58,896 nt of DNA, from NCBI GenBank assembly GCA_024399065.1, contig JAKSIB010000021.1:1-58896 (forward strand), written 5' to 3'. This stretch comes from Fibrobacter sp. (GTDB lineage Bacteria > Fibrobacterota > Fibrobacteria > Fibrobacterales > Fibrobacteraceae). Positions 1-58,896 of the stretch are shown here, one piece after another. The notes beneath the pieces are model-generated. The model ran no database searches, was not told the origin of the DNA, and saw only the letters and a program-made list of their open reading frames with translations. The number at the start of each line of letters is the position of its first letter. Positions within the stretch are counted from its first letter, which is position 1. Both the position numbers and the translations under genes were made by a program.

Positions 1-269
1 TTTGCGTGGTCGCAACCAAAGAGCTGCTTGCAGCGTTCGATGGCGAGAGCTTCCATCTTGTCGATCACTTCGTTACCACCGTAGTAGCGCTTGCCAACGT
101 AGCCTTCGCTGTACTTGTTGGTCAGCACGGAGCCCATAGCTTCCATGACGGCCTTGGAGGTGTAGTTTTCGGAGGCGATCAGTTCGATGCCATATTCCTG
201 ACGTTCGGCTTCTTCCTGGATGATGTCGAAGATAGCCTTATCGGTCTGCTGCAGAGTAGATTTAAGCAT
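1..269 (-). CDS. glyA: Serine hydroxymethyltransferase, N-terminal part (runs off the window)
   Basis: The minus strand from 269 translates to [20 protein letters not shown] and continues through [26 protein letters not shown] and [12 protein letters not shown]. These are N-terminal hallmarks of the PLP enzyme that interconverts serine and glycine with tetrahydrofolate in one-carbon metabolism. Only about 89 codons are present; the PLP lysine region lies outside the window. The ATG is preceded by AGGAG about 6 nt upstream. The antisense reading frame over this stretch has no recognisable family. The identification is secure because the ELIASEN and EGYPGKRYYGG-type blocks are highly conserved. 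Confidence 0.96.
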
Positions 270-290
270 TATTAGCTCCTTGAAGTTTAC

Positions 291-306
291 AGGCGTAAAG
301 ATAGCA
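291..306 (-). promoter_or_regulatory. Candidate glyA promoter (extended -10)
   Basis: On the minus strand TGC-TATCTT (298-306) forms an extended -10. It would start transcription near 291 and leave a leader of about 22 nt containing the glyA ribosome-binding site. No good -35 hexamer is seen. Confidence 0.45.
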
Positions 307-331
307 TTTTAAGGCCGTTTTTTAAAGATTT

Positions 332-392
332 TTGGCGAATTTAGCCCATTTTCGCCAATTCATTTTATAACTCATTGATATTCAACGAGTTA
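332..392. promoter_or_regulatory. Two inverted repeats upstream of glyA, operator-like
   Basis: TTGGCGAA (332-339) and TTCGCCAA (351-358) form a perfect 8-bp inverted repeat with an 11-nt spacer. It would lie just upstream of the expected -35. A second dyad, TAACTC-a-TTGA / TCAA-c-GAGTTA, spans 368-392. Neither is followed by a T-run that would make it a clear terminator for the facing flavodoxin gene, so operator sites are a reasonable reading. No regulator can be named. Confidence 0.4.
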
Positions 393-418
393 CAAAAAAA
401 ACTATTCAAAAGTTCCCA

Positions 419-943
419 TTAAACTGCATCCATAATTTTTGCGAGGGTATCAAATTCCACGAAATCAACCACTTGTCCATAAGTTTCAATCATGGCCCTC
501 ACCTCGGCGTTTTTCTTTTCTTCGGGCAAATTCAGAGCCTTTCTCACCAACAGCCCCATCATGACCTTATGCTTCAGACCCAATTTCGAATAGTCAATGG
601 CGCCCCGCAAATGAAACAAAGAGGCGGCCACAAACACGTCCTTGGACAATTGGCGTGCCATGCCCTGCTCAATATTTTGAATATTCTCAGCATCAGTGGG
701 ATCAGCAAGGCCAACCGTAGCAATAAGGAGTCGATGGCCTTCGGGGGAACCAAGTTTTGCAAAGGTTTTCTTCATACCAAGGACACCCCCTGCATAAAGG
801 GCTCCAATATACACAATAGTCTCGTAAGCATTGATATCTTCTACATCTTTGTAATTGACCACTTCAATATTCAAACGCTTTCCAAGTTCTTCGGCATATT
901 TCTTGGCACTGCCATGAAGAGAGCCATAGATAATCACGTTCAT
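419..943 (-). CDS. Flavodoxin-domain protein
   Basis: The 174-aa protein begins MNVIIYGSLHGSAKKYAEEL, the FMN phosphate-binding loop pattern of flavodoxins (T/S-x-x-G-x-(T/A)) at the end of strand 1. It continues with the VYIGALYAGGVLG segment seen in HemG/FldA-like flavodoxin domains. A short flavodoxin-fold electron carrier or quinone/protoporphyrinogen reductase-type protein is likely, but the substrate is unknown. It starts 8 nt after the stop of the M32 peptidase, so the two genes probably share an mRNA. An AAGG ribosome-binding site lies within the gap. Confidence 0.75.
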   Translation of the reverse strand: MNVIIYGSLHGSAKKYAEELGKRLNIEVVNYKDVEDINAYETIVYIGALYAGGVLGMKKTFAKLGSPEGHRLLIATVGLADPTDAENIQNIEQGMARQLSKDVFVAASLFHLRGAIDYSKLGLKHKVMMGLLVRKALNLPEEKKNAEVRAMIETYGQVVDFVEFDTLAKIMDAV

Positions 944-951
944 AGCAAACC

Positions 952-2505
952 TTACAGCTCGTAGATTTCAGAATACTTAGCTTCCAGATAATCCAGGAAA
1001 TCGTCAGGAGTGAATTCACGGCCGGTAATCTGGCGGATCCAACCCTTGGGTGCTTCTCGGTCAGCACGAGCCCAGACGTTTTCCTTCATCCAGCCATTGA
1101 TCTTGGCGAAGTCTCCTTTGAGCACCGCGACGGACAAGTCGAATTCGGAATTCATCTTGTTATAATACATGGCGTTGTACATGTTGCCCAGGGCATAGGT
1201 GGGGAAATAGCCGAATCCGCTGGTCCAATGGACATCCTGGAGCACGCCTTCTGCATCATTGGAAGGTTCAATACCCAGATATTCCTTGTACTTTGCGTTC
1301 CAGATTTTCGGCAGGTCCGCAATGTTCACCGGTTCGCCATTTTCTGCGCCGTTCACAATCATCTTCTCGATTTCGTAACGGATGATTACATGGAAGGTAT
1401 AGGTGAATTCGTCGGCCTCTGTACGGATAAGGCTGGGCGTTACCGTATTCATGGCCTCGTAGAATTCCTGTTCCGTCACATCGCAGAACACGTTGGGGAA
1501 CAGTTCCTTGCACTTGGGGAAAATCAGGTGGATGAATTCCTTGCTGCGGCCAATGCGGTTTTCATAGAAACGGCTAGTGGACTCGTGCATGCCCATGGTC
1601 TTGTTGTATTCAATGAAGTGGCTGAAGTTTTCTGCCGGCTGGTTCTGTTCAAACAAGGCGTGACCACCTTCATGAATGATGCTGAACATGCTGGAATAAA
1701 AAGCCGTAGGATAGTAATGGGTCGTTACGCGAACGTCATTCTTGCCCGGTTCCGTGGTAAAGGGATGTTCCGCCGTGGAGAAGGCTCCGCGATTAAAATC
1801 AAAGCCCATCACGTCAAGCAAATACTTGGCCATTTCCTTCTGGGCCTCATCGGCAACAGGGCGGCTGAGGAAATCGGTACGGATCTTTTTCTTGCTAGCC
1901 ATAATGCGCTTAAGCAGCGGCACCAGGCGCTCCTTGCTGCGATTGAAAGCCATATCAAGATCTGCACAAGTCAAGCCACGTTCGTAACCGCCAAAGATGG
2001 TGTCGTAAGGAGTTGCTTCACGATTTTCATGCAAGGACTCAGCCTGCAACTGAGCGGCACGCACCTCCCCTAGGGACTTTTCAAACAAGCTAAAGTCCTT
2101 GGCCTTCTTAGCGTTAATCCAGTTCACAAAGGCGCGATTGTAAATCTGAGAATGTTCCAACTGCATTTCTGCAGAAATATTCTTTTCACGTGCAAAATCA
2201 CGCTGAAGACTTTCCGCAAGGGCTCGGTCAAATTCCGCGGCAGTTTCATCGCCGCAAACGTCTGCAGTCAACCTATCTCGATGGTCGTAAATATACTGGC
2301 AAGCATCAATATAAGACTGATCTTTCTGCAAAGCAAAGGCCTTGTTACTCAAGAAGGCAGCCACGTCGCCTTCTTCTTCCATACCTGCAGACGGGCAAAT
2401 GGTCTGCTGGTCAAATCCTAAAACGGTAGAAGCCTGATTATAAATACGGACTTCCTTGAGGACTTTCTTCACAAGGGTCAATGCAGATTTTAATTCTTTA
2501 CTCAT
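952..2505 (-). CDS. M32 family metallocarboxypeptidase (carboxypeptidase Taq type)
   Basis: This 517-aa protein carries the zinc motif HEGGHALFEQ (about residues 272-282), which fits the M32 HExxH signature. MHESTSRFYENRIGRS supplies the downstream glutamate ligand, followed by IRTEADEFTYTFHVIIRYEIE. The length is typical of thermostable carboxypeptidase 1, a cytosolic enzyme that trims C-terminal residues. The start at MSKELKSAL (2505) is preferred: the 19 residues encoded further upstream are not family-like, and a weak GAGTG sits just ahead of this ATG. It is the first gene of a two-gene unit with the flavodoxin. Confidence 0.93.
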   Translation of the reverse strand: MSKELKSALTLVKKVLKEVRIYNQASTVLGFDQQTICPSAGMEEEGDVAAFLSNKAFALQKDQSYIDACQYIYDHRDRLTADVCGDETAAEFDRALAESLQRDFAREKNISAEMQLEHSQIYNRAFVNWINAKKAKDFSLFEKSLGEVRAAQLQAESLHENREATPYDTIFGGYERGLTCADLDMAFNRSKERLVPLLKRIMASKKKIRTDFLSRPVADEAQKEMAKYLLDVMGFDFNRGAFSTAEHPFTTEPGKNDVRVTTHYYPTAFYSSMFSIIHEGGHALFEQNQPAENFSHFIEYNKTMGMHESTSRFYENRIGRSKEFIHLIFPKCKELFPNVFCDVTEQEFYEAMNTVTPSLIRTEADEFTYTFHVIIRYEIEKMIVNGAENGEPVNIADLPKIWNAKYKEYLGIEPSNDAEGVLQDVHWTSGFGYFPTYALGNMYNAMYYNKMNSEFDLSVAVLKGDFAKINGWMKENVWARADREAPKGWIRQITGREFTPDDFLDYLEAKYSEIYEL

Positions 2506-2565
2506 AATTTCACTCTTTTTATTTTCGTGGAACGCGCTATTTCCTGAAACGCGCCAAACCATTTA

Positions 2566-2597
2566 TGTTAAAAAGAAAGGCATGCAAAGAGCATGCC
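2566..2597 (-). terminator. Rho-independent terminator after the small membrane protein gene
   Basis: On the minus strand GGCATGC-tcttt-GCATGCC (2579-2597) is followed by TTTCTTTTT. The stem is a perfect 7 bp. Confidence 0.8.
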
Positions 2598-2605
2598 AAC
2601 ATTCC

Positions 2606-2911
2606 TTATTTCTTTTGGGCGGCTTCTTTCTTCTTCTGTTCTTCAGCTTCGTCAGCGACTTTTCCAAGCTGGGCTGCCAGTTTTCGAGTTTCTTCCAACT
2701 CATCAAAGGCACTAACTGCAGGACCATCTTCACCATCAGTACTACGAGAATTGAAAAACATGGCCAGTAAGAAAAACACCAAAATGTAAAGGCCCATGGC
2801 AGCCACCACGCCAAGCAACTCGGATCCACTAGCTGCTGCCGCTTTTACATAGGCGACAATGGACAGGGGTACGGCCAGCATCAACAAAAAAGCAGGGAGT
2901 TTTTTCTTCAT
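2606..2911 (-). CDS. Small membrane protein with a C-terminal charged tail
   Basis: The 101-aa product starts MKKKLPAFLLMLAVPLSIVA. It has two hydrophobic segments (about residues 5-24 and 36-55) followed by an Asp/Glu/Lys-rich, probably coiled, tail ending EEQKKKEAAQKK. No family is recognised. The start at 2911 is chosen because the upstream extension would begin at TTG and disrupt the membrane segment. TATTAT lies 6 nt before the ATG and GGAG is immediately adjacent, so the transcript may begin at or next to the start codon. It is flanked by terminators on both sides and therefore appears monocistronic. Confidence 0.7.
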   Translation of the reverse strand: MKKKLPAFLLMLAVPLSIVAYVKAAAASGSELLGVVAAMGLYILVFFLLAMFFNSRSTDGEDGPAVSAFDELEETRKLAAQLGKVADEAEEQKKKEAAQKK

Positions 2912-2924
2912 ACTCCAATAATAC

Positions 2925-2947
2925 AAAAATCCCCGACAACGTCGGGG
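2925..2947 (-). terminator. Terminator of the PL1 lipoprotein gene
   Basis: CCCCGAC-aac-GTCGGGG (931-947 of this kilobase) is followed on the minus strand by ATTTTTG. It sits between the PL1 stop and the start of the small membrane protein, and abuts the presumed -10 of the latter. Confidence 0.8.
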
Positions 2948-2968
2948 ACATTCTGTTTAAGATTCGTT

Positions 2969-5128
2969 TTAACGGGGGCCCGCCTGCTGTTTGATTTTCC
3001 ATGCAAGGGCCGCATCAGCAGCATCCGCATTGTATTCATATTCAGGCTTGTAACCCCTAGCTTCACCAGCAGCATCCTTGCCACCGCCAGCATACCAGTT
3101 ATCCACCATCTTCACAAAGCCAATGGTAGAATCAATAGGCGTATCGCCATCCCAAAGGCGATAGAGGGAAACTGCGTTATCCTCGTTGAAAACATTCTTC
3201 TCAATGTAGCAGCGGGCAGAATCGGTACATTCCACACCATAGTGTGCAACATCCATAAAGAAGTTATTATAGGCATGGAGCATACCACCTCGAGCAAATA
3301 CGCCAGAAACACTCATATTGGCAAAATAGTTGTGATGCAAAGTCAATGTCTGGTCACCTTCCTTATACAATTCAGGTTCCAAGCCAAAGAGGATACCTGT
3401 ATTGGCGTTTTCGAAACGAGACCAGGAAATAGTAACATCGTGGGATCCACGCTTTACATCCAGCTGAACCACAGGGTATTCATCAAAGGTGCAGTGGTCA
3501 ATCCAAACTTTATTAGACACGTTATGAATGGAAAGCGCTCTGCGGGTTGTGGAATCTTTTTCGTAAATAGAAGGCGTAGAGAATGTAATGTTTTCAAAAA
3601 TCAGATTGGAGGTCATCTCCGTTAAAATACCAGTTCCCGTAATTCGAATATCGCGACCACGGCCATCGAAAGTCTTGTTGGACTTGATGCGAAGGGGGCT
3701 TCCCAAATGGTACACGCCACTCTTTTCAAAGAGGATCCAAACGGCAGTATCCTTGGTGGCACATTCGCGAAGAGATCCGGAAGCAAGAACAGCCTTTGTC
3801 GTGGCATTACCCAAGGAATCCACATTGGCGGTATCTTCTACAATGATGTAGTCATCGGTAGTTGTAACCACACAGATTTCGCCGCCTTCACCGCCGGTAA
3901 CGCCCTTGGCATAACCATCGGCAGCAGCAACCAAAGCGTCGTGTTCTGACCAGTCCTTCGGATAGGTTGTGTAAATGGAATTGTCAGAAGCAACTTCCTT
4001 CAAAGATTCTTCGTTGACGCCGCCCAGGAAAACATCATCCAGGAACAAGGTATCACCCTCACCCACCTTAAAGTCGATTCGGCTCAACTTGAAATTCTTT
4101 GGATCGGCCTTGCCGAAAGCCTTCATATCGGCAACAGCAATGGCGTAGGGTTTCCAGACTTTGCTCAGCTGAACTTCAGTGGACCAGCCGCTTTCAGAAT
4201 CGCTATTGACGTCGCCATAGGCCAGGGAAACGCGAAGCTTGCCGGTTCCGCGAGCGGAGAACATCAAGGTATCCAACTTGGGCAATGCATAGGCAGAATC
4301 ATAAAGGCCCAGCAGGAATCCCAGACGATCAGTCATGCGGGCGCAGCCACCAGAAGCGCAACCTTCGCTACCGGAATAACTGCTGGCAAGTTCCTTGTTC
4401 CAGAGAGGCATAATGTTCTTGCCATCGGCATCCAGAGCATACCACCAGCCATCACCAAGAATCTTACCGGAGGCAGAAATTCCGCTGAAGCTTTCGAAAT
4501 CCTCTACAGCAAAACCACGAGGAGCACCTAGGCTCACTGCAGGCACCTTGGTACCCGCATCTGCAGATACACTGATCATGCCACGGTTAGAAAGGCTTTC
4601 GATGCGCAGGCCGAAATTACCGACAGGGAGCGAATCCACTACAAAGTGGCCTGCGCTATCGGGCACAACGAAACGATCAAGACCTGCAATACGGATAACG
4701 GAAGGTCCCTGACCGGGGGTAACGTAACCCTCGATGGTCGCAAGTTCACCCAGCTTCATAGAATCAGAAACTGTACCGGAGGAATTTACAGACACATATG
4801 AAACTGCACCAACAGCCTCGTCTTTCTGGATATGGCGAGCTTCAACAACGTAGGAGCCCAAAGTCACATCTTCAAATTCTACTCGACCCTTGTCATCAGA
4901 CAAAGTCCATTCCACATCGGTGGTTCCATCAGACAAGTAATCTTCGGAAAGAAGACGCACGCGAGCCTTTGCCGCAGGAGTTCCATCAGCCAAACGAACC
5001 TGCAGCGCAATGGTAGATTCAGCCTCGGTACCGCCTGCTGCGGTTTTCGAATCCGTACAAGCAGAAAGGCCAAATGCAAGCATTAGACCAGACGAAATTG
5101 CAGACAGCTTAAACAGTTTATTAAGCAT
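2969..5128 (-). CDS. PL1-like pectate lyase family lipoprotein, with altered active-site residues
   Basis: The 719-aa protein begins with a lipoprotein signal (lipobox LSAC, about residues 21-24). An Ig-like carboxypeptidase-regulatory-type module follows (about 40-200), then a beta-sandwich region with FESFSGISASGKILGDGW (about 210-380), then a C-terminal parallel beta-helix. PL1 landmarks are KTFDGRGRDIRITGTG, VWIDHCTFDE, VKRGSHDVTISWSRF and TLHHNYF...LHAYNNFF. The usual Lys of the xxHxKxxLxG strand and the Arg of the RxPxxR motif appear as Thr (NTGILFG) and Ser (MSVSGVFARGG), so classic lyase chemistry may be lost. Its start overlaps the stop of the TIGR02147 gene by 8 nt, with GGAGG ahead of the ATG, suggesting translational coupling. 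The product is probably anchored in the outer membrane. Confidence 0.85.
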   Translation of the reverse strand: MLNKLFKLSAISSGLMLAFGLSACTDSKTAAGGTEAESTIALQVRLADGTPAAKARVRLLSEDYLSDGTTDVEWTLSDDKGRVEFEDVTLGSYVVEARHIQKDEAVGAVSYVSVNSSGTVSDSMKLGELATIEGYVTPGQGPSVIRIAGLDRFVVPDSAGHFVVDSLPVGNFGLRIESLSNRGMISVSADAGTKVPAVSLGAPRGFAVEDFESFSGISASGKILGDGWWYALDADGKNIMPLWNKELASSYSGSEGCASGGCARMTDRLGFLLGLYDSAYALPKLDTLMFSARGTGKLRVSLAYGDVNSDSESGWSTEVQLSKVWKPYAIAVADMKAFGKADPKNFKLSRIDFKVGEGDTLFLDDVFLGGVNEESLKEVASDNSIYTTYPKDWSEHDALVAAADGYAKGVTGGEGGEICVVTTTDDYIIVEDTANVDSLGNATTKAVLASGSLRECATKDTAVWILFEKSGVYHLGSPLRIKSNKTFDGRGRDIRITGTGILTEMTSNLIFENITFSTPSIYEKDSTTRRALSIHNVSNKVWIDHCTFDEYPVVQLDVKRGSHDVTISWSRFENANTGILFGLEPELYKEGDQTLTLHHNYFANMSVSGVFARGGMLHAYNNFFMDVAHYGVECTDSARCYIEKNVFNEDNAVSLYRLWDGDTPIDSTIGFVKMVDNWYAGGGKDAAGEARGYKPEYEYNADAADAALAWKIKQQAGPR

Positions 5129-6050
5129 CGGCGCCTCCTTCCTGTTCTATTTCATCAGAAGCATTCACGCCATCGCCCTCAGCAATTTCCGCACCACGAA
5201 TGCGACGTTTACGACCGCGGCGCTGCGGAGGCGGATACGGGTCGGACAGCGGGAACAACTGCATTCCCAGCTGGAAAACGCGATTGGGTTTCTGGCACTG
5301 CCCCACCTTAGCCAAAATTTCACGACGGAAGCGGCGGACCATTTCCACCAATTCCTTGTAAGTATCTTCGTCGCAGCCAAAGGCAAGCGTAGACAAGTTA
5401 CGCTCTTCGCGACTGAATCGGTCCATGGCGTCTTGAGCCACAGTCAAATTCTGCTGGATGTAGGAATTAACTGCAGTGCTGTAGGATTCGCTGCCGCTGG
5501 AAATCAAGCCCTGGGTCTGTTCGTAAAAACCAGTTTCGGGATTCTTGCGAATCATGGAGAGGCGTTCAAGAAGCGCAATGGAAGACTTGACCTGGCTTGC
5601 GGTAATAGGCGGACGGACCATCAAACCAAGAGCCGCACCGTCACCCACATAAGGATAAAAAGTCACCAGTTCGCGAATGACAGCATGGTACCAATTGTCA
5701 AAATATTCAAACTGGTCTTTGGCCACATCTTCAACCTTGCATTCCTTGGTAGCCACAAGCTTTTCAAGGAACTGACGACTTTCGGAATGATTCTTTGCCT
5801 GGTTAAAAGCAACCATGTCGGCAAAGTATTTCTTTTCGCGCTCATCCTTACAGAAAATATCAGCAAAAACAGAAACCAGACGAGACGTCAGGTTACGCTT
5901 ACCTTGCAAGATTTTATTGAACATGGATGCATCGAAGCCAGCCTTTTCAGCAATATAGCGGTGGCTAAAGCGCCAGTCACCAGCATGACGTTCTTCGTAT
6001 GCGTCCTTCAAAAAATCGCGGTAGTTCAAATATTCAAATAAGTTAATCAT
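5121..6050 (-). CDS. TIGR02147 family regulator (Fibrobacter paralogous family)
   Basis: The 309-aa protein opens INLFEYLNYRDFLKDAYEER and continues FSHRYIAEKAGFDASMFNKI, a helix-turn-helix-like N-terminus of the TIGR02147/DUF4423 family. The middle contains FDNWYHAVIRELV and RPPITASQVKSSIALLERL, also family landmarks. The tail is unusual: after the normal end it carries a basic stretch (RRGRKRR) and an acidic Gly/Ala-rich extension that runs into the next gene. It is the first gene of an operon with the PL1-like lipoprotein, so a role as local regulator of pectin genes is a reasonable inference. No ligand is known. Confidence 0.88.
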   Translation of the reverse strand: MINLFEYLNYRDFLKDAYEERHAGDWRFSHRYIAEKAGFDASMFNKILQGKRNLTSRLVSVFADIFCKDEREKKYFADMVAFNQAKNHSESRQFLEKLVATKECKVEDVAKDQFEYFDNWYHAVIRELVTFYPYVGDGAALGLMVRPPITASQVKSSIALLERLSMIRKNPETGFYEQTQGLISSGSESYSTAVNSYIQQNLTVAQDAMDRFSREERNLSTLAFGCDEDTYKELVEMVRRFRREILAKVGQCQKPNRVFQLGMQLFPLSDPYPPPQRRGRKRRIRGAEIAEGDGVNASDEIEQEGGADA

Positions 6051-6102
6051 AAAAAGAAATAAAATATTGCAGATATTTTCGGTTTAGGACTATACAATAT
6101 CA

Positions 6103-6137
6103 ATATAAAAAAAGTGTGGACAAAAGTCCACACTTTT
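6103..6137 (-). terminator. Strong terminator after the beta-solenoid gene; contains a GTCCACAC motif
   Basis: The perfect 12-bp stem AAAAGTGTGGAC / GTCCACACTTTT (6110-6137) with an AAAA loop is followed on the minus strand by further T residues. Its arm matches 15 of 16 bases with 20809-20824 in the promoter of the second PL11 gene, so it may also act as a protein-binding site. Confidence 0.8.
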
Positions 6138-6171
6138 CTTCTTTTAAAAGTCTACAATTGGCTATAGGAGT

Positions 6172-9100
6172 CTACTTAACAAGTACGCGCTTCGTCAAGC
6201 CCTCATTTTTTACTAAATAGAGCCCCGGAGACTGGATTTTCAGGACGAAATCCGTTGTTCCTGCGATGCCATTTTGCAAAGTACGTCCTTGCATATCAAA
6301 TACAGCGTAAGCGCTCCCCACGCGAACATTCGTCACCTGAATGCCGCGAGAAATCCCGTAAACCCGGAATTGGGCAGCTGTCATTCCGAGAGCAACAAGA
6401 GGATTCTCGCTACTGCTGGATTCCGCTTCAGAACTGGAGGATTCTGTATCCACAGAAGAAGACGAAGCAACAGAGCTGCTTGAAACATTTTCAGAACTGC
6501 TGGAAACATCAATGCTGGAAGAACTCTGCACAGAACTGCTAGAACTGGAGATTGTGCTACTGGAACTTTCCGGTCCGAGATCGTCCTTGTTCAACTGCAG
6601 TCGTGGAAGTTTGCGAACGAAGGATTCCACCACTTCCCCATCAAGGACAGGATGATCCACATTGGGCAACTGCACCCAGGCTGTTCCATCCAGATTTTCA
6701 TCCTTGTAGTCATGCAACTTCTTCGCTACCGTGCCATCGACGAATTCTGCCAAGGTCGCCTTGGTGTCGCCAACATCAGGCAAGGAGTTATAGGCATAGT
6801 AGCTATTGACAAATTCTACGGGCATTGATTTATAAGTACCGCCAATCAGGTCTCCCACTGCAGAATCGCCAACCACAGTAGCCATGCTGTAGGTATTCAC
6901 CACTGAGAAATCACTGCCAGCAAAATACCCAAAGAGACCGCCCACAACTTTCAAGCCTGTCACCGTACCCACGTTATAGGAATTCCATAGACGAAGATCG
7001 CGAGTGGTTTCCCCAAAAAGGCCACCAATAGCAGCAGATCCATCCACACTTCCTTCGTTATAGGAATAGTAAATGCTAAGAGAACCTCCGCTACTCAACT
7101 TTCCAAGTAGACCGCCCACATCGCTTCTTCCATAGACATCGCCCTTATTATAGGAGTTTGCGATAACCACATCTGTCCCGTGGAATACACCTAATAGACC
7201 ACCACCCAGATTACCCATCTTTGTAGAATCGGACTTACCGCAATTTATTACAGTTAGAGTGTCGTCATCATCAGCATAGGCAACCAGACCGCCTCCATAC
7301 CGGTACTGGGCATACACATAACTTTCGCTATGCACATTTTCCAGCAGGAGATTGGAAGAACCATCCATAACAGAGACCAGGGAACTTACCCCTTCGTAAC
7401 CCTTGAAATAGGAATCCTTAATATCCAAATCGCGGATAATGGTTCTTCCGAAAACTTCTTTTATAAAGCCAACATAATTTGCAGAAGAACTAAAGAACAA
7501 ACCTGAAATGGAATGTCCCTGACCATCAAAGAGACCACTAAAGCGAGTAATGGGAATCCATCTCTTGAACTTGGAAGAATCAGCGACATTTAGAGTACCG
7601 TCCACAAGAACATTCCTATTGACCACAATATCTGCAGTCAGCTTTGCACAAAGGACGCGACCCTCATTTTTACTATCGTCGTAAATCTTATTCAGAGTTT
7701 CTGCAAACAGGAAAAGTTCTCCATCATCCCCGATTTCATAGCAGTTCTCTACAATATCCGGATAATGCATCCACTTGGCGTAATAAGTCTTTGCTCCTGT
7801 AGCGTCCTCAGGAATTTCTGTGACTGGATAACCGGCGTAGGTAGGATTATCGTACCAACCATCAAATACATGATTTTCTCTTGCAGTAAATGGCAAGGCC
7901 ATTGCCACCCCTTCCACATACTCGCTATAGTATTCTCGAGTATCACCGTCAAAGGTCACAAACTTGACACTGGACTTTATAACATCCTTACTCAAGTTTT
8001 GAATTTTGCCCGAGAACACCGGGTGAGAATCCACACCCACGTTCTGGCCCCAGACGGAACCGTCCAAACCATCGCCATGATAGTTATGTAATGCGGTAGC
8101 TACTGAGCCATTCTTAAACTGTTCCAGCGTCACCCAAGTGGTGCTGCTATCGGAACCGAGTACAGTCGTATTAGAAGGATCCATCGCAACACCGAACACA
8201 TTCTCAAAGGAGTATTTGCCAGAAATCCAGCTTGCACCAACCCAAGCCATTCCATGAGTAGGATTGGGATTAACCAAATCCACACTATAGGAATTTCTGA
8301 CAGACAGGGAATCCGATACACTACGGACTAACCCAAAACCGCCGTTTACAAAACCCACATTAAAGGAGTTATCAATGGAAGCAACTCCATCTGCATAATA
8401 CAAAAGACCGGCCGACGCGCTTCCGAGAAGTGCTCCACCATTGTAGCATTGAGAAATTTCAACAAAATCCGCCCTGGAACGGCCAATAAGCCCACCCACT
8501 TCAAAGCCTCGAACCGTAGCCATGTTATAACTATTGCGGATAAAGAATTTCTTACTACCCTCATCCACCTTCCCCACAAGGCCGGCTGCCGTGCGACTCC
8601 CTCTAAAGTAGGAATCCACAATTCCAAGATTCTCTATTTTGGAAGGATACAATTCATCCACGCTAAGGGCGTTACCGATAAAGGCAACCGCATTTGTATC
8701 CATGGCATCATTGTAATACAGGCCAGAAATAACATGGCCCTTTCCATCCAACGTGCCGTTAAAATTCCTGATTGGAAGCCAGGTAATAAAGTTACTGCCA
8801 TCCCCATTCAGCAGGCTATCCTGGACAACCACATTCTTATTCACCACGATGTCTGCGGTCAATTCACCACAAATCGGGAGCAGATCAAAGCGAGACGCTT
8901 CTGCAAGAAGGGCAAAGCCATACAGTTCCTCTGCGGTTCCAATCTGGTAGCAGCCCTTATCCGACAGTTTCGGATTTTTCGGCACAATGGAATTTTCCTT
9001 ATTGACCGTAATCTTCCCGATTAACTTAGGATATTCATCCTCTCCAACCAGCTGTCCCCATACGGAGCCATCCACCCCATCCTTGTTGTAATTACGCAAC

Positions 9101-11061
9101 TTGGTAGCAACGGTACCGTTCTTAAATTCAGCAGAGGTAGCGCCGTATGCGATTGTATCCGAAGTTGACTTTGTTTGATAGAAGGAATTTTCAATTACAA
9201 TACGATTCGAAGAGGAATAATGACTACCAAGCAACCCTCCTTCCAAAGCCTTGGTTTCGTACATTTCCCTAGCGAAGGAATTGATGATGATCAAAGAATC
9301 CGAACTTGTTCCCACCAAGCCACCAAAATTTCGCTCTCCCGAGGGACGATAGACAGAAGTACCTGCAAAGTAGGAATTTATAATTTCAATTTTTCCATCG
9401 CCTGCCCCTATAAGGCCTCCCTTGGAATTCAAACTACAGTCACAACCATAACCTACAGCCCCCTTGAAATAGGACTCCTTGACAGAAACGTTCTTGGCAC
9501 ATCCCACAAAACCACCGGTTTTCAAGTCTCCTTGAGAAACACCTTCTGCATAGCTGTTGATGATATCCAAGTCATAGCCTCCGCCAACAAGGGCACCAAC
9601 GCAGTAACGGGCTTCCAGATATACACCTGTTAAGCCTAGATTCTTGATGACAGAACGTTCCCCATGTAAACCAGAATAGACTTTTCCAAACAAGCCCACA
9701 TTTACAGTATCGCCAGCATGCTTGGCATAGCGATAAATTTTCAAACCGTTAATAGAAAATCCATTGCCATCAAATGTGCCATTATAGTTCTGAATAGGAA
9801 TCCAGTAGGTCCACTTTTTTTCATCATTTGCATAAGGGGCTTTCAAATCAATATTCGCCGTCAACTTTCCGCAGAAGGACTCCTCCCCCACACTCTTACG
9901 ACTAACCGCTTTCGCAAAGCCAAATAGTTCATCCACATTTCCAATTTCGTAGCAACCGTCGACTAATGCAGGAACCTTACCCCAACGGGCATAAAGGTTC
10001 AAATCCCCAGTCATATCCTTTTCAATCTCTTTTATAGGAGCAAGGGACAAGTCCTCTTCTTCATACCAGCCAATAAACACATAGCCTTCACGGGTCGGTT
10101 CAGGGAGAACCATACCACGTTCTTCCAGATACCTATCTGGATACGGTTCATGTTCCGTGTAAGCATTCCAAGTAATCTTGGAGAATTTCAAATCCCCATC
10201 ATAACCACTCATTTCACTCTTGAACACAGGATAAGGATCAGAACCCACCACCTGTCCCCAGGCTGCTCCATGAGCATCGCTACGCAATAGAGAAGCGATT
10301 AGGCCATTTTCAAAATCCTCATACACAACATCTGTAAGATAAACTCCTTTTGACTTTCGATAAGAGCCTATATAATAGACATTGGTGGCAATCTCATATC
10401 TACCAGTATATCCATACAATTTTCGAATCGGTTTTGAATGTACATTCGGTTCCAAATCAAAAGCATTTGTGATAATCAACCTACGAACACCCGTAGAACC
10501 TAAATCTCCAATAAAACCCGATTTTGACTTCGATACGTTGTAAACGTTTTCCATATACAACACACCTGTATCCAATTCAGCCACGAATCCTGCAGAATTT
10601 GGGCCTTCGAAATAGGAGTCCTCCAAGCCAAAATTCTTGATAACGATTGTATCCCTTGCAGCAGTCTTTGTGGAGGCAAACAAAGCAGCCCCAACATCTT
10701 TTTCGGTGTAATCAGGATTGTTGAAATACAAACCAGAAATAGTATGGTACTGGCCGTCAAAAACGCCTCGGAAGTTTTCAATAGGAGTCCAAACAGAAAA
10801 GCTGTTACTATCCCCGCTGAGGGCTCCGCCTTTCAAAACATTCTTATTTACGACGATATTTGCAGTAAGCTTACCGCAGGCAGCGGGATCTTGCGTCATC
10901 CCGTTAGATCCGTTTACAATGGCTGCAAAGCCATACAGTTCCTGGGCCGTACCGATTTGATAGCATCCATCCACAAGTTTCGGTTTTGCAGGTATCACTG
11001 TTGCAGCACTTACAAAAGAAACCAAGGACAAAGCCAATGTGATATAAGAAAAAATCTTCAT
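6172..11061 (-). CDS. Giant secreted beta-solenoid (GLUG-type) surface protein with InlB-like repeats
   Basis: This 1629-aa protein has a signal peptide (MKIFSYITLALSLVSFVSA). It then has four long units, each opening with a (C)YxIG-x-x-x-EL(Y/F)xFA block such as GCYQIGTAQELYGFA. Each unit continues through GKLTANIVVNKNV, FDGQxHxISGLY and many GGLxG / NSYN repeats typical of GLUG-rich beta-helical adhesins. Between units lie InlB/Flg_new-type repeats (for example YVFIGWYEEEDLSLAPI and HVFDGWYDNPTYAG). A Ser-rich linker (about 1500-1560) precedes a C-terminal module ending GLYLVKNEGLTKRVLVK that resembles type IX sorting domains. The start at 11061 is chosen for GGAGG 7 nt upstream. It lies between pectin genes and may bind or present substrate at the surface; that role is inferred. 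Confidence 0.8.
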   Translation of the reverse strand: MKIFSYITLALSLVSFVSAATVIPAKPKLVDGCYQIGTAQELYGFAAIVNGSNGMTQDPAACGKLTANIVVNKNVLKGGALSGDSNSFSVWTPIENFRGVFDGQYHTISGLYFNNPDYTEKDVGAALFASTKTAARDTIVIKNFGLEDSYFEGPNSAGFVAELDTGVLYMENVYNVSKSKSGFIGDLGSTGVRRLIITNAFDLEPNVHSKPIRKLYGYTGRYEIATNVYYIGSYRKSKGVYLTDVVYEDFENGLIASLLRSDAHGAAWGQVVGSDPYPVFKSEMSGYDGDLKFSKITWNAYTEHEPYPDRYLEERGMVLPEPTREGYVFIGWYEEEDLSLAPIKEIEKDMTGDLNLYARWGKVPALVDGCYEIGNVDELFGFAKAVSRKSVGEESFCGKLTANIDLKAPYANDEKKWTYWIPIQNYNGTFDGNGFSINGLKIYRYAKHAGDTVNVGLFGKVYSGLHGERSVIKNLGLTGVYLEARYCVGALVGGGYDLDIINSYAEGVSQGDLKTGGFVGCAKNVSVKESYFKGAVGYGCDCSLNSKGGLIGAGDGKIEIINSYFAGTSVYRPSGERNFGGLVGTSSDSLIIINSFAREMYETKALEGGLLGSHYSSSNRIVIENSFYQTKSTSDTIAYGATSAEFKNGTVATKLRNYNKDGVDGSVWGQLVGEDEYPKLIGKITVNKENSIVPKNPKLSDKGCYQIGTAEELYGFALLAEASRFDLLPICGELTADIVVNKNVVVQDSLLNGDGSNFITWLPIRNFNGTLDGKGHVISGLYYNDAMDTNAVAFIGNALSVDELYPSKIENLGIVDSYFRGSRTAAGLVGKVDEGSKKFFIRNSYNMATVRGFEVGGLIGRSRADFVEISQCYNGGALLGSASAGLLYYADGVASIDNSFNVGFVNGGFGLVRSVSDSLSVRNSYSVDLVNPNPTHGMAWVGASWISGKYSFENVFGVAMDPSNTTVLGSDSSTTWVTLEQFKNGSVATALHNYHGDGLDGSVWGQNVGVDSHPVFSGKIQNLSKDVIKSSVKFVTFDGDTREYYSEYVEGVAMALPFTARENHVFDGWYDNPTYAGYPVTEIPEDATGAKTYYAKWMHYPDIVENCYEIGDDGELFLFAETLNKIYDDSKNEGRVLCAKLTADIVVNRNVLVDGTLNVADSSKFKRWIPITRFSGLFDGQGHSISGLFFSSSANYVGFIKEVFGRTIIRDLDIKDSYFKGYEGVSSLVSVMDGSSNLLLENVHSESYVYAQYRYGGGLVAYADDDDTLTVINCGKSDSTKMGNLGGGLLGVFHGTDVVIANSYNKGDVYGRSDVGGLLGKLSSGGSLSIYYSYNEGSVDGSAAIGGLFGETTRDLRLWNSYNVGTVTGLKVVGGLFGYFAGSDFSVVNTYSMATVVGDSAVGDLIGGTYKSMPVEFVNSYYAYNSLPDVGDTKATLAEFVDGTVAKKLHDYKDENLDGTAWVQLPNVDHPVLDGEVVESFVRKLPRLQLNKDDLGPESSSSTISSSSSSVQSSSSIDVSSSSENVSSSSVASSSSVDTESSSSEAESSSSENPLVALGMTAAQFRVYGISRGIQVTNVRVGSAYAVFDMQGRTLQNGIAGTTDFVLKIQSPGLYLVKNEGLTKRVLVK

Positions 11062-11094
11062 ACAAACCTCCACCACTTAATTTAGTATAAAAGC

Positions 11095-11132
11095 AAATAG
11101 AAAAGGCTGGTAAATCCACTTTACCAGCCTTT
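11095..11132 (-). terminator. Terminator of the PL11-CE12-CE12 operon
   Basis: AAAGGCTGGTAAA-tccac-TTTACCAGCCTTT forms a 13-bp perfect stem (11102-11132), followed on the minus strand by TTTTCTATTT. Confidence 0.85.
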
Positions 11133-11179
11133 ATCAGCTATAATTTTTTTGAACAACGAAATCGTTTCGTCTACGGCAA

Positions 11180-12982
11180 CTATTTCGTCTTGAAGTACTT
11201 ACCCGGAGCAAGCTTCTTGCCAGAAACAGAACGTCCAAGCAGGTTCACCGTTCTACCACCCTGAAGCTGTTCCGGACGAGTCAAAGTCTTCGACTTAAAG
11301 CCATCCGGTTCCTTATCCTCAGAGGAACTGGAAGAAGAGGGGTCCGCAGAAGAACTAGAAGATGCAGGAGCTTCAGCAGGTTCTGCGCCAATGCGGTACA
11401 CGTTTTTGATGTCAAAGCCAACCATATCCACATTGGGGCCGCCATCAGAGGTAAGTGCAGTAAACTTCAGATCGAAATCACAAGCATCCAGCCAAACGTT
11501 GTCCACGTAAACTGTATCCCAGGAATCCCAGGAAGCGCTAGGCGGGAATTCCACTTCGTAAGTCATGGCATCTACCTGAACATTCATCTTGCTTGTGGTG
11601 GTCTTACCGTTGCAGTAACGGATAAACATTCTAGCATTAGAAGCGGACTGATAAGAGGTCATCTTGTAAGTGGCATAGCGACCTACAGCATTGTCAAAGT
11701 TAAAGAATCCCTTGCCCGTAAAGCCCACATGGTTCGCTTCGGTCCAGCCCACATCTGTTTCATTGGGATAAGACAAATCGCTAATGCTAGGCCATGCGGT
11801 GGTTCCCTTAAGGATTTCAAATTTTATTTCCACACTGCTGGAGGAAACGTTAGCGGTGGCACTAGAACTGGAACTAGATGTAGGCTCCGGAGTCTGTTCA
11901 TTTCCATGAGAAGTAGCAACACACTGGGCACCACCTTCAAAAATCGCCGTGTAAGTGATGTCGCGGTAAGGCATTTTCACTTTATAGTAGTTGGAATCCG
12001 CAGTGACTTTTTTGCAGTCATCATCAGCCCAGTACTGGAAACGCTTACCAAAACTACCCGGAGAAACATGAAGATTCAATGCAGCGCCACCCGGCAAATT
12101 TTGATTGTGAGTAATAAGGCCACTTCCAGCAACATTGGCCTTTACCGTCAGTTTATACGTGGGAGCAATAGCGCCAACCAATGTGGTCAAGGCAGCCTTT
12201 TCAGAAGAATTCACGCTGGAATTATTCAGATTTTCACGAAGTCCCTCCGTAATCATCTGGGCATGAACCACAGAACCAGATTCCTGGAAATGGGTTGTAC
12301 CGTCGTTTGTTACACCACCTGCATAGTTGGGATATTCACCCGGCAAGAACATCTTGAAGATATAGCGGGAAATATAGGCAGAGCTGACCTGCTTATACAA
12401 GTTATAGGTCTTGGTGGTCAAATCAATAAACGGAACACCATTCTTTTTTGCCACATCGGCAATCACATCCTTCACAGGATATTCCTTGCCCTTGTGGGAG
12501 GCATCCGTAAGGTTATTATCAAACACATTACGCGGGTAAGTATTCATCATCAAGGGGCTCATGAGCACGATGTGGGCGCCCTTTCTCTTGGCACCATCTA
12601 CGTACTGTTGAAACCAGTAGGCACTCGAATCAATAGGAACATAGCGATCAGCCTTGGAATAGTCTCGGTCATTGGTTCCCAACTGAACAAAGATGTAATC
12701 CCCAGGCTGGGTAGCATTCAGAACTGCATCCAAACGACCATCATTCACAAAGGATTTGGAGCTACGGCCACCAATGGCGTAGTTAATCACCTTCACTCGA
12801 GACTGATCAAAGAAAGGTGCAATCACCTGGCCCCAACCAGTTTGAGGGTAAGCACTTTCCTTGTAATCGCAAACGGTGGAGTCGCCAATCACATGAATGG
12901 TAAAAGAAGTAGTATCGCTAACAGCAATGCTGGTGAACAAAGCTGCGGCAGCAGCAAACTTAAAGAATCTTGCGAACTTCAT
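11180..12982 (-). CDS. CE12-like SGNH esterase (rhamnogalacturonan acetylesterase type) with CBM35-like module
   Basis: The 600-aa secreted protein has a signal peptide followed by SGNH blocks: IGDSTVCDY (nucleophile Ser), IGGRSSKSF, QLGTNDRDY and DGTTHFQESGS (Asp-x-x-His). These fit CE12 enzymes that deacetylate pectin. Next comes a bacterial repeat module (TVKANVAGSGLITHN...), a Ser linker and a CBM35-like beta-sandwich with EANHVGFTGKGFFNF and TSDGGPNVDMVGFD. The C-terminus is short and basic (LLGRSVSGKKLAPGKYFKTK), lacking the last strands seen in the neighbouring proteins. It starts 6 nt after the previous gene's stop and is the last gene of the operon, before the terminator at 11095-11132. 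Confidence 0.88.
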   Translation of the reverse strand: MKFARFFKFAAAAALFTSIAVSDTTSFTIHVIGDSTVCDYKESAYPQTGWGQVIAPFFDQSRVKVINYAIGGRSSKSFVNDGRLDAVLNATQPGDYIFVQLGTNDRDYSKADRYVPIDSSAYWFQQYVDGAKRKGAHIVLMSPLMMNTYPRNVFDNNLTDASHKGKEYPVKDVIADVAKKNGVPFIDLTTKTYNLYKQVSSAYISRYIFKMFLPGEYPNYAGGVTNDGTTHFQESGSVVHAQMITEGLRENLNNSSVNSSEKAALTTLVGAIAPTYKLTVKANVAGSGLITHNQNLPGGAALNLHVSPGSFGKRFQYWADDDCKKVTADSNYYKVKMPYRDITYTAIFEGGAQCVATSHGNEQTPEPTSSSSSSATANVSSSSVEIKFEILKGTTAWPSISDLSYPNETDVGWTEANHVGFTGKGFFNFDNAVGRYATYKMTSYQSASNARMFIRYCNGKTTTSKMNVQVDAMTYEVEFPPSASWDSWDTVYVDNVWLDACDFDLKFTALTSDGGPNVDMVGFDIKNVYRIGAEPAEAPASSSSSADPSSSSSSEDKEPDGFKSKTLTRPEQLQGGRTVNLLGRSVSGKKLAPGKYFKTK

Positions 12983-12988
12983 AACAAC

Positions 12989-14851
12989 CTACTTCAGTTT
13001 TGCCATGGACTGATGCATCACCTGAGAACCCTTGCGAACCACTACATGGTAAAGGCCGGAAGTTTTCACCATTTCGTCAAATTCCTTAGAGGTAATGCGA
13101 TTACCCACCATCATCTGGCGTTTGGCAACAAGCTTACCCTGCATATCGAAAACAGTCACAACAGCATTTCCCATTACGGAAAGTTCCAGATTTTTCACGA
13201 TTGCTTCGGTTTCGCTAGTATCATTAGCAGTGGTATCTCCAGAAACGACCTTGTTCGTATCCGGACGAGTTGCACCCTTATACACAACACCCTTCATCTC
13301 AAAACCGAACATATCAATATTGGGTGCACCATCAGACGTCATAGAAATAATCTGAAGAGTTCCTTCACCCTTTGGAGTCATAATCTCAGTATAAACGGTA
13401 TCCCAAGTATCCCAGCCATTAGGAGGACAGGACACATAATAATCATGGTCCAAATACACGTTGATCAATCGATCTGTCTTACCACCATTAGCATAGACAA
13501 TAGCAAGAGTTGTTGTTGCCGCTTCGGGGAAATCTAGATCGTAGCTTGCAAAGGACTGGTTGTTATTAGCAAGATTAACAAAGCCTGTTCCCGTAAAGCC
13601 CAAATGATTTGCCTCAATAAAGCCTTCATTCATCGTTACGGAATCTTCTGCCTGGAACAAGCTATTAAACTCAATGGGGCCAAGCACCTTTTCATCTTCG
13701 GCAGGCTGACTTGTATAGCCTTCGGGCTGGAAAGGCAAGCCATTCAATTTCCTAGGAACATCAACGCTGAACTGTGTTACAGCGCCACCATTTCCCGTAT
13801 ATTTTTGAGCGCTGCCACCTGCATAGACAGCAGTATACTGAGTAGACTTATTCCCCATCTTGAAGGTATAAATGTAAGGAGACTTTACTTCGGTTCTTGC
13901 ATTTCCAGAAACCTTGTTGCCATTACCATCATACCAGCCCACAAAAGTGTAGCCAGCCTTGGGAGTAGTCTTCAAGGTAACCATCATGCCTTCCGGATAG
14001 TAACCGCTAGCAGTTGCTGCAGTTGCCGCACCTTCCGGGCTAACCTTCACATCCACCTGATACATGGGCTTCAAAGCTTTGGACAGTTCCTTTACCTTGG
14101 CATCGCTATGGAATCGAAGCTGTTCAGTCACAATTCGTCCAAAGGCGTTGGCGCCCATCTGTTGCAAATGCTGATTATCCGTCTGCACTCCACTCGTTGA
14201 ATACTCGCCTTCGTCAATGAACATATTCAAGTAGTGGTTTGAATAGTACTGGCCAAGACTCAGCAAGTAATTTCTAGACAGAGTATCCAAATCAATGAAC
14301 GGGACTTTCAGAGAACCGGCCAATTCACGCATGTAAATCGGATAGGCATGATAACCTTCGTAAACAGAGTCTACGCTGGTAAAATTAGAACGACGGATGG
14401 GAGAAATCAAAATGGGATAAGCGCCCTTCTGCTGAGTTTCCTTGACCATGGCAGTCACCTTGGTCTTGAAATTTTCCTCACCAGTCTTATAACCATTATC
14501 GTTAGCACCGATCATGATCATCACATAGTCGCCAGTCTGCACCATGTCTCTGATAGCCTTATCAAAGACATACTTTCCATTACGGTCCGTACCGCGAACA
14601 GACCAGAAGCCGTCATAGTAACTTACCGATGTAGTACCACCGCGACCTGCATTAAAAACTTTAGCTAGACCAGAATCAAAGAAGTAGCCAAAATCTTGAC
14701 CCATCCCCTGCTTTGGATAATAACCAGAAGCCCAGTCCTGCATGGTGGAATCGCCCACCAGGTAAATTGTCACAACAGCATTTGCTGCGGTAGCCAAAAA
14801 CATGGAAGCGATTACAACGCCCTGCCAAATTTTGCTAAACAATTTGTTCAT
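12989..14851 (-). CDS. Second CE12-like SGNH esterase with InlB-like repeat and CBM35-like module
   Basis: The 620-aa protein starts MNKLFSKIWQGVVIASMFLA, with GGAG 9 nt upstream; a TTG 15 nt earlier is less likely. Catalytic blocks are VGDSTMQDW, AGRGGTTS, IGANDNG and TDNQHLQQMG (Asp-x-x-His). An InlB-type repeat (YTFVGWYDGNGNKVSG) follows, then a CBM35-like module (EANHLGFTGTGFVNL ... TSDGAPNIDMFGFEM). The C-terminal beta module ends SGLYHVVVRKGSQVMHQSMA, similar to type IX sorting domains. It is the middle gene of the three-gene operon. Together with its neighbour it probably removes acetyl esters from pectin so the PL11 lyase can act; the exact substrate is inferred. Confidence 0.88.
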   Translation of the reverse strand: MNKLFSKIWQGVVIASMFLATAANAVVTIYLVGDSTMQDWASGYYPKQGMGQDFGYFFDSGLAKVFNAGRGGTTSVSYYDGFWSVRGTDRNGKYVFDKAIRDMVQTGDYVMIMIGANDNGYKTGEENFKTKVTAMVKETQQKGAYPILISPIRRSNFTSVDSVYEGYHAYPIYMRELAGSLKVPFIDLDTLSRNYLLSLGQYYSNHYLNMFIDEGEYSTSGVQTDNQHLQQMGANAFGRIVTEQLRFHSDAKVKELSKALKPMYQVDVKVSPEGAATAATASGYYPEGMMVTLKTTPKAGYTFVGWYDGNGNKVSGNARTEVKSPYIYTFKMGNKSTQYTAVYAGGSAQKYTGNGGAVTQFSVDVPRKLNGLPFQPEGYTSQPAEDEKVLGPIEFNSLFQAEDSVTMNEGFIEANHLGFTGTGFVNLANNNQSFASYDLDFPEAATTTLAIVYANGGKTDRLINVYLDHDYYVSCPPNGWDTWDTVYTEIMTPKGEGTLQIISMTSDGAPNIDMFGFEMKGVVYKGATRPDTNKVVSGDTTANDTSETEAIVKNLELSVMGNAVVTVFDMQGKLVAKRQMMVGNRITSKEFDEMVKTSGLYHVVVRKGSQVMHQSMAKLK

Positions 14852-14873
14852 ACCCAAAGACTCCAACCCTTTT

Positions 14874-17498
14874 TTATTTTACTGCAAAGACACTTTTCGC
14901 AACAGCCAAACCGTTGACCTTAACAACCACAATGTACTGACCCTTAGTAAGCATTTCGCGATCAATACGAACGTCGTTCAAGCCTGCAGCCACACTCTTG
15001 TAAATACTACCCACAATATGGCCACGTACGTCATAAACAAGAACTTCAGCGTCGCCACTCATATTCGTGCGAAGAACACCAGTCACCGGATTGTAAGAGT
15101 TCGCTCCAAGCACAACCGGGGTAAGGATTGCCTGGGTAGGAACCTTCTGGTCGGCATAGATTTCAACACCGTCCATGGCGAAAGTAAACTGGTCCACATT
15201 GGGGCCGCCATCGGAAGTCATGGAAGTGAGCTTGATTGTATTCTTGCCAGCCTTCAAGGCCACATCCACAGTAACTTCCTTATAAGTGGTCCAGCCAGTT
15301 GCAGCAAATTCAACAACACCCGCAGACTTTCCGTTCACAGAGAGAGCCATATTACGGTTTGCCGTACCGCCGTTAGCAAAGCGGATGGTCAAAGTCGTCT
15401 TTGCATCGCTGGGAGAGAAGATTTCCCACACACCGTAACTGGAAATAGAATTTGCAAAATTGAAGAAGCCATCCTGTTCGAAGCCCGCATTGTCAGTCTG
15501 GCATACAAAGCCATCAAATTCTACAGGCTTGCAAATTTCCAAGGAAGACTTGCCATCCTTAACGACAGGGTAATCTTCTGTTTCATCAGGAACAGACACG
15601 ATAGGTTCGCCCACCACCTGAATTTCAGGCTGCTTCAAGTTCTTGACCATATCCGGCAGGTAGTAACCGAGGTGCGGCGGCTGGTTGTAAGCAGTGTTCT
15701 GCCAAGCGATTGCAGTGCGGTAAACCGGATCATGCATCAGAGTGTAAACGCGATGAGGAGAGGTCACCGGAGTAGACACGATGAACAAGGTGGTAGGATC
15801 GCCATCCTTACGGAGCACCATTTCTTCGCGCCAGTCGCCGAAGAGGTCAGCCACCAAGGACGGGGTATTCTTGGTGCCGTTGCAGCCGGCAGCCTTCAAA
15901 GCGACAGGACCATCGAAATAGACATTCGACTGCTTTGCTGCGGGATCGTACTTGGACACATAACCGCCATCCAGCAGTTCATCGTATGCGTCACCATCAA
16001 AGTAGATACGGAAATTCATGGCCAGAGCGGGAGTACCAAGGACATCACCCTTGATGGTGTGAAGTCCACCGCCCTTAGCAGACCAGAATTCATAGCCGCG
16101 GTGAGTGGAGTCGATATCGGCGGCAATACCACGGCCGTTATCCTTACCACCCTGTGGGCTACAGTAAAGAATCTTTCCGTCCTTATCGCGAAGGTCGTCG
16201 GTACATTCTGCGTTAGTATGTTCCTGAACGCCGAAGAATTCAAGGCCCGGACGATCCGGATCCAGGTCGCCCAAGTGGCCAGCGTCACCATGGCCAAGGC
16301 CAGTGCGGTAGCGCAAGGTACCATCGTGATTCAGGGATGCTGCACCAAAGACAATTTCATCGTAGCCGTCGCCATCGATATCGCCGGTAGTAATATTGTG
16401 GTTGCCTTCTTCGTAAAGGCCCTGGCCCGGATTTTCAGACTTATGGAACCAACGCTGCTTTAGAGTGGTTCCGTCAAAGTCGTAGGCCACAACGTACGAG
16501 GAAGAGTAATAACCGCGGATAAAGATTGCACTGGGATGCACACCATCAAGATAAGCGGTTGCAGCAATGTAACGTTCAGAACGGTTACCGTAGTTATCGC
16601 CCCAGTAGCCAGCTCCATTCTTGCCCTTTTCGGACTTCAGGATATTACGGGGAGGAACAAAGTCGATTGTCGTAATGGCAGAACCGTCTACACCGCGGAA
16701 AACAGTCAGGAATTCGTTTCCGGTAAGAACTAAGCCGTTGCCATCGCGATAAACCTTGGACTTGTCGCCAATGGCCTTGCCCTTGCCGTCGATGGTACCA
16801 TCGGAAGTCTTCACGATCATTTCGGCCTTGCCGTCACCATCATAGTCGTAAACCTGAAACTGGGTGTAATGTGCGCCCGCACGAATGTTCGGTCCAAGGT
16901 CAATGCGCCACAGACGGGTGCCATCCAGTTTGTAGGCATCGATAAACACAGTGCCCGTATAACCGGTCTGGGAGTTATCGTGGGCGTTGGAAGGATCCCA
17001 CTTCAGGATAATTTCGTATTCGCCGTCACCATCCAGGTCGGCAGCGCTTGCGTCGTTAGGAGTGTAAGTGCAAACTTCGCCATCGGGCATGGTCTGATTT
17101 GCAGGAGGCTGAAGCTTGATGGTCTTGAAGGGAACAGAACGACCGCTGTTGGAAACAGTCTGGTCTAAAACCACGGAAACACCTGATTTTGAGCCTTCCT
17201 TACCGTCTACAACAGCGGCAATTTCATACTTGGAGGACACCTTGCCAGACTTGTCCAAGAAATTTGTACCTTCAGAACCCTTGATAGATGCAACTTTGGA
17301 ACCGTCGCGATAAAGATTGAATTCGGTAGCGGGGTCATCTGTACCCAGCAGACGCCAGCTTACCAAAACACCAGAACCCACGTTGGACGCCACCAGACCG
17401 CGAGTCAAGTTTTCCATCTGTTTCGGAGCAGCATTCGCTGCGGAGCTCACACCCAAAATTGTTGCACCAGCCAAAAGAATCTTAAGATACTGTTTCAT
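14874..17498 (-). CDS. PL11 rhamnogalacturonan endolyase with CBM35-like module
   Basis: The 874-aa enzyme has a signal peptide (ends AANAA), a FnIII-like domain starting QMENLTRGLVASNVG, and the eight-bladed propeller of YesW/YesX-type lyases. Calcium-binding loops include DLDGDGEYEIILKWDP, DYDGDGKAEMIVKTSDG and DIDGDGYDEIVFGAA. Further PL11 blocks are GHGDAGHLGDLDPDRPGLE and YNQPPHLGYYLPDM. A CBM35-like domain (DNAGFEQDGFFNF ... TSDGGPNVDQFTF) and a type-IX-like C-terminal domain (LVYDVRGHIVGS ... GQYIVVVKVNG) follow. It cuts the rhamnogalacturonan I backbone. It is the first gene of the PL11-CE12-CE12 operon, with AGGAG upstream of the ATG. Confidence 0.94.
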   Translation of the reverse strand: MKQYLKILLAGATILGVSSAANAAPKQMENLTRGLVASNVGSGVLVSWRLLGTDDPATEFNLYRDGSKVASIKGSEGTNFLDKSGKVSSKYEIAAVVDGKEGSKSGVSVVLDQTVSNSGRSVPFKTIKLQPPANQTMPDGEVCTYTPNDASAADLDGDGEYEIILKWDPSNAHDNSQTGYTGTVFIDAYKLDGTRLWRIDLGPNIRAGAHYTQFQVYDYDGDGKAEMIVKTSDGTIDGKGKAIGDKSKVYRDGNGLVLTGNEFLTVFRGVDGSAITTIDFVPPRNILKSEKGKNGAGYWGDNYGNRSERYIAATAYLDGVHPSAIFIRGYYSSSYVVAYDFDGTTLKQRWFHKSENPGQGLYEEGNHNITTGDIDGDGYDEIVFGAASLNHDGTLRYRTGLGHGDAGHLGDLDPDRPGLEFFGVQEHTNAECTDDLRDKDGKILYCSPQGGKDNGRGIAADIDSTHRGYEFWSAKGGGLHTIKGDVLGTPALAMNFRIYFDGDAYDELLDGGYVSKYDPAAKQSNVYFDGPVALKAAGCNGTKNTPSLVADLFGDWREEMVLRKDGDPTTLFIVSTPVTSPHRVYTLMHDPVYRTAIAWQNTAYNQPPHLGYYLPDMVKNLKQPEIQVVGEPIVSVPDETEDYPVVKDGKSSLEICKPVEFDGFVCQTDNAGFEQDGFFNFANSISSYGVWEIFSPSDAKTTLTIRFANGGTANRNMALSVNGKSAGVVEFAATGWTTYKEVTVDVALKAGKNTIKLTSMTSDGGPNVDQFTFAMDGVEIYADQKVPTQAILTPVVLGANSYNPVTGVLRTNMSGDAEVLVYDVRGHIVGSIYKSVAAGLNDVRIDREMLTKGQYIVVVKVNGLAVAKSVFAVK

Positions 17499-17518
17499 AA
17501 GAACACTCCTACATCAAC

Positions 17519-17553
17519 TGTAGACAAATATATCCAAATAATGTCCACATTTC
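17519..17553. promoter_or_regulatory. Paired GTCNACA motifs in the PL11 operon promoter
   Basis: TGTAGACA (17519-17526) and TGTCCACA (17542-17549) form an imperfect inverted repeat, 20-50 nt upstream of the PL11 start. TATATT lies between them. The same core recurs at 6122-6137, 6146-6156, 20809-20824 and 20872-20886. Confidence 0.4.
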
Positions 17554-17618
17554 TCGTAAAAAAAAGGAGACCTTATGGATAAAAAATCCATGAAGAATCC
17601 ACCCCCGTTTATTATCCC

Positions 17619-17663
17619 AAAAAAGCCTTTCCCGCTAAAAAGTTCTGTTCTTAGGGGAAAGGC
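17619..17663 (-). terminator. Terminator of the second PL11 gene
   Basis: GCCTTTCCC (625-633) pairs with GGGAAAGGC (655-663), with an inner CTAA/TTAG pairing, followed on the minus strand by TTTTTT. Confidence 0.85.
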
Positions 17664-17671
17664 ATCAAGTT

Positions 17672-20653
17672 TTATCGGTTGGACACCTTTGCTTTGGAAA
17701 TCATGCGCCCGTTGAACTTAACTTTCACGAAATAAACGCCCTTGGGAAGCATTTCGCCATCAGCCTTCAGCAAGGTTTCACCCGCAGGAACTTCTGCACT
17801 CATGCCATATTTCATGGTGCCGCTCATGTCGTAGTAGTAAACTTCCGCGAAGCCACTTTCCGAGGTTCGAATCACGCCAGAGACCGGGTTATAGCCAACG
17901 ATTCCGCGGACATTCACCACATTCTGCACAGCAGCAGGATTTTCAGGATTTTCGTCCTCGAACTTCACCTTGCCTGATTCATAATCGCGATAGAGGCAGA
18001 TGTCCGCCTGGTCGAAATAGAACAAGTCGACATTCGGGCCACCCAAGGCAGAAACCGCAGTAAGCTTCAAGGTATTCTTGCCTTCTGCAAGTTTCACCTT
18101 CACCTCAGTTTCCATCCAGTTGGTCCAGCCATCGGTAGAAGCAAATTCCACTTCACGGACATCGACCCCATTAATGGACAGCATCATGTTACGAGGATCT
18201 GCGCCACCGTTTGCAAAGCGGACGGTCACAGTCACTTCGCCAGCCTTCTTGGAATAAAGTTCCCAGACGCCATAGCTGCCAACTGCATTATCGGAATTGA
18301 AGTAACCGCTATCCAGCCAGCCGGCATTGTATTCTTCATAAACGCCCTGCATTTCATCTGGAACGGCGGCGTTCACTTCAGAAGGATAGTTGGTAGAAAT
18401 CGTGGGCTTACCGCCTTCGCTGCTAGAAGATTCTTCCGGCACAAAGCTGCTAGAGGATTGGGGAATCGAGGGGTCGGTCACCACGATTTGGCCAGAAAGG
18501 GAGGCTGCGTCACCAGTGCCGCCAACAGTCGTTGCGGTAAAGGCAAAAGTACCGATTTCAGTAGGAGTACCGGAGATGTAAATCTTCTTGTCGGAGGTAT
18601 TCAAAGTTGCAGTCACACCCTTGGGAAGGCCTTCTACCTTCACGCCGGTGCAGTTGGCATATGCGTATGCGAAGTCCAAAATGGCGGTACCCAAAGCAAC
18701 GGTCTGACGGCTGGAACCGGCACCATTCTTGGTAATAGTTGCAGCAGGCATCACCACTTCGCCAGAACTTGCAACAGTATAAATTTCCGGCTGCTTCAAG
18801 TTTTTCACCATATCCGGCAAGTAGTAGCTCACGTGAGGCGGCTGGTTGTAAGCCACATTCTGCCAAGCCACGCTAACACGGTACTGAGAATCGTGAAGCA
18901 AAGTATACAGGCGGAAGTTGGTCTTTACGGGAGTGGAGAAAATGGTCAGCAGAGAAGGGTCTGTGCTGGAGCGAACAATGAATTCTTCACGCCAGTCGCC
19001 GAAAAGGTCTGCAGAAATACAGGGGTTAGCCTTGGTGGAATTGTTCAAGGTAGAACTATTCACGTTGTAGAAGCTGAAATAGCGATCGATGGTCTTGGCG
19101 GAAGAGTTCCACTTTTCGATCTTACCACCGCTGCCACCAGAACCTGTTGCATCCAGCAATTCGTCCTGCAGGTCGCCGTCAAAGTAAATGCGGAAGTTCA
19201 CGGAAGGCTTCTTGTCGGAAAGCAGAGCACCCTTTACAGTGCGGATTCCACCGCTGGTTCCAGACCACATTTCAAAACCGCGGTTGGTGGAATCGATATC
19301 CGCTGCAAGGCCACGGCCATTATCTACACCGTCGCCCACCTGTTCAGTTCCCCAGATGACCTTACCATCGGGGCCGCGGAATTCTTCAGAATACTTGTTC
19401 TTCTTTTCTTCGTGAACATCGTAAACTTCAAGACCAGCACGGTCCGGATCCATGTCGGAAAGATGCATGGCGTCGCCGTGACCAAAACCGGTACGGTACA
19501 GCAAAGTGCCGTCGGACTTGAGGGCTGCAGAACCAAAGACAATTTCATCCTTGCCATCACCGTTAATATCGCCTACAGACAGGTTATGGTTACCTTCGCC
19601 ATAGAGGCCCTGGCCAGAGGTGGTTGCAGAATACTGCCAACGGTTCACCAATTTTCCATCCTTAAAGTCGTAGGCGGCCACAAAAGCCTGGGTGTAATAA
19701 CCGCGGCACATAATCAAACTGGGGTGTTCGCCATCCAGGTAAGCAATGGCTGCCAACATACGGTTATCGCGGTTACCGTAATTGTCGCCGGTAATCTTAC
19801 CGCGGGCAGGCCAATAGTTGATGGTGTTAATTTCTGCACCGGTAGTGCCATTGAAAACAGTCAGGTATTCGTTACCGCTCATGATGGTACCGGTAGAAGT
19901 GCGATAGTCCTTGGAAGCGTCGCCGATGACCTTACCCTTGCCATCTACGGTGCCGTCGCTAGTCTTTACTGCGATTTCTGCAATGCCGTCGCCATCCAGG
20001 TCATAAACCATGAACTGGGTATAGTGAGCACCTGCACGGATATTGCGGCCAAGATCGATTCGCCACATTTTGGTGCCATTGAACTTATAGGCATCCAGGT
20101 AAACGTTGCCGGTGTAACCGGACTGAGAGTTATCCTTGGAATTGTTAGGATCCCACTTCAGTACAAATTCCAGTTCGCCGTCACCATCCAGATCACCCAC
20201 GCTCATGTCGTTAGGGGTGTAACTGCAAGTAGTGCCGTCGGGTGTTTTCACGCCCTTAGGAACATCTACAGAAATGGTTGCATAGGGGAAGCTGAGACTG
20301 CCGGACTTGTAAGTCTTGTCATAAACAAAAGAAAGACCCTGGGCCTCGCCTTCTGCACCAGCCACAACAGGAGCCACAGTGTACTTAGAAGTTGTCTTAC
20401 CGGTGGCGTCCAGATAGTTGGTTGCCTGCGTTCCGCTGATGGTGGCGATTTTTGCACCATCGCGGTAAAGATTGAATTCCGTATTAGGCTTTTCTGTACC
20501 CAGAAGGCGCCAGCTGACAAGCATTCCACCGCCAACGTTTGCGGCGACAAGGCCACGGCTCAAGTTTTCCATTTGACGAGCCGCATTTGCCTGAACAGTC
20601 AAACCAAGGCCCAAACCAAAAGCCACAACGGCTTTCACTAATCCATATCCCAT
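17672..20653 (-). CDS. PL11 rhamnogalacturonan endolyase, second paralog, with Ig-like and CBM35-like modules
   Basis: The 993-aa protein shares the layout of the other PL11: signal peptide, QMENLSRGLVAANVGGGMLV FnIII-like start, and propeller loops DLDGDGELEFVLKWDP, DLDGDGIAEIAVKTSDG and DINGDGKDEIVFGSA. The blocks GHGDAMHLSDMDPDRAGLE and YNQPPHVSYYLPDM follow. It differs by inserting a putative Ig/cadherin-like domain (PAATITKNGAGSSRQTV...) and a Ser linker before the CBM35-like module (SALGGPNVDLFYF). A C-terminal domain ends GVYFVKVKFNGRMISKAKV. The start at MGYGLVK (20653) has GGAG 6 nt upstream. It has its own promoter and terminator, so it is regulated separately from the other PL11. 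Confidence 0.94.
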   Translation of the reverse strand: MGYGLVKAVVAFGLGLGLTVQANAARQMENLSRGLVAANVGGGMLVSWRLLGTEKPNTEFNLYRDGAKIATISGTQATNYLDATGKTTSKYTVAPVVAGAEGEAQGLSFVYDKTYKSGSLSFPYATISVDVPKGVKTPDGTTCSYTPNDMSVGDLDGDGELEFVLKWDPNNSKDNSQSGYTGNVYLDAYKFNGTKMWRIDLGRNIRAGAHYTQFMVYDLDGDGIAEIAVKTSDGTVDGKGKVIGDASKDYRTSTGTIMSGNEYLTVFNGTTGAEINTINYWPARGKITGDNYGNRDNRMLAAIAYLDGEHPSLIMCRGYYTQAFVAAYDFKDGKLVNRWQYSATTSGQGLYGEGNHNLSVGDINGDGKDEIVFGSAALKSDGTLLYRTGFGHGDAMHLSDMDPDRAGLEVYDVHEEKKNKYSEEFRGPDGKVIWGTEQVGDGVDNGRGLAADIDSTNRGFEMWSGTSGGIRTVKGALLSDKKPSVNFRIYFDGDLQDELLDATGSGGSGGKIEKWNSSAKTIDRYFSFYNVNSSTLNNSTKANPCISADLFGDWREEFIVRSSTDPSLLTIFSTPVKTNFRLYTLLHDSQYRVSVAWQNVAYNQPPHVSYYLPDMVKNLKQPEIYTVASSGEVVMPAATITKNGAGSSRQTVALGTAILDFAYAYANCTGVKVEGLPKGVTATLNTSDKKIYISGTPTEIGTFAFTATTVGGTGDAASLSGQIVVTDPSIPQSSSSFVPEESSSSEGGKPTISTNYPSEVNAAVPDEMQGVYEEYNAGWLDSGYFNSDNAVGSYGVWELYSKKAGEVTVTVRFANGGADPRNMMLSINGVDVREVEFASTDGWTNWMETEVKVKLAEGKNTLKLTAVSALGGPNVDLFYFDQADICLYRDYESGKVKFEDENPENPAAVQNVVNVRGIVGYNPVSGVIRTSESGFAEVYYYDMSGTMKYGMSAEVPAGETLLKADGEMLPKGVYFVKVKFNGRMISKAKVSNR

Positions 20654-20745
20654 AACACACTCCATTCGGGCATAGCCCTTATGTTTTACACCAAGAAGAA
20701 AACTAATCTAAAAAGGTTCCTACATCCACACCCTTCCCGATTTTA

Positions 20746-20765
20746 CCGTAGTCCAGGGACTACGG
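20746..20765. promoter_or_regulatory. 20-bp palindrome in the leader of the second PL11 gene
   Basis: CCGTAGTCC-AG-GGACTACGG is a perfect palindrome lying about +17 to +36 of the predicted PL11 transcript. No T-run follows it on either strand, so it is an operator or a 5' mRNA stem-loop rather than a terminator. Confidence 0.5.
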
Positions 20766-20788
20766 ACACCCATTTTCTTCTAATTTGG

Positions 20789-20817
20789 AATATACATACT
20801 TTTTATATAAAAGTCAA
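20789..20817 (-). promoter_or_regulatory. Strong sigma-70-type promoter of the second PL11 gene
   Basis: On the minus strand TTGACT (812-817), a 17-nt spacer and TATATT (789-794) form a near-consensus promoter. The -35 overlaps an AAAAGTCAACACTTTT block (20809-20824). The predicted leader is about 129 nt. Confidence 0.75.
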
Positions 20818-20871
20818 CACTTTTAAGTTATTTTACAAAATTTTAGAATTTTAACAACAATTCACAAAACA

Positions 20872-20886
20872 AAAAGTCTACATTTC
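20872..20886. promoter_or_regulatory. Isolated GTCNACA motif upstream of the PL11 promoter
   Basis: AAAAGTCTACATTTC matches the recurring A/T-flanked GTCNACA motif of the pectin cluster. It lies about 55 nt upstream of the PL11 -35. Confidence 0.35.
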
Positions 20887-20976
20887 AAATAAAAATCCTC
20901 ATTTTTACATTTTTTAAGATACCAGGTTCACTCACCCGTCGTAGAACCGCGCTTTTTTACTACATTTTGGCCCGTT

Positions 20977-21969
20977 ATGGCAAAATGGTGGAGTAAGTTT
21001 TCTTGGGAGTGGCTGTTCGATGGAATCGCAGCCCGCTCTCCGACTTTTGTAAAAGTCATTATCGTCACCGGCAAGTCATTCTTTTACTACCACGGCATGA
21101 CCCGTGCCGCATCCCTGACCTACACCACCCTGGTGGCAGTGGTTCCCCTCCTGATTTTGCTTACATCCATATCCCTTGCCGTGGGCCTCGGCCATTTCAT
21201 GTCTGATTATTTGCCCATTTTGCTGGACATGCTCAACCTGGACTGGCCCACCGAAGGCCTTATCGAGATCGTCAAGAACGCAGAACACGTTCCCATCGGC
21301 AAACTGGGATTCGTCGGCGCACTCGGCCTTTTTGTCACCTTCATTCTGGCATTCGGCAGTCTGGAAACAAACTTTAACGTGGTTTGGGAAAACAAGACCT
21401 CCAGAACCTTGCTCCGTCAGACCCAGATCTACACGCCGTTTTTGTTGATTGTGGCCGGCATCATCGGCATGTTTGCAGGATTTGTAAACCACATTCAGCA
21501 GGTTTTGAACATGATTGTGGTTGAAGGCTTGCACTTCTCACCAGAAACATTGACCATGATCATCAACGCCTTCTGGTACACGGCATTCCACTTCGCTGCG
21601 ATCCTTTTGATTTTCTTGATGCTCCGCGCTCTCCCGGCAAGGCCCCGCAAAAAAGCCAAACTTTACACAAAGCACAAACTAACCGCAGTGTCCTTGATGT
21701 CAGCCCTCATCTCCTGGGTCGCCATCAACATCTACGTGAAGATCCTTATGTTCATCCAGACCGCCATGGTCACTCGTATGTCCATCTTCTACGGATCCCT
21801 AGCATTCATTCCCTTACTTTTGTTCTTGGTTTTTGGAATCTGGACAATTATATTATGTGGAAACAGCCTTGTGTGGACCATCTGTTGTTGGCCCGAAGCC
21901 AAGGAAAAGAAATGGAACTGGGCAGCAACCCTGGAGGACGTCCATGAAGATGATGAAACTGGCAAATAA
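20977..21969 (+). CDS. YihY/BrkB family inner-membrane protein
   Basis: The 330-aa protein has about six hydrophobic segments. It carries the family's FFYYHGMTRAASLTYTTLVAVVPLL block (about residues 30-54, quoted only in part by landmarks Y-H-G-M and L-T-Y-T-T) and ALPARPRKKAKLYTKHKL before the fifth segment. YihY/BrkB proteins are conserved inner-membrane proteins, formerly misnamed RNase BN, of uncertain function. No ribosome-binding site precedes the ATG, and TACATT is only 10 nt upstream. Its 3' end overlaps the next gene by 26 nt. Confidence 0.88.
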   Translation: MAKWWSKFSWEWLFDGIAARSPTFVKVIIVTGKSFFYYHGMTRAASLTYTTLVAVVPLLILLTSISLAVGLGHFMSDYLPILLDMLNLDWPTEGLIEIVKNAEHVPIGKLGFVGALGLFVTFILAFGSLETNFNVVWENKTSRTLLRQTQIYTPFLLIVAGIIGMFAGFVNHIQQVLNMIVVEGLHFSPETLTMIINAFWYTAFHFAAILLIFLMLRALPARPRKKAKLYTKHKLTAVSLMSALISWVAINIYVKILMFIQTAMVTRMSIFYGSLAFIPLLLFLVFGIWTIILCGNSLVWTICCWPEAKEKKWNWAATLEDVHEDDETGK

Positions 21970-22552
21970 AATTTTCGTTGCAACAGCGCTGGCACTCGTC
22001 TGCGCAACCAGCAGCTTTGCAGAACTCCGTTCTGTTCAGTTCACCCCGGAAGAAAAATCCAACGAAGGTCTGAAGGCCTACATCGGTTTTGGTGGAGGCA
22101 ACTCCATGATTATCGACGACGGAACCATTTTCATGAACCTCCGTATCGGTATCGAATTCAATTCCTTCATTGCCGCCGGCGCCTGGTTTTCCACCATCCT
22201 AAGCGATGTTCGCAACTACTCCGCCCCGGTTCCCGAAATGGTGGACTATAACGCATTTGGCCTTCAGGCAGAAGTAACCCCCTTCCGCCACAACTTCTTC
22301 TCTATCTCCATTCCGGTGAATATCGGTGGCGGCGCGGTAAACCTTCTTAGAAAGGGCGACGAGGCCTTCTCCTCCGAAGACTACTTCTTCGTTGTCGACG
22401 CTTCCGCGCAGTTTAACTTCAAAGTGACCAAGAGGCTAGAGCTGTCTGTAGGCGGCGGATACCGTCTGTTCGCTGGCGTTGAAGCAAGCAACCTGAAAAG
22501 CGGCGATTTCAACACTCCCTTTGGCGAAGTTCGATTCACCTTTAAGGAGTAA
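21944..22552 (+). CDS. Secreted outer-membrane-beta-barrel-like protein
   Basis: The start MKMMKLANKIFVATALALVC (21944) is chosen for GGAGG 6 nt upstream and for the signal peptide it creates (cleavage near SFA-EL). The 202-aa product shows alternating beta-strands, with segments such as YIGFGGGNSMIIDDGTIFM and GIEFNSFIAAGAWFS. It ends in a strand VRFTFKE, as small outer-membrane barrels often do. No named family is recognised. It overlaps the YihY-family gene by 26 nt, so the two are probably co-translated; a joint envelope role is inferred only from this. Confidence 0.7.
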   Translation: MKMMKLANKIFVATALALVCATSSFAELRSVQFTPEEKSNEGLKAYIGFGGGNSMIIDDGTIFMNLRIGIEFNSFIAAGAWFSTILSDVRNYSAPVPEMVDYNAFGLQAEVTPFRHNFFSISIPVNIGGGAVNLLRKGDEAFSSEDYFFVVDASAQFNFKVTKRLELSVGGGYRLFAGVEASNLKSGDFNTPFGEVRFTFKE

Positions 22553-22553
22553 T

Positions 22554-22612
22554 AGGTTCGAGGTTCGAGGCTCGAGGATCGAGGCTCGAAATTCAAGGTT
22601 TCAGGATTCAGG
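22554..22612 (+). repeat. AGGNNCG heptamer tandem repeat, site 1
   Basis: About eight degenerate 7-bp units run head to tail (AGGTTCG, AGGTTCG, AGGCTCG, AGGATCG, AGGCTCG, then decayed copies AAATTCA, AGGTTTC, AGGATTC). They fill the whole gap before the UvrA-like gene and probably supply its ribosome-binding sequence. Confidence 0.85.
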
Positions 22613-22614
22613 TT

Positions 22615-25026
22615 ATGGCAGATTTCATTTCTCTTCGCGGATGTAGGCTCCACAACCTGAAAAATGTGGACGCCCAGTTCCCGTTGGGAAAGATTACCGT
22701 CGTATGCGGCCCTTCTGGCTGCGGAAAATCAACCCTGGTTTTGGATACTTTGCACGGGGAGTCGAAGCGACGTTACCTTGAAACGTTGTCGCCTTTTGCA
22801 TGCGAATTGCTGGGCGGTCGCAGAAACATTCCTCTGGATAGTGCCGAAGGTTTATCCGCCAGCTTAGCCATTGGACCTAGCCACGGTGAAGCGCCCGCCA
22901 AGGCTTATGCTTTAAGCATTTCCGAATGCGACAGCGCTTTGAGGACTTTGTTCGCGGCCTTTGCGAAGCCCGCCTGTCCTGTTTGCGGCAAGCCCATGGA
23001 AAGCATCAGCCGCGAAGAAATCATTAGGCAGATCGCCAGCAGACCAGAAGGAACCAAACTGCAATTTTTTGCACGTATGGACACGGGCAGCAAGGTTACT
23101 GCAAGCGGGAAACACGTCGAAGGACAGTCCCTGGATAAGTTGTCCGCAGTCTTCCTGGCACAAGGTTATACCCGCGCCATGGCCGACGGCGTGATTTATT
23201 CCTTAGCCGACCTGAGGGACAACGAACGGGAAATTTGTCCCGAAGAATTTTTCATTGTGGTGGACCGCGTTATCGTTCGCGAAAACACCCGTACCCGAAT
23301 TGCAGAAGCGGTGGATGGCGTTTTGCGCCTCACCCATTCTGAATTGACTTTGGACGAAAACGGCACACGAACCGTTTTCAGTACCGTGCCCTGCTGTAAG
23401 GAACACGGCGTCGCAGCAACTGCAGAAGGCGCCGCAGCAATCAAGGCACTGGAAGCCGCAGACTTTTCACCCTATTCCAGAGCAGCAGCCTGTACATGTT
23501 GTGGCGGAAGGGGAATCGCCAGCGAGGACATCGGCGATGACGGAGATTGCGCCGAATGTCCGGAATGCGGCGGTCTGCGTTTAAAGAAGGAATTCCTGAA
23601 CGCCACCATTGACGGAATTACCTGGGCAGAAGTTCTGAGCACTCCCTTCTCCCTGCTGGAGAAAAAAGTCCGCGGTCTCTTCGAGGGACGCATCAAACAA
23701 AACCTGCTCCCTACCCTAAATAGTCTGCTGGACCGCATCGAGGCCATAAACGAACTAGACATCGGCTACCTGACGGCAGGCCGCTCCGGCACGACCCTGT
23801 CCGGCGGCGAAATGCAGCGTCTGCGATTGGCCAGCCTTTCTACCGGCCACCTGAACGGACTTTTGATTGCACTGGATGAACCTGCCAGCGGCCTCCACCA
23901 TACGGACGTGGACGCCCTTTGGAAGGTTCTGAAAAAAGTTCAGTCCCGCGGAAACACGCTAGTTCTCATCGAACACAATCCCGGCATTATTGAGAAGGCC
24001 GACTGGATTATTGAAATGGGTCCGGGCGCTGGCGAAAAAGGCGGCGAAGTCCTGTTCATGGGCCCCGCTAAAGACGTTTTGAACAATCCCGCCTCCCCCA
24101 CAGGAAACTGGATCAAGTATTTAAGAGGCACGAGGCACGAGGTTCCAGGTTCCAGGTGCGAGGCACGAGGCACGAAAAACGTCGTCAAAGCCATCCCCGT
24201 TCGCGATTTCGCCCTCTTCGACATGAAGTCCGTTTCCGCTGATTTTCCTCTGAAGAAATTCAGTGTCATCACCGGCCAAAGCGGCAGCGGAAAATCCACC
24301 CTCATGTTCAAGAATCTGGCTGTCCGCGCAAAGGCAGGTGAATTCGCCTCCCTCGGCATCGACGCCCTGTCCATCCTTTCCACAGGGGATTTCCACGGGA
24401 ACCGCCGCAGCACCGTCCTCAGCGCCATCAACATGGGGAACCTGCTGCGAGACCTGTTCGCAAAGCTTCCCGAAAGTAAAGTCCGTGGTTACGCCGTCGG
24501 CAAATTCGCAACCCACGCCGCCGGCGGCCGCTGCGAAAACTGCAAGGGCGAAGGCATCATCCTGGACCCCTCCGGCTACGAAGAAACGGAATGCCCCGTC
24601 TGCCTGGGCAAGCGCTTCCGCGACGAAGTTCTTGAAATTCGATTCAAGAGTCTTTCCATCGCCGACATCCTGGATATGGAAATCGGCAACGCCTATAAGC
24701 TTTTCGCCAACATGAAGCCCTTCGCCGATAAGCTGAAACCTCTGGTGGATACAGGCTTGGACTACCTGCGTTTAGGACAATCCACCGCCCACATGTCCGG
24801 CGGTGAACGAGCCCGCCTGCGCCTTTCCATCGCTCTCGCCCGAGCAAAGGCACCCAACACACTTTTCTTATTTGATGAACCCGCCCGTGGCCTCCATCAA
24901 GTGGATATCAAGCACCTGCTGGAACTGATCAACTGCCTCACAGTCGCCGGCCACACCGTCGTCGCCATCGAACACGCACAAGATTTCGTGAACGCAGCGG
25001 ACTACGTGGTGGAATTGAGCAGATAG
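22615..25026 (+). CDS. Short UvrA-like tandem ABC ATPase
   Basis: The 803-aa protein has two ABC halves in UvrA order: Walker A GPSGCGKSTL (about 32) with signature LSGGEMQRLRLAS and GQSGSGKSTL (about 556) with signature MSGGERARLRLSI. Zinc-binding cysteine pairs of UvrA type are present (CPVCGKPM, CTCCGGRG...CAECPECGG, CENCKGEG...CPVCLGKR). It is shorter than housekeeping UvrA (about 940 aa), so it is better read as a UvrA2/UvrA-like paralog whose target (damage or drug tolerance) is unknown. A 7-bp repeat array is inserted in frame in the linker between the halves (about residues 503-520). It converges on the FISUMP gene with a 3-nt gap. Confidence 0.87.
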   Translation: MADFISLRGCRLHNLKNVDAQFPLGKITVVCGPSGCGKSTLVLDTLHGESKRRYLETLSPFACELLGGRRNIPLDSAEGLSASLAIGPSHGEAPAKAYALSISECDSALRTLFAAFAKPACPVCGKPMESISREEIIRQIASRPEGTKLQFFARMDTGSKVTASGKHVEGQSLDKLSAVFLAQGYTRAMADGVIYSLADLRDNEREICPEEFFIVVDRVIVRENTRTRIAEAVDGVLRLTHSELTLDENGTRTVFSTVPCCKEHGVAATAEGAAAIKALEAADFSPYSRAAACTCCGGRGIASEDIGDDGDCAECPECGGLRLKKEFLNATIDGITWAEVLSTPFSLLEKKVRGLFEGRIKQNLLPTLNSLLDRIEAINELDIGYLTAGRSGTTLSGGEMQRLRLASLSTGHLNGLLIALDEPASGLHHTDVDALWKVLKKVQSRGNTLVLIEHNPGIIEKADWIIEMGPGAGEKGGEVLFMGPAKDVLNNPASPTGNWIKYLRGTRHEVPGSRCEARGTKNVVKAIPVRDFALFDMKSVSADFPLKKFSVITGQSGSGKSTLMFKNLAVRAKAGEFASLGIDALSILSTGDFHGNRRSTVLSAINMGNLLRDLFAKLPESKVRGYAVGKFATHAAGGRCENCKGEGIILDPSGYEETECPVCLGKRFRDEVLEIRFKSLSIADILDMEIGNAYKLFANMKPFADKLKPLVDTGLDYLRLGQSTAHMSGGERARLRLSIALARAKAPNTLFLFDEPARGLHQVDIKHLLELINCLTVAGHTVVAIEHAQDFVNAADYVVELSR
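24124..24176 (+). repeat. AGGNNCG heptamer repeat inside the UvrA-like gene, site 2
   Basis: Seven units (AGGCACG, AGGCACG, AGGTTCC, AGGTTCC, AGGTGCG, AGGCACG, AGGCACG) lie within the coding sequence without breaking the frame. They encode RGTRHEVPGSRCEARGTK between the two ABC domains. Confidence 0.88.
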
Positions 25027-25029
25027 AAG

Positions 25030-27228
25030 TTAGTCCTTGAGGCAACGCAAACTTCGACCGTAGGTCTTGTAGTCGTCGTTCTGGAGTGCGTAGTCGTAAT
25101 CGTAGCGGAAGTTCTGGTACCACGCGCCGTAGCTACTGTACTCAGAAGCAGACCACAAGTTGGCGAGGTAGCCCTCATTGAGGAAATGGCCACGTTCGCG
25201 CCTGTAACCGACGGGGAGCACCGAGAAGCCATACTTGTCGGTACCGTTACCGCTCTTGCCGTAATAATCATTCCAGCCGCTGGTGGATTTCAACAACGAA
25301 CCGGCAGTGCTGGATCCACCTATGTAGGCGTACAGGGTGCTGTACTCCACGTTCGTGGGCACATGCCAGCCCTCGGGGCAAATGCCGCGGTGGGGGCTAT
25401 TAGGGGTACAGGTCTTACCGTAGCCGCATTTGGTTCCTGCGTTTACGCTGAACTGGGCAGCACTATCCATCACGGCGCTCCAGGTGTACAGGCGACCATA
25501 CTTGTCGCAGTTGGAAGCCTTGTTTTCGTAGCACCAGCTGGTGGAATCGGAGGTGTAACTGCTGTAATTGTACTTCACGCCAGTGTATGCGTAGTTCAGG
25601 TTTTCCGCCATCCAAGTCTGGGAGCCGATGGTTACTGTCTTGTAGACTTGGTTGTCACGGAGGTCGGTCAAGGTATTTGCCGACGCATCGTATTTACTTC
25701 CATCCTTGATGCTAGTTCCTTCGCTCGATGAGCTCAGAATGACGGATGAAGATGAAGAACTTGATGATGCAACGGAGCTGCTAGATCCCGGGTCGGTGTC
25801 CGAAATGACACTGGATATGCAACGGATGTACCGAGAATCAACTTCATCTTCATTCACACTAACTTCGACACCCTGATGTTCGTCAAAACTCACATAATAA
25901 AATTCGTCCCATTCCTCATCCCAAAAGTCGTTTTCAACATCACACGTTTCACTAATACTCCAGAAACTTGCATATTTTCCAAAAACATTAAACCCATCCG
26001 TATGGAGAGCATTATCAATATAACTATGACCAGCAGGTAAAACAGAAAATCCAAAGCGGTCTCTATTTTCTTCACCGTTTTTCCAATAACAAGAGGATTT
26101 TAGATATTGACCTGCAGAATCCGCGCCTCCAACAAAATCAAACAGAGTATTCCATTCCTCATTATTCGGCACATGCCAGCCCTGTGGGCATAGTTGAATA
26201 CGATTTGCCTTGTCCCCAGATAAACCATCGCCAGTTTTAGAATACAAGCGACCATATTTCTTACAGTTATTTATATCGTATTCAAAACATCCCGCATATC
26301 CGGATCCGTTGTCGTAATTTAAGTTCTGCGCCATCCAAGTTTGTTCGCCAATGGTAACGATGCTATAAACCTGGCCGTCACGAGAATCAACTATCGTATC
26401 TTTCACAATATTCGAATCCGACGGAACACATAAGTCGTCTTCAATCTCTTCTGAATATTCATCACTGACGCAACGAACAGAAAAACCTTTGGTAAAGGGG
26501 ACATATCCGTCACCATAAATACCGTAATCAAAATAACCTCGTCTAAGACTCAGCCAAACTTCTCTACCGAAATTGGTAGTCCAAAAAACAGCTAACGAAT
26601 CTTTACCACTAAATTCTATAGATTCACGGGATAAGCCATCCGATTTAACTTGGCCTGCAGGTAGTGCGGTAAACCCAAGATTGTCAGTACCTTGCTTGTA
26701 ATGCGAAGGCCAGCCTTTTTTTGCCTCCAGTACACGTCCAGCAAAATGATCTTTGTCATAGTATTGAGCGACACTATACATAAGATACGCATATTCTTCG
26801 ACACTAGGCAAATGCCACCCGTCGGGGCAAACTCCTTGAACGACACCGTTTACATCACAAGACGACCCATATTTATTATCGTCAACAGCTTTAACACCAC
26901 AACCCAGACCTGTTTTGGAGAATAACCCTGCAGAATCCATAGCCGCAGGCCATAGGTACAGGCGCCCATACTTATCACAATTCTTTGATTTATTGTCGTA
27001 GCAAAAACTTTTAGCAGAGCCTACATTATAATCATAGTTCAAATTCTCCGCCATCCAGGTCTGGACACCAATCTTAACTGTCTTGTAGACCTGACCGTCG
27101 CGGGCGTCGGTCATGGTGCCATAGCTAACGTCTGTCGAAGACATTCCATTTTCACCACAGGCGGCAAGGCCCAAAGCCAGGGCAAAGGCGCCAACCGCAA
27201 TCGTACTAAATCCAAAATTTGACTTCAT
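25030..27228 (-). CDS. FISUMP lipoprotein with three FISUMP domains
   Basis: The 732-aa product starts MKSNFGFSTIAVGAFALALG and has a lipobox LAAC (about residues 19-22). Three TIGR02145 (Fibrobacter major paralogous) domains follow, each with DxRDxQVY, TIGxQTWMA(E/Q)NLNY, KYGRLY, CPxGWHxP and a terminal S(R/V)R-C block. The third is separated by a Ser-rich linker containing VILSSSSEG. FISUMP proteins are abundant in Fibrobacter and of unknown function; a cell-surface location is expected. The start at 27228 fits the paralog next door. GAGG is rather distant, so the start is less certain than the domains. Confidence 0.92.
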   Translation of the reverse strand: MKSNFGFSTIAVGAFALALGLAACGENGMSSTDVSYGTMTDARDGQVYKTVKIGVQTWMAENLNYDYNVGSAKSFCYDNKSKNCDKYGRLYLWPAAMDSAGLFSKTGLGCGVKAVDDNKYGSSCDVNGVVQGVCPDGWHLPSVEEYAYLMYSVAQYYDKDHFAGRVLEAKKGWPSHYKQGTDNLGFTALPAGQVKSDGLSRESIEFSGKDSLAVFWTTNFGREVWLSLRRGYFDYGIYGDGYVPFTKGFSVRCVSDEYSEEIEDDLCVPSDSNIVKDTIVDSRDGQVYSIVTIGEQTWMAQNLNYDNGSGYAGCFEYDINNCKKYGRLYSKTGDGLSGDKANRIQLCPQGWHVPNNEEWNTLFDFVGGADSAGQYLKSSCYWKNGEENRDRFGFSVLPAGHSYIDNALHTDGFNVFGKYASFWSISETCDVENDFWDEEWDEFYYVSFDEHQGVEVSVNEDEVDSRYIRCISSVISDTDPGSSSSVASSSSSSSSVILSSSSEGTSIKDGSKYDASANTLTDLRDNQVYKTVTIGSQTWMAENLNYAYTGVKYNYSSYTSDSTSWCYENKASNCDKYGRLYTWSAVMDSAAQFSVNAGTKCGYGKTCTPNSPHRGICPEGWHVPTNVEYSTLYAYIGGSSTAGSLLKSTSGWNDYYGKSGNGTDKYGFSVLPVGYRRERGHFLNEGYLANLWSASEYSSYGAWYQNFRYDYDYALQNDDYKTYGRSLRCLKD

Positions 27229-27343
27229 ATTATTCACGAGGAGCCTCATCCCTGCCAAGTAAAAATTTATTCTACAAGTAAATCTATAAAGCAAAGCTGC
27301 TTTTTTGATAGTAAGCAAGCAAATTCGGCAACGCCACAGACAG

Positions 27344-28180
27344 CTAGTCCTTTAAGCATCGCACAGACAACCCGTAGCTTTTGTCGTTGACGTAATCGTA
27401 CACACCGTCGCCTTCGTTGTAGAAGTACCAAAAAACCGGGTAAAGATTATCGGGATCACTTGAACTCCAATAATTCGCGTAGCTGCCTTCATCATTGAAA
27501 TTGAGATCGTAGTCAAAGTATCCGGCCGGCAAAACAGCAAATCCAAAGGAATCAGAGCCATTACCACCTTCATTCCAACCATCGGTCGACTTCAACTTCG
27601 CACCGGCGACACTGTCTCCACCAACAGCAGTCCACAAGGTAATCCATTCATCATCGCTGGGCAAATGCCAGCCGGAGGGGCAAACTCTCATCGCATCAAG
27701 CCACGGATACAGTCTCCCGTTTTTTTCGCACCATGCATTGTCTAGTTCATAGCAATAGCTATTCCCGTCATCGTAATTCAGATTCTCCGCCATCCAGGTC
27801 TGGGAGCCAATGGTGACAGTCTTGTATACCTGGTCGTCGCGAGCGTCGATTAAAGTTCCCATTACAACGGTTGTCGGATCAACAACAGACACACTACTGC
27901 TAGATTCTTCGCTCGATGAGCTCAGAATGACACTGCTGGAGCTCGGGGCAACGCTAGAAGAGGAACCATCCTTTTCGCTGGAGGAGGATGGAGATTCCGA
28001 GTCGGAGCCCGGGATGACACTGGAAGAAGAGCTCAGGATGACTCTAGAAGACGAAGAATCATCATCATTTGACGGTCCGTTTGTAGAGCCGCCATCACCA
28101 CAGGCGGCAAGGCCCAAAGCCAGGGCAAAGGCACCAACGGCAATCGCACTAAATCCAAAATTAAACTTCATATTTTTCAT
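27344..28180 (-). CDS. FISUMP lipoprotein with one FISUMP domain
   Basis: The 278-aa lipoprotein begins MKNMKFNFGFSAIAVGAFAL, with lipobox LAAC and GGAGG 12 nt upstream. A long Ser/Asp linker (VIPGSDSESPSSSSEKDGSS, VILSSSSEESSSS) leads to a single FISUMP domain (RDDQVYKTVTIGSQTWMAEN ... CPSGWHLPSDDEW ... SYGLSVRCLKD). Its signal-peptide DNA is almost identical to that of the downstream three-domain paralog, pointing to tandem duplication or gene conversion. The two genes lie 115 nt apart in the same direction. Confidence 0.92.
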   Translation of the reverse strand: MKNMKFNFGFSAIAVGAFALALGLAACGDGGSTNGPSNDDDSSSSRVILSSSSSVIPGSDSESPSSSSEKDGSSSSVAPSSSSVILSSSSEESSSSVSVVDPTTVVMGTLIDARDDQVYKTVTIGSQTWMAENLNYDDGNSYCYELDNAWCEKNGRLYPWLDAMRVCPSGWHLPSDDEWITLWTAVGGDSVAGAKLKSTDGWNEGGNGSDSFGFAVLPAGYFDYDLNFNDEGSYANYWSSSDPDNLYPVFWYFYNEGDGVYDYVNDKSYGLSVRCLKD

Positions 28181-28234
28181 AGGGTCCACAAACCTCCCGT
28201 TTTTCAAGATTTGCTCTACGAACAGATTAAAAAA

Positions 28235-29410
28235 TCACTTTCTCAAATATCCTGCATATTGGAACAAACTAAGGCCAAATTCCGGAAGCACAGCAATCAG
28301 GTGGTCAAAGATATCCGCCTGGATTCCTTCGTAGGTAATCCATTCTGTCTTGTTGGTAAAGGCGTAAATTTCCAGAGGCAAGCCCTCGGGGGACGGCGGC
28401 AACTGGCGGGTCATCAAGGTCATGTTCTGAGCCACATCTTCTAAGGAACGCAGGTAGGCCGTACAGTAGGCACGGAAGGTTCCGATGTTTGTGAGATGAC
28501 GGCTGTTCACCATATCCAATTCACTGGGCACGGCACCTTCCCCATACTTGGCGGTAAATTCCGATGCAAGCTCAACACGTTTTTCATCCATATACGGCTT
28601 CAGGATTTCAATCTTGGAAAGGCGTTCGATTTCATCGGGAGTCAAGAAGCGAATGCTTTGCTGGTCAATGAGCAGAGAGCGCTTGATGCGGCGACCGCCG
28701 GATTCTTCCATGCCGCGCCAGTTCTTGAAACTGTTGGTAATGAGATCGTAGGCTGGAATTACAGAAATGGTCTTGTCCCAGTTGCGGACCTTCACAGAAG
28801 TCAAAGTGATGTCGATAACCGTACCGTCGGCATTGTGGCGTTCAATTTCAATCCAGTCGCCCTTGCGAAGCAAATCAGAAATATTGATCTGGATACCGGA
28901 AACCACGCCCAAAATAGAGTCGCGGAAAATCAACATCAGCACGGTAGCGGCGGCACCCAATGCAGACAAAATAAACACAGGGCTCTTGCCAGAAACCTGG
29001 GAAACGATAACAATGGCGCAAACACAGAAAATAGCCAGTTTGATGGCCTGGAAGATTCCATGCAAAGGCTTATTCCTGGTCTTTTGGTTGTTATCGTTCA
29101 ACGCCTCGATCACATCGAAAATAGAGCAGCCTACCGCAAAACCAACCAGTGCAAACCACACGTTGGAGACTCGGGTACACAAGTCCAGAAGGGTGGATCC
29201 CGCAGGCAAAATTTCGGCAATTCCGGTACTGAATACGGCAGCCGGCATGAATTGCAACCCCCTGGAGAAAAAGTTCTTTTCTACCAGGAGGTCGTCAAAC
29301 TTATTGGGAGTCTTTTCGGCAATTTTCTTGGCAATGGGATTTACCACGAAAAAACACAGTGCCATAGCCAGCACAACGATAATAAGCAATATTGCAAACT
29401 TGTAATCCAT
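28235..29410 (-). CDS. MscS-family mechanosensitive channel
   Basis: The 391-aa protein has four to five N-terminal membrane segments, including a pore-lining helix region GKSPVFILSALGAAATVLML. The MscS beta-domain follows, with DSILGVVSGIQINISDLLRKGDWIEI and VRNWDKTISVIPAYDLITNSFKNW. Length and layout resemble the YbdG/MscM-type subgroup, with its C-terminal cytosolic domain (RRIKRSLLIDQQSIRFLTP). It would release solutes on hypo-osmotic shock. It starts only 35 nt from the divergent COG0523 gene. Confidence 0.92.
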   Translation of the reverse strand: MDYKFAILLIIVVLAMALCFFVVNPIAKKIAEKTPNKFDDLLVEKNFFSRGLQFMPAAVFSTGIAEILPAGSTLLDLCTRVSNVWFALVGFAVGCSIFDVIEALNDNNQKTRNKPLHGIFQAIKLAIFCVCAIVIVSQVSGKSPVFILSALGAAATVLMLIFRDSILGVVSGIQINISDLLRKGDWIEIERHNADGTVIDITLTSVKVRNWDKTISVIPAYDLITNSFKNWRGMEESGGRRIKRSLLIDQQSIRFLTPDEIERLSKIEILKPYMDEKRVELASEFTAKYGEGAVPSELDMVNSRHLTNIGTFRAYCTAYLRSLEDVAQNMTLMTRQLPPSPEGLPLEIYAFTNKTEWITYEGIQADIFDHLIAVLPEFGLSLFQYAGYLRK

Positions 29411-29445
29411 AGCCTAAAAATAAAAAAATTGCTAGATTATCGACC

Positions 29446-30738
29446 ATGAAAAAATCAGTACCTATTACAGTGCTCACCGGTTACTTAGGAGCCGGTAAAA
29501 CTACTCTCCTCAACTACGTTCTTAACAATCAGGAAGGCTATCACGTAGCTGTTATCGTCAACGACATTGGCGAAGTCAACATTGACCAGACCCTTATCGA
29601 AAAGGGTGGAAACATCACCAAGGAAGATTCCGGCAAGTTGGTTCCCCTTTCCAACGGTTGCATTTGCTGCTCCCTGAAGCAGGACATGCTGGAACAGATT
29701 GCCGAAATTCTTGAAACCGGCAAGTTCGACTACATCCTTATTGAAGCCAGCGGCATTTGCGAACCCGTGCCTATCGCACAGACCATTTGCATGGCTGGTT
29801 CCCAGCTCCAGGGTAAGAATGGCGAACCTCTCCCCTGCCATTTGGACAGCGTAACCGCAGTGGTAGACGTTCTGCGTCTGGCCGACGAATTCGCTGGTGG
29901 CGAAAAGCTTCTCCAAAAGGACCTGGAAGAAACCGACATTGCAAACCTGCTGATCCAGCAGATCGAATTCTGCAACACCATCATCCTGAACAAGGTGGAC
30001 AGCCTTTCTAAGAAAGACCTGGAACATGTGAAGGCTGTTGTGAAGGCCCTCCAGCCCACCGCCAAGATGATCGAGACCAACTTCGGCAAGGTGGAAATGA
30101 AGGAAATCCTGGACACCAAGCAGTTTGACTTCGACAAGGTTGCTGAAGGCGCTGCCTGGGCCATCGAACTGAACAAGATCGACGACGACCACGATGATGA
30201 TGACGATGAAGACGAACATGAACATCATCACCATCACCACGATGATGACGATGACCACGATCATGAACATCACCATCATGACCACGACGATGAAGACCAC
30301 AGCCACTGCGATCACGAACACGGCGTTTGCCACTGCGGTCATCATCACGACAAGGATCATCCCCATGGTGACGAATACGGCATTTCTACCTTCGTGTATG
30401 AACGCCGCCGTCCCTTCGATCGCAAGAAGTTCGAAGCATTCCTGGACGATTATCCTAACGCAATCATCCGCACCAAGGGTCTCCTGTGGTTCGCTGACGA
30501 ACGTACCGAAAGCTACCTGTTCGAACAGGCAGGCAAGCAGGCAACCGCACAGAATTTCGGTCGCTGGTTTGCTGCAGAAGACAAGGCTACCCAGGATTAC
30601 ATTCTCGCCCAGAATCCTGACCTGAAGAATGTTTGGGACGATGAATACGGCGACCGTATCATCCGCCTCGTCTTCATCGGCCAGCACATGGAAAAGAAGA
30701 AGATCATCGCAGTTCTGGACAGTTGCCTGGACAAGTAA
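29446..30738 (+). CDS. COG0523 (CobW/ZNG-type) GTPase with His/Asp-rich metal-binding insert
   Basis: The 430-aa G3E GTPase has Walker A TGYLGAGKTT (about residue 9), the diagnostic CxCC motif CICC (Cys72, Cys74, Cys75), and the G-domain blocks EASGICEP and LNKVDS. A striking insert (about residues 246-308) of His, Asp and Glu with three Cys precedes the CobW_C domain (GISTFVYERRRPFDRKKFE). Such inserts bind zinc or other divalent metals, so a metallochaperone delivering zinc to client enzymes is likely. There is no clear Shine-Dalgarno; TAGATT lies 7 nt upstream, suggesting a leaderless or near-leaderless mRNA. A terminator follows. Confidence 0.92.
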   Translation: MKKSVPITVLTGYLGAGKTTLLNYVLNNQEGYHVAVIVNDIGEVNIDQTLIEKGGNITKEDSGKLVPLSNGCICCSLKQDMLEQIAEILETGKFDYILIEASGICEPVPIAQTICMAGSQLQGKNGEPLPCHLDSVTAVVDVLRLADEFAGGEKLLQKDLEETDIANLLIQQIEFCNTIILNKVDSLSKKDLEHVKAVVKALQPTAKMIETNFGKVEMKEILDTKQFDFDKVAEGAAWAIELNKIDDDHDDDDDEDEHEHHHHHHDDDDDHDHEHHHHDHDDEDHSHCDHEHGVCHCGHHHDKDHPHGDEYGISTFVYERRRPFDRKKFEAFLDDYPNAIIRTKGLLWFADERTESYLFEQAGKQATAQNFGRWFAAEDKATQDYILAQNPDLKNVWDDEYGDRIIRLVFIGQHMEKKKIIAVLDSCLDK

Positions 30739-30757
30739 TTAACAGACTTAGTTCAAC

Positions 30758-30791
30758 AAAAAGCCCTGCGAGCCAAATCGCAGGACTTTTT
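30758..30791 (+). terminator. Terminator after the COG0523 gene
   Basis: CCTGCGA-gccaaa-TCGCAGG (765-784) lies between an A-run and a T-rich tail. Confidence 0.85.
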
Positions 30792-30832
30792 CTATTTTTT
30801 TTGCATACAGAAATTAGGAGGTTTATTTGACT

Positions 30833-31459
30833 ATGATCAAGTCAAAGTTTATTTGGGTTAGCGCATTCGCCATCGCATTAATCAACGCCTGTTCCAGCGG
30901 CACCGATGCCGATGAAACCAGCGGCGTTTTCCCCGAGCGCTGGGCAAACAATCCTGCAGGTTACGGAAGTGAAATTTATTCAGTTGCCAAAGGCGATTCC
31001 ATCAATGGATTCCAATGTTCCGTTTATGAAAAAGGAAATGAAGTCATTGAATCCTCCATTGAATTTCAATCAGGATTTGAAATCAAGGCCATATACCGCA
31101 ACCTCATCAAAAACGACAGCATCACAGTAACTGTTTTCGTCGGCATGGAACCTTATACAAAAATGACCATGGAAGACATGTGTAACCAAATGACCCAAAG
31201 CGCTGATACAGCCAATGGTGCGTACGTGGTTTGCGAAGATGATTACATCAAAGAAGTCGCATTCGGTTCATATACAGTGTCCGATTCTATCGCAATCGCG
31301 AGGACAAAGGAACAGGCTATCAAGAAATGTAAGCAAAAAGACCTTGACTACGAAGTACCCGCCGGCAACGACGCTTTCGAGGAGCCATCTTGCGTCCCCG
31401 ACACCCTTTTCAAAGCAGACGGTTCCTACACCCTGGATATCCCGGATAACTGCAACTAG
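30833..31459 (+). CDS. Lipoprotein of unknown function
   Basis: The 208-aa product MIKSKFIWVSAFAIALINAC is a predicted lipoprotein (lipobox INAC) followed by a Ser/Asp-rich start of the mature chain. The rest is polar, with several cysteines that could form disulfides (CSVYEK, MCNQM, VVCED, KKCKQK, SCVPD, DNCN). No family is recognised. AGGAGG lies 11 nt before this ATG; a TTG two codons earlier is an alternative start. It is isolated between two terminators. Confidence 0.7.
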   Translation: MIKSKFIWVSAFAIALINACSSGTDADETSGVFPERWANNPAGYGSEIYSVAKGDSINGFQCSVYEKGNEVIESSIEFQSGFEIKAIYRNLIKNDSITVTVFVGMEPYTKMTMEDMCNQMTQSADTANGAYVVCEDDYIKEVAFGSYTVSDSIAIARTKEQAIKKCKQKDLDYEVPAGNDAFEEPSCVPDTLFKADGSYTLDIPDNCN

Positions 31460-31474
31460 CTTTCACTTCAATTC

Positions 31475-31492
31475 TTGGCACAATTTTTGCAA
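31475..31492 (+). promoter_or_regulatory. Sigma-54 (RpoN)-type promoter upstream of aconitase
   Basis: T-TGGCAC-A-ATTT-TTGC-A matches the -24/-12 consensus, with GG and GC 12 nt apart, and predicts a start near 31502. A sigma-70-like TATAAT (31493-31498) overlaps, but no -35 stands at the right spacing. Confidence 0.6.
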
Positions 31493-31496
31493 TATA

Positions 31497-31530
31497 ATCG
31501 GTTGGAGTAATCCAGCCGATTTTTGATTTT
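31497..31530 (+). terminator. Terminator of the upstream lipoprotein gene, overlapping the aconitase promoter
   Basis: ATCGGTTGG-agtaat-CCAGCCGAT (31497-31520, 9 bp with one G-T pair) is followed by TTTTGATTTT. Its left arm starts before the predicted aconitase start site. Confidence 0.75.
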
Positions 31531-31566
31531 TCTAAATTTTGGCCGTTAAAATTTAACGAGGTAACT

Positions 31567-33840
31567 ATGCTTTTCAATTTCGACATGATCCAGAAGGTCT
31601 ATGCCAAGATGCCGGCCCGCGTTGACGGTGCACGCAAGCTCCTTGGCCGTCCCCTCACCCTTGCAGAAAAGATTCTCTACACCCACTTGATCGATGGTGC
31701 AGAATCCAAGCAGTATGTTCGTGGTACTGATTTTGCCGAATTCCATCCGGACCGCGTGGCAATGCAGGACGCTACCGCCCAGATGGCTCTCCTCCAGTTT
31801 ACAACTGCTGGAAAATCCAAGGTCGCTGTTCCAAGTTCTGTACATTGCGACCACTTGATTATCGCCAAGGAAGGTGTGGAAATTGACCTCCCGAAGGCAA
31901 AGTCCGACAGTAAGGAAGTGTACGACTTCCTCCAGTCCGTTTCCGCCAAGTACGGCATTGACTGCTGGCTTCCGGGCGCAGGCATCATCCACCAGGTGGT
32001 TCTCGAAAACTACGCCTTCCCCGGTGGCATGATGATCGGTACCGACTCCCACACTGTGAACGCAGGCGGTCTCGGCATGCTGGCTATCGGTGTTGGCGGT
32101 GCTGACGCTGTGGATGCCATGGTTGGCCTCCCCTGGGAATTGAAGTACCCGAAGATGATCGGTGTGAAGCTCACCGGTAAGCTCCAGGGCTTTGCAACCG
32201 CTAAGGACATCATCCTGAAGCTGGCTGGCATCCTCACCGTTAAGGGCGGCACCAACGCTATTATTGAATACTTCGGCGAAGGCGCACGTAGCCTCTCCGC
32301 TACCGGCAAGGCAACCATCGCCAACATGGGTGCAGAAGTGGGCGCAACCTGCTCCACCTTCAGCTACGATGATTCCATGAGCCGTTACCTCAAGGTTACC
32401 GGCCGTGCAGAAGTTGCCGAAGCCGCCGACAAGATCGCTTCTTACCTCCAGGCAGACCCGGAAGTTGAAGCCGAACCGGAAAAGTACTTCGACCGCGTTG
32501 TGGAAATCGATCTTTCCACTCTCGTTCCCCACTACAATGGCCCCTTCAGCCCGGACCGCGCTTTCGCAATCACCGACATGGCAGAATCCATCAAGGCAAC
32601 AGACGCAAAGCCGGAATCCAAGGACGAAGTTAGCGCAGCCCTCATCGGTTCCTGCACCAACTCCAGCTACGAAGACCTCTACATGGCAGCAAGCATGATC
32701 AAGCAGGCTCTCGCCAAGGGTCTCGGCCCGAAGTGCCCGCTGATCATCAACCCGGGTTCCGAACAGGTTCGCTACACCGCTGAACGCGACGGCCTCATCG
32801 ACATCTTCAAGCAGTTCGGCGCAGTGATCATGACCAACGCTTGCGGTCCTTGCATTGGCCGTTGGGACCGTGCTGGTGCCGACAAGAAGGAATTGAACAC
32901 CATCGTTCACTCCTTCAACCGTAACTTTGCAAAGCGCGCTGACGGCAACCCCAACACTCACGCTTTCGTTGCTTCCCCGTTGATGGCTGTAATCGCAGCT
33001 CTCTCCGGCAAGCTCACTTTCAATCCGGCTACCGACACCCTCGTCAATGGCGAAGGCAAGGCTGTGAAGTTGGATCCTCCTGAAAAGTGCGAACTTCCGG
33101 TCAACGGCTTCGAAGTGAAGGACGCTGGTTTCCAGGCTCCGGCAGAAGACGGTTCCTCCATCACCGTGACCATCAATCCGGAAAGTAAGCGTCTCCAGGC
33201 TCTGGCACCGTTTGCTGCATGGGACGGCAAGGACATCATGGGCGCTCCGATCCTCATTAAGGCCAAGGGCAAGTGCACCACCGACCATATTTCTATGGCA
33301 GGTCCGTGGCTCAACTACCGCGGTCACTTGGAAAACATTTCCAACAACATGCTCATCGGTGCTGTGAACGCATTCAATGGCGAAACCAACAAGGTTCTCT
33401 GCCAGTGCGGTTCCTATAAGGAAGTTCCGGAACTTGCTAAGGTTTACAAGAACAAGGGCATCGGCTCCATCGTTATCGGTGACGAAAACTATGGTGAAGG
33501 CTCCAGCCGCGAACACGCTGCTATGGAACCCCGCTTCCTGGGCGTTAAGGCTGTGATCGTGAAGAGCTTCGCTCGTATTCACGAAACCAACCTGAAGAAG
33601 CAGGGCATGCTGGCACTCACCTTCGCTAACCCGGCAGACTACGACAAGATCCAGGAACAGGACGTGTTCGACATTCTCGGCCTCACCGAGTTTGCTCCGG
33701 GCAAGCCGTTCACCTTGGTGGCACACCACAAAGACGGTTCCGCCGACAACATCACCCTGAACCACACCTACAACGAACAGCAGTGGGCATGGTTCAAGGC
33801 CGGTTCCGCTCTGAACTTGATCAAGCTCAATAACAAGTAA
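31567..33840 (+). CDS. acn: Aconitate hydratase (mitochondrial-type)
   Basis: This 757-aa enzyme isomerises citrate to isocitrate in the TCA cycle. The 4Fe-4S ligands are Cys363 in [11 protein letters not shown] and Cys426/Cys429 in [11 protein letters not shown]. Other aconitase blocks are [31 protein letters not shown] and [17 protein letters not shown]. The length and domain order fit the mitochondrial/AcnA-like group. GAGG lies 6 nt before the ATG. It is monocistronic, between the sigma-54-like promoter and a double terminator. Confidence 0.97.
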
Positions 33841-33850
33841 TTAGGAATTC

Positions 33851-33914
33851 GCGCGGAATCCTCCGCGCAGTTCTTGAAGAAAAAAAGTCCTGGGCCAAAA
33901 CCCAGGATTTTTTT
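33851..33914. terminator. Terminator pair between convergent genes (one bidirectional)
   Basis: GCGCGGA-atcc-TCCGCGC (33851-33868) is followed by a second hairpin TCCTGGG-ccaaaa-CCCAGGA (33888-33907). The second is flanked by an A-run and a T-run, so it can stop transcription in both directions. Confidence 0.85.
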
Positions 33915-33931
33915 GCATTTGAGTTACGATT

Positions 33932-35119
33932 TTATTTCTTGCAGCCTTTTCCGAAAGCGTCCAAGACCTTGTTCACAGAAAGTTTTGAAATGGCCTTCAC
34001 GTGAGCAGCCTCGGCATCACTTCCCACGCCTTGGGGCTGTTCCACAAGTTCTATAGAGCCAGCTTTCATCGCAATGGTTCCGCGGGAAGTATAAAGGGAT
34101 CTTCCTGAATTCGGCTTGTCGGTAAAGTTCAAGGTTGCAGAAAGCGTCGGCAAACTGGAATCATCAGAAATCGCGACACCAGCATCCATCAAGAACATCT
34201 GCAATGCGCCGCATTCCGCCACTTCGCCAGAGCAAGCCAACTGGTAGGCACAACCCGTCTTTTTAGCCTGGTAGGCAACGGTCTTGGTAAGCAAGGAAGA
34301 CTGACGCACAAACTTGAAGTTCATATCCGCATGGACAATCACTTCACCGCTGGGTTTCTTTTTCATCACATCTTTCAGCGAGAAAACAGCCTTACCCTTA
34401 TTGTTGGTTTTTGCCGCAGCCAGGTTCTTGTGATCCTGGGTGATGGCAATGGGGAAATCCGCAATGGGACCAACGAAATCAACAACAGTCACCACCAAGG
34501 TTTCCTTGGTCAAATTTGTTTCCATTTTCACAGAAGACAAATTGGCGGTCATGAATTCCGTAAGTTCCGCCAAGGTGGATTCCAGGCGTAGATTCTTGGG
34601 AACTGCCTGAACAAAGGACAAGTCTTCCAAAAGGTCGTTATAATCCCCAGCCATCTTTTCCAAAAGGACCATGTCCTTTGCCACCTTGCGGTAATCTCGA
34701 TCCAACATATCCAAGCGGATTACGGAATCCTTGGAATTCATCTGGATACGCATTTGTTCAATATCCACAAGAATCTTGGAAGCCAGCTGGTCCAAATCCA
34801 CGGTAATCGTAGACTGATACACGCCGTCCTTCACAGGAGCGGCAACGATCTTTGCGCCTTTCAACAGGACATTGCTAAAAACGGACTTCCTACTTTCAAA
34901 AGTAGACTGGACATTGCCTGCCGCGTCTTCGGTGGTATGAGTTTCCATAGAAGATTTCACCGCAGAACTGACCTGCATGGCAACACCTTCCATCGCCTTC
35001 TTGTCAGCGTCTTTCTGAGATATCTTGGACGTTGCGGTATAAGTCACCATGTTTGCTGCCACGGCCAAGGCGGGAACAAAAGCTGCCAAAGCAGAAATAA
35101 ATCGGGTCATCTTTTTCAT
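33932..35119 (-). CDS. Secreted LPP20/FlgT-N-like envelope protein
   Basis: The 395-aa protein has a signal peptide (MKKMTRFISALAAFVPALAVAA) and then a domain in which DADKKAMEGVAMQVSSAVKS and IVAAPVKDGVYQSTITVDLDQL recall LPP20 and FlgT N-terminal folds. The central part is helical (about 130-190), and the C-terminal half is beta-rich with two Cys-containing stretches (GCAYQLACSGEVAECG). It starts on the TAATG stop-start overlap with the gene before it, so the two are translationally coupled. Function is unknown; its family neighbours act at the outer membrane. Confidence 0.65.
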   Translation of the reverse strand: MKKMTRFISALAAFVPALAVAANMVTYTATSKISQKDADKKAMEGVAMQVSSAVKSSMETHTTEDAAGNVQSTFESRKSVFSNVLLKGAKIVAAPVKDGVYQSTITVDLDQLASKILVDIEQMRIQMNSKDSVIRLDMLDRDYRKVAKDMVLLEKMAGDYNDLLEDLSFVQAVPKNLRLESTLAELTEFMTANLSSVKMETNLTKETLVVTVVDFVGPIADFPIAITQDHKNLAAAKTNNKGKAVFSLKDVMKKKPSGEVIVHADMNFKFVRQSSLLTKTVAYQAKKTGCAYQLACSGEVAECGALQMFLMDAGVAISDDSSLPTLSATLNFTDKPNSGRSLYTSRGTIAMKAGSIELVEQPQGVGSDAEAAHVKAISKLSVNKVLDAFGKGCKK

Positions 35120-36027
35120 TACTGAATTTCCAGGATAATCAGTTTCTTGGTAATGTTCTGCTTTCTAACCTTGGCAAGGCCATTCAGGGTTTCAAAGAAT
35201 TCACCATAAACCATCTGGGCGTCTTCATACTTATCCGGATCAGCATAAATCATCAAGTCGTAAGTATTGCGGCTCATGGAAAGGACCTGCATTTTATTGA
35301 ACTTTTTACGGATCTGCACAGAAACCATGTTGGAAATTTCTTCAGCCTGATCGTCCGTAAATTCACCGGTCAAATGAGCAACCACTTTATACTGCACGCC
35401 CAGTTCCAATTGTGCGGCAAGTTTAGTGCGAATCTTATTTTCCAAGCCAACGATTGCCTTCTGCATAGCCTTCTGAACAAAGGCACGCTGAGATTCTCCC
35501 GCAGTCATTGTCATTTGAACAGATTCACTTCCCAAAAGTTGTGCCGTAGAAGCTTCGCTAGCATTCAAGTCAATCACGATTTCGTTTTCATGAATCGTTC
35601 CTGCGTAAGTAATATTGATGTCGGCACCCACTGTGAGGCCTGCCGCATAAGCCAAGTCTTCATCGTTGCCCGCAATGGCAGACTGCAATTCCACAACTTC
35701 ATCAAGCTGAGCCTGACTTTCCAAGCTGACCACGTTATAATCTCTACTGGTCAGGTAAGCGTTAATCACTTCCATGGCAGTCTTTGCCAAGGGATTGGAA
35801 CGGACCACTTCGATGTTCGCGTTCATTTTTCCAGTCAAAGCAGGAGCCACCAAAACAGTAGGCGCTATCTTGAAGGGAATACGAACCAGTTCCACGGGAG
35901 CTTCTTCTTCAGATTCTGCAGGAACAGTCTTCACCGTTTCTTGTGCAGGCTGATTTCCAGCACAGCCCACAAAGCACAAAACACCAAGTGCAACCAAGAA
36001 ATTCAAAAGTTTCATCATCTTATCCAT
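35119..36027 (-). CDS. LpoB/CsgG-like lipoprotein (DUF6175-like)
   Basis: The 302-aa lipoprotein has lipobox VGCA. A domain follows with VLVAPALTGKM, a helix LAKTAMEVINAYLTSRDYNVV, and AAGLTVGADINITYAG, the pattern of TolB-N/CsgG/LpoB-type envelope lipoproteins. The C-terminal part (LTGEFTDDQAEEISNMV ... SMSRNTYDLMIYADPD) is a second alpha/beta domain. Of several in-frame starts, ATG at 36027 is chosen; no strong ribosome-binding site distinguishes them. It is the middle gene of the FecR operon. Confidence 0.65.
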   Translation of the reverse strand: MDKMMKLLNFLVALGVLCFVGCAGNQPAQETVKTVPAESEEEAPVELVRIPFKIAPTVLVAPALTGKMNANIEVVRSNPLAKTAMEVINAYLTSRDYNVVSLESQAQLDEVVELQSAIAGNDEDLAYAAGLTVGADINITYAGTIHENEIVIDLNASEASTAQLLGSESVQMTMTAGESQRAFVQKAMQKAIVGLENKIRTKLAAQLELGVQYKVVAHLTGEFTDDQAEEISNMVSVQIRKKFNKMQVLSMSRNTYDLMIYADPDKYEDAQMVYGEFFETLNGLAKVRKQNITKKLIILEIQ

Positions 36028-36050
36028 TTTCAAAATTATAACAAATCCCG

Positions 36051-37511
36051 CTATTCCCTAGACAAACCATTGGACTGAACCAAACGCTGGTATTCCTGAC
36101 GTTCAGAAACAATTCTGTTACGAGCCTTTCCACCGGGGTGATTGGTAATCAAGCAGAATGCCTCATAAGTTTTTCTAGCAGAGTAATTCTTTCCATTCTT
36201 GGCAGCCACCACCACTTCGAAATCCACAATCTTATTGCGATTGAGTTCAATGGGAAGTTCATATTCCAAGGAAGTCAAATCTCGTTCACGAATCGTCTTC
36301 ACAATTCTTTTGCCACGACGGACGACAATAGAATCAATTTCCTTCAGGTTGGACTTTGCAATTCCAGCAAGATTAATCTTCATGTTGGTATTGTACTTTG
36401 TTGCCGGCGGATCAACATGGATGCGTTCATCACGTTCACCCAAATCAACGACTAGGTCATCAATGGTAGGCGGCTCTTCATAGCCTTCGGGAGGCACGTA
36501 CTGGGCCACCCATCTATAACATTCCACTTCAACATTGCCATCGCTACAAGTTGCAATGAAACGCTTCTTTCCGTAGGCCTTTATACCCCAGGAGAATTCC
36601 TTGCGGTAGAAGCCATCGGCGCCAACCTTCACACGTTCGCCCCATACGGTAACAATTGTTCCCGGAGTCACACGAGCTTGCAACGTAACTGAGGGAACAT
36701 AAAGTGTATCCAAGGGACTGGACTTAAATTCAAGAGATTTCCTATAAGCCTTTTGACGTTCAGCATAGCTATCATCAAAAGTCTTCAAGTTCTTTTCAAG
36801 AGACTGGGAGGTAAGTTCTGCGATTACCGCAGTCAAGGAATCAATCACCTTCACCAAGTATTCTGTACCAGAGGAGGCAAGGTCCAACATTCTTGCGTCA
36901 CCGTTTTCATCAACAAGAACGGTCTGGTTCTCCAACAGCATTTTCTTTTGGCCTGTTTTGCTGGAAACATCCACCTGACCTTCCTTCAAGGAAACCACAG
37001 TCTTGTTCTTCGCAATTCCAACAAAGCCTGCGGTACCACGGATAGCAGCGTTTGCGTTACCCGTCTTCATTTTATAGTAGGCATTTCTCTGCTTTTGGAC
37101 ATCGAAATAAACCTTACCATTTCCAATAGCAACCAAGACAATTTTAGACCCGATGGAATCCTGTTCAGATTTCAAGGTCACATCGGAATTTTCCGAAATG
37201 ACGAAAACAGAACCTTCATTTGCAACAAGCTTTGCTTCAGATTCAATTCTCGTTTGAACGCGGTCGTCTTCAACGACTTTTTGGCCAATACGAATTTGTT
37301 TCCAAATATCGCCCTGACCACCCGGCTGTTTCAATACGTCGCCAATAATGCTGCTGGCAGTTGTCACAAATTTGGAGTTATCTACAGAATCCTCTGCGGC
37401 TGCATTATTTACTTCATTAGAACCAGGGCCACTTTTACCCTGATCCTTATTTCCGTTACAGCCCGCAAGGACTAATAACAAAGTAAAAACAACTGTAAAA
37501 AATCTCTTCAT
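36051..37511 (-). CDS. FecR-domain lipoprotein
   Basis: The 486-aa lipoprotein (lipobox LAGC) contains a FecR-type domain (about residues 55-200): IGDVLKQPGGQGDIWKQIRI, GQKVVEDDRVQTRIESEA, NANAAIRGTAGFVG and VVSLKEGQVDVS. Stand-alone FecR domains are common in secreted or surface proteins and need no sigma factor. The C-terminal half contains Ig-like beta segments and ends without a membrane helix. It is the first gene of the three-gene operon, 23 nt before the LpoB-like gene, and diverges from the LPP20 lipoprotein. Confidence 0.8.
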   Translation of the reverse strand: MKRFFTVVFTLLLVLAGCNGNKDQGKSGPGSNEVNNAAAEDSVDNSKFVTTASSIIGDVLKQPGGQGDIWKQIRIGQKVVEDDRVQTRIESEAKLVANEGSVFVISENSDVTLKSEQDSIGSKIVLVAIGNGKVYFDVQKQRNAYYKMKTGNANAAIRGTAGFVGIAKNKTVVSLKEGQVDVSSKTGQKKMLLENQTVLVDENGDARMLDLASSGTEYLVKVIDSLTAVIAELTSQSLEKNLKTFDDSYAERQKAYRKSLEFKSSPLDTLYVPSVTLQARVTPGTIVTVWGERVKVGADGFYRKEFSWGIKAYGKKRFIATCSDGNVEVECYRWVAQYVPPEGYEEPPTIDDLVVDLGERDERIHVDPPATKYNTNMKINLAGIAKSNLKEIDSIVVRRGKRIVKTIRERDLTSLEYELPIELNRNKIVDFEVVVAAKNGKNYSARKTYEAFCLITNHPGGKARNRIVSERQEYQRLVQSNGLSRE

Positions 37512-37531
37512 AGGTTCTCTTTTAACTCCAC

Positions 37532-37576
37532 CCCTAAAATTTAATTAAATTTTAAACAGACAAATGAATTTTAGGG
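37532..37576. promoter_or_regulatory. Inverted repeat in the divergent promoter of the envelope locus
   Basis: CCCTAAAATT (532-541) and AATTTTAGGG (567-576) are perfect 10-bp inverted arms around 25 AT-rich bases. They are placed between the FecR-operon start and the LPP20 start, so one regulator could control both directions. Confidence 0.5.
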
Positions 37577-37598
37577 TTTCCCTACAAGGAGAACAAGA

Positions 37599-38168
37599 AT
37601 GAAAAAGTTGATGGCAGCTCTTGCCGTGGTCGCCATGATGGCCGGTTGCGCAAGTACCCCACAGGAAAAGGCCGCAGACGCTCTCAGCGAACTGATTACC
37701 ACTAAGAACAAGTTAATCCGTGATGGTCAGCTGGCAGGAATTGGTGTAGGCATTTCTTCCGATGAAACCGTAGCTTACGACAAGGCCGACGTGAATGCCC
37801 GTGCAGACTTGGCCAAGCTTATTGATGCAGAAGTTCAGTCACTTACCAAGGGTTTCAAGGAACAGATCACCGTCGATGGTATGGAATCTGTGGCAGAACA
37901 TTTCCAGAGCACCGTCAAGACCACCGTTGATGTGCAGCTGAATGGCGCAACCATGACCAACGTCAAGGTTGAAACCGTAGAAGGCAAATTCAAGGTTTAC
38001 GGCATCGTCACCCTCAACACTTCCCTCATCGAAGAATACATCAAGTCCGTTGAAGACACCGAACAGAAGCTGACTGAAGAACAGAAGCAGGCTGTTCGCG
38101 AATTGGCCCAGAAGGCCTACAGCGAACTGGATATCGAATATTCCGAAGAAACTAGCGATGTTCGTTAG
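37599..38168 (+). CDS. LPP20-family lipoprotein
   Basis: The 189-aa lipoprotein (MKKLMAALAVVAMMAGCAST) carries an LPP20-type domain: GIGVGISSDETVAYDKADVNARADLAKLI, then EHFQSTVKTTVDVQLNGATM and KVYGIVTLNTSLI. LPP20 proteins, including FlgP, sit at the outer membrane and often oligomerise. AAGGAG lies ahead of the ATG. It diverges from the FecR operon and converges on folC with a 17-nt overlap. Confidence 0.88.
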   Translation: MKKLMAALAVVAMMAGCASTPQEKAADALSELITTKNKLIRDGQLAGIGVGISSDETVAYDKADVNARADLAKLIDAEVQSLTKGFKEQITVDGMESVAEHFQSTVKTTVDVQLNGATMTNVKVETVEGKFKVYGIVTLNTSLIEEYIKSVEDTEQKLTEEQKQAVRELAQKAYSELDIEYSEETSDVR

Positions 38169-39510
38169 TGGTCGGTTCTAATCCGCGGAAGAAGGACAAG
38201 CCTTCGTAATCGGATTTAAGAGCCTGGACACTCTCGCCAATCATGTAAAGACTTCCCGTAATCAAAACGGGGAGTTTTTTATTTTCGGAGTTTTCGGCGT
38301 CAGCATCGGCAGCGGCGCAAACACTGTCCAGAAATTCACGGCAAAGCAAACCTTCACTGGAAACAGGCAAGCCTAAGTCGCTTAAGATCCCTCGCAAATC
38401 ATCCAGTTCACGGAAACGGGGATAAGGCGTTTTGGTAATATGCCAATGGCTTACGTGAGGAGCCATCAGTTTCAGCATTTCATCTACGTCCTTGTCCTTG
38501 AGGGCTCCAAAGACGCAGTGGAACTTTTTGCCAGGATAATACTTGTCCAAGGATTCCACAAGGCGACGAACCGCATGGGAATTGTGGGCTCCATCCAGAA
38601 TAAAATCCACCTGGCCTTGGGCATTTTCCAGCTTTTGCATACGGCCCGCCCAGGAACGTTTTTCCAAGGTTTTCAAAGCCAGAGTATCGTCGTAGCCCAC
38701 GCCATTAGCACAGCTACCGACAACAACATTCAAGAACATCTTTGCCGCCGCCAGGGACAAGCTTGCATTTTCAACGTAATGCTGGCCCAAGTTAGGCAAT
38801 TGAATATCGAAACGAATTTCAGGGACAACGACTTTTGCCCCAAGGGACTTCGCATATTCTTGAGCTTCAGCCAACATTTCCGAAGACAATCCGCCAAGAA
38901 CAAAAGTCTTTCCAGAAACCTTATCCGAAGACGTTCCCAGCACACCCATTTTTTCTCTTAGAATTGCAACTTCGGTAGCGCCCAGAACTTCTGTATGTTC
39001 CAAGCCGATACTTGTCACCACAGCTACATCGCCATCGGCCACAGCGGTACTATCCAGACGGCCACCCATTCCTGCTTCAAGAACGGCAACCTGAACGCCA
39101 GAATTTGCGTAATGCAAGAACGCGACCAAAGTCAAAACTTCAAAAAAGGTGGGCTCAATTTTTGCAGCTTCCGCGCGATCCTTATTCACCAGGTCCGCAG
39201 CATCCTTGACCTGAAGCAGATAGCGGTTCAAATCAAATTCACTGATGGGTTCGTCATTCACTCGAATACGTTCGCGGAGGTTCACCAGATGGGGGCTGGT
39301 ATACAAAGCAGTCTTCAAGCCGTGAGCCTGCAGAACACCTGATAAATAGTAGCTGGTTGAACCCTTGCCGTTTGTACCGACAACGTGAATCGTCTTGAAC
39401 TTTTTCTGAGGATTTCCAAGGGCTTCGCAAAGGCAGCGAGTAGATTCCAAACCAGGCATCATCCCGAACATCAAGCGGGAATTCAGATATTCTATACCAT
39501 CATAGAGCAT
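38152..39510 (-). CDS. folC: Folylpolyglutamate synthase / dihydrofolate synthase
   Basis: The 452-aa Mur-ligase-fold enzyme shows IHVVGTNGKGSTSYYLSGVL (ATP loop), YTSPHLVNLRERI, VAVLEAGMGGRLDSTAV and FILDGAHNSHA. It adds glutamate to folates in the cytosol. It probably has no leader: TATATT stands 7 nt upstream of the ATG, and only a short AAGG lies within the gap. Its 3' end overlaps the convergent LPP20 gene by 17 nt. Confidence 0.96.
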   Translation of the reverse strand: MLYDGIEYLNSRLMFGMMPGLESTRCLCEALGNPQKKFKTIHVVGTNGKGSTSYYLSGVLQAHGLKTALYTSPHLVNLRERIRVNDEPISEFDLNRYLLQVKDAADLVNKDRAEAAKIEPTFFEVLTLVAFLHYANSGVQVAVLEAGMGGRLDSTAVADGDVAVVTSIGLEHTEVLGATEVAILREKMGVLGTSSDKVSGKTFVLGGLSSEMLAEAQEYAKSLGAKVVVPEIRFDIQLPNLGQHYVENASLSLAAAKMFLNVVVGSCANGVGYDDTLALKTLEKRSWAGRMQKLENAQGQVDFILDGAHNSHAVRRLVESLDKYYPGKKFHCVFGALKDKDVDEMLKLMAPHVSHWHITKTPYPRFRELDDLRGILSDLGLPVSSEGLLCREFLDSVCAAADADAENSENKKLPVLITGSLYMIGESVQALKSDYEGLSFFRGLEPTTNEHR

Positions 39511-39629
39511 GCCTTATAATATAGAACATTCCATTTCTCCGAAAATGAAGTATCTTTATTTTAGATACGATTTAATTTACAAGAATAACCGGTTTCATTT
39601 TCTATATCATTTTTTAGATAGGTTCTTAT

Positions 39630-40397
39630 ATGCGTCGCAAGATCACAAAGGCAAAGCCCCTTTCTCTTTTTGTCTTTCTGGTAATCGTCCTTGTTGCGTT
39701 GATTGCAGAAGTCCAGGCAAAGGTAGACCCCGAAGCAAAGGCGCAGCACTACGACTACCGCGGCGCCGGCCAGCAAATGCGTCGCATCTATTATGGGGAC
39801 CTGCAGGAAACTTTGTACTGCGGCTGCAAATACATGGACAAGAAACACGTGGATTTTTCCACCTGCGATTTTGAGCCTCGCTACAATCCCAAACGAAAAA
39901 GCACGAAACGCGCCGAATCCATCGAATGGGAACACATCGTCACCGCCCACAACATGGGTCACTTTCTCCCCTGCTGGAAAGAAGGAGGCCGCAAGAACTG
40001 CAGCGCCAACGACGACACGTTCAAAATCATGGAAGGGGACCTGCACAACCTCTACCCCGCCATCGGCGAAGTCAACGGCGACCGCAACAACTTTATGTAC
40101 AGCCAGTGGACCAACGATCCCGAGCCCATGTACGGCAAATGCAAAACCATCGTGGACTTCAAGCTGAAAAAAGCACAGCCCCGAGAAGAAGCCCGCGGCA
40201 TCATCGCCAGAGTCAGTTTCTACATGGAAAAGACCTACGGCGTAAAGCTTTCCAGCCAAGACCGAAAGCTATTTGAAGCCTGGGACCGCCAATTCCCCGT
40301 CACCCCCAGGGAATGCGAACGAGACAGGCGAATTTTCAAGGTTCAAGGAGACCATAATCCCTTTGTATACGAGAAATGCAAAGAAACGGGCTTTTAG
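39630..40397 (+). CDS. endA: Secreted endonuclease I family DNase
   Basis: The 255-aa protein has an N-terminal signal/anchor segment (PLSLFVFLVIVLVALIAEVQA) and the endonuclease I fold. Landmarks are ESIEWEHIVTAHNMGHFLPCW with the catalytic His, GDLHNLYPAIGEVNGDRNNF and a C-terminal QFPVTPRECERDRRI. Five or more cysteines suggest disulfides in the periplasm. It cuts double-stranded DNA, perhaps for nucleotide scavenging. TATAAT at 39515-39520 could drive it. Confidence 0.92.
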   Translation: MRRKITKAKPLSLFVFLVIVLVALIAEVQAKVDPEAKAQHYDYRGAGQQMRRIYYGDLQETLYCGCKYMDKKHVDFSTCDFEPRYNPKRKSTKRAESIEWEHIVTAHNMGHFLPCWKEGGRKNCSANDDTFKIMEGDLHNLYPAIGEVNGDRNNFMYSQWTNDPEPMYGKCKTIVDFKLKKAQPREEARGIIARVSFYMEKTYGVKLSSQDRKLFEAWDRQFPVTPRECERDRRIFKVQGDHNPFVYEKCKETGF

Positions 40398-40474
40398 GCC
40401 ACTACAAAAACAGACCTTCTTAAACGTATAGATTTTTTTACTAACTTCTTAAAGTATTTGGTCAGAGGATTATT

Positions 40475-43400
40475 ATGCGTCGTTTAACAGTATTATTAGC
40501 ACTTTTTGCTTGTAGCGCTTTCGCTCAGGTGGAATTCCCCATCGGTTCTAAAGTCGTAAACGTCACTAAGGACCCTTACTTTGCAAAAGCCGATGGCAAG
40601 CATGATGACACCCAAGCCATCCAACAGGCTTTGAACGACCATCCGGATGGTGACTACATCATCTACCTTCCCCATGGTATCTACAAGATTACAGAACAGC
40701 TGACTTGGCCACAGACTGAAAAGGACGAAACCGCCACCCGTCGCACCATTTTGCAGGGTCAGAGCATCGGTGGAACCATCATCCAGCTGGCCGACAGCAC
40801 CTACGGCTTCGATAACGAAGACTTCCCCAAGGCTGTACTTTACACTGGTACCGGTCCGGAACCCCGTATCCGTAATGCCATTCGTGACTTAACCCTCAGA
40901 ACCGGCAAGGGCAACCCCGGTGCCATCGGTGTGCAGTTCAACGCCGCCAACCAGGGAACCATCAGCAACGTCAAGATTTATTCCAACGACACCACCGGTG
41001 TCTACGGTATCGACATCAGCTTTACCGACAAGATTGGCCCCCTTCTGTTGAAGAATGTGGAAGTCCGCGGATTCAAAACTGGCATTTACACCAAGGGTGA
41101 AACCGGCTCCGTCACCATGGAACACGTGACCTTGGGTGGCCAGACCAAATACGGTCTTGAAAACGAAGATATGAACCTGGCAGTCCGCGCCCTTCGTTTC
41201 AAGGGTTCCGTCCCTGCAGTCTACAACCACGGCGAATATTCCATCATGAGCCTTGTGGATGGTACTTTGGAATACGATCCGGGTAAAAAGAAGCCCTCCA
41301 AGGTTACAGCCATTGTCAACGAAGGCCATTTGTTCGCCCGTTCCATGAAGGTCAGCAAGTTCCACACCATGTTGAGGTCCAACAAGAAAGGTGTCATGGA
41401 GGAACTGACCAACAGTGAAATTATTGAATACACCACCGAAGCTAGCAAACAGCTTTGCCATAGCCCCAAGCAGTCCATGCGCGTACCTGTGGCAGAAACC
41501 CCGAACTTCGCCGAACAGAAAGCTGGTGACTGGATTACCATCGCTGGCGACTACGGTGGAAAGGCAAACACCGGTTCCGACGATTCCAAGGCAATTCAGG
41601 AAGCCATCGACGACGGTGCAGAAACCCTTTACTTCCCGCCGGGAGGCCGCTGGACCATCAACCGCGACATTTATGTCCGCAACCGCGTCCGCCGCATTCT
41701 CGGTACCGAAGCCCGCATCGACGGTAAGGGCAAGTTCATCATTGAAAAGGGTGCGTTCAACGAACTCACCATCGAACGTTTCTCTGAATTCGGCAACGGC
41801 ATCATCCAGAAATCCACCCGTACCATCTTGATGAAGAACATGATGGTGAAGTCTCTTGAAACCGACGAATTCGGCAAGGGCGACATCTTTATGGAAGACG
41901 TTTCCATCGGAACAATCCAGATTAACAGCCAGAGGCTCTGGGGCCGTCAGGTGACCATGATCGGCGACACCAAGGGTCCGAAGATTACCAACAACGGTGG
42001 CACCATCTGGATTCTCGGCCTTACAGCAAAGAAGGGTAACACTGTCCTCCAGAACTTCAACAAGGGTTCTGCCGAACTTATCGGCGTAGAAGTCGAAGCC
42101 AGCGAAAAGGCCAAGGAACGCCCCATGTTCATCAACGACAATTCCGGCCTCAGCATTATGGGTCTCCGCGAAACCTTGACCCGCGGCAACCCCTTCCTTA
42201 AGGTTGTTGAAGATTCCCGTCAGGCTTCCGCCATCAAGGCTCTCTTCGGAAAGCAGCTCCTCCACACGGAAAACGGAGGCGCCATGCTGCCCTTGTTCGT
42301 AGGCTACGCCCCGAAGCAAGGTGCCAACGAAAAGCCCAACGTTTCCATTCCCAAGGAAATGATCCTGGTGCAACCGAACCGTCTCCGCATTTCCGGCATT
42401 GTTGAAGACGATGGCCGCGGTGACGGTCTTTGCGAAGTTCCCGTCCGTTGGAAGAAGGCTCTGGGTCCGGGTAAAGCAATCTTCTCCGACACCACGGCAT
42501 ACGAAACAGATGTTTCCTTTACAGCAAGTGGCCGTTACAACGTGATCCTCACTGGCGACGACGGTTACCAGACTGGTGCAGACACCGGTAAGGTCTACGT
42601 ATTCGACAAGCGCTACACCACCATGGACAACAGCGGCAACAACATTCCCAGTGGCCGTGGTGCAGCAACCTGGATTTCAGAATTCGACAACTACAGTCCC
42701 CACAGCAGCGATCCGGAATTGCGCGTAGCAAACGTTCCGGAACAGGCAGGCAAGCTTTATCTGAAGTTCGACCTTTCCGCTTTGCCGGGTCCGCTGTTTG
42801 ACGTTGCATTGCAGTTGGTCATGCCGGATTCCATCAAGAAGCCGGTCCAGCTCAACATCTTCGGTCTGAAGGAAACCTCCAAGGACATGTTCTTCGGCGA
42901 TCAGAAGCTTGGCATTGACTGGTCCGAAAACGAACTTACCTGGGAAAATGCTCCGGCAAACCTTCCCCAGGCTGGCGGCCAGTTCAACATCCGCAAGAAC
43001 TCCGGTGGTGGCGTTGATACCAAGTACGCAGAATACCTGGGCATCATCACCCTCAACCCCAAGTCTCCTCTGGGAGCCTTCCTCCGTTCACCGACCCTTA
43101 CGGAATTCTTCAAGCGTAAGCATGCTTCCAACCTTTACACTTTGATCCTTACCGCAGTGGATCAGGGCGAAACCATCATGCCTTCTCCCAGTACAGGCAA
43201 GCAGTTCGCACCGTCTCTGTACGTGGGCTATTTCGACAACACCCGTTCCGTGGGCGGCGACGCCATGGACGGCGGTTATACTTTGACAAAGGTCAATGTG
43301 GACAAGTTCTCTCTCGACTGCAACTTTGACTTGACCGTCGGCTATCCGCAGTTTGTACAAATCGAAATCGTCAACGAATTCGGCAAGCGCATGCTCACCG

Positions 43401-43537
43401 TTGCAGCACGTGACCTGGATGGCGAAAAGAAGACCAACTTCAAGTTTAAGGCAAAGGCCTTCCCCACAGGCAAGTACACGCTGAAGGTCATCGGCGAAGC
43501 ATTCACCGCAGAACAGAAATTCTACATCTTGAACTAG
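40475..43537 (+). CDS. Secreted double beta-helix protein of the pectate lyase superfamily
   Basis: The 1020-aa protein has a signal peptide (MRRLTVLLALFACSAFA). Two Pectate_lyase_3-type beta-helix domains follow: one from VVNVTKDPYFAKADGKHDDTQ, the second from GDWITIAGDYGGKANTGSDD with ETLYFPPGGRWTIN. A DNRLRE/CBM96-like domain (LYLKFDLSALPGPLFDV ... SENELTWENAP) follows. The C-terminal beta module (FDLTVGYPQFVQIEIVNEFGKR ... GKYTLKVIGEAFTAEQKF) resembles type IX sorting domains. It is probably a polysaccharide lyase or glycoside hydrolase acting on plant cell wall; the exact substrate cannot be read. AGAGG precedes the start. It is transcribed with the lipoprotein 10 nt downstream. Confidence 0.8.
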   Translation: MRRLTVLLALFACSAFAQVEFPIGSKVVNVTKDPYFAKADGKHDDTQAIQQALNDHPDGDYIIYLPHGIYKITEQLTWPQTEKDETATRRTILQGQSIGGTIIQLADSTYGFDNEDFPKAVLYTGTGPEPRIRNAIRDLTLRTGKGNPGAIGVQFNAANQGTISNVKIYSNDTTGVYGIDISFTDKIGPLLLKNVEVRGFKTGIYTKGETGSVTMEHVTLGGQTKYGLENEDMNLAVRALRFKGSVPAVYNHGEYSIMSLVDGTLEYDPGKKKPSKVTAIVNEGHLFARSMKVSKFHTMLRSNKKGVMEELTNSEIIEYTTEASKQLCHSPKQSMRVPVAETPNFAEQKAGDWITIAGDYGGKANTGSDDSKAIQEAIDDGAETLYFPPGGRWTINRDIYVRNRVRRILGTEARIDGKGKFIIEKGAFNELTIERFSEFGNGIIQKSTRTILMKNMMVKSLETDEFGKGDIFMEDVSIGTIQINSQRLWGRQVTMIGDTKGPKITNNGGTIWILGLTAKKGNTVLQNFNKGSAELIGVEVEASEKAKERPMFINDNSGLSIMGLRETLTRGNPFLKVVEDSRQASAIKALFGKQLLHTENGGAMLPLFVGYAPKQGANEKPNVSIPKEMILVQPNRLRISGIVEDDGRGDGLCEVPVRWKKALGPGKAIFSDTTAYETDVSFTASGRYNVILTGDDGYQTGADTGKVYVFDKRYTTMDNSGNNIPSGRGAATWISEFDNYSPHSSDPELRVANVPEQAGKLYLKFDLSALPGPLFDVALQLVMPDSIKKPVQLNIFGLKETSKDMFFGDQKLGIDWSENELTWENAPANLPQAGGQFNIRKNSGGGVDTKYAEYLGIITLNPKSPLGAFLRSPTLTEFFKRKHASNLYTLILTAVDQGETIMPSPSTGKQFAPSLYVGYFDNTRSVGGDAMDGGYTLTKVNVDKFSLDCNFDLTVGYPQFVQIEIVNEFGKRMLTVAARDLDGEKKTNFKFKAKAFPTGKYTLKVIGEAFTAEQKFYILN

Positions 43538-43547
43538 GAATACAAAG

Positions 43548-45275
43548 ATGAGCATCAAGAAACTTATTGCATTAGGTTTGTTTTCGCTTACCTTCGCAGG
43601 ACTTACCGCCTGCGACAAAGGTTCCACGTCCCCTGAAGACGACAGCAGTTCTTCTGTCGCCTCATTCAAGTCTAGCAGTTCATTTAGCAACGACCGTGCA
43701 GACGTAGACTACAAGGGCGAAATTGTTCTTGGCGACACCATGCGTCTCTACATCGACGTAGGTGAAGAAGGCGAAGACTCCACGGAAATCTACATCGACA
43801 GCAGCGCCACCTCCATTCCGCTGTACCTGGGCGAATTTGTCAAGGGAAGCCGAATCAAGGTTTTCGTAGGCGCATCCGAACTGGAAGACGCAAAGATTCG
43901 AATCAAGAATGAACAGGGCGAATACCTCCGCGCCGTCACTGCCGTTCCGAAGAGCGCAAACAGCAAGGATTCCGTCTTCGCAAACTACATCGTCCCCGGT
44001 TTCGGTTCCGACACCACAAAGATGTTCAATGACTCCAACGAATTCATCGTCTTCAACAAGAGCCACTACTACGTGGAAGTTTCCGGCGAATTCACAAATG
44101 AATCCGCATTGAAGCTTAAGGCTGTGGTTGATACCGCCTATTATAACTACGTAGGCGATACCAAGACCATTTCCATGAAGATGACCGACACAATCCGCGG
44201 CGTCGTTCCCATGAGCGATTCCCTGGAAGAAATCGACATCGAATTCGATGCCGCGGAAGGATACAGCATCAACCTCAAGTCCTTCGGCAAGAACATTTCC
44301 AAGATCCAACTCAAGGATGGCGACGACGTTGTCGGCACCCATACCAAGGATCTCGACACTCTGCTCGTTCCCAACGGCTCCGTAGAATGGACTCTGAATA
44401 TTGCTACCGAAGACGCAGCCTTCATCGCCCTTACCGGCCCCTTCGCCTTTATTGATGTAGAAGCAAAGGCCCGTGCCTTGGAACAAGGTGAATATTTTGC
44501 AAATCCGGACTCCATCCAAAAGCCGGGTGCAACGTTCACCCGCACTCGACCGAAGGACGATCCGGAAAAAGCCATCTACAAGTACAACCTCCGCCAGGAA
44601 CAGTACATCTGGATCGGCGATTTCAAGAAGGGTGATTCCATTCTTGTTGAGCACAAGATTTCCAACTACTCCGACGAAAACAGAGTTAGCCCCGTAACCA
44701 TTGAAATCCTTGACAAGAACCAGAAAAAGCAGGCCACCGTAAACTCTGTCTATGGTGGTGGATTCTCCGTCACCAAGGATATGCCGGAAGGTCCTTACTA
44801 CCTCCACTACCTCCGCTTAAATTCGGAACCTCTCGACCAGGTTTCTGAATCCATGCGTTACGTTCTTCAGCTTCACACCCTCGTCCAGCAGCTCGGTTCT
44901 GTAGAATCCATGGAGTTCTACAATACCGAAAAGGACAACACCTACAAGGTCATCAGCCCCGTTCCGGGCGACACCATCCGATTCAACAAGTTCGTCTTCT
45001 TGATGGAACCGAACAAGGATAAGGGTTGGAAGGAAGTCGGTGACAACGTTCGTTGGTATGTTCCTTGCGAAGACCTCCAGTACATCAATAACAAGTACAA
45101 GATTTCTTCCTGCCAGAGCAACGGAACCGGAGAACAGCAAATTTCTGCAAGCTACTTGATCGTACAGAATGATAGCGACGGAGAAACCGCCAAACTGATT
45201 GCAGAAAGTATTGCAGACCCCACAATGAGAGACACCCTGGATGTCATGATCATTGCAAAGTCTGAAGAAGACTAA
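43548..45275 (+). CDS. Large lipoprotein of unknown function with Ser linker
   Basis: The 575-aa lipoprotein (lipobox LTAC) has a short Ser-rich stretch (DDSSSSVASFKSSSSFS) and then two or three beta-rich modules with GDTMRLYID, YLGEFVKGSRIKVFVG and YIWIGDFKKGDSILVE. The recurring xG(D/E)F(K/V)KG pattern suggests duplicated domains. No family is recognised. The 10-nt gap after the double beta-helix gene implies co-expression and a partner role on the cell surface. Confidence 0.7.
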   Translation: MSIKKLIALGLFSLTFAGLTACDKGSTSPEDDSSSSVASFKSSSSFSNDRADVDYKGEIVLGDTMRLYIDVGEEGEDSTEIYIDSSATSIPLYLGEFVKGSRIKVFVGASELEDAKIRIKNEQGEYLRAVTAVPKSANSKDSVFANYIVPGFGSDTTKMFNDSNEFIVFNKSHYYVEVSGEFTNESALKLKAVVDTAYYNYVGDTKTISMKMTDTIRGVVPMSDSLEEIDIEFDAAEGYSINLKSFGKNISKIQLKDGDDVVGTHTKDLDTLLVPNGSVEWTLNIATEDAAFIALTGPFAFIDVEAKARALEQGEYFANPDSIQKPGATFTRTRPKDDPEKAIYKYNLRQEQYIWIGDFKKGDSILVEHKISNYSDENRVSPVTIEILDKNQKKQATVNSVYGGGFSVTKDMPEGPYYLHYLRLNSEPLDQVSESMRYVLQLHTLVQQLGSVESMEFYNTEKDNTYKVISPVPGDTIRFNKFVFLMEPNKDKGWKEVGDNVRWYVPCEDLQYINNKYKISSCQSNGTGEQQISASYLIVQNDSDGETAKLIAESIADPTMRDTLDVMIIAKSEED

Positions 45276-45278
45276 TTA

Positions 45279-45488
45279 TTAAACTTCCCAAATCTGATTG
45301 GGAAGTTTTCCTATATCGCGGAAGTCCAGCTTACCGGCAGACGGTGCAGAAACACTGACCAGGCGAGCAAGAGGCTTGCCGGCACGTTCAATAACGATTT
45401 CTTCGTCCTTGATGGCAACCTGGTTCAGAAGGTTGCCAAAATTTTGACGGACTTCCATTGCGGATACAACTTTTGCCATAGTATCCAT
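45279..45488 (-). CDS. Solitary Phd/YefM-family antitoxin-like protein
   Basis: The 69-aa protein contains AKVVSAMEVRQNFGNLLNQV followed by IVIERAGKPLARLVSV, a standard Phd/YefM DNA-binding fold. The C-terminal toxin-binding tail is short (GKLPNQIWEV). No toxin gene lies next to it: upstream is the divergent xseA 20 nt away and downstream is a convergent gene 3 nt away. MAKVV at 45479 is an alternative start. The last ten codons coincide with a 10-bp terminator stem. Confidence 0.85.
   Translation of the reverse strand: MDTMAKVVSAMEVRQNFGNLLNQVAIKDEEIVIERAGKPLARLVSVSAPSAGKLDFRDIGKLPNQIWEV
45282..45309. terminator. Terminator embedded in the antitoxin coding sequence
   Basis: AACTTCCCAA-atctga-TTGGGAAGTT (45282-45307) is a perfect 10-bp stem followed by TT on the plus strand. 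On the minus strand it is followed by TTTAATAATT. It lies inside the last codons of the Phd-like gene and ends the plus-strand 43548-45275 transcript. Confidence 0.7.
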
Positions 45489-45508
45489 AAAATAGTTATA
45501 TTCTCACT

Positions 45509-46807
45509 GTGGAAACAGAAGTAAGATCCTATACAGTCACCCAATACATGACTTCCCTCAAGAGAAAGGTGGAAGAAACCCCTGCTGTATGGGTTCGTGG
45601 TGTCATTACCCAGATTACGCAAAAGCCAAATATCGTCTATTTGACCATTGCGGACTTTGAAGAGGGTAACGTCAAGCCTATTTCTGTAGTAAGCCTTTCC
45701 TGTTTTGCAGGACGCTTTGCTGCCATCCAGTCAAAGATCATGGCCTGCGGCAAGCCTTTTGAGCTGAAGGAACAACTTAAGGTCAGTTTTTTAATCAAGG
45801 CCGAAATCTACGTGCCCTATGGAAAGTTGCAGGCACAGATTTTGGACATTGACCCGGTATACACCATCGGAGAACTGGCTGTCACACGAGGCGAAATTCT
45901 GAAGCGTTTAGCTTTGGAGGGCCTTCTCGAGAAGAATAAATCGCTGGAGCTTGCTCCGGCCCCCATGCGCATCGGTTTGATTACCGGCGAAGGCACCGCC
46001 GCCTACAAGGACTTCACCACGAAGCTGGCAGACTCCCCCTTCGCATTCAAGGTCATGACCATCTATGCGAAAATGCAAGGTGCAGAGACCGAGGCCACGG
46101 TGCTTACGGCACTGGAAAAACTTGCAAAAGTAGACGCCATTGACGTGGTTTGTATTGTTCGAGGAGGCGGGTCCAAGACGGACTTGAACTTCTTCGATAG
46201 CGAAGCCTTGTGTCGAGCTGTTGCAAACTTTCCCGTTCCCGTATTCACAGGCATCGGTCACGAAATCGACAAGAGCCTGCTGGACGAAGTGGCTTACCAG
46301 AGCTGCATCACTCCGACCGACACCGCAAAGCAGCTGGTTGATCGCGTTGCCGAAAGCTGGAACAGGATGCAAGTCACCGCCCAGGAAATTGCAGCGGGAG
46401 CCAAGGACACACTGGTTCACGCAAACCAAGCCCTCGCCAATTTCGGGACAACTCTCCAGCAGAAAGTTACAAGCCGCATCCAAGGCGAAAAAACGAAACT
46501 TGTGGTATGCGGAAGCAATCTCAAACGAGACTTGAGCTATATCATCCGTAGTGAAAATGCACGCCTTGACCGCAACATAGAAGGTCTTCACCAAGGTACA
46601 CGAAAAATTCTTGACCTGGCAAAGTCAAAATTTACTTTGTTGGAAACCAAGGTAAAGGCTGCCGACCCGGCTACCGTTCTGGCAAAGGGTTACTCCCTGA
46701 CCTTAGACTCTACCGGCAAGTTTGTTCGTAATGCAAGTCAGCTTAAAACAGGCGACAAGCTCACCACTCGTTTCAAGGACGGCGAAGTTTCTTCCGTAGT
46801 TCAGTAA
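45509..46807 (+). CDS. xseA: Exodeoxyribonuclease VII large subunit
   Basis: The 432-aa protein has the XseA OB-fold (TVTQYMTSLKRKVEETPAVW, VWVRGVITQI) and the catalytic domain landmarks MRIGLITGEGTAAYKDF, IVRGGGSKTDLNFFDSEAL and FTGIGHEIDKSLLDEVAYQS. It degrades single-stranded DNA with XseB, which is not adjacent. The GTG at 45509 is needed to include the OB-fold start. TATATT lies 6 nt upstream and no ribosome-binding site is visible, so translation may be leaderless. Confidence 0.94.
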   Translation: METEVRSYTVTQYMTSLKRKVEETPAVWVRGVITQITQKPNIVYLTIADFEEGNVKPISVVSLSCFAGRFAAIQSKIMACGKPFELKEQLKVSFLIKAEIYVPYGKLQAQILDIDPVYTIGELAVTRGEILKRLALEGLLEKNKSLELAPAPMRIGLITGEGTAAYKDFTTKLADSPFAFKVMTIYAKMQGAETEATVLTALEKLAKVDAIDVVCIVRGGGSKTDLNFFDSEALCRAVANFPVPVFTGIGHEIDKSLLDEVAYQSCITPTDTAKQLVDRVAESWNRMQVTAQEIAAGAKDTLVHANQALANFGTTLQQKVTSRIQGEKTKLVVCGSNLKRDLSYIIRSENARLDRNIEGLHQGTRKILDLAKSKFTLLETKVKAADPATVLAKGYSLTLDSTGKFVRNASQLKTGDKLTTRFKDGEVSSVVQ

Positions 46808-46834
46808 AGTGGCTAAGGGGAGTCTAAGCCTACG

Positions 46835-47248
46835 TTATTGAAACTGCGGCAGTGCGTCAATTTTTTGAAATCGTTTTGTTTCCGGATCCAAAGCGAAATA
46901 GCGCACGGCATCGCCAAGGGAAAGCATCACATAGTTTGGGGTAAGAAACTGCAGGTACTTGTTCAGCTGTTGCTGCAATACCGGCCAGTTGTATTCCCCA
47001 GGAGCCTTGCATTCCACCAAAAGCCAAGGTTTGTCAATGGTCGCCCCTGCACGAAAATTGTGGACCATAATGTCGACGCGGTCCTCTGTTTTCGGGTCGA
47101 TCATACCCAGCGGAAACTCCACCGCGATCAAATGTTCCGGAACCTTCACCTGGTCCAGCAAGTAGCGTACCGTAGCCTGACGCACGTGTTCCTCGGGAGT
47201 TGCGGGAACATCCTTCTTGCGGATGGGATCGTATAGGTAATCAGGCAC
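46835..47248 (-). CDS. Solitary HsdR_N-like (PD-(D/E)XK) protein
   Basis: The 137-aa product has the type I restriction HsdR_N_2 pattern EEHVRQATVRYLLDQ, VEFPLG, DIMV ... LLVECKAP (Asp and Glu-x-Lys nuclease residues) and QLNKYL. It is not accompanied by other restriction genes, so it may be a small nuclease-fold protein of other function. The start codon is a GTG lying inside an AGGNNCG repeat array, with GGAG 11 nt upstream, also from the array. Confidence 0.8.
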   Translation of the reverse strand: MPDYLYDPIRKKDVPATPEEHVRQATVRYLLDQVKVPEHLIAVEFPLGMIDPKTEDRVDIMVHNFRAGATIDKPWLLVECKAPGEYNWPVLQQQLNKYLQFLTPNYVMLSLGDAVRYFALDPETKRFQKIDALPQFQ

Positions 47249-47270
47249 GAGGCTCGAGGCTCCAGGTTAA
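47246..47270 (+). repeat. AGGNNCG heptamer repeat, site 3
   Basis: The units AGGCACG, AGGCTCG, AGGCTCC and AGGTT overlap the first codon of the HsdR_N-like gene on the opposite strand. Confidence 0.8.
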
Positions 47271-47369
47271 AAGTGGCGAGTAGATAACTATGGACCGAAA
47301 AATAGAAAACAGGCTTTTTTTCATTTTTCAGCAACTCCCAATTTCCCACAAAAAATGTTTATCAAAGCC

Positions 47370-47398
47370 TTGACGTGCGTAAAATCCAGAAGTATATT
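47370..47398 (+). promoter_or_regulatory. Sigma-70-type promoter of the small ORF/RNA
   Basis: TTGACG (47370-47375), a 17-nt spacer and TATATT (47393-47398) predict a start near 47405. Confidence 0.7.
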
Positions 47399-47405
47399 CT
47401 TTGGC

Positions 47406-47510
47406 ATGAACAAGATCTTTGAACAGAACATCATCGCAGCAGCGATTGCGGCAGGCGCGGCGGAAGCTCGAGCCTGTGTTAAGTCGTGGGCGGCTGTTCA
47501 AGAATTGTAA
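47406..47510 (+). CDS. Possible leaderless small protein (34 aa) or small RNA
   Basis: The ATG lies 7 nt after a good -10, at or one base from the predicted RNA 5' end. It opens a 34-codon frame: MNKIFEQNIIAAAIAAGAAE followed by ARACVKSWAAVQEL. The peptide is Ala-rich and could form one helix. The frame is short enough that a non-coding RNA of about 185 nt, ending in the terminator at 47556-47590, is an equal alternative. No known RNA family motif (SRP, RNase P, tmRNA) is recognisable. Confidence 0.45.
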   Translation: MNKIFEQNIIAAAIAAGAAEARACVKSWAAVQEL

Positions 47511-47555
47511 AAGTCTAACCGAAACAAGTTACAAGGATTAGGCAAAAGGAATTCA

Positions 47556-47590
47556 AAGGGCAGTCCCGCAAGGACGGCCTTTTTTATTTT
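47556..47590 (+). terminator. Terminator of the small ORF/RNA unit
   Basis: GGCAGTCC-cgcaa-GGACGGCC (with one A-G mismatch) is followed by TTTTTTATTTT. Confidence 0.8.
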
Positions 47591-47697
47591 AGCCGATTTT
47601 AAACCAAAAACAACAAACAAGGGAAATTCAAAATCATTTTTTATCTATTATTAAGCGGTAAATTATTTGAATTTTCAATACGATACAGGAGTATAAA

Positions 47698-49002
47698 ATG
47701 AGAAAGCGTTTGCTTACCGAAGGTGCCAAGGAACTGTCTTACGAAATCCGTGAGATCGTAAAGAAGGCGAACCTCCTGAAAACGCTGGGCATGCCGAAGA
47801 TTCACTGGGAAAACATCGGCGACCCCATTGAAAAGAAGTGCCAGGTTCCCGAATGGATCAAGGACATCGTTGTGGACCTTTCCAAGGAAAACCGTTCCTA
47901 TGGTTACTGCCCGTCCAAGGGTATGCTGGAAACCCGCGAATTCATCGTGAAGGAAACCAACAAGCTGGGCGGCGCCCAGATTACCGTTGACGACATCCTG
48001 TTCTTCAACGGCCTCGGTGATGCAATCGCCACATTGTACAGCCTCCTGTCCATGACCACCCGTATCATTGGACCGTCTCCTGCATACAGCACCCACAGCT
48101 CTGCAGAAGCAGCACATGCACACTCTGCTCCTATCACTTACAGCATGAAGCCGGAAAACCACTGGTATCCGGACCTGGAAGAACTTGAAAACAAGGTGAA
48201 GTACAATCCCTCCATCGCCGGTATCCTGATTCTGAATCCGGATAATCCCACTGGCATGGTGTACCCCCTGGAAATTTTGCAGAAGATCGTTGATATCGCC
48301 AAGCGCTACAACCTGTTCATCATCTGCGACGAAATCTACAACAAGATCACCTACAATGGAGCTCACGCCTACGCTCTGGCCGAATACATCGGCGACGTTC
48401 CGGCTATTGCCCTGAAGGGTATTTCCAAGGAATATCCGTGGCCGGGTGCTCGTTGCGGCTGGGCAGAATACTACAACCGCGACAAGGACGAACAGTTCGA
48501 CGCCTTCTGCCGCGCTTTGGACAACGCCAAGATGGTCGAAGTCTGCTCCACCACCCTGCCGCAGATGACCATTCCTCGCGTGCTGGGCGATCCTCGCTTC
48601 ATGGAACACCGCCAGGCTTTGAACGAAAAGATCGGCCGTCGCTCCGCCATCATTAACGAAATTCTTTCCGACATTCCGGAACTGTATTTCAACCCCACCT
48701 ACGGTGCATTCTACAACACCATCATCTTCCGTGAAGGTGTTTTGAACAACCACCAGAGTCTGAAGATCGACAACCCGCAGATTAAGGCCAAGGTGGAAGA
48801 ATGGTGCTCCAAGACCGAAAACCTGGACTACCGTTTCGTGTACTATCTGTTGGGCGCAAAGGGTATTTGCGTGGTGCCCAGCACCAGTTTCTGCACCGAC
48901 CTCAAGGGCTTCCGCGTGACGCTGCTTGAAGAAGACGAAGCAGAACTGCGTAGCGTGTTCACCACCATCCACGACGCCATCATCGAGTACCTGCACAGCT
49001 AG
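47698..49002 (+). CDS. PLP-dependent class I/II aminotransferase
   Basis: The 434-aa fold type I enzyme has the LNPDNPTGMVYP block, FIICDEIYNKI, the PLP lysine Lys244 in LKGISKEYPWPGARCGW, and a C-terminal GFRVTLLEEDE with the carboxylate-binding Arg. It probably transfers amino groups between an amino acid and 2-oxoglutarate; substrate preference cannot be read. GGAG lies 5 nt before the ATG. An imperfect repeat region follows its stop. Confidence 0.92.
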   Translation: MRKRLLTEGAKELSYEIREIVKKANLLKTLGMPKIHWENIGDPIEKKCQVPEWIKDIVVDLSKENRSYGYCPSKGMLETREFIVKETNKLGGAQITVDDILFFNGLGDAIATLYSLLSMTTRIIGPSPAYSTHSSAEAAHAHSAPITYSMKPENHWYPDLEELENKVKYNPSIAGILILNPDNPTGMVYPLEILQKIVDIAKRYNLFIICDEIYNKITYNGAHAYALAEYIGDVPAIALKGISKEYPWPGARCGWAEYYNRDKDEQFDAFCRALDNAKMVEVCSTTLPQMTIPRVLGDPRFMEHRQALNEKIGRRSAIINEILSDIPELYFNPTYGAFYNTIIFREGVLNNHQSLKIDNPQIKAKVEEWCSKTENLDYRFVYYLLGAKGICVVPSTSFCTDLKGFRVTLLEEDEAELRSVFTTIHDAIIEYLHS

Positions 49003-49137
49003 ACGAGAGAACGCTTCGCTACAGACGAAAGACGAGAGAAACGCTCCGCTTTATTTTGGCGGCGAAGCCGCATCTTTTAAGCCGCAGGCTCATTCTAAAT
49101 CTTTCGTCTCTCGTCTATCAGAGGCGAAGCCTCGGTC
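49003..49137. repeat. Intergenic inverted-repeat element between aminotransferase and potA
   Basis: AGACGAAAGACGAGAGA-type sequence (about 49022-49041) is matched by its inverse TCTTTCGTCTCTCGTCT (about 49100-49116). Between them lie smaller inverted pieces such as GGCGGCGAAGCCGC. The whole could fold into a long hairpin. It differs in sequence from the AGGNNCG family. Confidence 0.7.
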
Positions 49138-49149
49138 TATAATCTAAAT

Positions 49150-50235
49150 ATGAAATCTTTCGATCTTCAGGTTAAGAACGTTTCCAAGAGTTTCGGCCCC
49201 AAGGCCGTGCTCAAGGGAATCGACGTATTCATCAAGGACGGCCAGTTCGTCACCTTGCTAGGCCCTTCCGGCTGCGGCAAGACGACACTGCTCCGCATTA
49301 TCGCAGGCTTCGAAAAGGCTGATGCCGGAGAAGTCATTCTCGGCGGTGAAATCATTTCCAACAAGTCTCCGGCACACCGCCCCATCAACACGGTGTTCCA
49401 GAGCTACGCCTTGTTCCCCCATCTGAACGTCTACAACAACATCGCTTTCGGCCTCAAGAGCCACAAGGTTCCCAAGGATGAAATAGATCGTCGTGTTAAG
49501 GCTATGATGGAAACCGTAAACATTACGGACTTGGCAAACGAAATGCCTGCTACCTTGAGCGGTGGTCAAAAGCAGCGTGTAGCCCTCGCCCGCGCCCTCG
49601 TCAATGAACCGGACATTCTGCTCCTGGATGAGCCCCTCAGCGCCCTTGACGCAAACCTCCGCAAGAAATTGCAGGTGGAACTCCGCGAAGTGCAGAAGAA
49701 GACCGACACCACCTTCATCATGGTGACTCACGACCAGGACGAAGCTATCGCCGTGTCCGACCGAGTTCTCGTGATGCACAAGGGTGAAATTGTTCAGGAC
49801 GGCAGTCCCGAAGATGTTTACGAACATCCGGTCAATCGTTTTGTGGCAACCTTCATCGGCGAAGCCAACATCCTTGAATGCGAAAAGGTTGCAGACGACA
49901 AAGTCGCTTGCGCTTTCGGCGAACTGGTTGTTGAGAAGAAACCTGAATGGAACGCAAACGAATCCGGCAAGTGCTGCGGCGGTGTAGCTATCCGCATGGA
50001 AGACATCCACGTTTGCACTCCCAGCGAAAGCTTTACAAACAACGTATTCGACGCACGTATTCTGGAACGTATCTTCCGCGGTGACTACTGGGAACTGATT
50101 GCAGAACTTCCCGGCGTAAGCGCCAACAAGAGTTTGCAGCTCCGCGTCATGACTGACCCCGACGAAATCTACAACGCCGGCGATCAAGTCAAACTTTATA
50201 TTGAACCGCAATACCTGCAGGTTCTGGCTGACTAA
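49150..50235 (+). CDS. potA: Spermidine/putrescine ABC transporter, ATP-binding protein
   Basis: The 361-aa protein has Walker A GPSGCGKTT, the LSGGQKQRVALARAL signature, Walker B ILLLDEPLSALD and a TOBE-like C-terminal domain. It matches PotA, which powers polyamine import. TATAAT lies 6 nt upstream of the ATG and there is no ribosome-binding site, suggesting a leaderless mRNA whose promoter borders the repeat at 49003-49137. A weak terminator follows, so it is separated from potBCD by an SPFH gene and a tRNA. Confidence 0.92.
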   Translation: MKSFDLQVKNVSKSFGPKAVLKGIDVFIKDGQFVTLLGPSGCGKTTLLRIIAGFEKADAGEVILGGEIISNKSPAHRPINTVFQSYALFPHLNVYNNIAFGLKSHKVPKDEIDRRVKAMMETVNITDLANEMPATLSGGQKQRVALARALVNEPDILLLDEPLSALDANLRKKLQVELREVQKKTDTTFIMVTHDQDEAIAVSDRVLVMHKGEIVQDGSPEDVYEHPVNRFVATFIGEANILECEKVADDKVACAFGELVVEKKPEWNANESGKCCGGVAIRMEDIHVCTPSESFTNNVFDARILERIFRGDYWELIAELPGVSANKSLQLRVMTDPDEIYNAGDQVKLYIEPQYLQVLAD

Positions 50236-50243
50236 TAATGTAA

Positions 50244-50270
50244 GCAGCCTCTAAAGGCTACTATTTTTTT
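50244..50270 (+). terminator. Weak terminator after potA
   Basis: The short stem AGCCT-ctaa-AGGCT (246-259) is followed by TTTTTTT. Confidence 0.55.
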
Positions 50271-50294
50271 CTAAAACACAGGAGGAGAAACCTA

Positions 50295-51593
50295 ATGCCT
50301 AAGGTTTACGAAATGTCCAATAGTGCTCTTTCCAAGCACAAGGTAACCTTTGCGCTCATTGCAATCGCAGTCATCGCCATTGCAGTTTTGTGGAGTTCCA
50401 TCTTCGGTTACAACAACGCCACCCAGATTCTTGTAAAGCAGAGCCCGTTTGGCGAAATGTCCTGCGTGGATCACGCCGGTTTCTACTTCAAGGGTTTCGG
50501 TACCATTTACGAATACGACCGTACCAAGGACTTCTACTTCAACTCTTCTAACGAAAAGGTCCGCGGTCAGTCCTGGGAAGGTGACGACACCGATGAAGAC
50601 GATATTTCCGTTACCCTTTCCCGTAACGCAAACGCAGACATCTCTGGCTACATCAAGTACCAGCTCCCCATCAACTGCGACGAACTCATCAAGATCCACA
50701 TGGACCAGCGTGGCGATAAGCAGCTGAAGCATGGTCTCGTCCGTAACGCAGTTCTTTCCGCAGTCCGCAAAACCGCACCGCTCTTCACCGCAGAAGAAGC
50801 CAAGGTGACCAAGATTGCAGAATTCCGCCGTATTGCAGAAGACCAGTTGATCTACGGCGAATACCTGACCACCACCGAAATTCGTGAAGAAAAGGTTGGT
50901 GACGATGAAGTGGATTCTACCGGCCGCGTTATCAAGAAGGCAGAAAGCCAGCAGTACACCGTGACCAAGCTCGCTCTCGATTCCAACGGACAGCGCGTTC
51001 TGATCAAGGAATCCGCATTGAAGCAGTACAACATCCGTATTCTTCAGTTCGAAATTCAGAACGTGAAGCTTGATGCAAAGGCTCAGCAGCAGTTGGACAT
51101 CGTGAAGGAACGTGAAATGAAGCGCGTTGCCGAACGTACCGCATCTGAAACTGCAAAGCAGCAGGCAATCACCGCCGAAGCCGAAGGTAAGGCTAAGGTC
51201 GCTAAGGAAAAGGCTGAACAGGAAGTTGTCAAGATTCGCGAAGTGACCCAGGCAGAAAAGGAACGCGACGTGGCAATCCTTAACGCTCAGAAGGAAAAGG
51301 AAGTTGCACGCCTCGCCGCAGAAAAGGCCGTGGAAGACGCAAAGCGCATCCGTGCCGAAGGTGAAGCAGAAGCTGCAGCAAACCGCGCCAAGGTTCAGGC
51401 AGGTCTTACTCCACAGGAAGCTGCAGAATGGGCTTACAAGACTAAGGTTGGTGTTGCACAGTCCCTGGCCAAGTCCAGTCACCCGCTGGTTCCAACCATC
51501 ATGATGGGCGGCGACGGCAAGAACGGCAATACCGCTATGGACGCCGTCGGCCTCAAATACCTGATGGACATTACCGAAAAGTTGTCCAAATAA
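50295..51593 (+). CDS. SPFH/Band 7 (prohibitin-like) membrane protein
   Basis: The 432-aa protein has one N-terminal membrane anchor (VTFALIAIAVIAIAVLW, about 17-33), an SPFH domain (NATQILVKQSPFGEMSCVD ... GYIKYQLP), and a long helical coiled region rich in Ala, Glu and Lys (about 270-380). It is of the stomatin/prohibitin type, likely scaffolding membrane domains or proteases. GGAGG with good spacing supports the start. It lies between potA and potB without obvious functional linkage. Confidence 0.88.
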   Translation: MPKVYEMSNSALSKHKVTFALIAIAVIAIAVLWSSIFGYNNATQILVKQSPFGEMSCVDHAGFYFKGFGTIYEYDRTKDFYFNSSNEKVRGQSWEGDDTDEDDISVTLSRNANADISGYIKYQLPINCDELIKIHMDQRGDKQLKHGLVRNAVLSAVRKTAPLFTAEEAKVTKIAEFRRIAEDQLIYGEYLTTTEIREEKVGDDEVDSTGRVIKKAESQQYTVTKLALDSNGQRVLIKESALKQYNIRILQFEIQNVKLDAKAQQQLDIVKEREMKRVAERTASETAKQQAITAEAEGKAKVAKEKAEQEVVKIREVTQAEKERDVAILNAQKEKEVARLAAEKAVEDAKRIRAEGEAEAAANRAKVQAGLTPQEAAEWAYKTKVGVAQSLAKSSHPLVPTIMMGGDGKNGNTAMDAVGLKYLMDITEKLSK

Positions 51594-51681
51594 ACCTCTT
51601 TTTGCAGAAAATGAAAAAATATTTTCTAAAAAAGGTTTAAAATTCTCCCAAATTATACTACCTTTGGGCTCACCTAAGCAA

Positions 51682-51753
<72 letters not shown>

Positions 51754-51775
51754 CTAGAATTTTAGGGTTATTTAA

Positions 51776-51806
51776 AGACTCGTCAGCATTGACGGGTCTT
51801 TTATTT
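51776..51806 (+). terminator. Terminator after tRNA-Thr
   Basis: AGACTCGTCA-gcat-TGACGGGTCT forms a 10-bp stem (one T-G pair), followed by TTTATTTTT. Confidence 0.85.
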
Positions 51807-51832
51807 TTGACCCAACTTTCTATCTTTTGACC

Positions 51833-52732
51833 ATGCAGACAGAAGTCTTCGAAGGTAAACTCACTACCCGCGCCCACATGCGCAAGTTCGGCGTTTTGCT
51901 GACTGGCCCCGGCATGTTGTGGCTTATCGTATTTCTGCTTTTGCCCACCATTTTCCTGATGGTTTTGGCTTTTGCCCAGCGCGGCTCCTACGGAAGCATC
52001 AACTGGGATTTTTCCATTGAAAATCTAAGACGCCTTATCGGTTTCAGTTCCTTTGGCTGGTCTCCCGACAACTTGCTGATCCTTTGGCGCAGTTTGAAGA
52101 TTGCCGTCATTACCACAGTGCTTTGCATCGCCTTCGGCCTCCCCATGGCATTCTGGATTGCAAACCACGGCAAGACCATGCGCGCATTCCTTTTTGCATT
52201 GATCATGGTGCCCAGCTGCACCAACCTGGTGATCCGTACAGCCGCCTGGATGGTCCTTCTCGGACCGGACATGTTCCCTGCAGAAATTGCAAGATTCTTC
52301 GGTCTCATAGCCGAAGGGGAATCCCTGTACCCGGGTAGTTTCGCGGTCTATATCGGCATGGTCAGTTCCATGTTGCCTTTTGCGGTTCTCCCCCTCTACA
52401 CCAGCGTTGAACGTTTGGACTGGGGCATTGTGGAAGCCAGCCGCGACTTGTACGCCGGCCCCTTCCGCACTTTCTACCACGGCATCCTCTCCCAGATGAT
52501 GCCGGGCATTGTGGCAAGCGTTATCCTGACTTTGGTCCCCAGCCTCGGTATGTACGTTATCAGTGACTTGCTGGGCGGAGGCAAGTACATGCTTATCGGC
52601 AACCTGATCCAGCAGCAGTTCGGTTCCGCCATGGACTGGCCCTTCGGCGCCATGCTGGGTTCCGTGTTGATTATCTGCAGCGTCATCAGTCTGGTGATTT
52701 TCCAGAAGGTGGGAGGAAAGAACTTTGTCTAA
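51833..52732 (+). CDS. potB: Spermidine/putrescine ABC transporter permease
   Basis: The 299-aa permease has six membrane segments and the EAA-type motif EASRDLYAGPFRTFYHGILS near residue 205. It resembles PotB of polyamine importers. The ATG at 51833 lies 6 nt after TATCTT and lacks a ribosome-binding site; a TTG two codons earlier is possible. It overlaps potC by 8 nt. Confidence 0.9.
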   Translation: MQTEVFEGKLTTRAHMRKFGVLLTGPGMLWLIVFLLLPTIFLMVLAFAQRGSYGSINWDFSIENLRRLIGFSSFGWSPDNLLILWRSLKIAVITTVLCIAFGLPMAFWIANHGKTMRAFLFALIMVPSCTNLVIRTAAWMVLLGPDMFPAEIARFFGLIAEGESLYPGSFAVYIGMVSSMLPFAVLPLYTSVERLDWGIVEASRDLYAGPFRTFYHGILSQMMPGIVASVILTLVPSLGMYVISDLLGGGKYMLIGNLIQQQFGSAMDWPFGAMLGSVLIICSVISLVIFQKVGGKNFV

Positions 52733-53558
52733 GAGAAAGCTTCCCATCATCGCCGTCATTCTTTCTGTTATCGGCTTCGCCCTTCTGTACCTCCCCATGT
52801 TCCTAGTGGTGGAACAAAGCTTTAACGCCAGCAAGCACGGCCAAAGCTGGGGCGGTTTTACCCTGGATTGGTACACCGGCCTCGCCAGCAACTCCATGGT
52901 CCAGACCACCACGGTGAACACCTTGATTCTTGCCGTGGTCAGTACCATCATCGCCACCGTTCTTGGAACCCTCCTGGCCATCGGTATTCATCGTACGCCC
53001 TGGGGCAAGAAGATGCAGTATTTCTACGACATGAGCATCAACGTTCCTGTGGTGACCCCGGACATTTTGATGGCCATCGCCCTGGTTTCCGTATTCGCCC
53101 TTTTCCGCAGCTGGACCTCGTTGTTCGACCCGGGCATGCTTACCATGGTCATTGCCCACGTTACCCTTGAAACAAGCTTTGTTGTTCTGGTGGTGCAGAG
53201 CCGTTTGGTCAGCATCGGCAAGGACCAGATCGAAGCAGCCCGCGACCTTTACGCAAGCACCGCAGGTGCCTGGTTCCGCGTCATCATCCCCCAGCTTTCC
53301 ACAGCCATTGTTTCCGGCGCCCTTCTGGCATTTACGCTGTCCCTGGATGACTTCATCCTCAGCTTCTTTACCAGCGGTCCGGAATCCCAGACGTTGCCTT
53401 TGTACATCTACGGCTCCCTGAAGCGCGGTGTTTCTCCCCAGATTCACGCCTTGTCTTCTATCATCTTTGGCCTCACCCTCTTTGTGATGGTCCTGATGGT
53501 TCTCAAGGGTATCCGTAATGAACGTAAGCTTGCAAAGAAGAAATTAACCAACCAATAA
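52725..53558 (+). CDS. potC: Spermidine/putrescine ABC transporter permease
   Basis: The 277-aa protein has about six membrane segments and the EAA motif EAARDLYASTAGAWFRVIIP. It resembles PotC. It starts at TTG (52725), preceded by GGGAGG 7 nt upstream, within the end of potB, so translation is coupled. Confidence 0.9.
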   Translation: MSKRKLPIIAVILSVIGFALLYLPMFLVVEQSFNASKHGQSWGGFTLDWYTGLASNSMVQTTTVNTLILAVVSTIIATVLGTLLAIGIHRTPWGKKMQYFYDMSINVPVVTPDILMAIALVSVFALFRSWTSLFDPGMLTMVIAHVTLETSFVVLVVQSRLVSIGKDQIEAARDLYASTAGAWFRVIIPQLSTAIVSGALLAFTLSLDDFILSFFTSGPESQTLPLYIYGSLKRGVSPQIHALSSIIFGLTLFVMVLMVLKGIRNERKLAKKKLTNQ

Positions 53559-53580
53559 CCACCAACCTAAGGGCCTAAAA

Positions 53581-54645
53581 ATGAAAAAGATTTTTCTTGC
53601 TCTTACTCTCCTGATCGCAGCATCCCTCTTCGTGGGCTGCAACGATGATAAGAAATCATCCTCTCAGCCGGACAAGGTCACTGTGATGATCTACAGTGAA
53701 TACATTGATCCCGAAATGCTGACCGATTTCCAGATGAAGACTGGTTTCAAGCTTCAGCTTGAACTTTATGAAGCTCAGGAAGAAATGATTGGCAAGCTTC
53801 AGGCATCCGGCACCAGCCAGTACGATGTCATCATCGCAAGCGACGTGGTTATCCAGCAGATGATCCACCTGGGTCTTATCCAGCCCATCGACACAAACAA
53901 GGTTCCGAACCGTGTGAACATCGCAGACCAGTTCAAGAACCCCAGCTACGACCCCACCAACAGCTACTCCATTCCTTACCTCTGGGGTACCACCGGTATT
54001 CTTTACCGCGACGCAGCGGTTGACCCTATGAAGGTCAGTTACAATATGCTCTTTGACGCAGCCCAGACCAAGGGTAACTTCAGCCTTCTGGAAGAAAGCC
54101 GTTCCATGCTTTCCATGGCATTGCAGGCCAAGGGCTACGACGCAAACTCTACTGACCAAAAGCAGATTAACGAAGCCGTTGAACACATTCTCAAGGCAAA
54201 GAAGGACCCCCACTTCCTTGGCTTTGACGGTTCCGTGGGCGGCAAGGACAAGGTTCTCTCCAAGATGGACTGGGCAGCAATCGTCTTCAACGGCGAAGCT
54301 ATGGCCGCTATCGAAGAAGATTCCACCCTCCAGTTCGCCATTCCTACCGAAGGCTCCTTCATGTGGGTTGACGCTATGCTCTTAAGCTCCAAGGCTCCCA
54401 ACAAGGAAGGCGCCTACGCATTCATGAACTACATTCTCGATGCAAAGATCGGTGCACAGTTGGCTAAGTTCATCAACTACGCCACCCCCAACAAGGCTTC
54501 CCTGGAAGTCATCGACGAAGAATTCAAGAACAACCGCGTCATCAACCCGTCCAAGGAAGAAATCGACCGCATGGTGTTCCTGAAGGACCCGGGCGACGCA
54601 GCACGCCTCTTCGACGAAGCCTGGACCATCGTGAAGACCCGCTAA
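53581..54645 (+). CDS. potD: Spermidine/putrescine-binding lipoprotein
   Basis: The 354-aa protein is a lipoprotein (lipobox FVGC) followed by a PotD/PotF-type fold. Landmarks are VMIYSEYIDPEMLTDFQ, QYDVIIASDVVIQQMIHLGL, YSIPYLWGTTGILYR and EGSFMWVDAMLLSS. It captures polyamine for PotBC. It follows potC by 22 nt and is closed by a terminator at 54666-54696. Confidence 0.92.
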   Translation: MKKIFLALTLLIAASLFVGCNDDKKSSSQPDKVTVMIYSEYIDPEMLTDFQMKTGFKLQLELYEAQEEMIGKLQASGTSQYDVIIASDVVIQQMIHLGLIQPIDTNKVPNRVNIADQFKNPSYDPTNSYSIPYLWGTTGILYRDAAVDPMKVSYNMLFDAAQTKGNFSLLEESRSMLSMALQAKGYDANSTDQKQINEAVEHILKAKKDPHFLGFDGSVGGKDKVLSKMDWAAIVFNGEAMAAIEEDSTLQFAIPTEGSFMWVDAMLLSSKAPNKEGAYAFMNYILDAKIGAQLAKFINYATPNKASLEVIDEEFKNNRVINPSKEEIDRMVFLKDPGDAARLFDEAWTIVKTR

Positions 54646-54665
54646 TCAAGGTTTAAAAAGACTTC

Positions 54666-54696
54666 AAAAAAGCTCCGTATTTTGCGGGGCTTTTTT
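54666..54696 (+). terminator. Terminator after potD
   Basis: GCTCCG-tattttg-CGGGGC with an A-run before and TTTTTT after; one T-G pair. Confidence 0.8.
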
Positions 54697-54729
54697 GTTT
54701 GCAGGCGTATTTCTTTGTATTTTGTTTTT

Positions 54730-55773
54730 GTGCGTTACTTTGCTTTGACAATTCTACTTCTATTGATGTCTGCGTGCTACACTGCGCAGACTATGACTAC
54801 AGATCAGCCAAGGCCGGCCCATCACCTTCCCGACGGTCATTTTCAGAACACCGACAACAGTTGCGAGCCTATCCGCGACACCCTGGAACCCGACGAAAAT
54901 GTTCCTACGCATCGCACCCGCCTGCGCCGCCTCCCCATCATCCGCGGGAACGAAAACCTTTGGGCAGACACCAGCGTCAGTACCGCCACATGGATCGGCC
55001 ACGCCACCTACTATTTGAAGTTAAAGAACGTAGGCATCCTCGCCGACCCCATCTTCAGTTTGCGTTCCTCGCCGGTGCAGTTCGCAGGCCCCAAGCGCGG
55101 CACCCCGCCGGGACGAGACCTGGATTCCCTCCCCCGCGTGGACTTGGTTCTCATTACCCACGACCATTACGACCATCTGGACAAGAACAGCATCATCAAG
55201 ATTCACAAGCTCTGGAAGGATTGCGTTTTCGCAGTACCGCTGAAAGTCGCCGACATCCTCAAGGACTGGGGCATTCCAGAAAAGCAGATTATCGAACGTG
55301 ACTGGTGGGAAACCGCAAGTGTAGGCGACATCAAGCTGACCTTCGTTCCCTGCCACCACCTGAGCAGAAGAGGAGCTTTCTCCTCCAGCAAGAATTCCAC
55401 CCTGTGGGGCAGCTGGATTATCGAGAAGGATTCCAAGAAAATCTGGTTTGCAGGAGACCTGGCCATGGGCGACGGCACCTACTATAAGACCATCGCCGAA
55501 AAGTTCGCCCCGGTAGACCTGTCGCTACTTCCCATTGGAAGCTACAAGCCCTCCCGCTACACCCGCGTACACGTAAGCCCCCGCCAGGCAGCGCAGCTCC
55601 ATCAGATGATGCAGTCCAAGCAGAGCCTGGCCATGCATTGGGGAACCTTCAGCATGGTCTATGACCGCATGGACGACCCACCAAAGGACCTTGCAAAAGC
55701 CCGCAAGGAACTGAACATTCCCGACAGCACCTTCTACGTGCCCATGCCGGGTGAAATCTTTAAATTGTATTAA
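54730..55773 (+). CDS. Metallo-beta-lactamase-fold lipoprotein (UlaG/NAPE-PLD-like)
   Basis: The 347-aa protein is predicted to start at GTG (54730), giving a lipoprotein signal that ends LMSAC. It shows the MBL zinc motif HDHYDHLD (about residues 143-150) and the family blocks WIGHATYYLKL, GILADPIF and AMHWGTFSMVYD. It is a hydrolase of the COG2220 group; the substrate is unknown. Its stop overlaps the convergent exonuclease III stop by 4 nt. Confidence 0.85.
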   Translation: MRYFALTILLLLMSACYTAQTMTTDQPRPAHHLPDGHFQNTDNSCEPIRDTLEPDENVPTHRTRLRRLPIIRGNENLWADTSVSTATWIGHATYYLKLKNVGILADPIFSLRSSPVQFAGPKRGTPPGRDLDSLPRVDLVLITHDHYDHLDKNSIIKIHKLWKDCVFAVPLKVADILKDWGIPEKQIIERDWWETASVGDIKLTFVPCHHLSRRGAFSSSKNSTLWGSWIIEKDSKKIWFAGDLAMGDGTYYKTIAEKFAPVDLSLLPIGSYKPSRYTRVHVSPRQAAQLHQMMQSKQSLAMHWGTFSMVYDRMDDPPKDLAKARKELNIPDSTFYVPMPGEIFKLY

Positions 55774-56579
55774 ACGCCTTCGCTCTTCTTGATGGGGAGC
55801 GGTGCAAAAGGCGGTTCCAGTTCAATACTGATGGGGCAATGGTCAGAACCCATCACACCGGTATGGATATTGGAATTCACAATGTTGGGAACAAGGCCAG
55901 CATCCACGAAAGCATAGTCCAGACGCCAACCCACGTTACGGGAACGGGCGCCAAAGCGGTTGCTCCACCAGGAATACATATCGCGTGCATTAGGATTCAG
56001 GTGGCGGAAGCTATCTACGTAGCCGTTTTCCACATACTTGTCCATCCAGGCGCGTTCAATGGGCAAAAAGCCGCTGATGTTTTCGTTTTCCTTGGGGCGG
56101 GCGATATCAATTTCCTTATGGCAGGTATTGTAGTCACCCACAGTCACCACATGCTTGCCATTGGCCAGCCAGCGGTTGCTGTTTTCCAGGAATGCATCAT
56201 AGAAACGGAGCTTGTAATCCAGGCGGTCGTCGCCGGAGCCACCATTGGGGAAATAGATGCAGTTCAGCACCCAGTCCGGGAAAACCAGCTGGATAACACG
56301 GCCTTCGTCGTCAAATTCTTCGATATCGAAGCCATAATTGACGCGGTCCGGTTCAATCTGGGTATAAATACCTACCCCGCTGTAGCCCTTTTTGCGCTTA
56401 CAGGGGTTCCAGTAGACAAAATAGCCTTCGGGATTTGCGATGGAATCCGGAATCTGGTCTTCTTCGGCACGAACTTCCTGCAAGCACAGGATATCGGGTC
56501 TGGTGGTGTTGAACCACTCTTCGAAACCCTTTTTCATGACGGATCGGAGCCCGTTGACGTTCCAGCTGTAGATATTCAT
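55770..56579 (-). CDS. xth: Exodeoxyribonuclease III
   Basis: The 269-aa protein has the endonuclease/exonuclease/phosphatase fold. It starts MNIYSWNVNGLRSV and carries DILCLQEVRAEEDQIP, VTVGDYNTCHKEIDIA, WRLDYAFVD and MGSDHCPISIEL (catalytic Asp-His). It is an AP endonuclease and 3'-exonuclease of base-excision repair. It converges with the metallo-beta-lactamase-fold gene. Confidence 0.95.
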   Translation of the reverse strand: MNIYSWNVNGLRSVMKKGFEEWFNTTRPDILCLQEVRAEEDQIPDSIANPEGYFVYWNPCKRKKGYSGVGIYTQIEPDRVNYGFDIEEFDDEGRVIQLVFPDWVLNCIYFPNGGSGDDRLDYKLRFYDAFLENSNRWLANGKHVVTVGDYNTCHKEIDIARPKENENISGFLPIERAWMDKYVENGYVDSFRHLNPNARDMYSWWSNRFGARSRNVGWRLDYAFVDAGLVPNIVNSNIHTGVMGSDHCPISIELEPPFAPLPIKKSEGV

Positions 56580-56708
56580 GTTGTTCCCAATCTAATTTCA
56601 AGGCGAAAGATAGCTTTTTCACCAATCATCCAAGGGAAATGTTAAAACTTTTTCACTTTATTTTAAGAAAAAAGAGCAAAATGAAATAATAATGGTATAT
56701 TTATAACC

Positions 56709-57305
56709 ATGAAAAACCATATTTTGTTCGCATCAAGTATTGCATTTTTGTCTTTTTTAGCAGGTTGTGCCGGTTCCGGAAAATCTGGTGGAAGTGCCGA
56801 AAATTTGGAAATTCCCACAAATATGCCTCCTATCTGTCGCGACATCGACTTTGTCGCCCAGCCTGACATGCGAGAAATGTGCGGTGTTCGTGTAAGCCAC
56901 TCCAAGGCCTATAAGAACATTCCCCAACAACGTTACTTGATCAAACCCGCCGAAACCTCCATCGTAAAGACAAACGGCAAGCTTGAACTCCGTCTTCAGA
57001 ACTCTTTGCCGTTGATCCTGGAAGGTCCTATTGTGGACGAGCTCCAGTTCAACCAGGACAAGCGTCTTGAAAAGATCCGCAACTCCTACGACTACCACGA
57101 AATCTACACCAAGAATTCCGGCCGTATCCGAATCTTCAAGATGGGCATCCCCACCGACGAAGGCAACATCTATAACTTCTGCTACAACATTCCCGAAAAG
57201 AAGGGTAACGCAAGAACCCGTAGCGTGGCCATGGGTAGCAAGATCGAGGAAATGTCCTGCGCAGATTTCGACCGTCTCGTAGCAGAAAACACCAAGAAGA
57301 AATAA
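56709..57305 (+). CDS. Lipoprotein of unknown function
   Basis: The 198-aa lipoprotein (lipobox LAGC) has a short Gly/Ser-rich start, four Cys in the mature part (ICRD, MCGV, FCYN, SCAD) and beta-strand-rich middle. No family is recognised. TATATT lies 7 nt before the ATG, with no ribosome-binding site. A strong terminator follows. Confidence 0.75.
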   Translation: MKNHILFASSIAFLSFLAGCAGSGKSGGSAENLEIPTNMPPICRDIDFVAQPDMREMCGVRVSHSKAYKNIPQQRYLIKPAETSIVKTNGKLELRLQNSLPLILEGPIVDELQFNQDKRLEKIRNSYDYHEIYTKNSGRIRIFKMGIPTDEGNIYNFCYNIPEKKGNARTRSVAMGSKIEEMSCADFDRLVAENTKKK

Positions 57306-57353
57306 CACCTCGACCGCTTAGGAAATAAGCGCCTCGAGCCATTGATTTTCAAG

Positions 57354-57383
57354 CATCCTCGTTTTTTACGAGGGTGTTTTTTT
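57354..57383 (+). terminator. Terminator after the 56709-57305 lipoprotein
   Basis: CATCCTCGT-ttttt-ACGAGGGTG (9-bp stem with one T-G pair) followed by TTTTTTT. Confidence 0.88.
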
Positions 57384-57479
57384 CTACATGGCAAGCAAGC
57401 TTGCTGTAGAGGCAGTTCGGCTATGTCCATAAGCAAGCTTTTGGACGCAGCACTCACTTTTTTCTACATTTTCTCCGTC

Positions 57480-58370
57480 ATGGCAAACGAAGGCAAATTC
57501 ATCCACAACGCACTGAAACAGGTCCACATCGACACCTCCTGTTCCACGGTTTCCGGCTTTTCCATTTCTGGACTAGCCACCTACCTGCAATTGCCCGAAC
57601 TGGATTTTTGCATCGACATGGGGGAATGCCCCCTTTCCGCCACCTCCATCAACCATGTGTTCCTGACCCATGCCCACGGCGATCACGGCCGCTGCCTCAT
57701 GCGTCACCACAGCCTCCGCAAAATGATGGGTGTGGAACGTGACAGCGTTTACTACATGCCGGATTTCATTTGCGAAAGCGCCAAGGCCTGGATCAAGGCC
57801 GAAGCCATATTTGAAGGTGTCGCCGAATCCAAGTTCCGCTATCCGGAAATCATTCCCGTAAGCACTGGGGAGCTGCAGTTCCTCAAGTACCGCAAGGATC
57901 TTGCCATTGAAGCTTTTGAAGTAAAGCATTCCATTCCTGCCATGGGCGGAATCCTTTATTTCTACAAGAAGAAATTGAAGGACGAGTTTCTGGACAAGAC
58001 TCCCACCGAATTGATTGAACTCCGCAAGAACAAGGTGGAAATCACCCGCGAAGTTTACGAACCGTTGGTCAGCTTCATGGGCGACTGCCTTGGCGAAAGC
58101 CTGCTGGACAACAGCCGTGTATTCCAGTCCAAGGTTCTCATCACCGAATGCACCTTCCTGACTCCTGAAGATGAACCGATGAGCGTCAAGAAGGGCCACA
58201 CCCACATCAAGGACATCGTTCGAGCCCTCAACGAAATCGGTGACAATGTGAAGTGCGAAAAAATTATCCTGAGTCACTTCTCCATGAAGTACTCCGACAA
58301 GTTGATCAGAGACATGGTGAACAAGTTCATCCCGGAAAAGTTCAAGGATAGAGTAGAGATTTTAATCTAA
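57480..58370 (+). CDS. RNase Z-like metallo-beta-lactamase-fold protein
   Basis: The 296-aa protein begins MANEGKFIHNALKQVHIDTS. It has THAHGDHGR (zinc motif, about residue 62), a later His/Asp block SFMGDCLGES, and ILSHFSMKYSD near the C-terminus, like the HFS(x)RY block of RNase Z. It probably matures tRNA 3' ends, which fits a tRNA that lacks an encoded CCA. ATG 57480 is preferred over an upstream start that would read through the terminator; TTGGAC-18-TACATT is a promoter 9 nt before it. trmB follows. Confidence 0.75.
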   Translation: MANEGKFIHNALKQVHIDTSCSTVSGFSISGLATYLQLPELDFCIDMGECPLSATSINHVFLTHAHGDHGRCLMRHHSLRKMMGVERDSVYYMPDFICESAKAWIKAEAIFEGVAESKFRYPEIIPVSTGELQFLKYRKDLAIEAFEVKHSIPAMGGILYFYKKKLKDEFLDKTPTELIELRKNKVEITREVYEPLVSFMGDCLGESLLDNSRVFQSKVLITECTFLTPEDEPMSVKKGHTHIKDIVRALNEIGDNVKCEKIILSHFSMKYSDKLIRDMVNKFIPEKFKDRVEILI

Positions 58371-58371
58371 A

Positions 58372-58408
58372 GGCGCGAGGCACGAGGTTCGAGGCTTGAG
58401 GCGCGAGG
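58372..58408 (+). repeat. AGGNNCG heptamer repeat, site 4
   Basis: The units AGGCGCG, AGGCACG, AGGTTCG, AGGCTTG, AGGCGCG and AGG fill the gap before trmB. The last unit supplies its GAGG ribosome-binding site. Confidence 0.85.
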
Positions 58409-58414
58409 AAAATT

Positions 58415-58896
58415 ATGAGCGAAGAAAAAATTGAAGTTGTTGAAGGCGAAGAAGCCGTAGAAAAGGAAGTGGTCATTCCGGAATTTTTCCGCGACCTGAA
58501 GGAAGACGAAAACGCCAAGTCCCTTTGGCATTACGTGTTCCGCACCAACGGCGATCGCAAGCCTATCGCCACTCCTGATGGCCTCCCCCACAAGCTGGAC
58601 TTTGACTGGAAGGACATGTTCCCCAACCACAACGACCACATCGAAGTGGAAATCGGCTCCGGCAAGGGCAGCTTCATCGCCGACTACGCAGCCAAGCACC
58701 CGGACTACTACATCATGGGTAGCGAATGGGATTACACCTGGGCTGCATTCGCTCAGCGCAAGATGAACAAGGCAGGCGTTCTGGACAACGCCTCCATGCT
58801 TCGCGGCGACGTTTTCTATTTCCTCCGCGACTGCGTCAAGGACAACACCGTGGACGCATTCCACATGTACTTCCCGGATCCGTGGCCCAAGGAACG
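58415..58896 (+). CDS. trmB: tRNA (guanine-N7)-methyltransferase, N-terminal part (runs off the window)
   Basis: From the ATG at 58415 the frame reads MSEEKIEVVEGEEAVEKEVV and then HIEVEIGSGKGSFIADYAAK (SAM-binding loop), MGSEWDYTW and MYFPDPWPKE. These are TrmB landmarks; the enzyme methylates G46 of tRNA. About 160 codons are present. It follows the RNase Z-like gene, so the pair looks like a tRNA-processing unit. Its ribosome-binding site (GAGG, 8 nt upstream) comes from a repeat array. Confidence 0.93.
   Translation, partial: MSEEKIEVVEGEEAVEKEVVIPEFFRDLKEDENAKSLWHYVFRTNGDRKPIATPDGLPHKLDFDWKDMFPNHNDHIEVEIGSGKGSFIADYAAKHPDYYIMGSEWDYTWAAFAQRKMNKAGVLDNASMLRGDVFYFLRDCVKDNTVDAFHMYFPDPWPKE

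Follow-up and report, generated by a model that had tools for sequence, protein, structure and literature searches.

The DNA in front of an aminotransferase gene in Fibrobacter sp. raised a question: what is the function of a promoter that is followed by a very short, alanine-rich reading frame and a transcription terminator? We addressed it in the 58,896-nucleotide stretch of DNA that contains this locus (hereafter, the window). The gap in question spans 449 nt, from a divergent gene with an HSDR_N-like domain (46835–47248 on the minus strand, identified from the list of open reading frames and a domain match) to the start of the aminotransferase gene at position 47698 on the plus strand. A preliminary description of this DNA gave the length of the gap correctly but took it to be otherwise empty, which it is not: a conserved inverted repeat is found at ~47622–47678.

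That description had also noted a sigma-70-like promoter on the plus strand, and one is indeed present at 47370–47398. Its -35 element (TTGACG, 47370–47375) and its -10 element (TATATT, 47393–47398) are separated by 17 nt. Considered by itself, this promoter is within chance expectation, as three promoter-like sites occur in 2 kb of the window where 1.9 would be expected.

The leader is raised above chance by the features that its homologues keep. Among 167 genomes of the phylum, 116 were found to have the aminotransferase gene, and the upstream regions were then fetched and oriented. We gathered and aligned 59 distinct leaders, and a covariance model was built and run against the 167 genomes. 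The peptide and the leader DNA occur in many genomes of Fibrobacter: the model returned 62 matches with E < 1e-25, one per genome, the carriers being 58 of 80 Fibrobacter genomes and 4 genomes of a sister genus. The next best match (E = 6e-4) is what remains of the terminator in a genome whose leader ORF has been lost. No convincing second copy was found in the same genomes or in the phylum, the weak matches (E ≥ 6e-4) being remnants or background. Every aligned leader is on the same strand as the aminotransferase gene and 265–592 nt upstream of it, with the gene directly 3' of the leader. A TTGAC-type -35 element is kept in the 59 leaders, and the spacer is 17 nt in 44 of them and 18 nt in 14. 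Promoter, spacing, frame, alanine codons, terminator and antiterminator are all kept in these homologues; the conservation of frame and structure that the preliminary description had proposed to look for in related genomes is thus present.

The leader ORF encodes the 34-residue peptide MNKIFEQNIIAAAIAAGAAEARACVKSWAAVQEL, in which 11 residues are alanine. It begins with an ATG at 47406–47408, runs to 47507 and ends with a TAA stop codon at 47508–47510. As described earlier, 7 nt separate the end of the -10 element from the start codon, and this spacing is exactly the same in 53 of the 59 leaders. The only conserved columns upstream are those of the -35 element (blurred by the 17- and 18-nt spacers), the -10 element with its flank (-13 to -7) and a C at -1. 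Both C(-1) and A(+1) are conserved at the leader start, and transcription is predicted to begin with the A of the ATG. A Shine-Dalgarno-like tetramer precedes the leader ORF in none of the 59 leaders (0/59); before the aminotransferase gene, a Shine-Dalgarno-like site is present in all 59. These features bear out the earlier suggestion of a leaderless unit, and the leaderless reading, with a predicted transcription start at 47406, is well supported by the comparative data.

Leaderless initiation is also plausible in this organism because leaderless-type promoter–ATG arrangements match 21 times in the window's genome, vs. 3 times in a reversed control, and several of the matches open long ORFs. 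These are ordinary long genes, and no second amino-acid-rich leader emerged from this pattern in the window's genome. Eight of the 21 matches lie together on a single contig of unknown-looking genes (C15, L217–L224), which is possibly a prophage or another mobile element that favors leaderless starts.

Alanine accounts for 29% of the leader codons vs. 7.8% in seven genes of the window, and each of the 59 leaders has 9–15 alanine codons. Codon choice differs as well: GCG makes up 5 of the 11 alanine codons in the window's leader vs. 9 of 277 in the window's genes. The main alanine codon run (47436–47474), which holds the putative regulatory codons, forms an internal hairpin in the fold of the window's leader; this hairpin has a compensatory pair in the RNAalifold consensus. 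Changes in the length of the run preserve the reading frame throughout the alignment. A codon-substitution analysis, also proposed earlier, gave a partial answer: 43 of 111 changes are synonymous (27% expected, p = 0.006), a modest excess among related sequences whose comparisons are not independent.

The peptide exists in three versions. In clade B, which holds most of the genus, the ORF reads MNKIFGQNIIAAAIAASPAAARAIMGLSRETKICKA; in clade A, that of the window, it reads MNKIFEQNIIAAAIAAGAAEARACVKS..VQEL; and clade C, the sister genus, has a third version. An N-terminal F[GE]Q motif and an AARA motif are almost invariant, and the C-terminal third varies by clade. The RNA that encodes part of this third (segment 2, see below) is kept and read in another frame. 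A conserved small protein was considered and ruled out on these grounds, and no family matched the 34-residue peptide among the Pfam and NCBIfam profiles. The identity of the peptide appears to matter mainly as alanine codons, as would be expected of an attenuator.

The covariance check suggested in the preliminary description yielded three conserved helices with compensatory changes across related genomes. In the first, segment 1 (47418–47426; UUUGGACAG in the alignment, UUUGAACAG in the window) pairs with segment 2 (CUGUCCAAA; window, CUGUUCAAG) to give an anti-antiterminator. Over the 59 sequences, 97.6% of the cells in this helix are paired, and a compensatory exchange of G-C for A-U separates the clades. 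In the second, segment 2 (47492–47499, GGCUGUUC, placed by alignment and folding) pairs instead with segment 3 (GGGGCUGUCC with GGGCAGCCCC). This antiterminator is also 97.6% paired in the 59 sequences, and both-sided changes occur at 3 of its 10 pairs. Segment 3 (47558–47565, GGGCAGUC) doubles as the 5' arm of the third helix, the terminator, in which it pairs with segment 4; 96.6% of this helix is paired over the 59 sequences, and a U tract follows. When the partners were shifted by 1–3 columns as controls, pairing dropped to 22–64%. The rho-independent terminator noted earlier is therefore present (47555–47588, with the stem at 47555–47583 and the U tract extending to ~47588), as predicted by folding and RNAalifold; a simple terminator pattern scan had missed it in the window.

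The antiterminator is extended in the fold of the window's leader by GAAUU (47502–47506), which pairs with AAUUC (47550–47554). This inner helix is GAAAC:GUUUC in most of the genus and GAAUU:AAUUC in the window's clade, where the alignment sets it off by one column and the counted pairing percentage is lowered as a result. The loop of the antiterminator holds a small hairpin (CUAACC...GGAUUAG, 47513–47543) with covarying counterparts AUCUG:CAGAU and GUCCGG:CCGGAU. With no structure given, RNAalifold recovered the segment 1:2 helix, the hairpin of the alanine run and the terminator, and the fold of the whole window leader is unusually stable (z = -3.25). Because the sequence of segment 2 is the same although clade A reads it in a different frame from clades B and C, this segment must be constrained as RNA.

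Do these helices behave as a switch? We approached this question with a simple, non-kinetic masking computation that imitates a stalled ribosome. When whole leaders were folded, the terminator formed in 44 of 59, and the minimum free energy structure preferred the antiterminator in the other 15. When all sequence 5' of segment 2 was masked, the antiterminator formed in 47 of 59. It formed in all 59 leaders at the stage before segment 4 exists. The window's leader itself adopts both states, depending on whether it is folded whole or masked.

The hallmarks of an attenuator are thus assembled here: a short ORF rich in one amino acid between a promoter and a gene, an intrinsic terminator, and computed, mutually exclusive antiterminator and anti-antiterminator pairings. 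We consider it very probable that the unit is a ribosome-mediated, alanine-responsive transcription attenuator with a leaderless leader peptide, placed upstream of the aminotransferase gene. From the conserved sequence features, we infer the start site, translation, stalling, read-through, the alanine signal and the activity of the enzyme. In the proposed mechanism, RNA polymerase would start at the A of the leader ATG or immediately beside it, and a ribosome would load on the bare 5' AUG, with no Shine-Dalgarno site, and translate the alanine-rich peptide. When charged tRNA-Ala is ample, the ribosome would pass the alanine codons and cover or release segment 2; the segment 1:2 helix and the 3:4 terminator would then form, and transcription would end after ~183 nt. 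When charged tRNA-Ala is scarce, the ribosome would stall in the alanine run, leaving segment 1 unable to sequester segment 2. Segment 2 would pair with segment 3, no terminator would form, and the polymerase would read through into the aminotransferase gene. One step is less clear than in trp, namely the masking of segment 2 by the terminating ribosome, because the end of the stop codon lies 35 nt past the start of segment 2 in most relatives (19 nt in the window's clade).

A different signal could act on the same architecture: the attenuator might sense general translation stress, as an arrest peptide or an antibiotic-responsive uORF would, instead of alanine. The near-invariance of the F[GE]Q and AARA motifs recalls arrest peptides. 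However, FGQ sits in segment 1, and its conservation is explained by RNA pairing, as the compensatory change from GGA/GAA to UCC/UUC attests. The remaining residues vary freely, the alanine codons are found in every leader, and the downstream gene encodes an AlaA-like transaminase and not a resistance protein. We therefore regard this explanation as unlikely.

Slightly less probable still is that the unit stands alone, as a gene for a small protein or a small RNA that carries its own terminator, next to an aminotransferase gene transcribed from its own promoter. The preliminary description had leaned toward such an isolated unit and had not suggested an attenuator. A conserved promoter-like element just 5' of the aminotransferase gene (see below) would suit this arrangement, and attenuated leaders can act in trans, an example being rnTrpL/peTrpL of Sinorhizobium meliloti (PMC7298713). 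Yet a conserved antiterminator that competes with the terminator would be useless without a downstream gene, the unit is found only beside this one gene, and the C-terminal part of the peptide is clade-specific while the RNA is kept. What is preserved of the peptide is mainly alanine codons and RNA-pairing segments, so the notion of an isolated unit did not hold. Mere coincidence of a weak promoter with a short open frame and a terminator, which the unremarkable promoter statistics of the window alone would allow, is refuted by the conservation of the unit in 62 genomes from two genera, with its spacing fixed and its frame and helices kept, and has a negligible probability.

An alanine-responsive attenuator should control a gene related to alanine. 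The product of the downstream gene (47698–49002) is a PLP-dependent aminotransferase of the NCBIfam family NF005334/PRK06855; its score for the next family, PRK08363 (alanine aminotransferase), was below the curated cut-off. The best PDB matches are 1xi9 (PfAlaAT from P. furiosus) and 4cvq (AlaA from E. coli), and the PLP-lysine region is kept. AlaA and the alanine transaminase of P. furiosus have been discussed side by side (PMC4094517). We thus predict from family membership that the enzyme is alanine-aminotransferase-like and makes alanine from pyruvate and glutamate. The proposed reading of alanine by the leader lends independent support to an alanine role. Flammeovirgaceae and Cyclobacteriaceae (Bacteroidota) have homologues of the aminotransferase with ~57–62% identity, a distribution that suggests gene transfer between the phyla. 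A leader was looked for upstream of these Bacteroidota homologues and was not found.

The inverted repeat between the terminator and the aminotransferase gene (GGAAATTC...GAATTTTC, ~47622–47678) surrounds a -10-like TATTAT/TATAAT sequence. Its arms appear to covary (CAAA:TTTG, CTT:AAG, CAC:GTG), and it is also found in some genomes without the leader. In all probability, the element combines a proximal promoter with either an operator or an RNA hairpin. Given this promoter-like element and the genomes that have lost the leader, the gene should be expressible without the leader, and a basal expression that bypasses the attenuator is probable. Most likely, the attenuator adds a response to alanine starvation on top of this basal level.

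Leader-peptide attenuation of amino-acid operons is a known class of mechanism. The classical trp, his, leu, ilv, thr and phe leaders share with the Fibrobacter unit a promoter, an ORF with cognate codons, competing 1:2, 2:3 and 3:4 helices, a terminator and a downstream biosynthetic gene, which in Fibrobacter is a predicted one. The Fibrobacter unit differs from them in its alanine codons, its lone aminotransferase gene, its occurrence in Fibrobacterota, the lack of a Shine-Dalgarno site at the leader start and the lack of an Rfam leader family. The preliminary description had recognized no common RNA here, and Rfam likewise gave no T-box, riboswitch or leader family in 47340–47720 at E values up to 1; at gathering thresholds, the whole window held only a tRNA, elsewhere. 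To our knowledge, alanine is absent from the amino acids sensed by leader-peptide attenuation. A literature search that left most subscription journals out of reach found neither alanine attenuators or alanine leader peptides nor attenuators or leaderless genes in Fibrobacter.

Leaderless relatives in design are known from other phyla. The attenuator transcript of S. meliloti trpL (rnTrpL/peTrpL) has its 5' end at the leader ATG and can serve as a leaderless mRNA (PMC7298713); it differs in its Trp codons and phylum and has no sequence relation to the Fibrobacter unit. The ilvBNC attenuator of Corynebacterium glutamicum has a switch of three hairpins and a leaderless leader peptide that contains regulatory codons (PMC11857589), but its codons are for branched-chain amino acids and its host belongs to Actinobacteria. 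Related in concept, the cysteine-rich uORFs of mycobacteria are small, rich in one amino acid and followed by a related gene of metabolism (PMC4633059); unlike the Fibrobacter unit, they read cysteine and have no conserved terminator hairpin (PMC1262725). It is likely, with somewhat less assurance than the attenuator itself, that the present unit is the first leader-peptide transcription attenuator specific for alanine, and likewise the first of its class to be described in Fibrobacterota, with a leaderless start that would fuse promoter, start codon and sensor into a 183-nt unit. If true, ribosome-mediated attenuation with a leaderless start would extend to a phylum that is distant from Proteobacteria, Actinobacteria and Firmicutes. 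The attenuator would also predict a simple control rule for alanine synthesis in major fiber-degrading gut bacteria, and the alignment of 59 sequences with its covariance model could form the basis of a new RNA family.

About 20 of the 80 Fibrobacter genomes have no leader, and the leader is therefore dispensable. Three of them retain terminator remnants: upstream region L010 keeps the -35 element and the terminator but lost the leader ORF, and L060 and L082 keep the terminator only. These three are natural deletions of the sensor; together with the variation in alanine run length, such losses make the attenuator model easy to test. Six other upstream regions (L017, L018, L023, L061, L077 and L084) have insertions between the terminator and the aminotransferase gene, which consist of a dispersed repeat-like sequence (GGATCCTT..GCCCTTTACAGGGCTCAGGATGAC) or of 'CTCGTT..TCTCACGAGC' hairpins. 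The insertions lengthen the distance from leader to gene and leave the attenuator intact.

Elsewhere in the window, a gene for a Phd/YefM-type antitoxin (TIGR01552) is located on the minus strand at 45279–45488, between the ORF at 43548–45275 and xseA.
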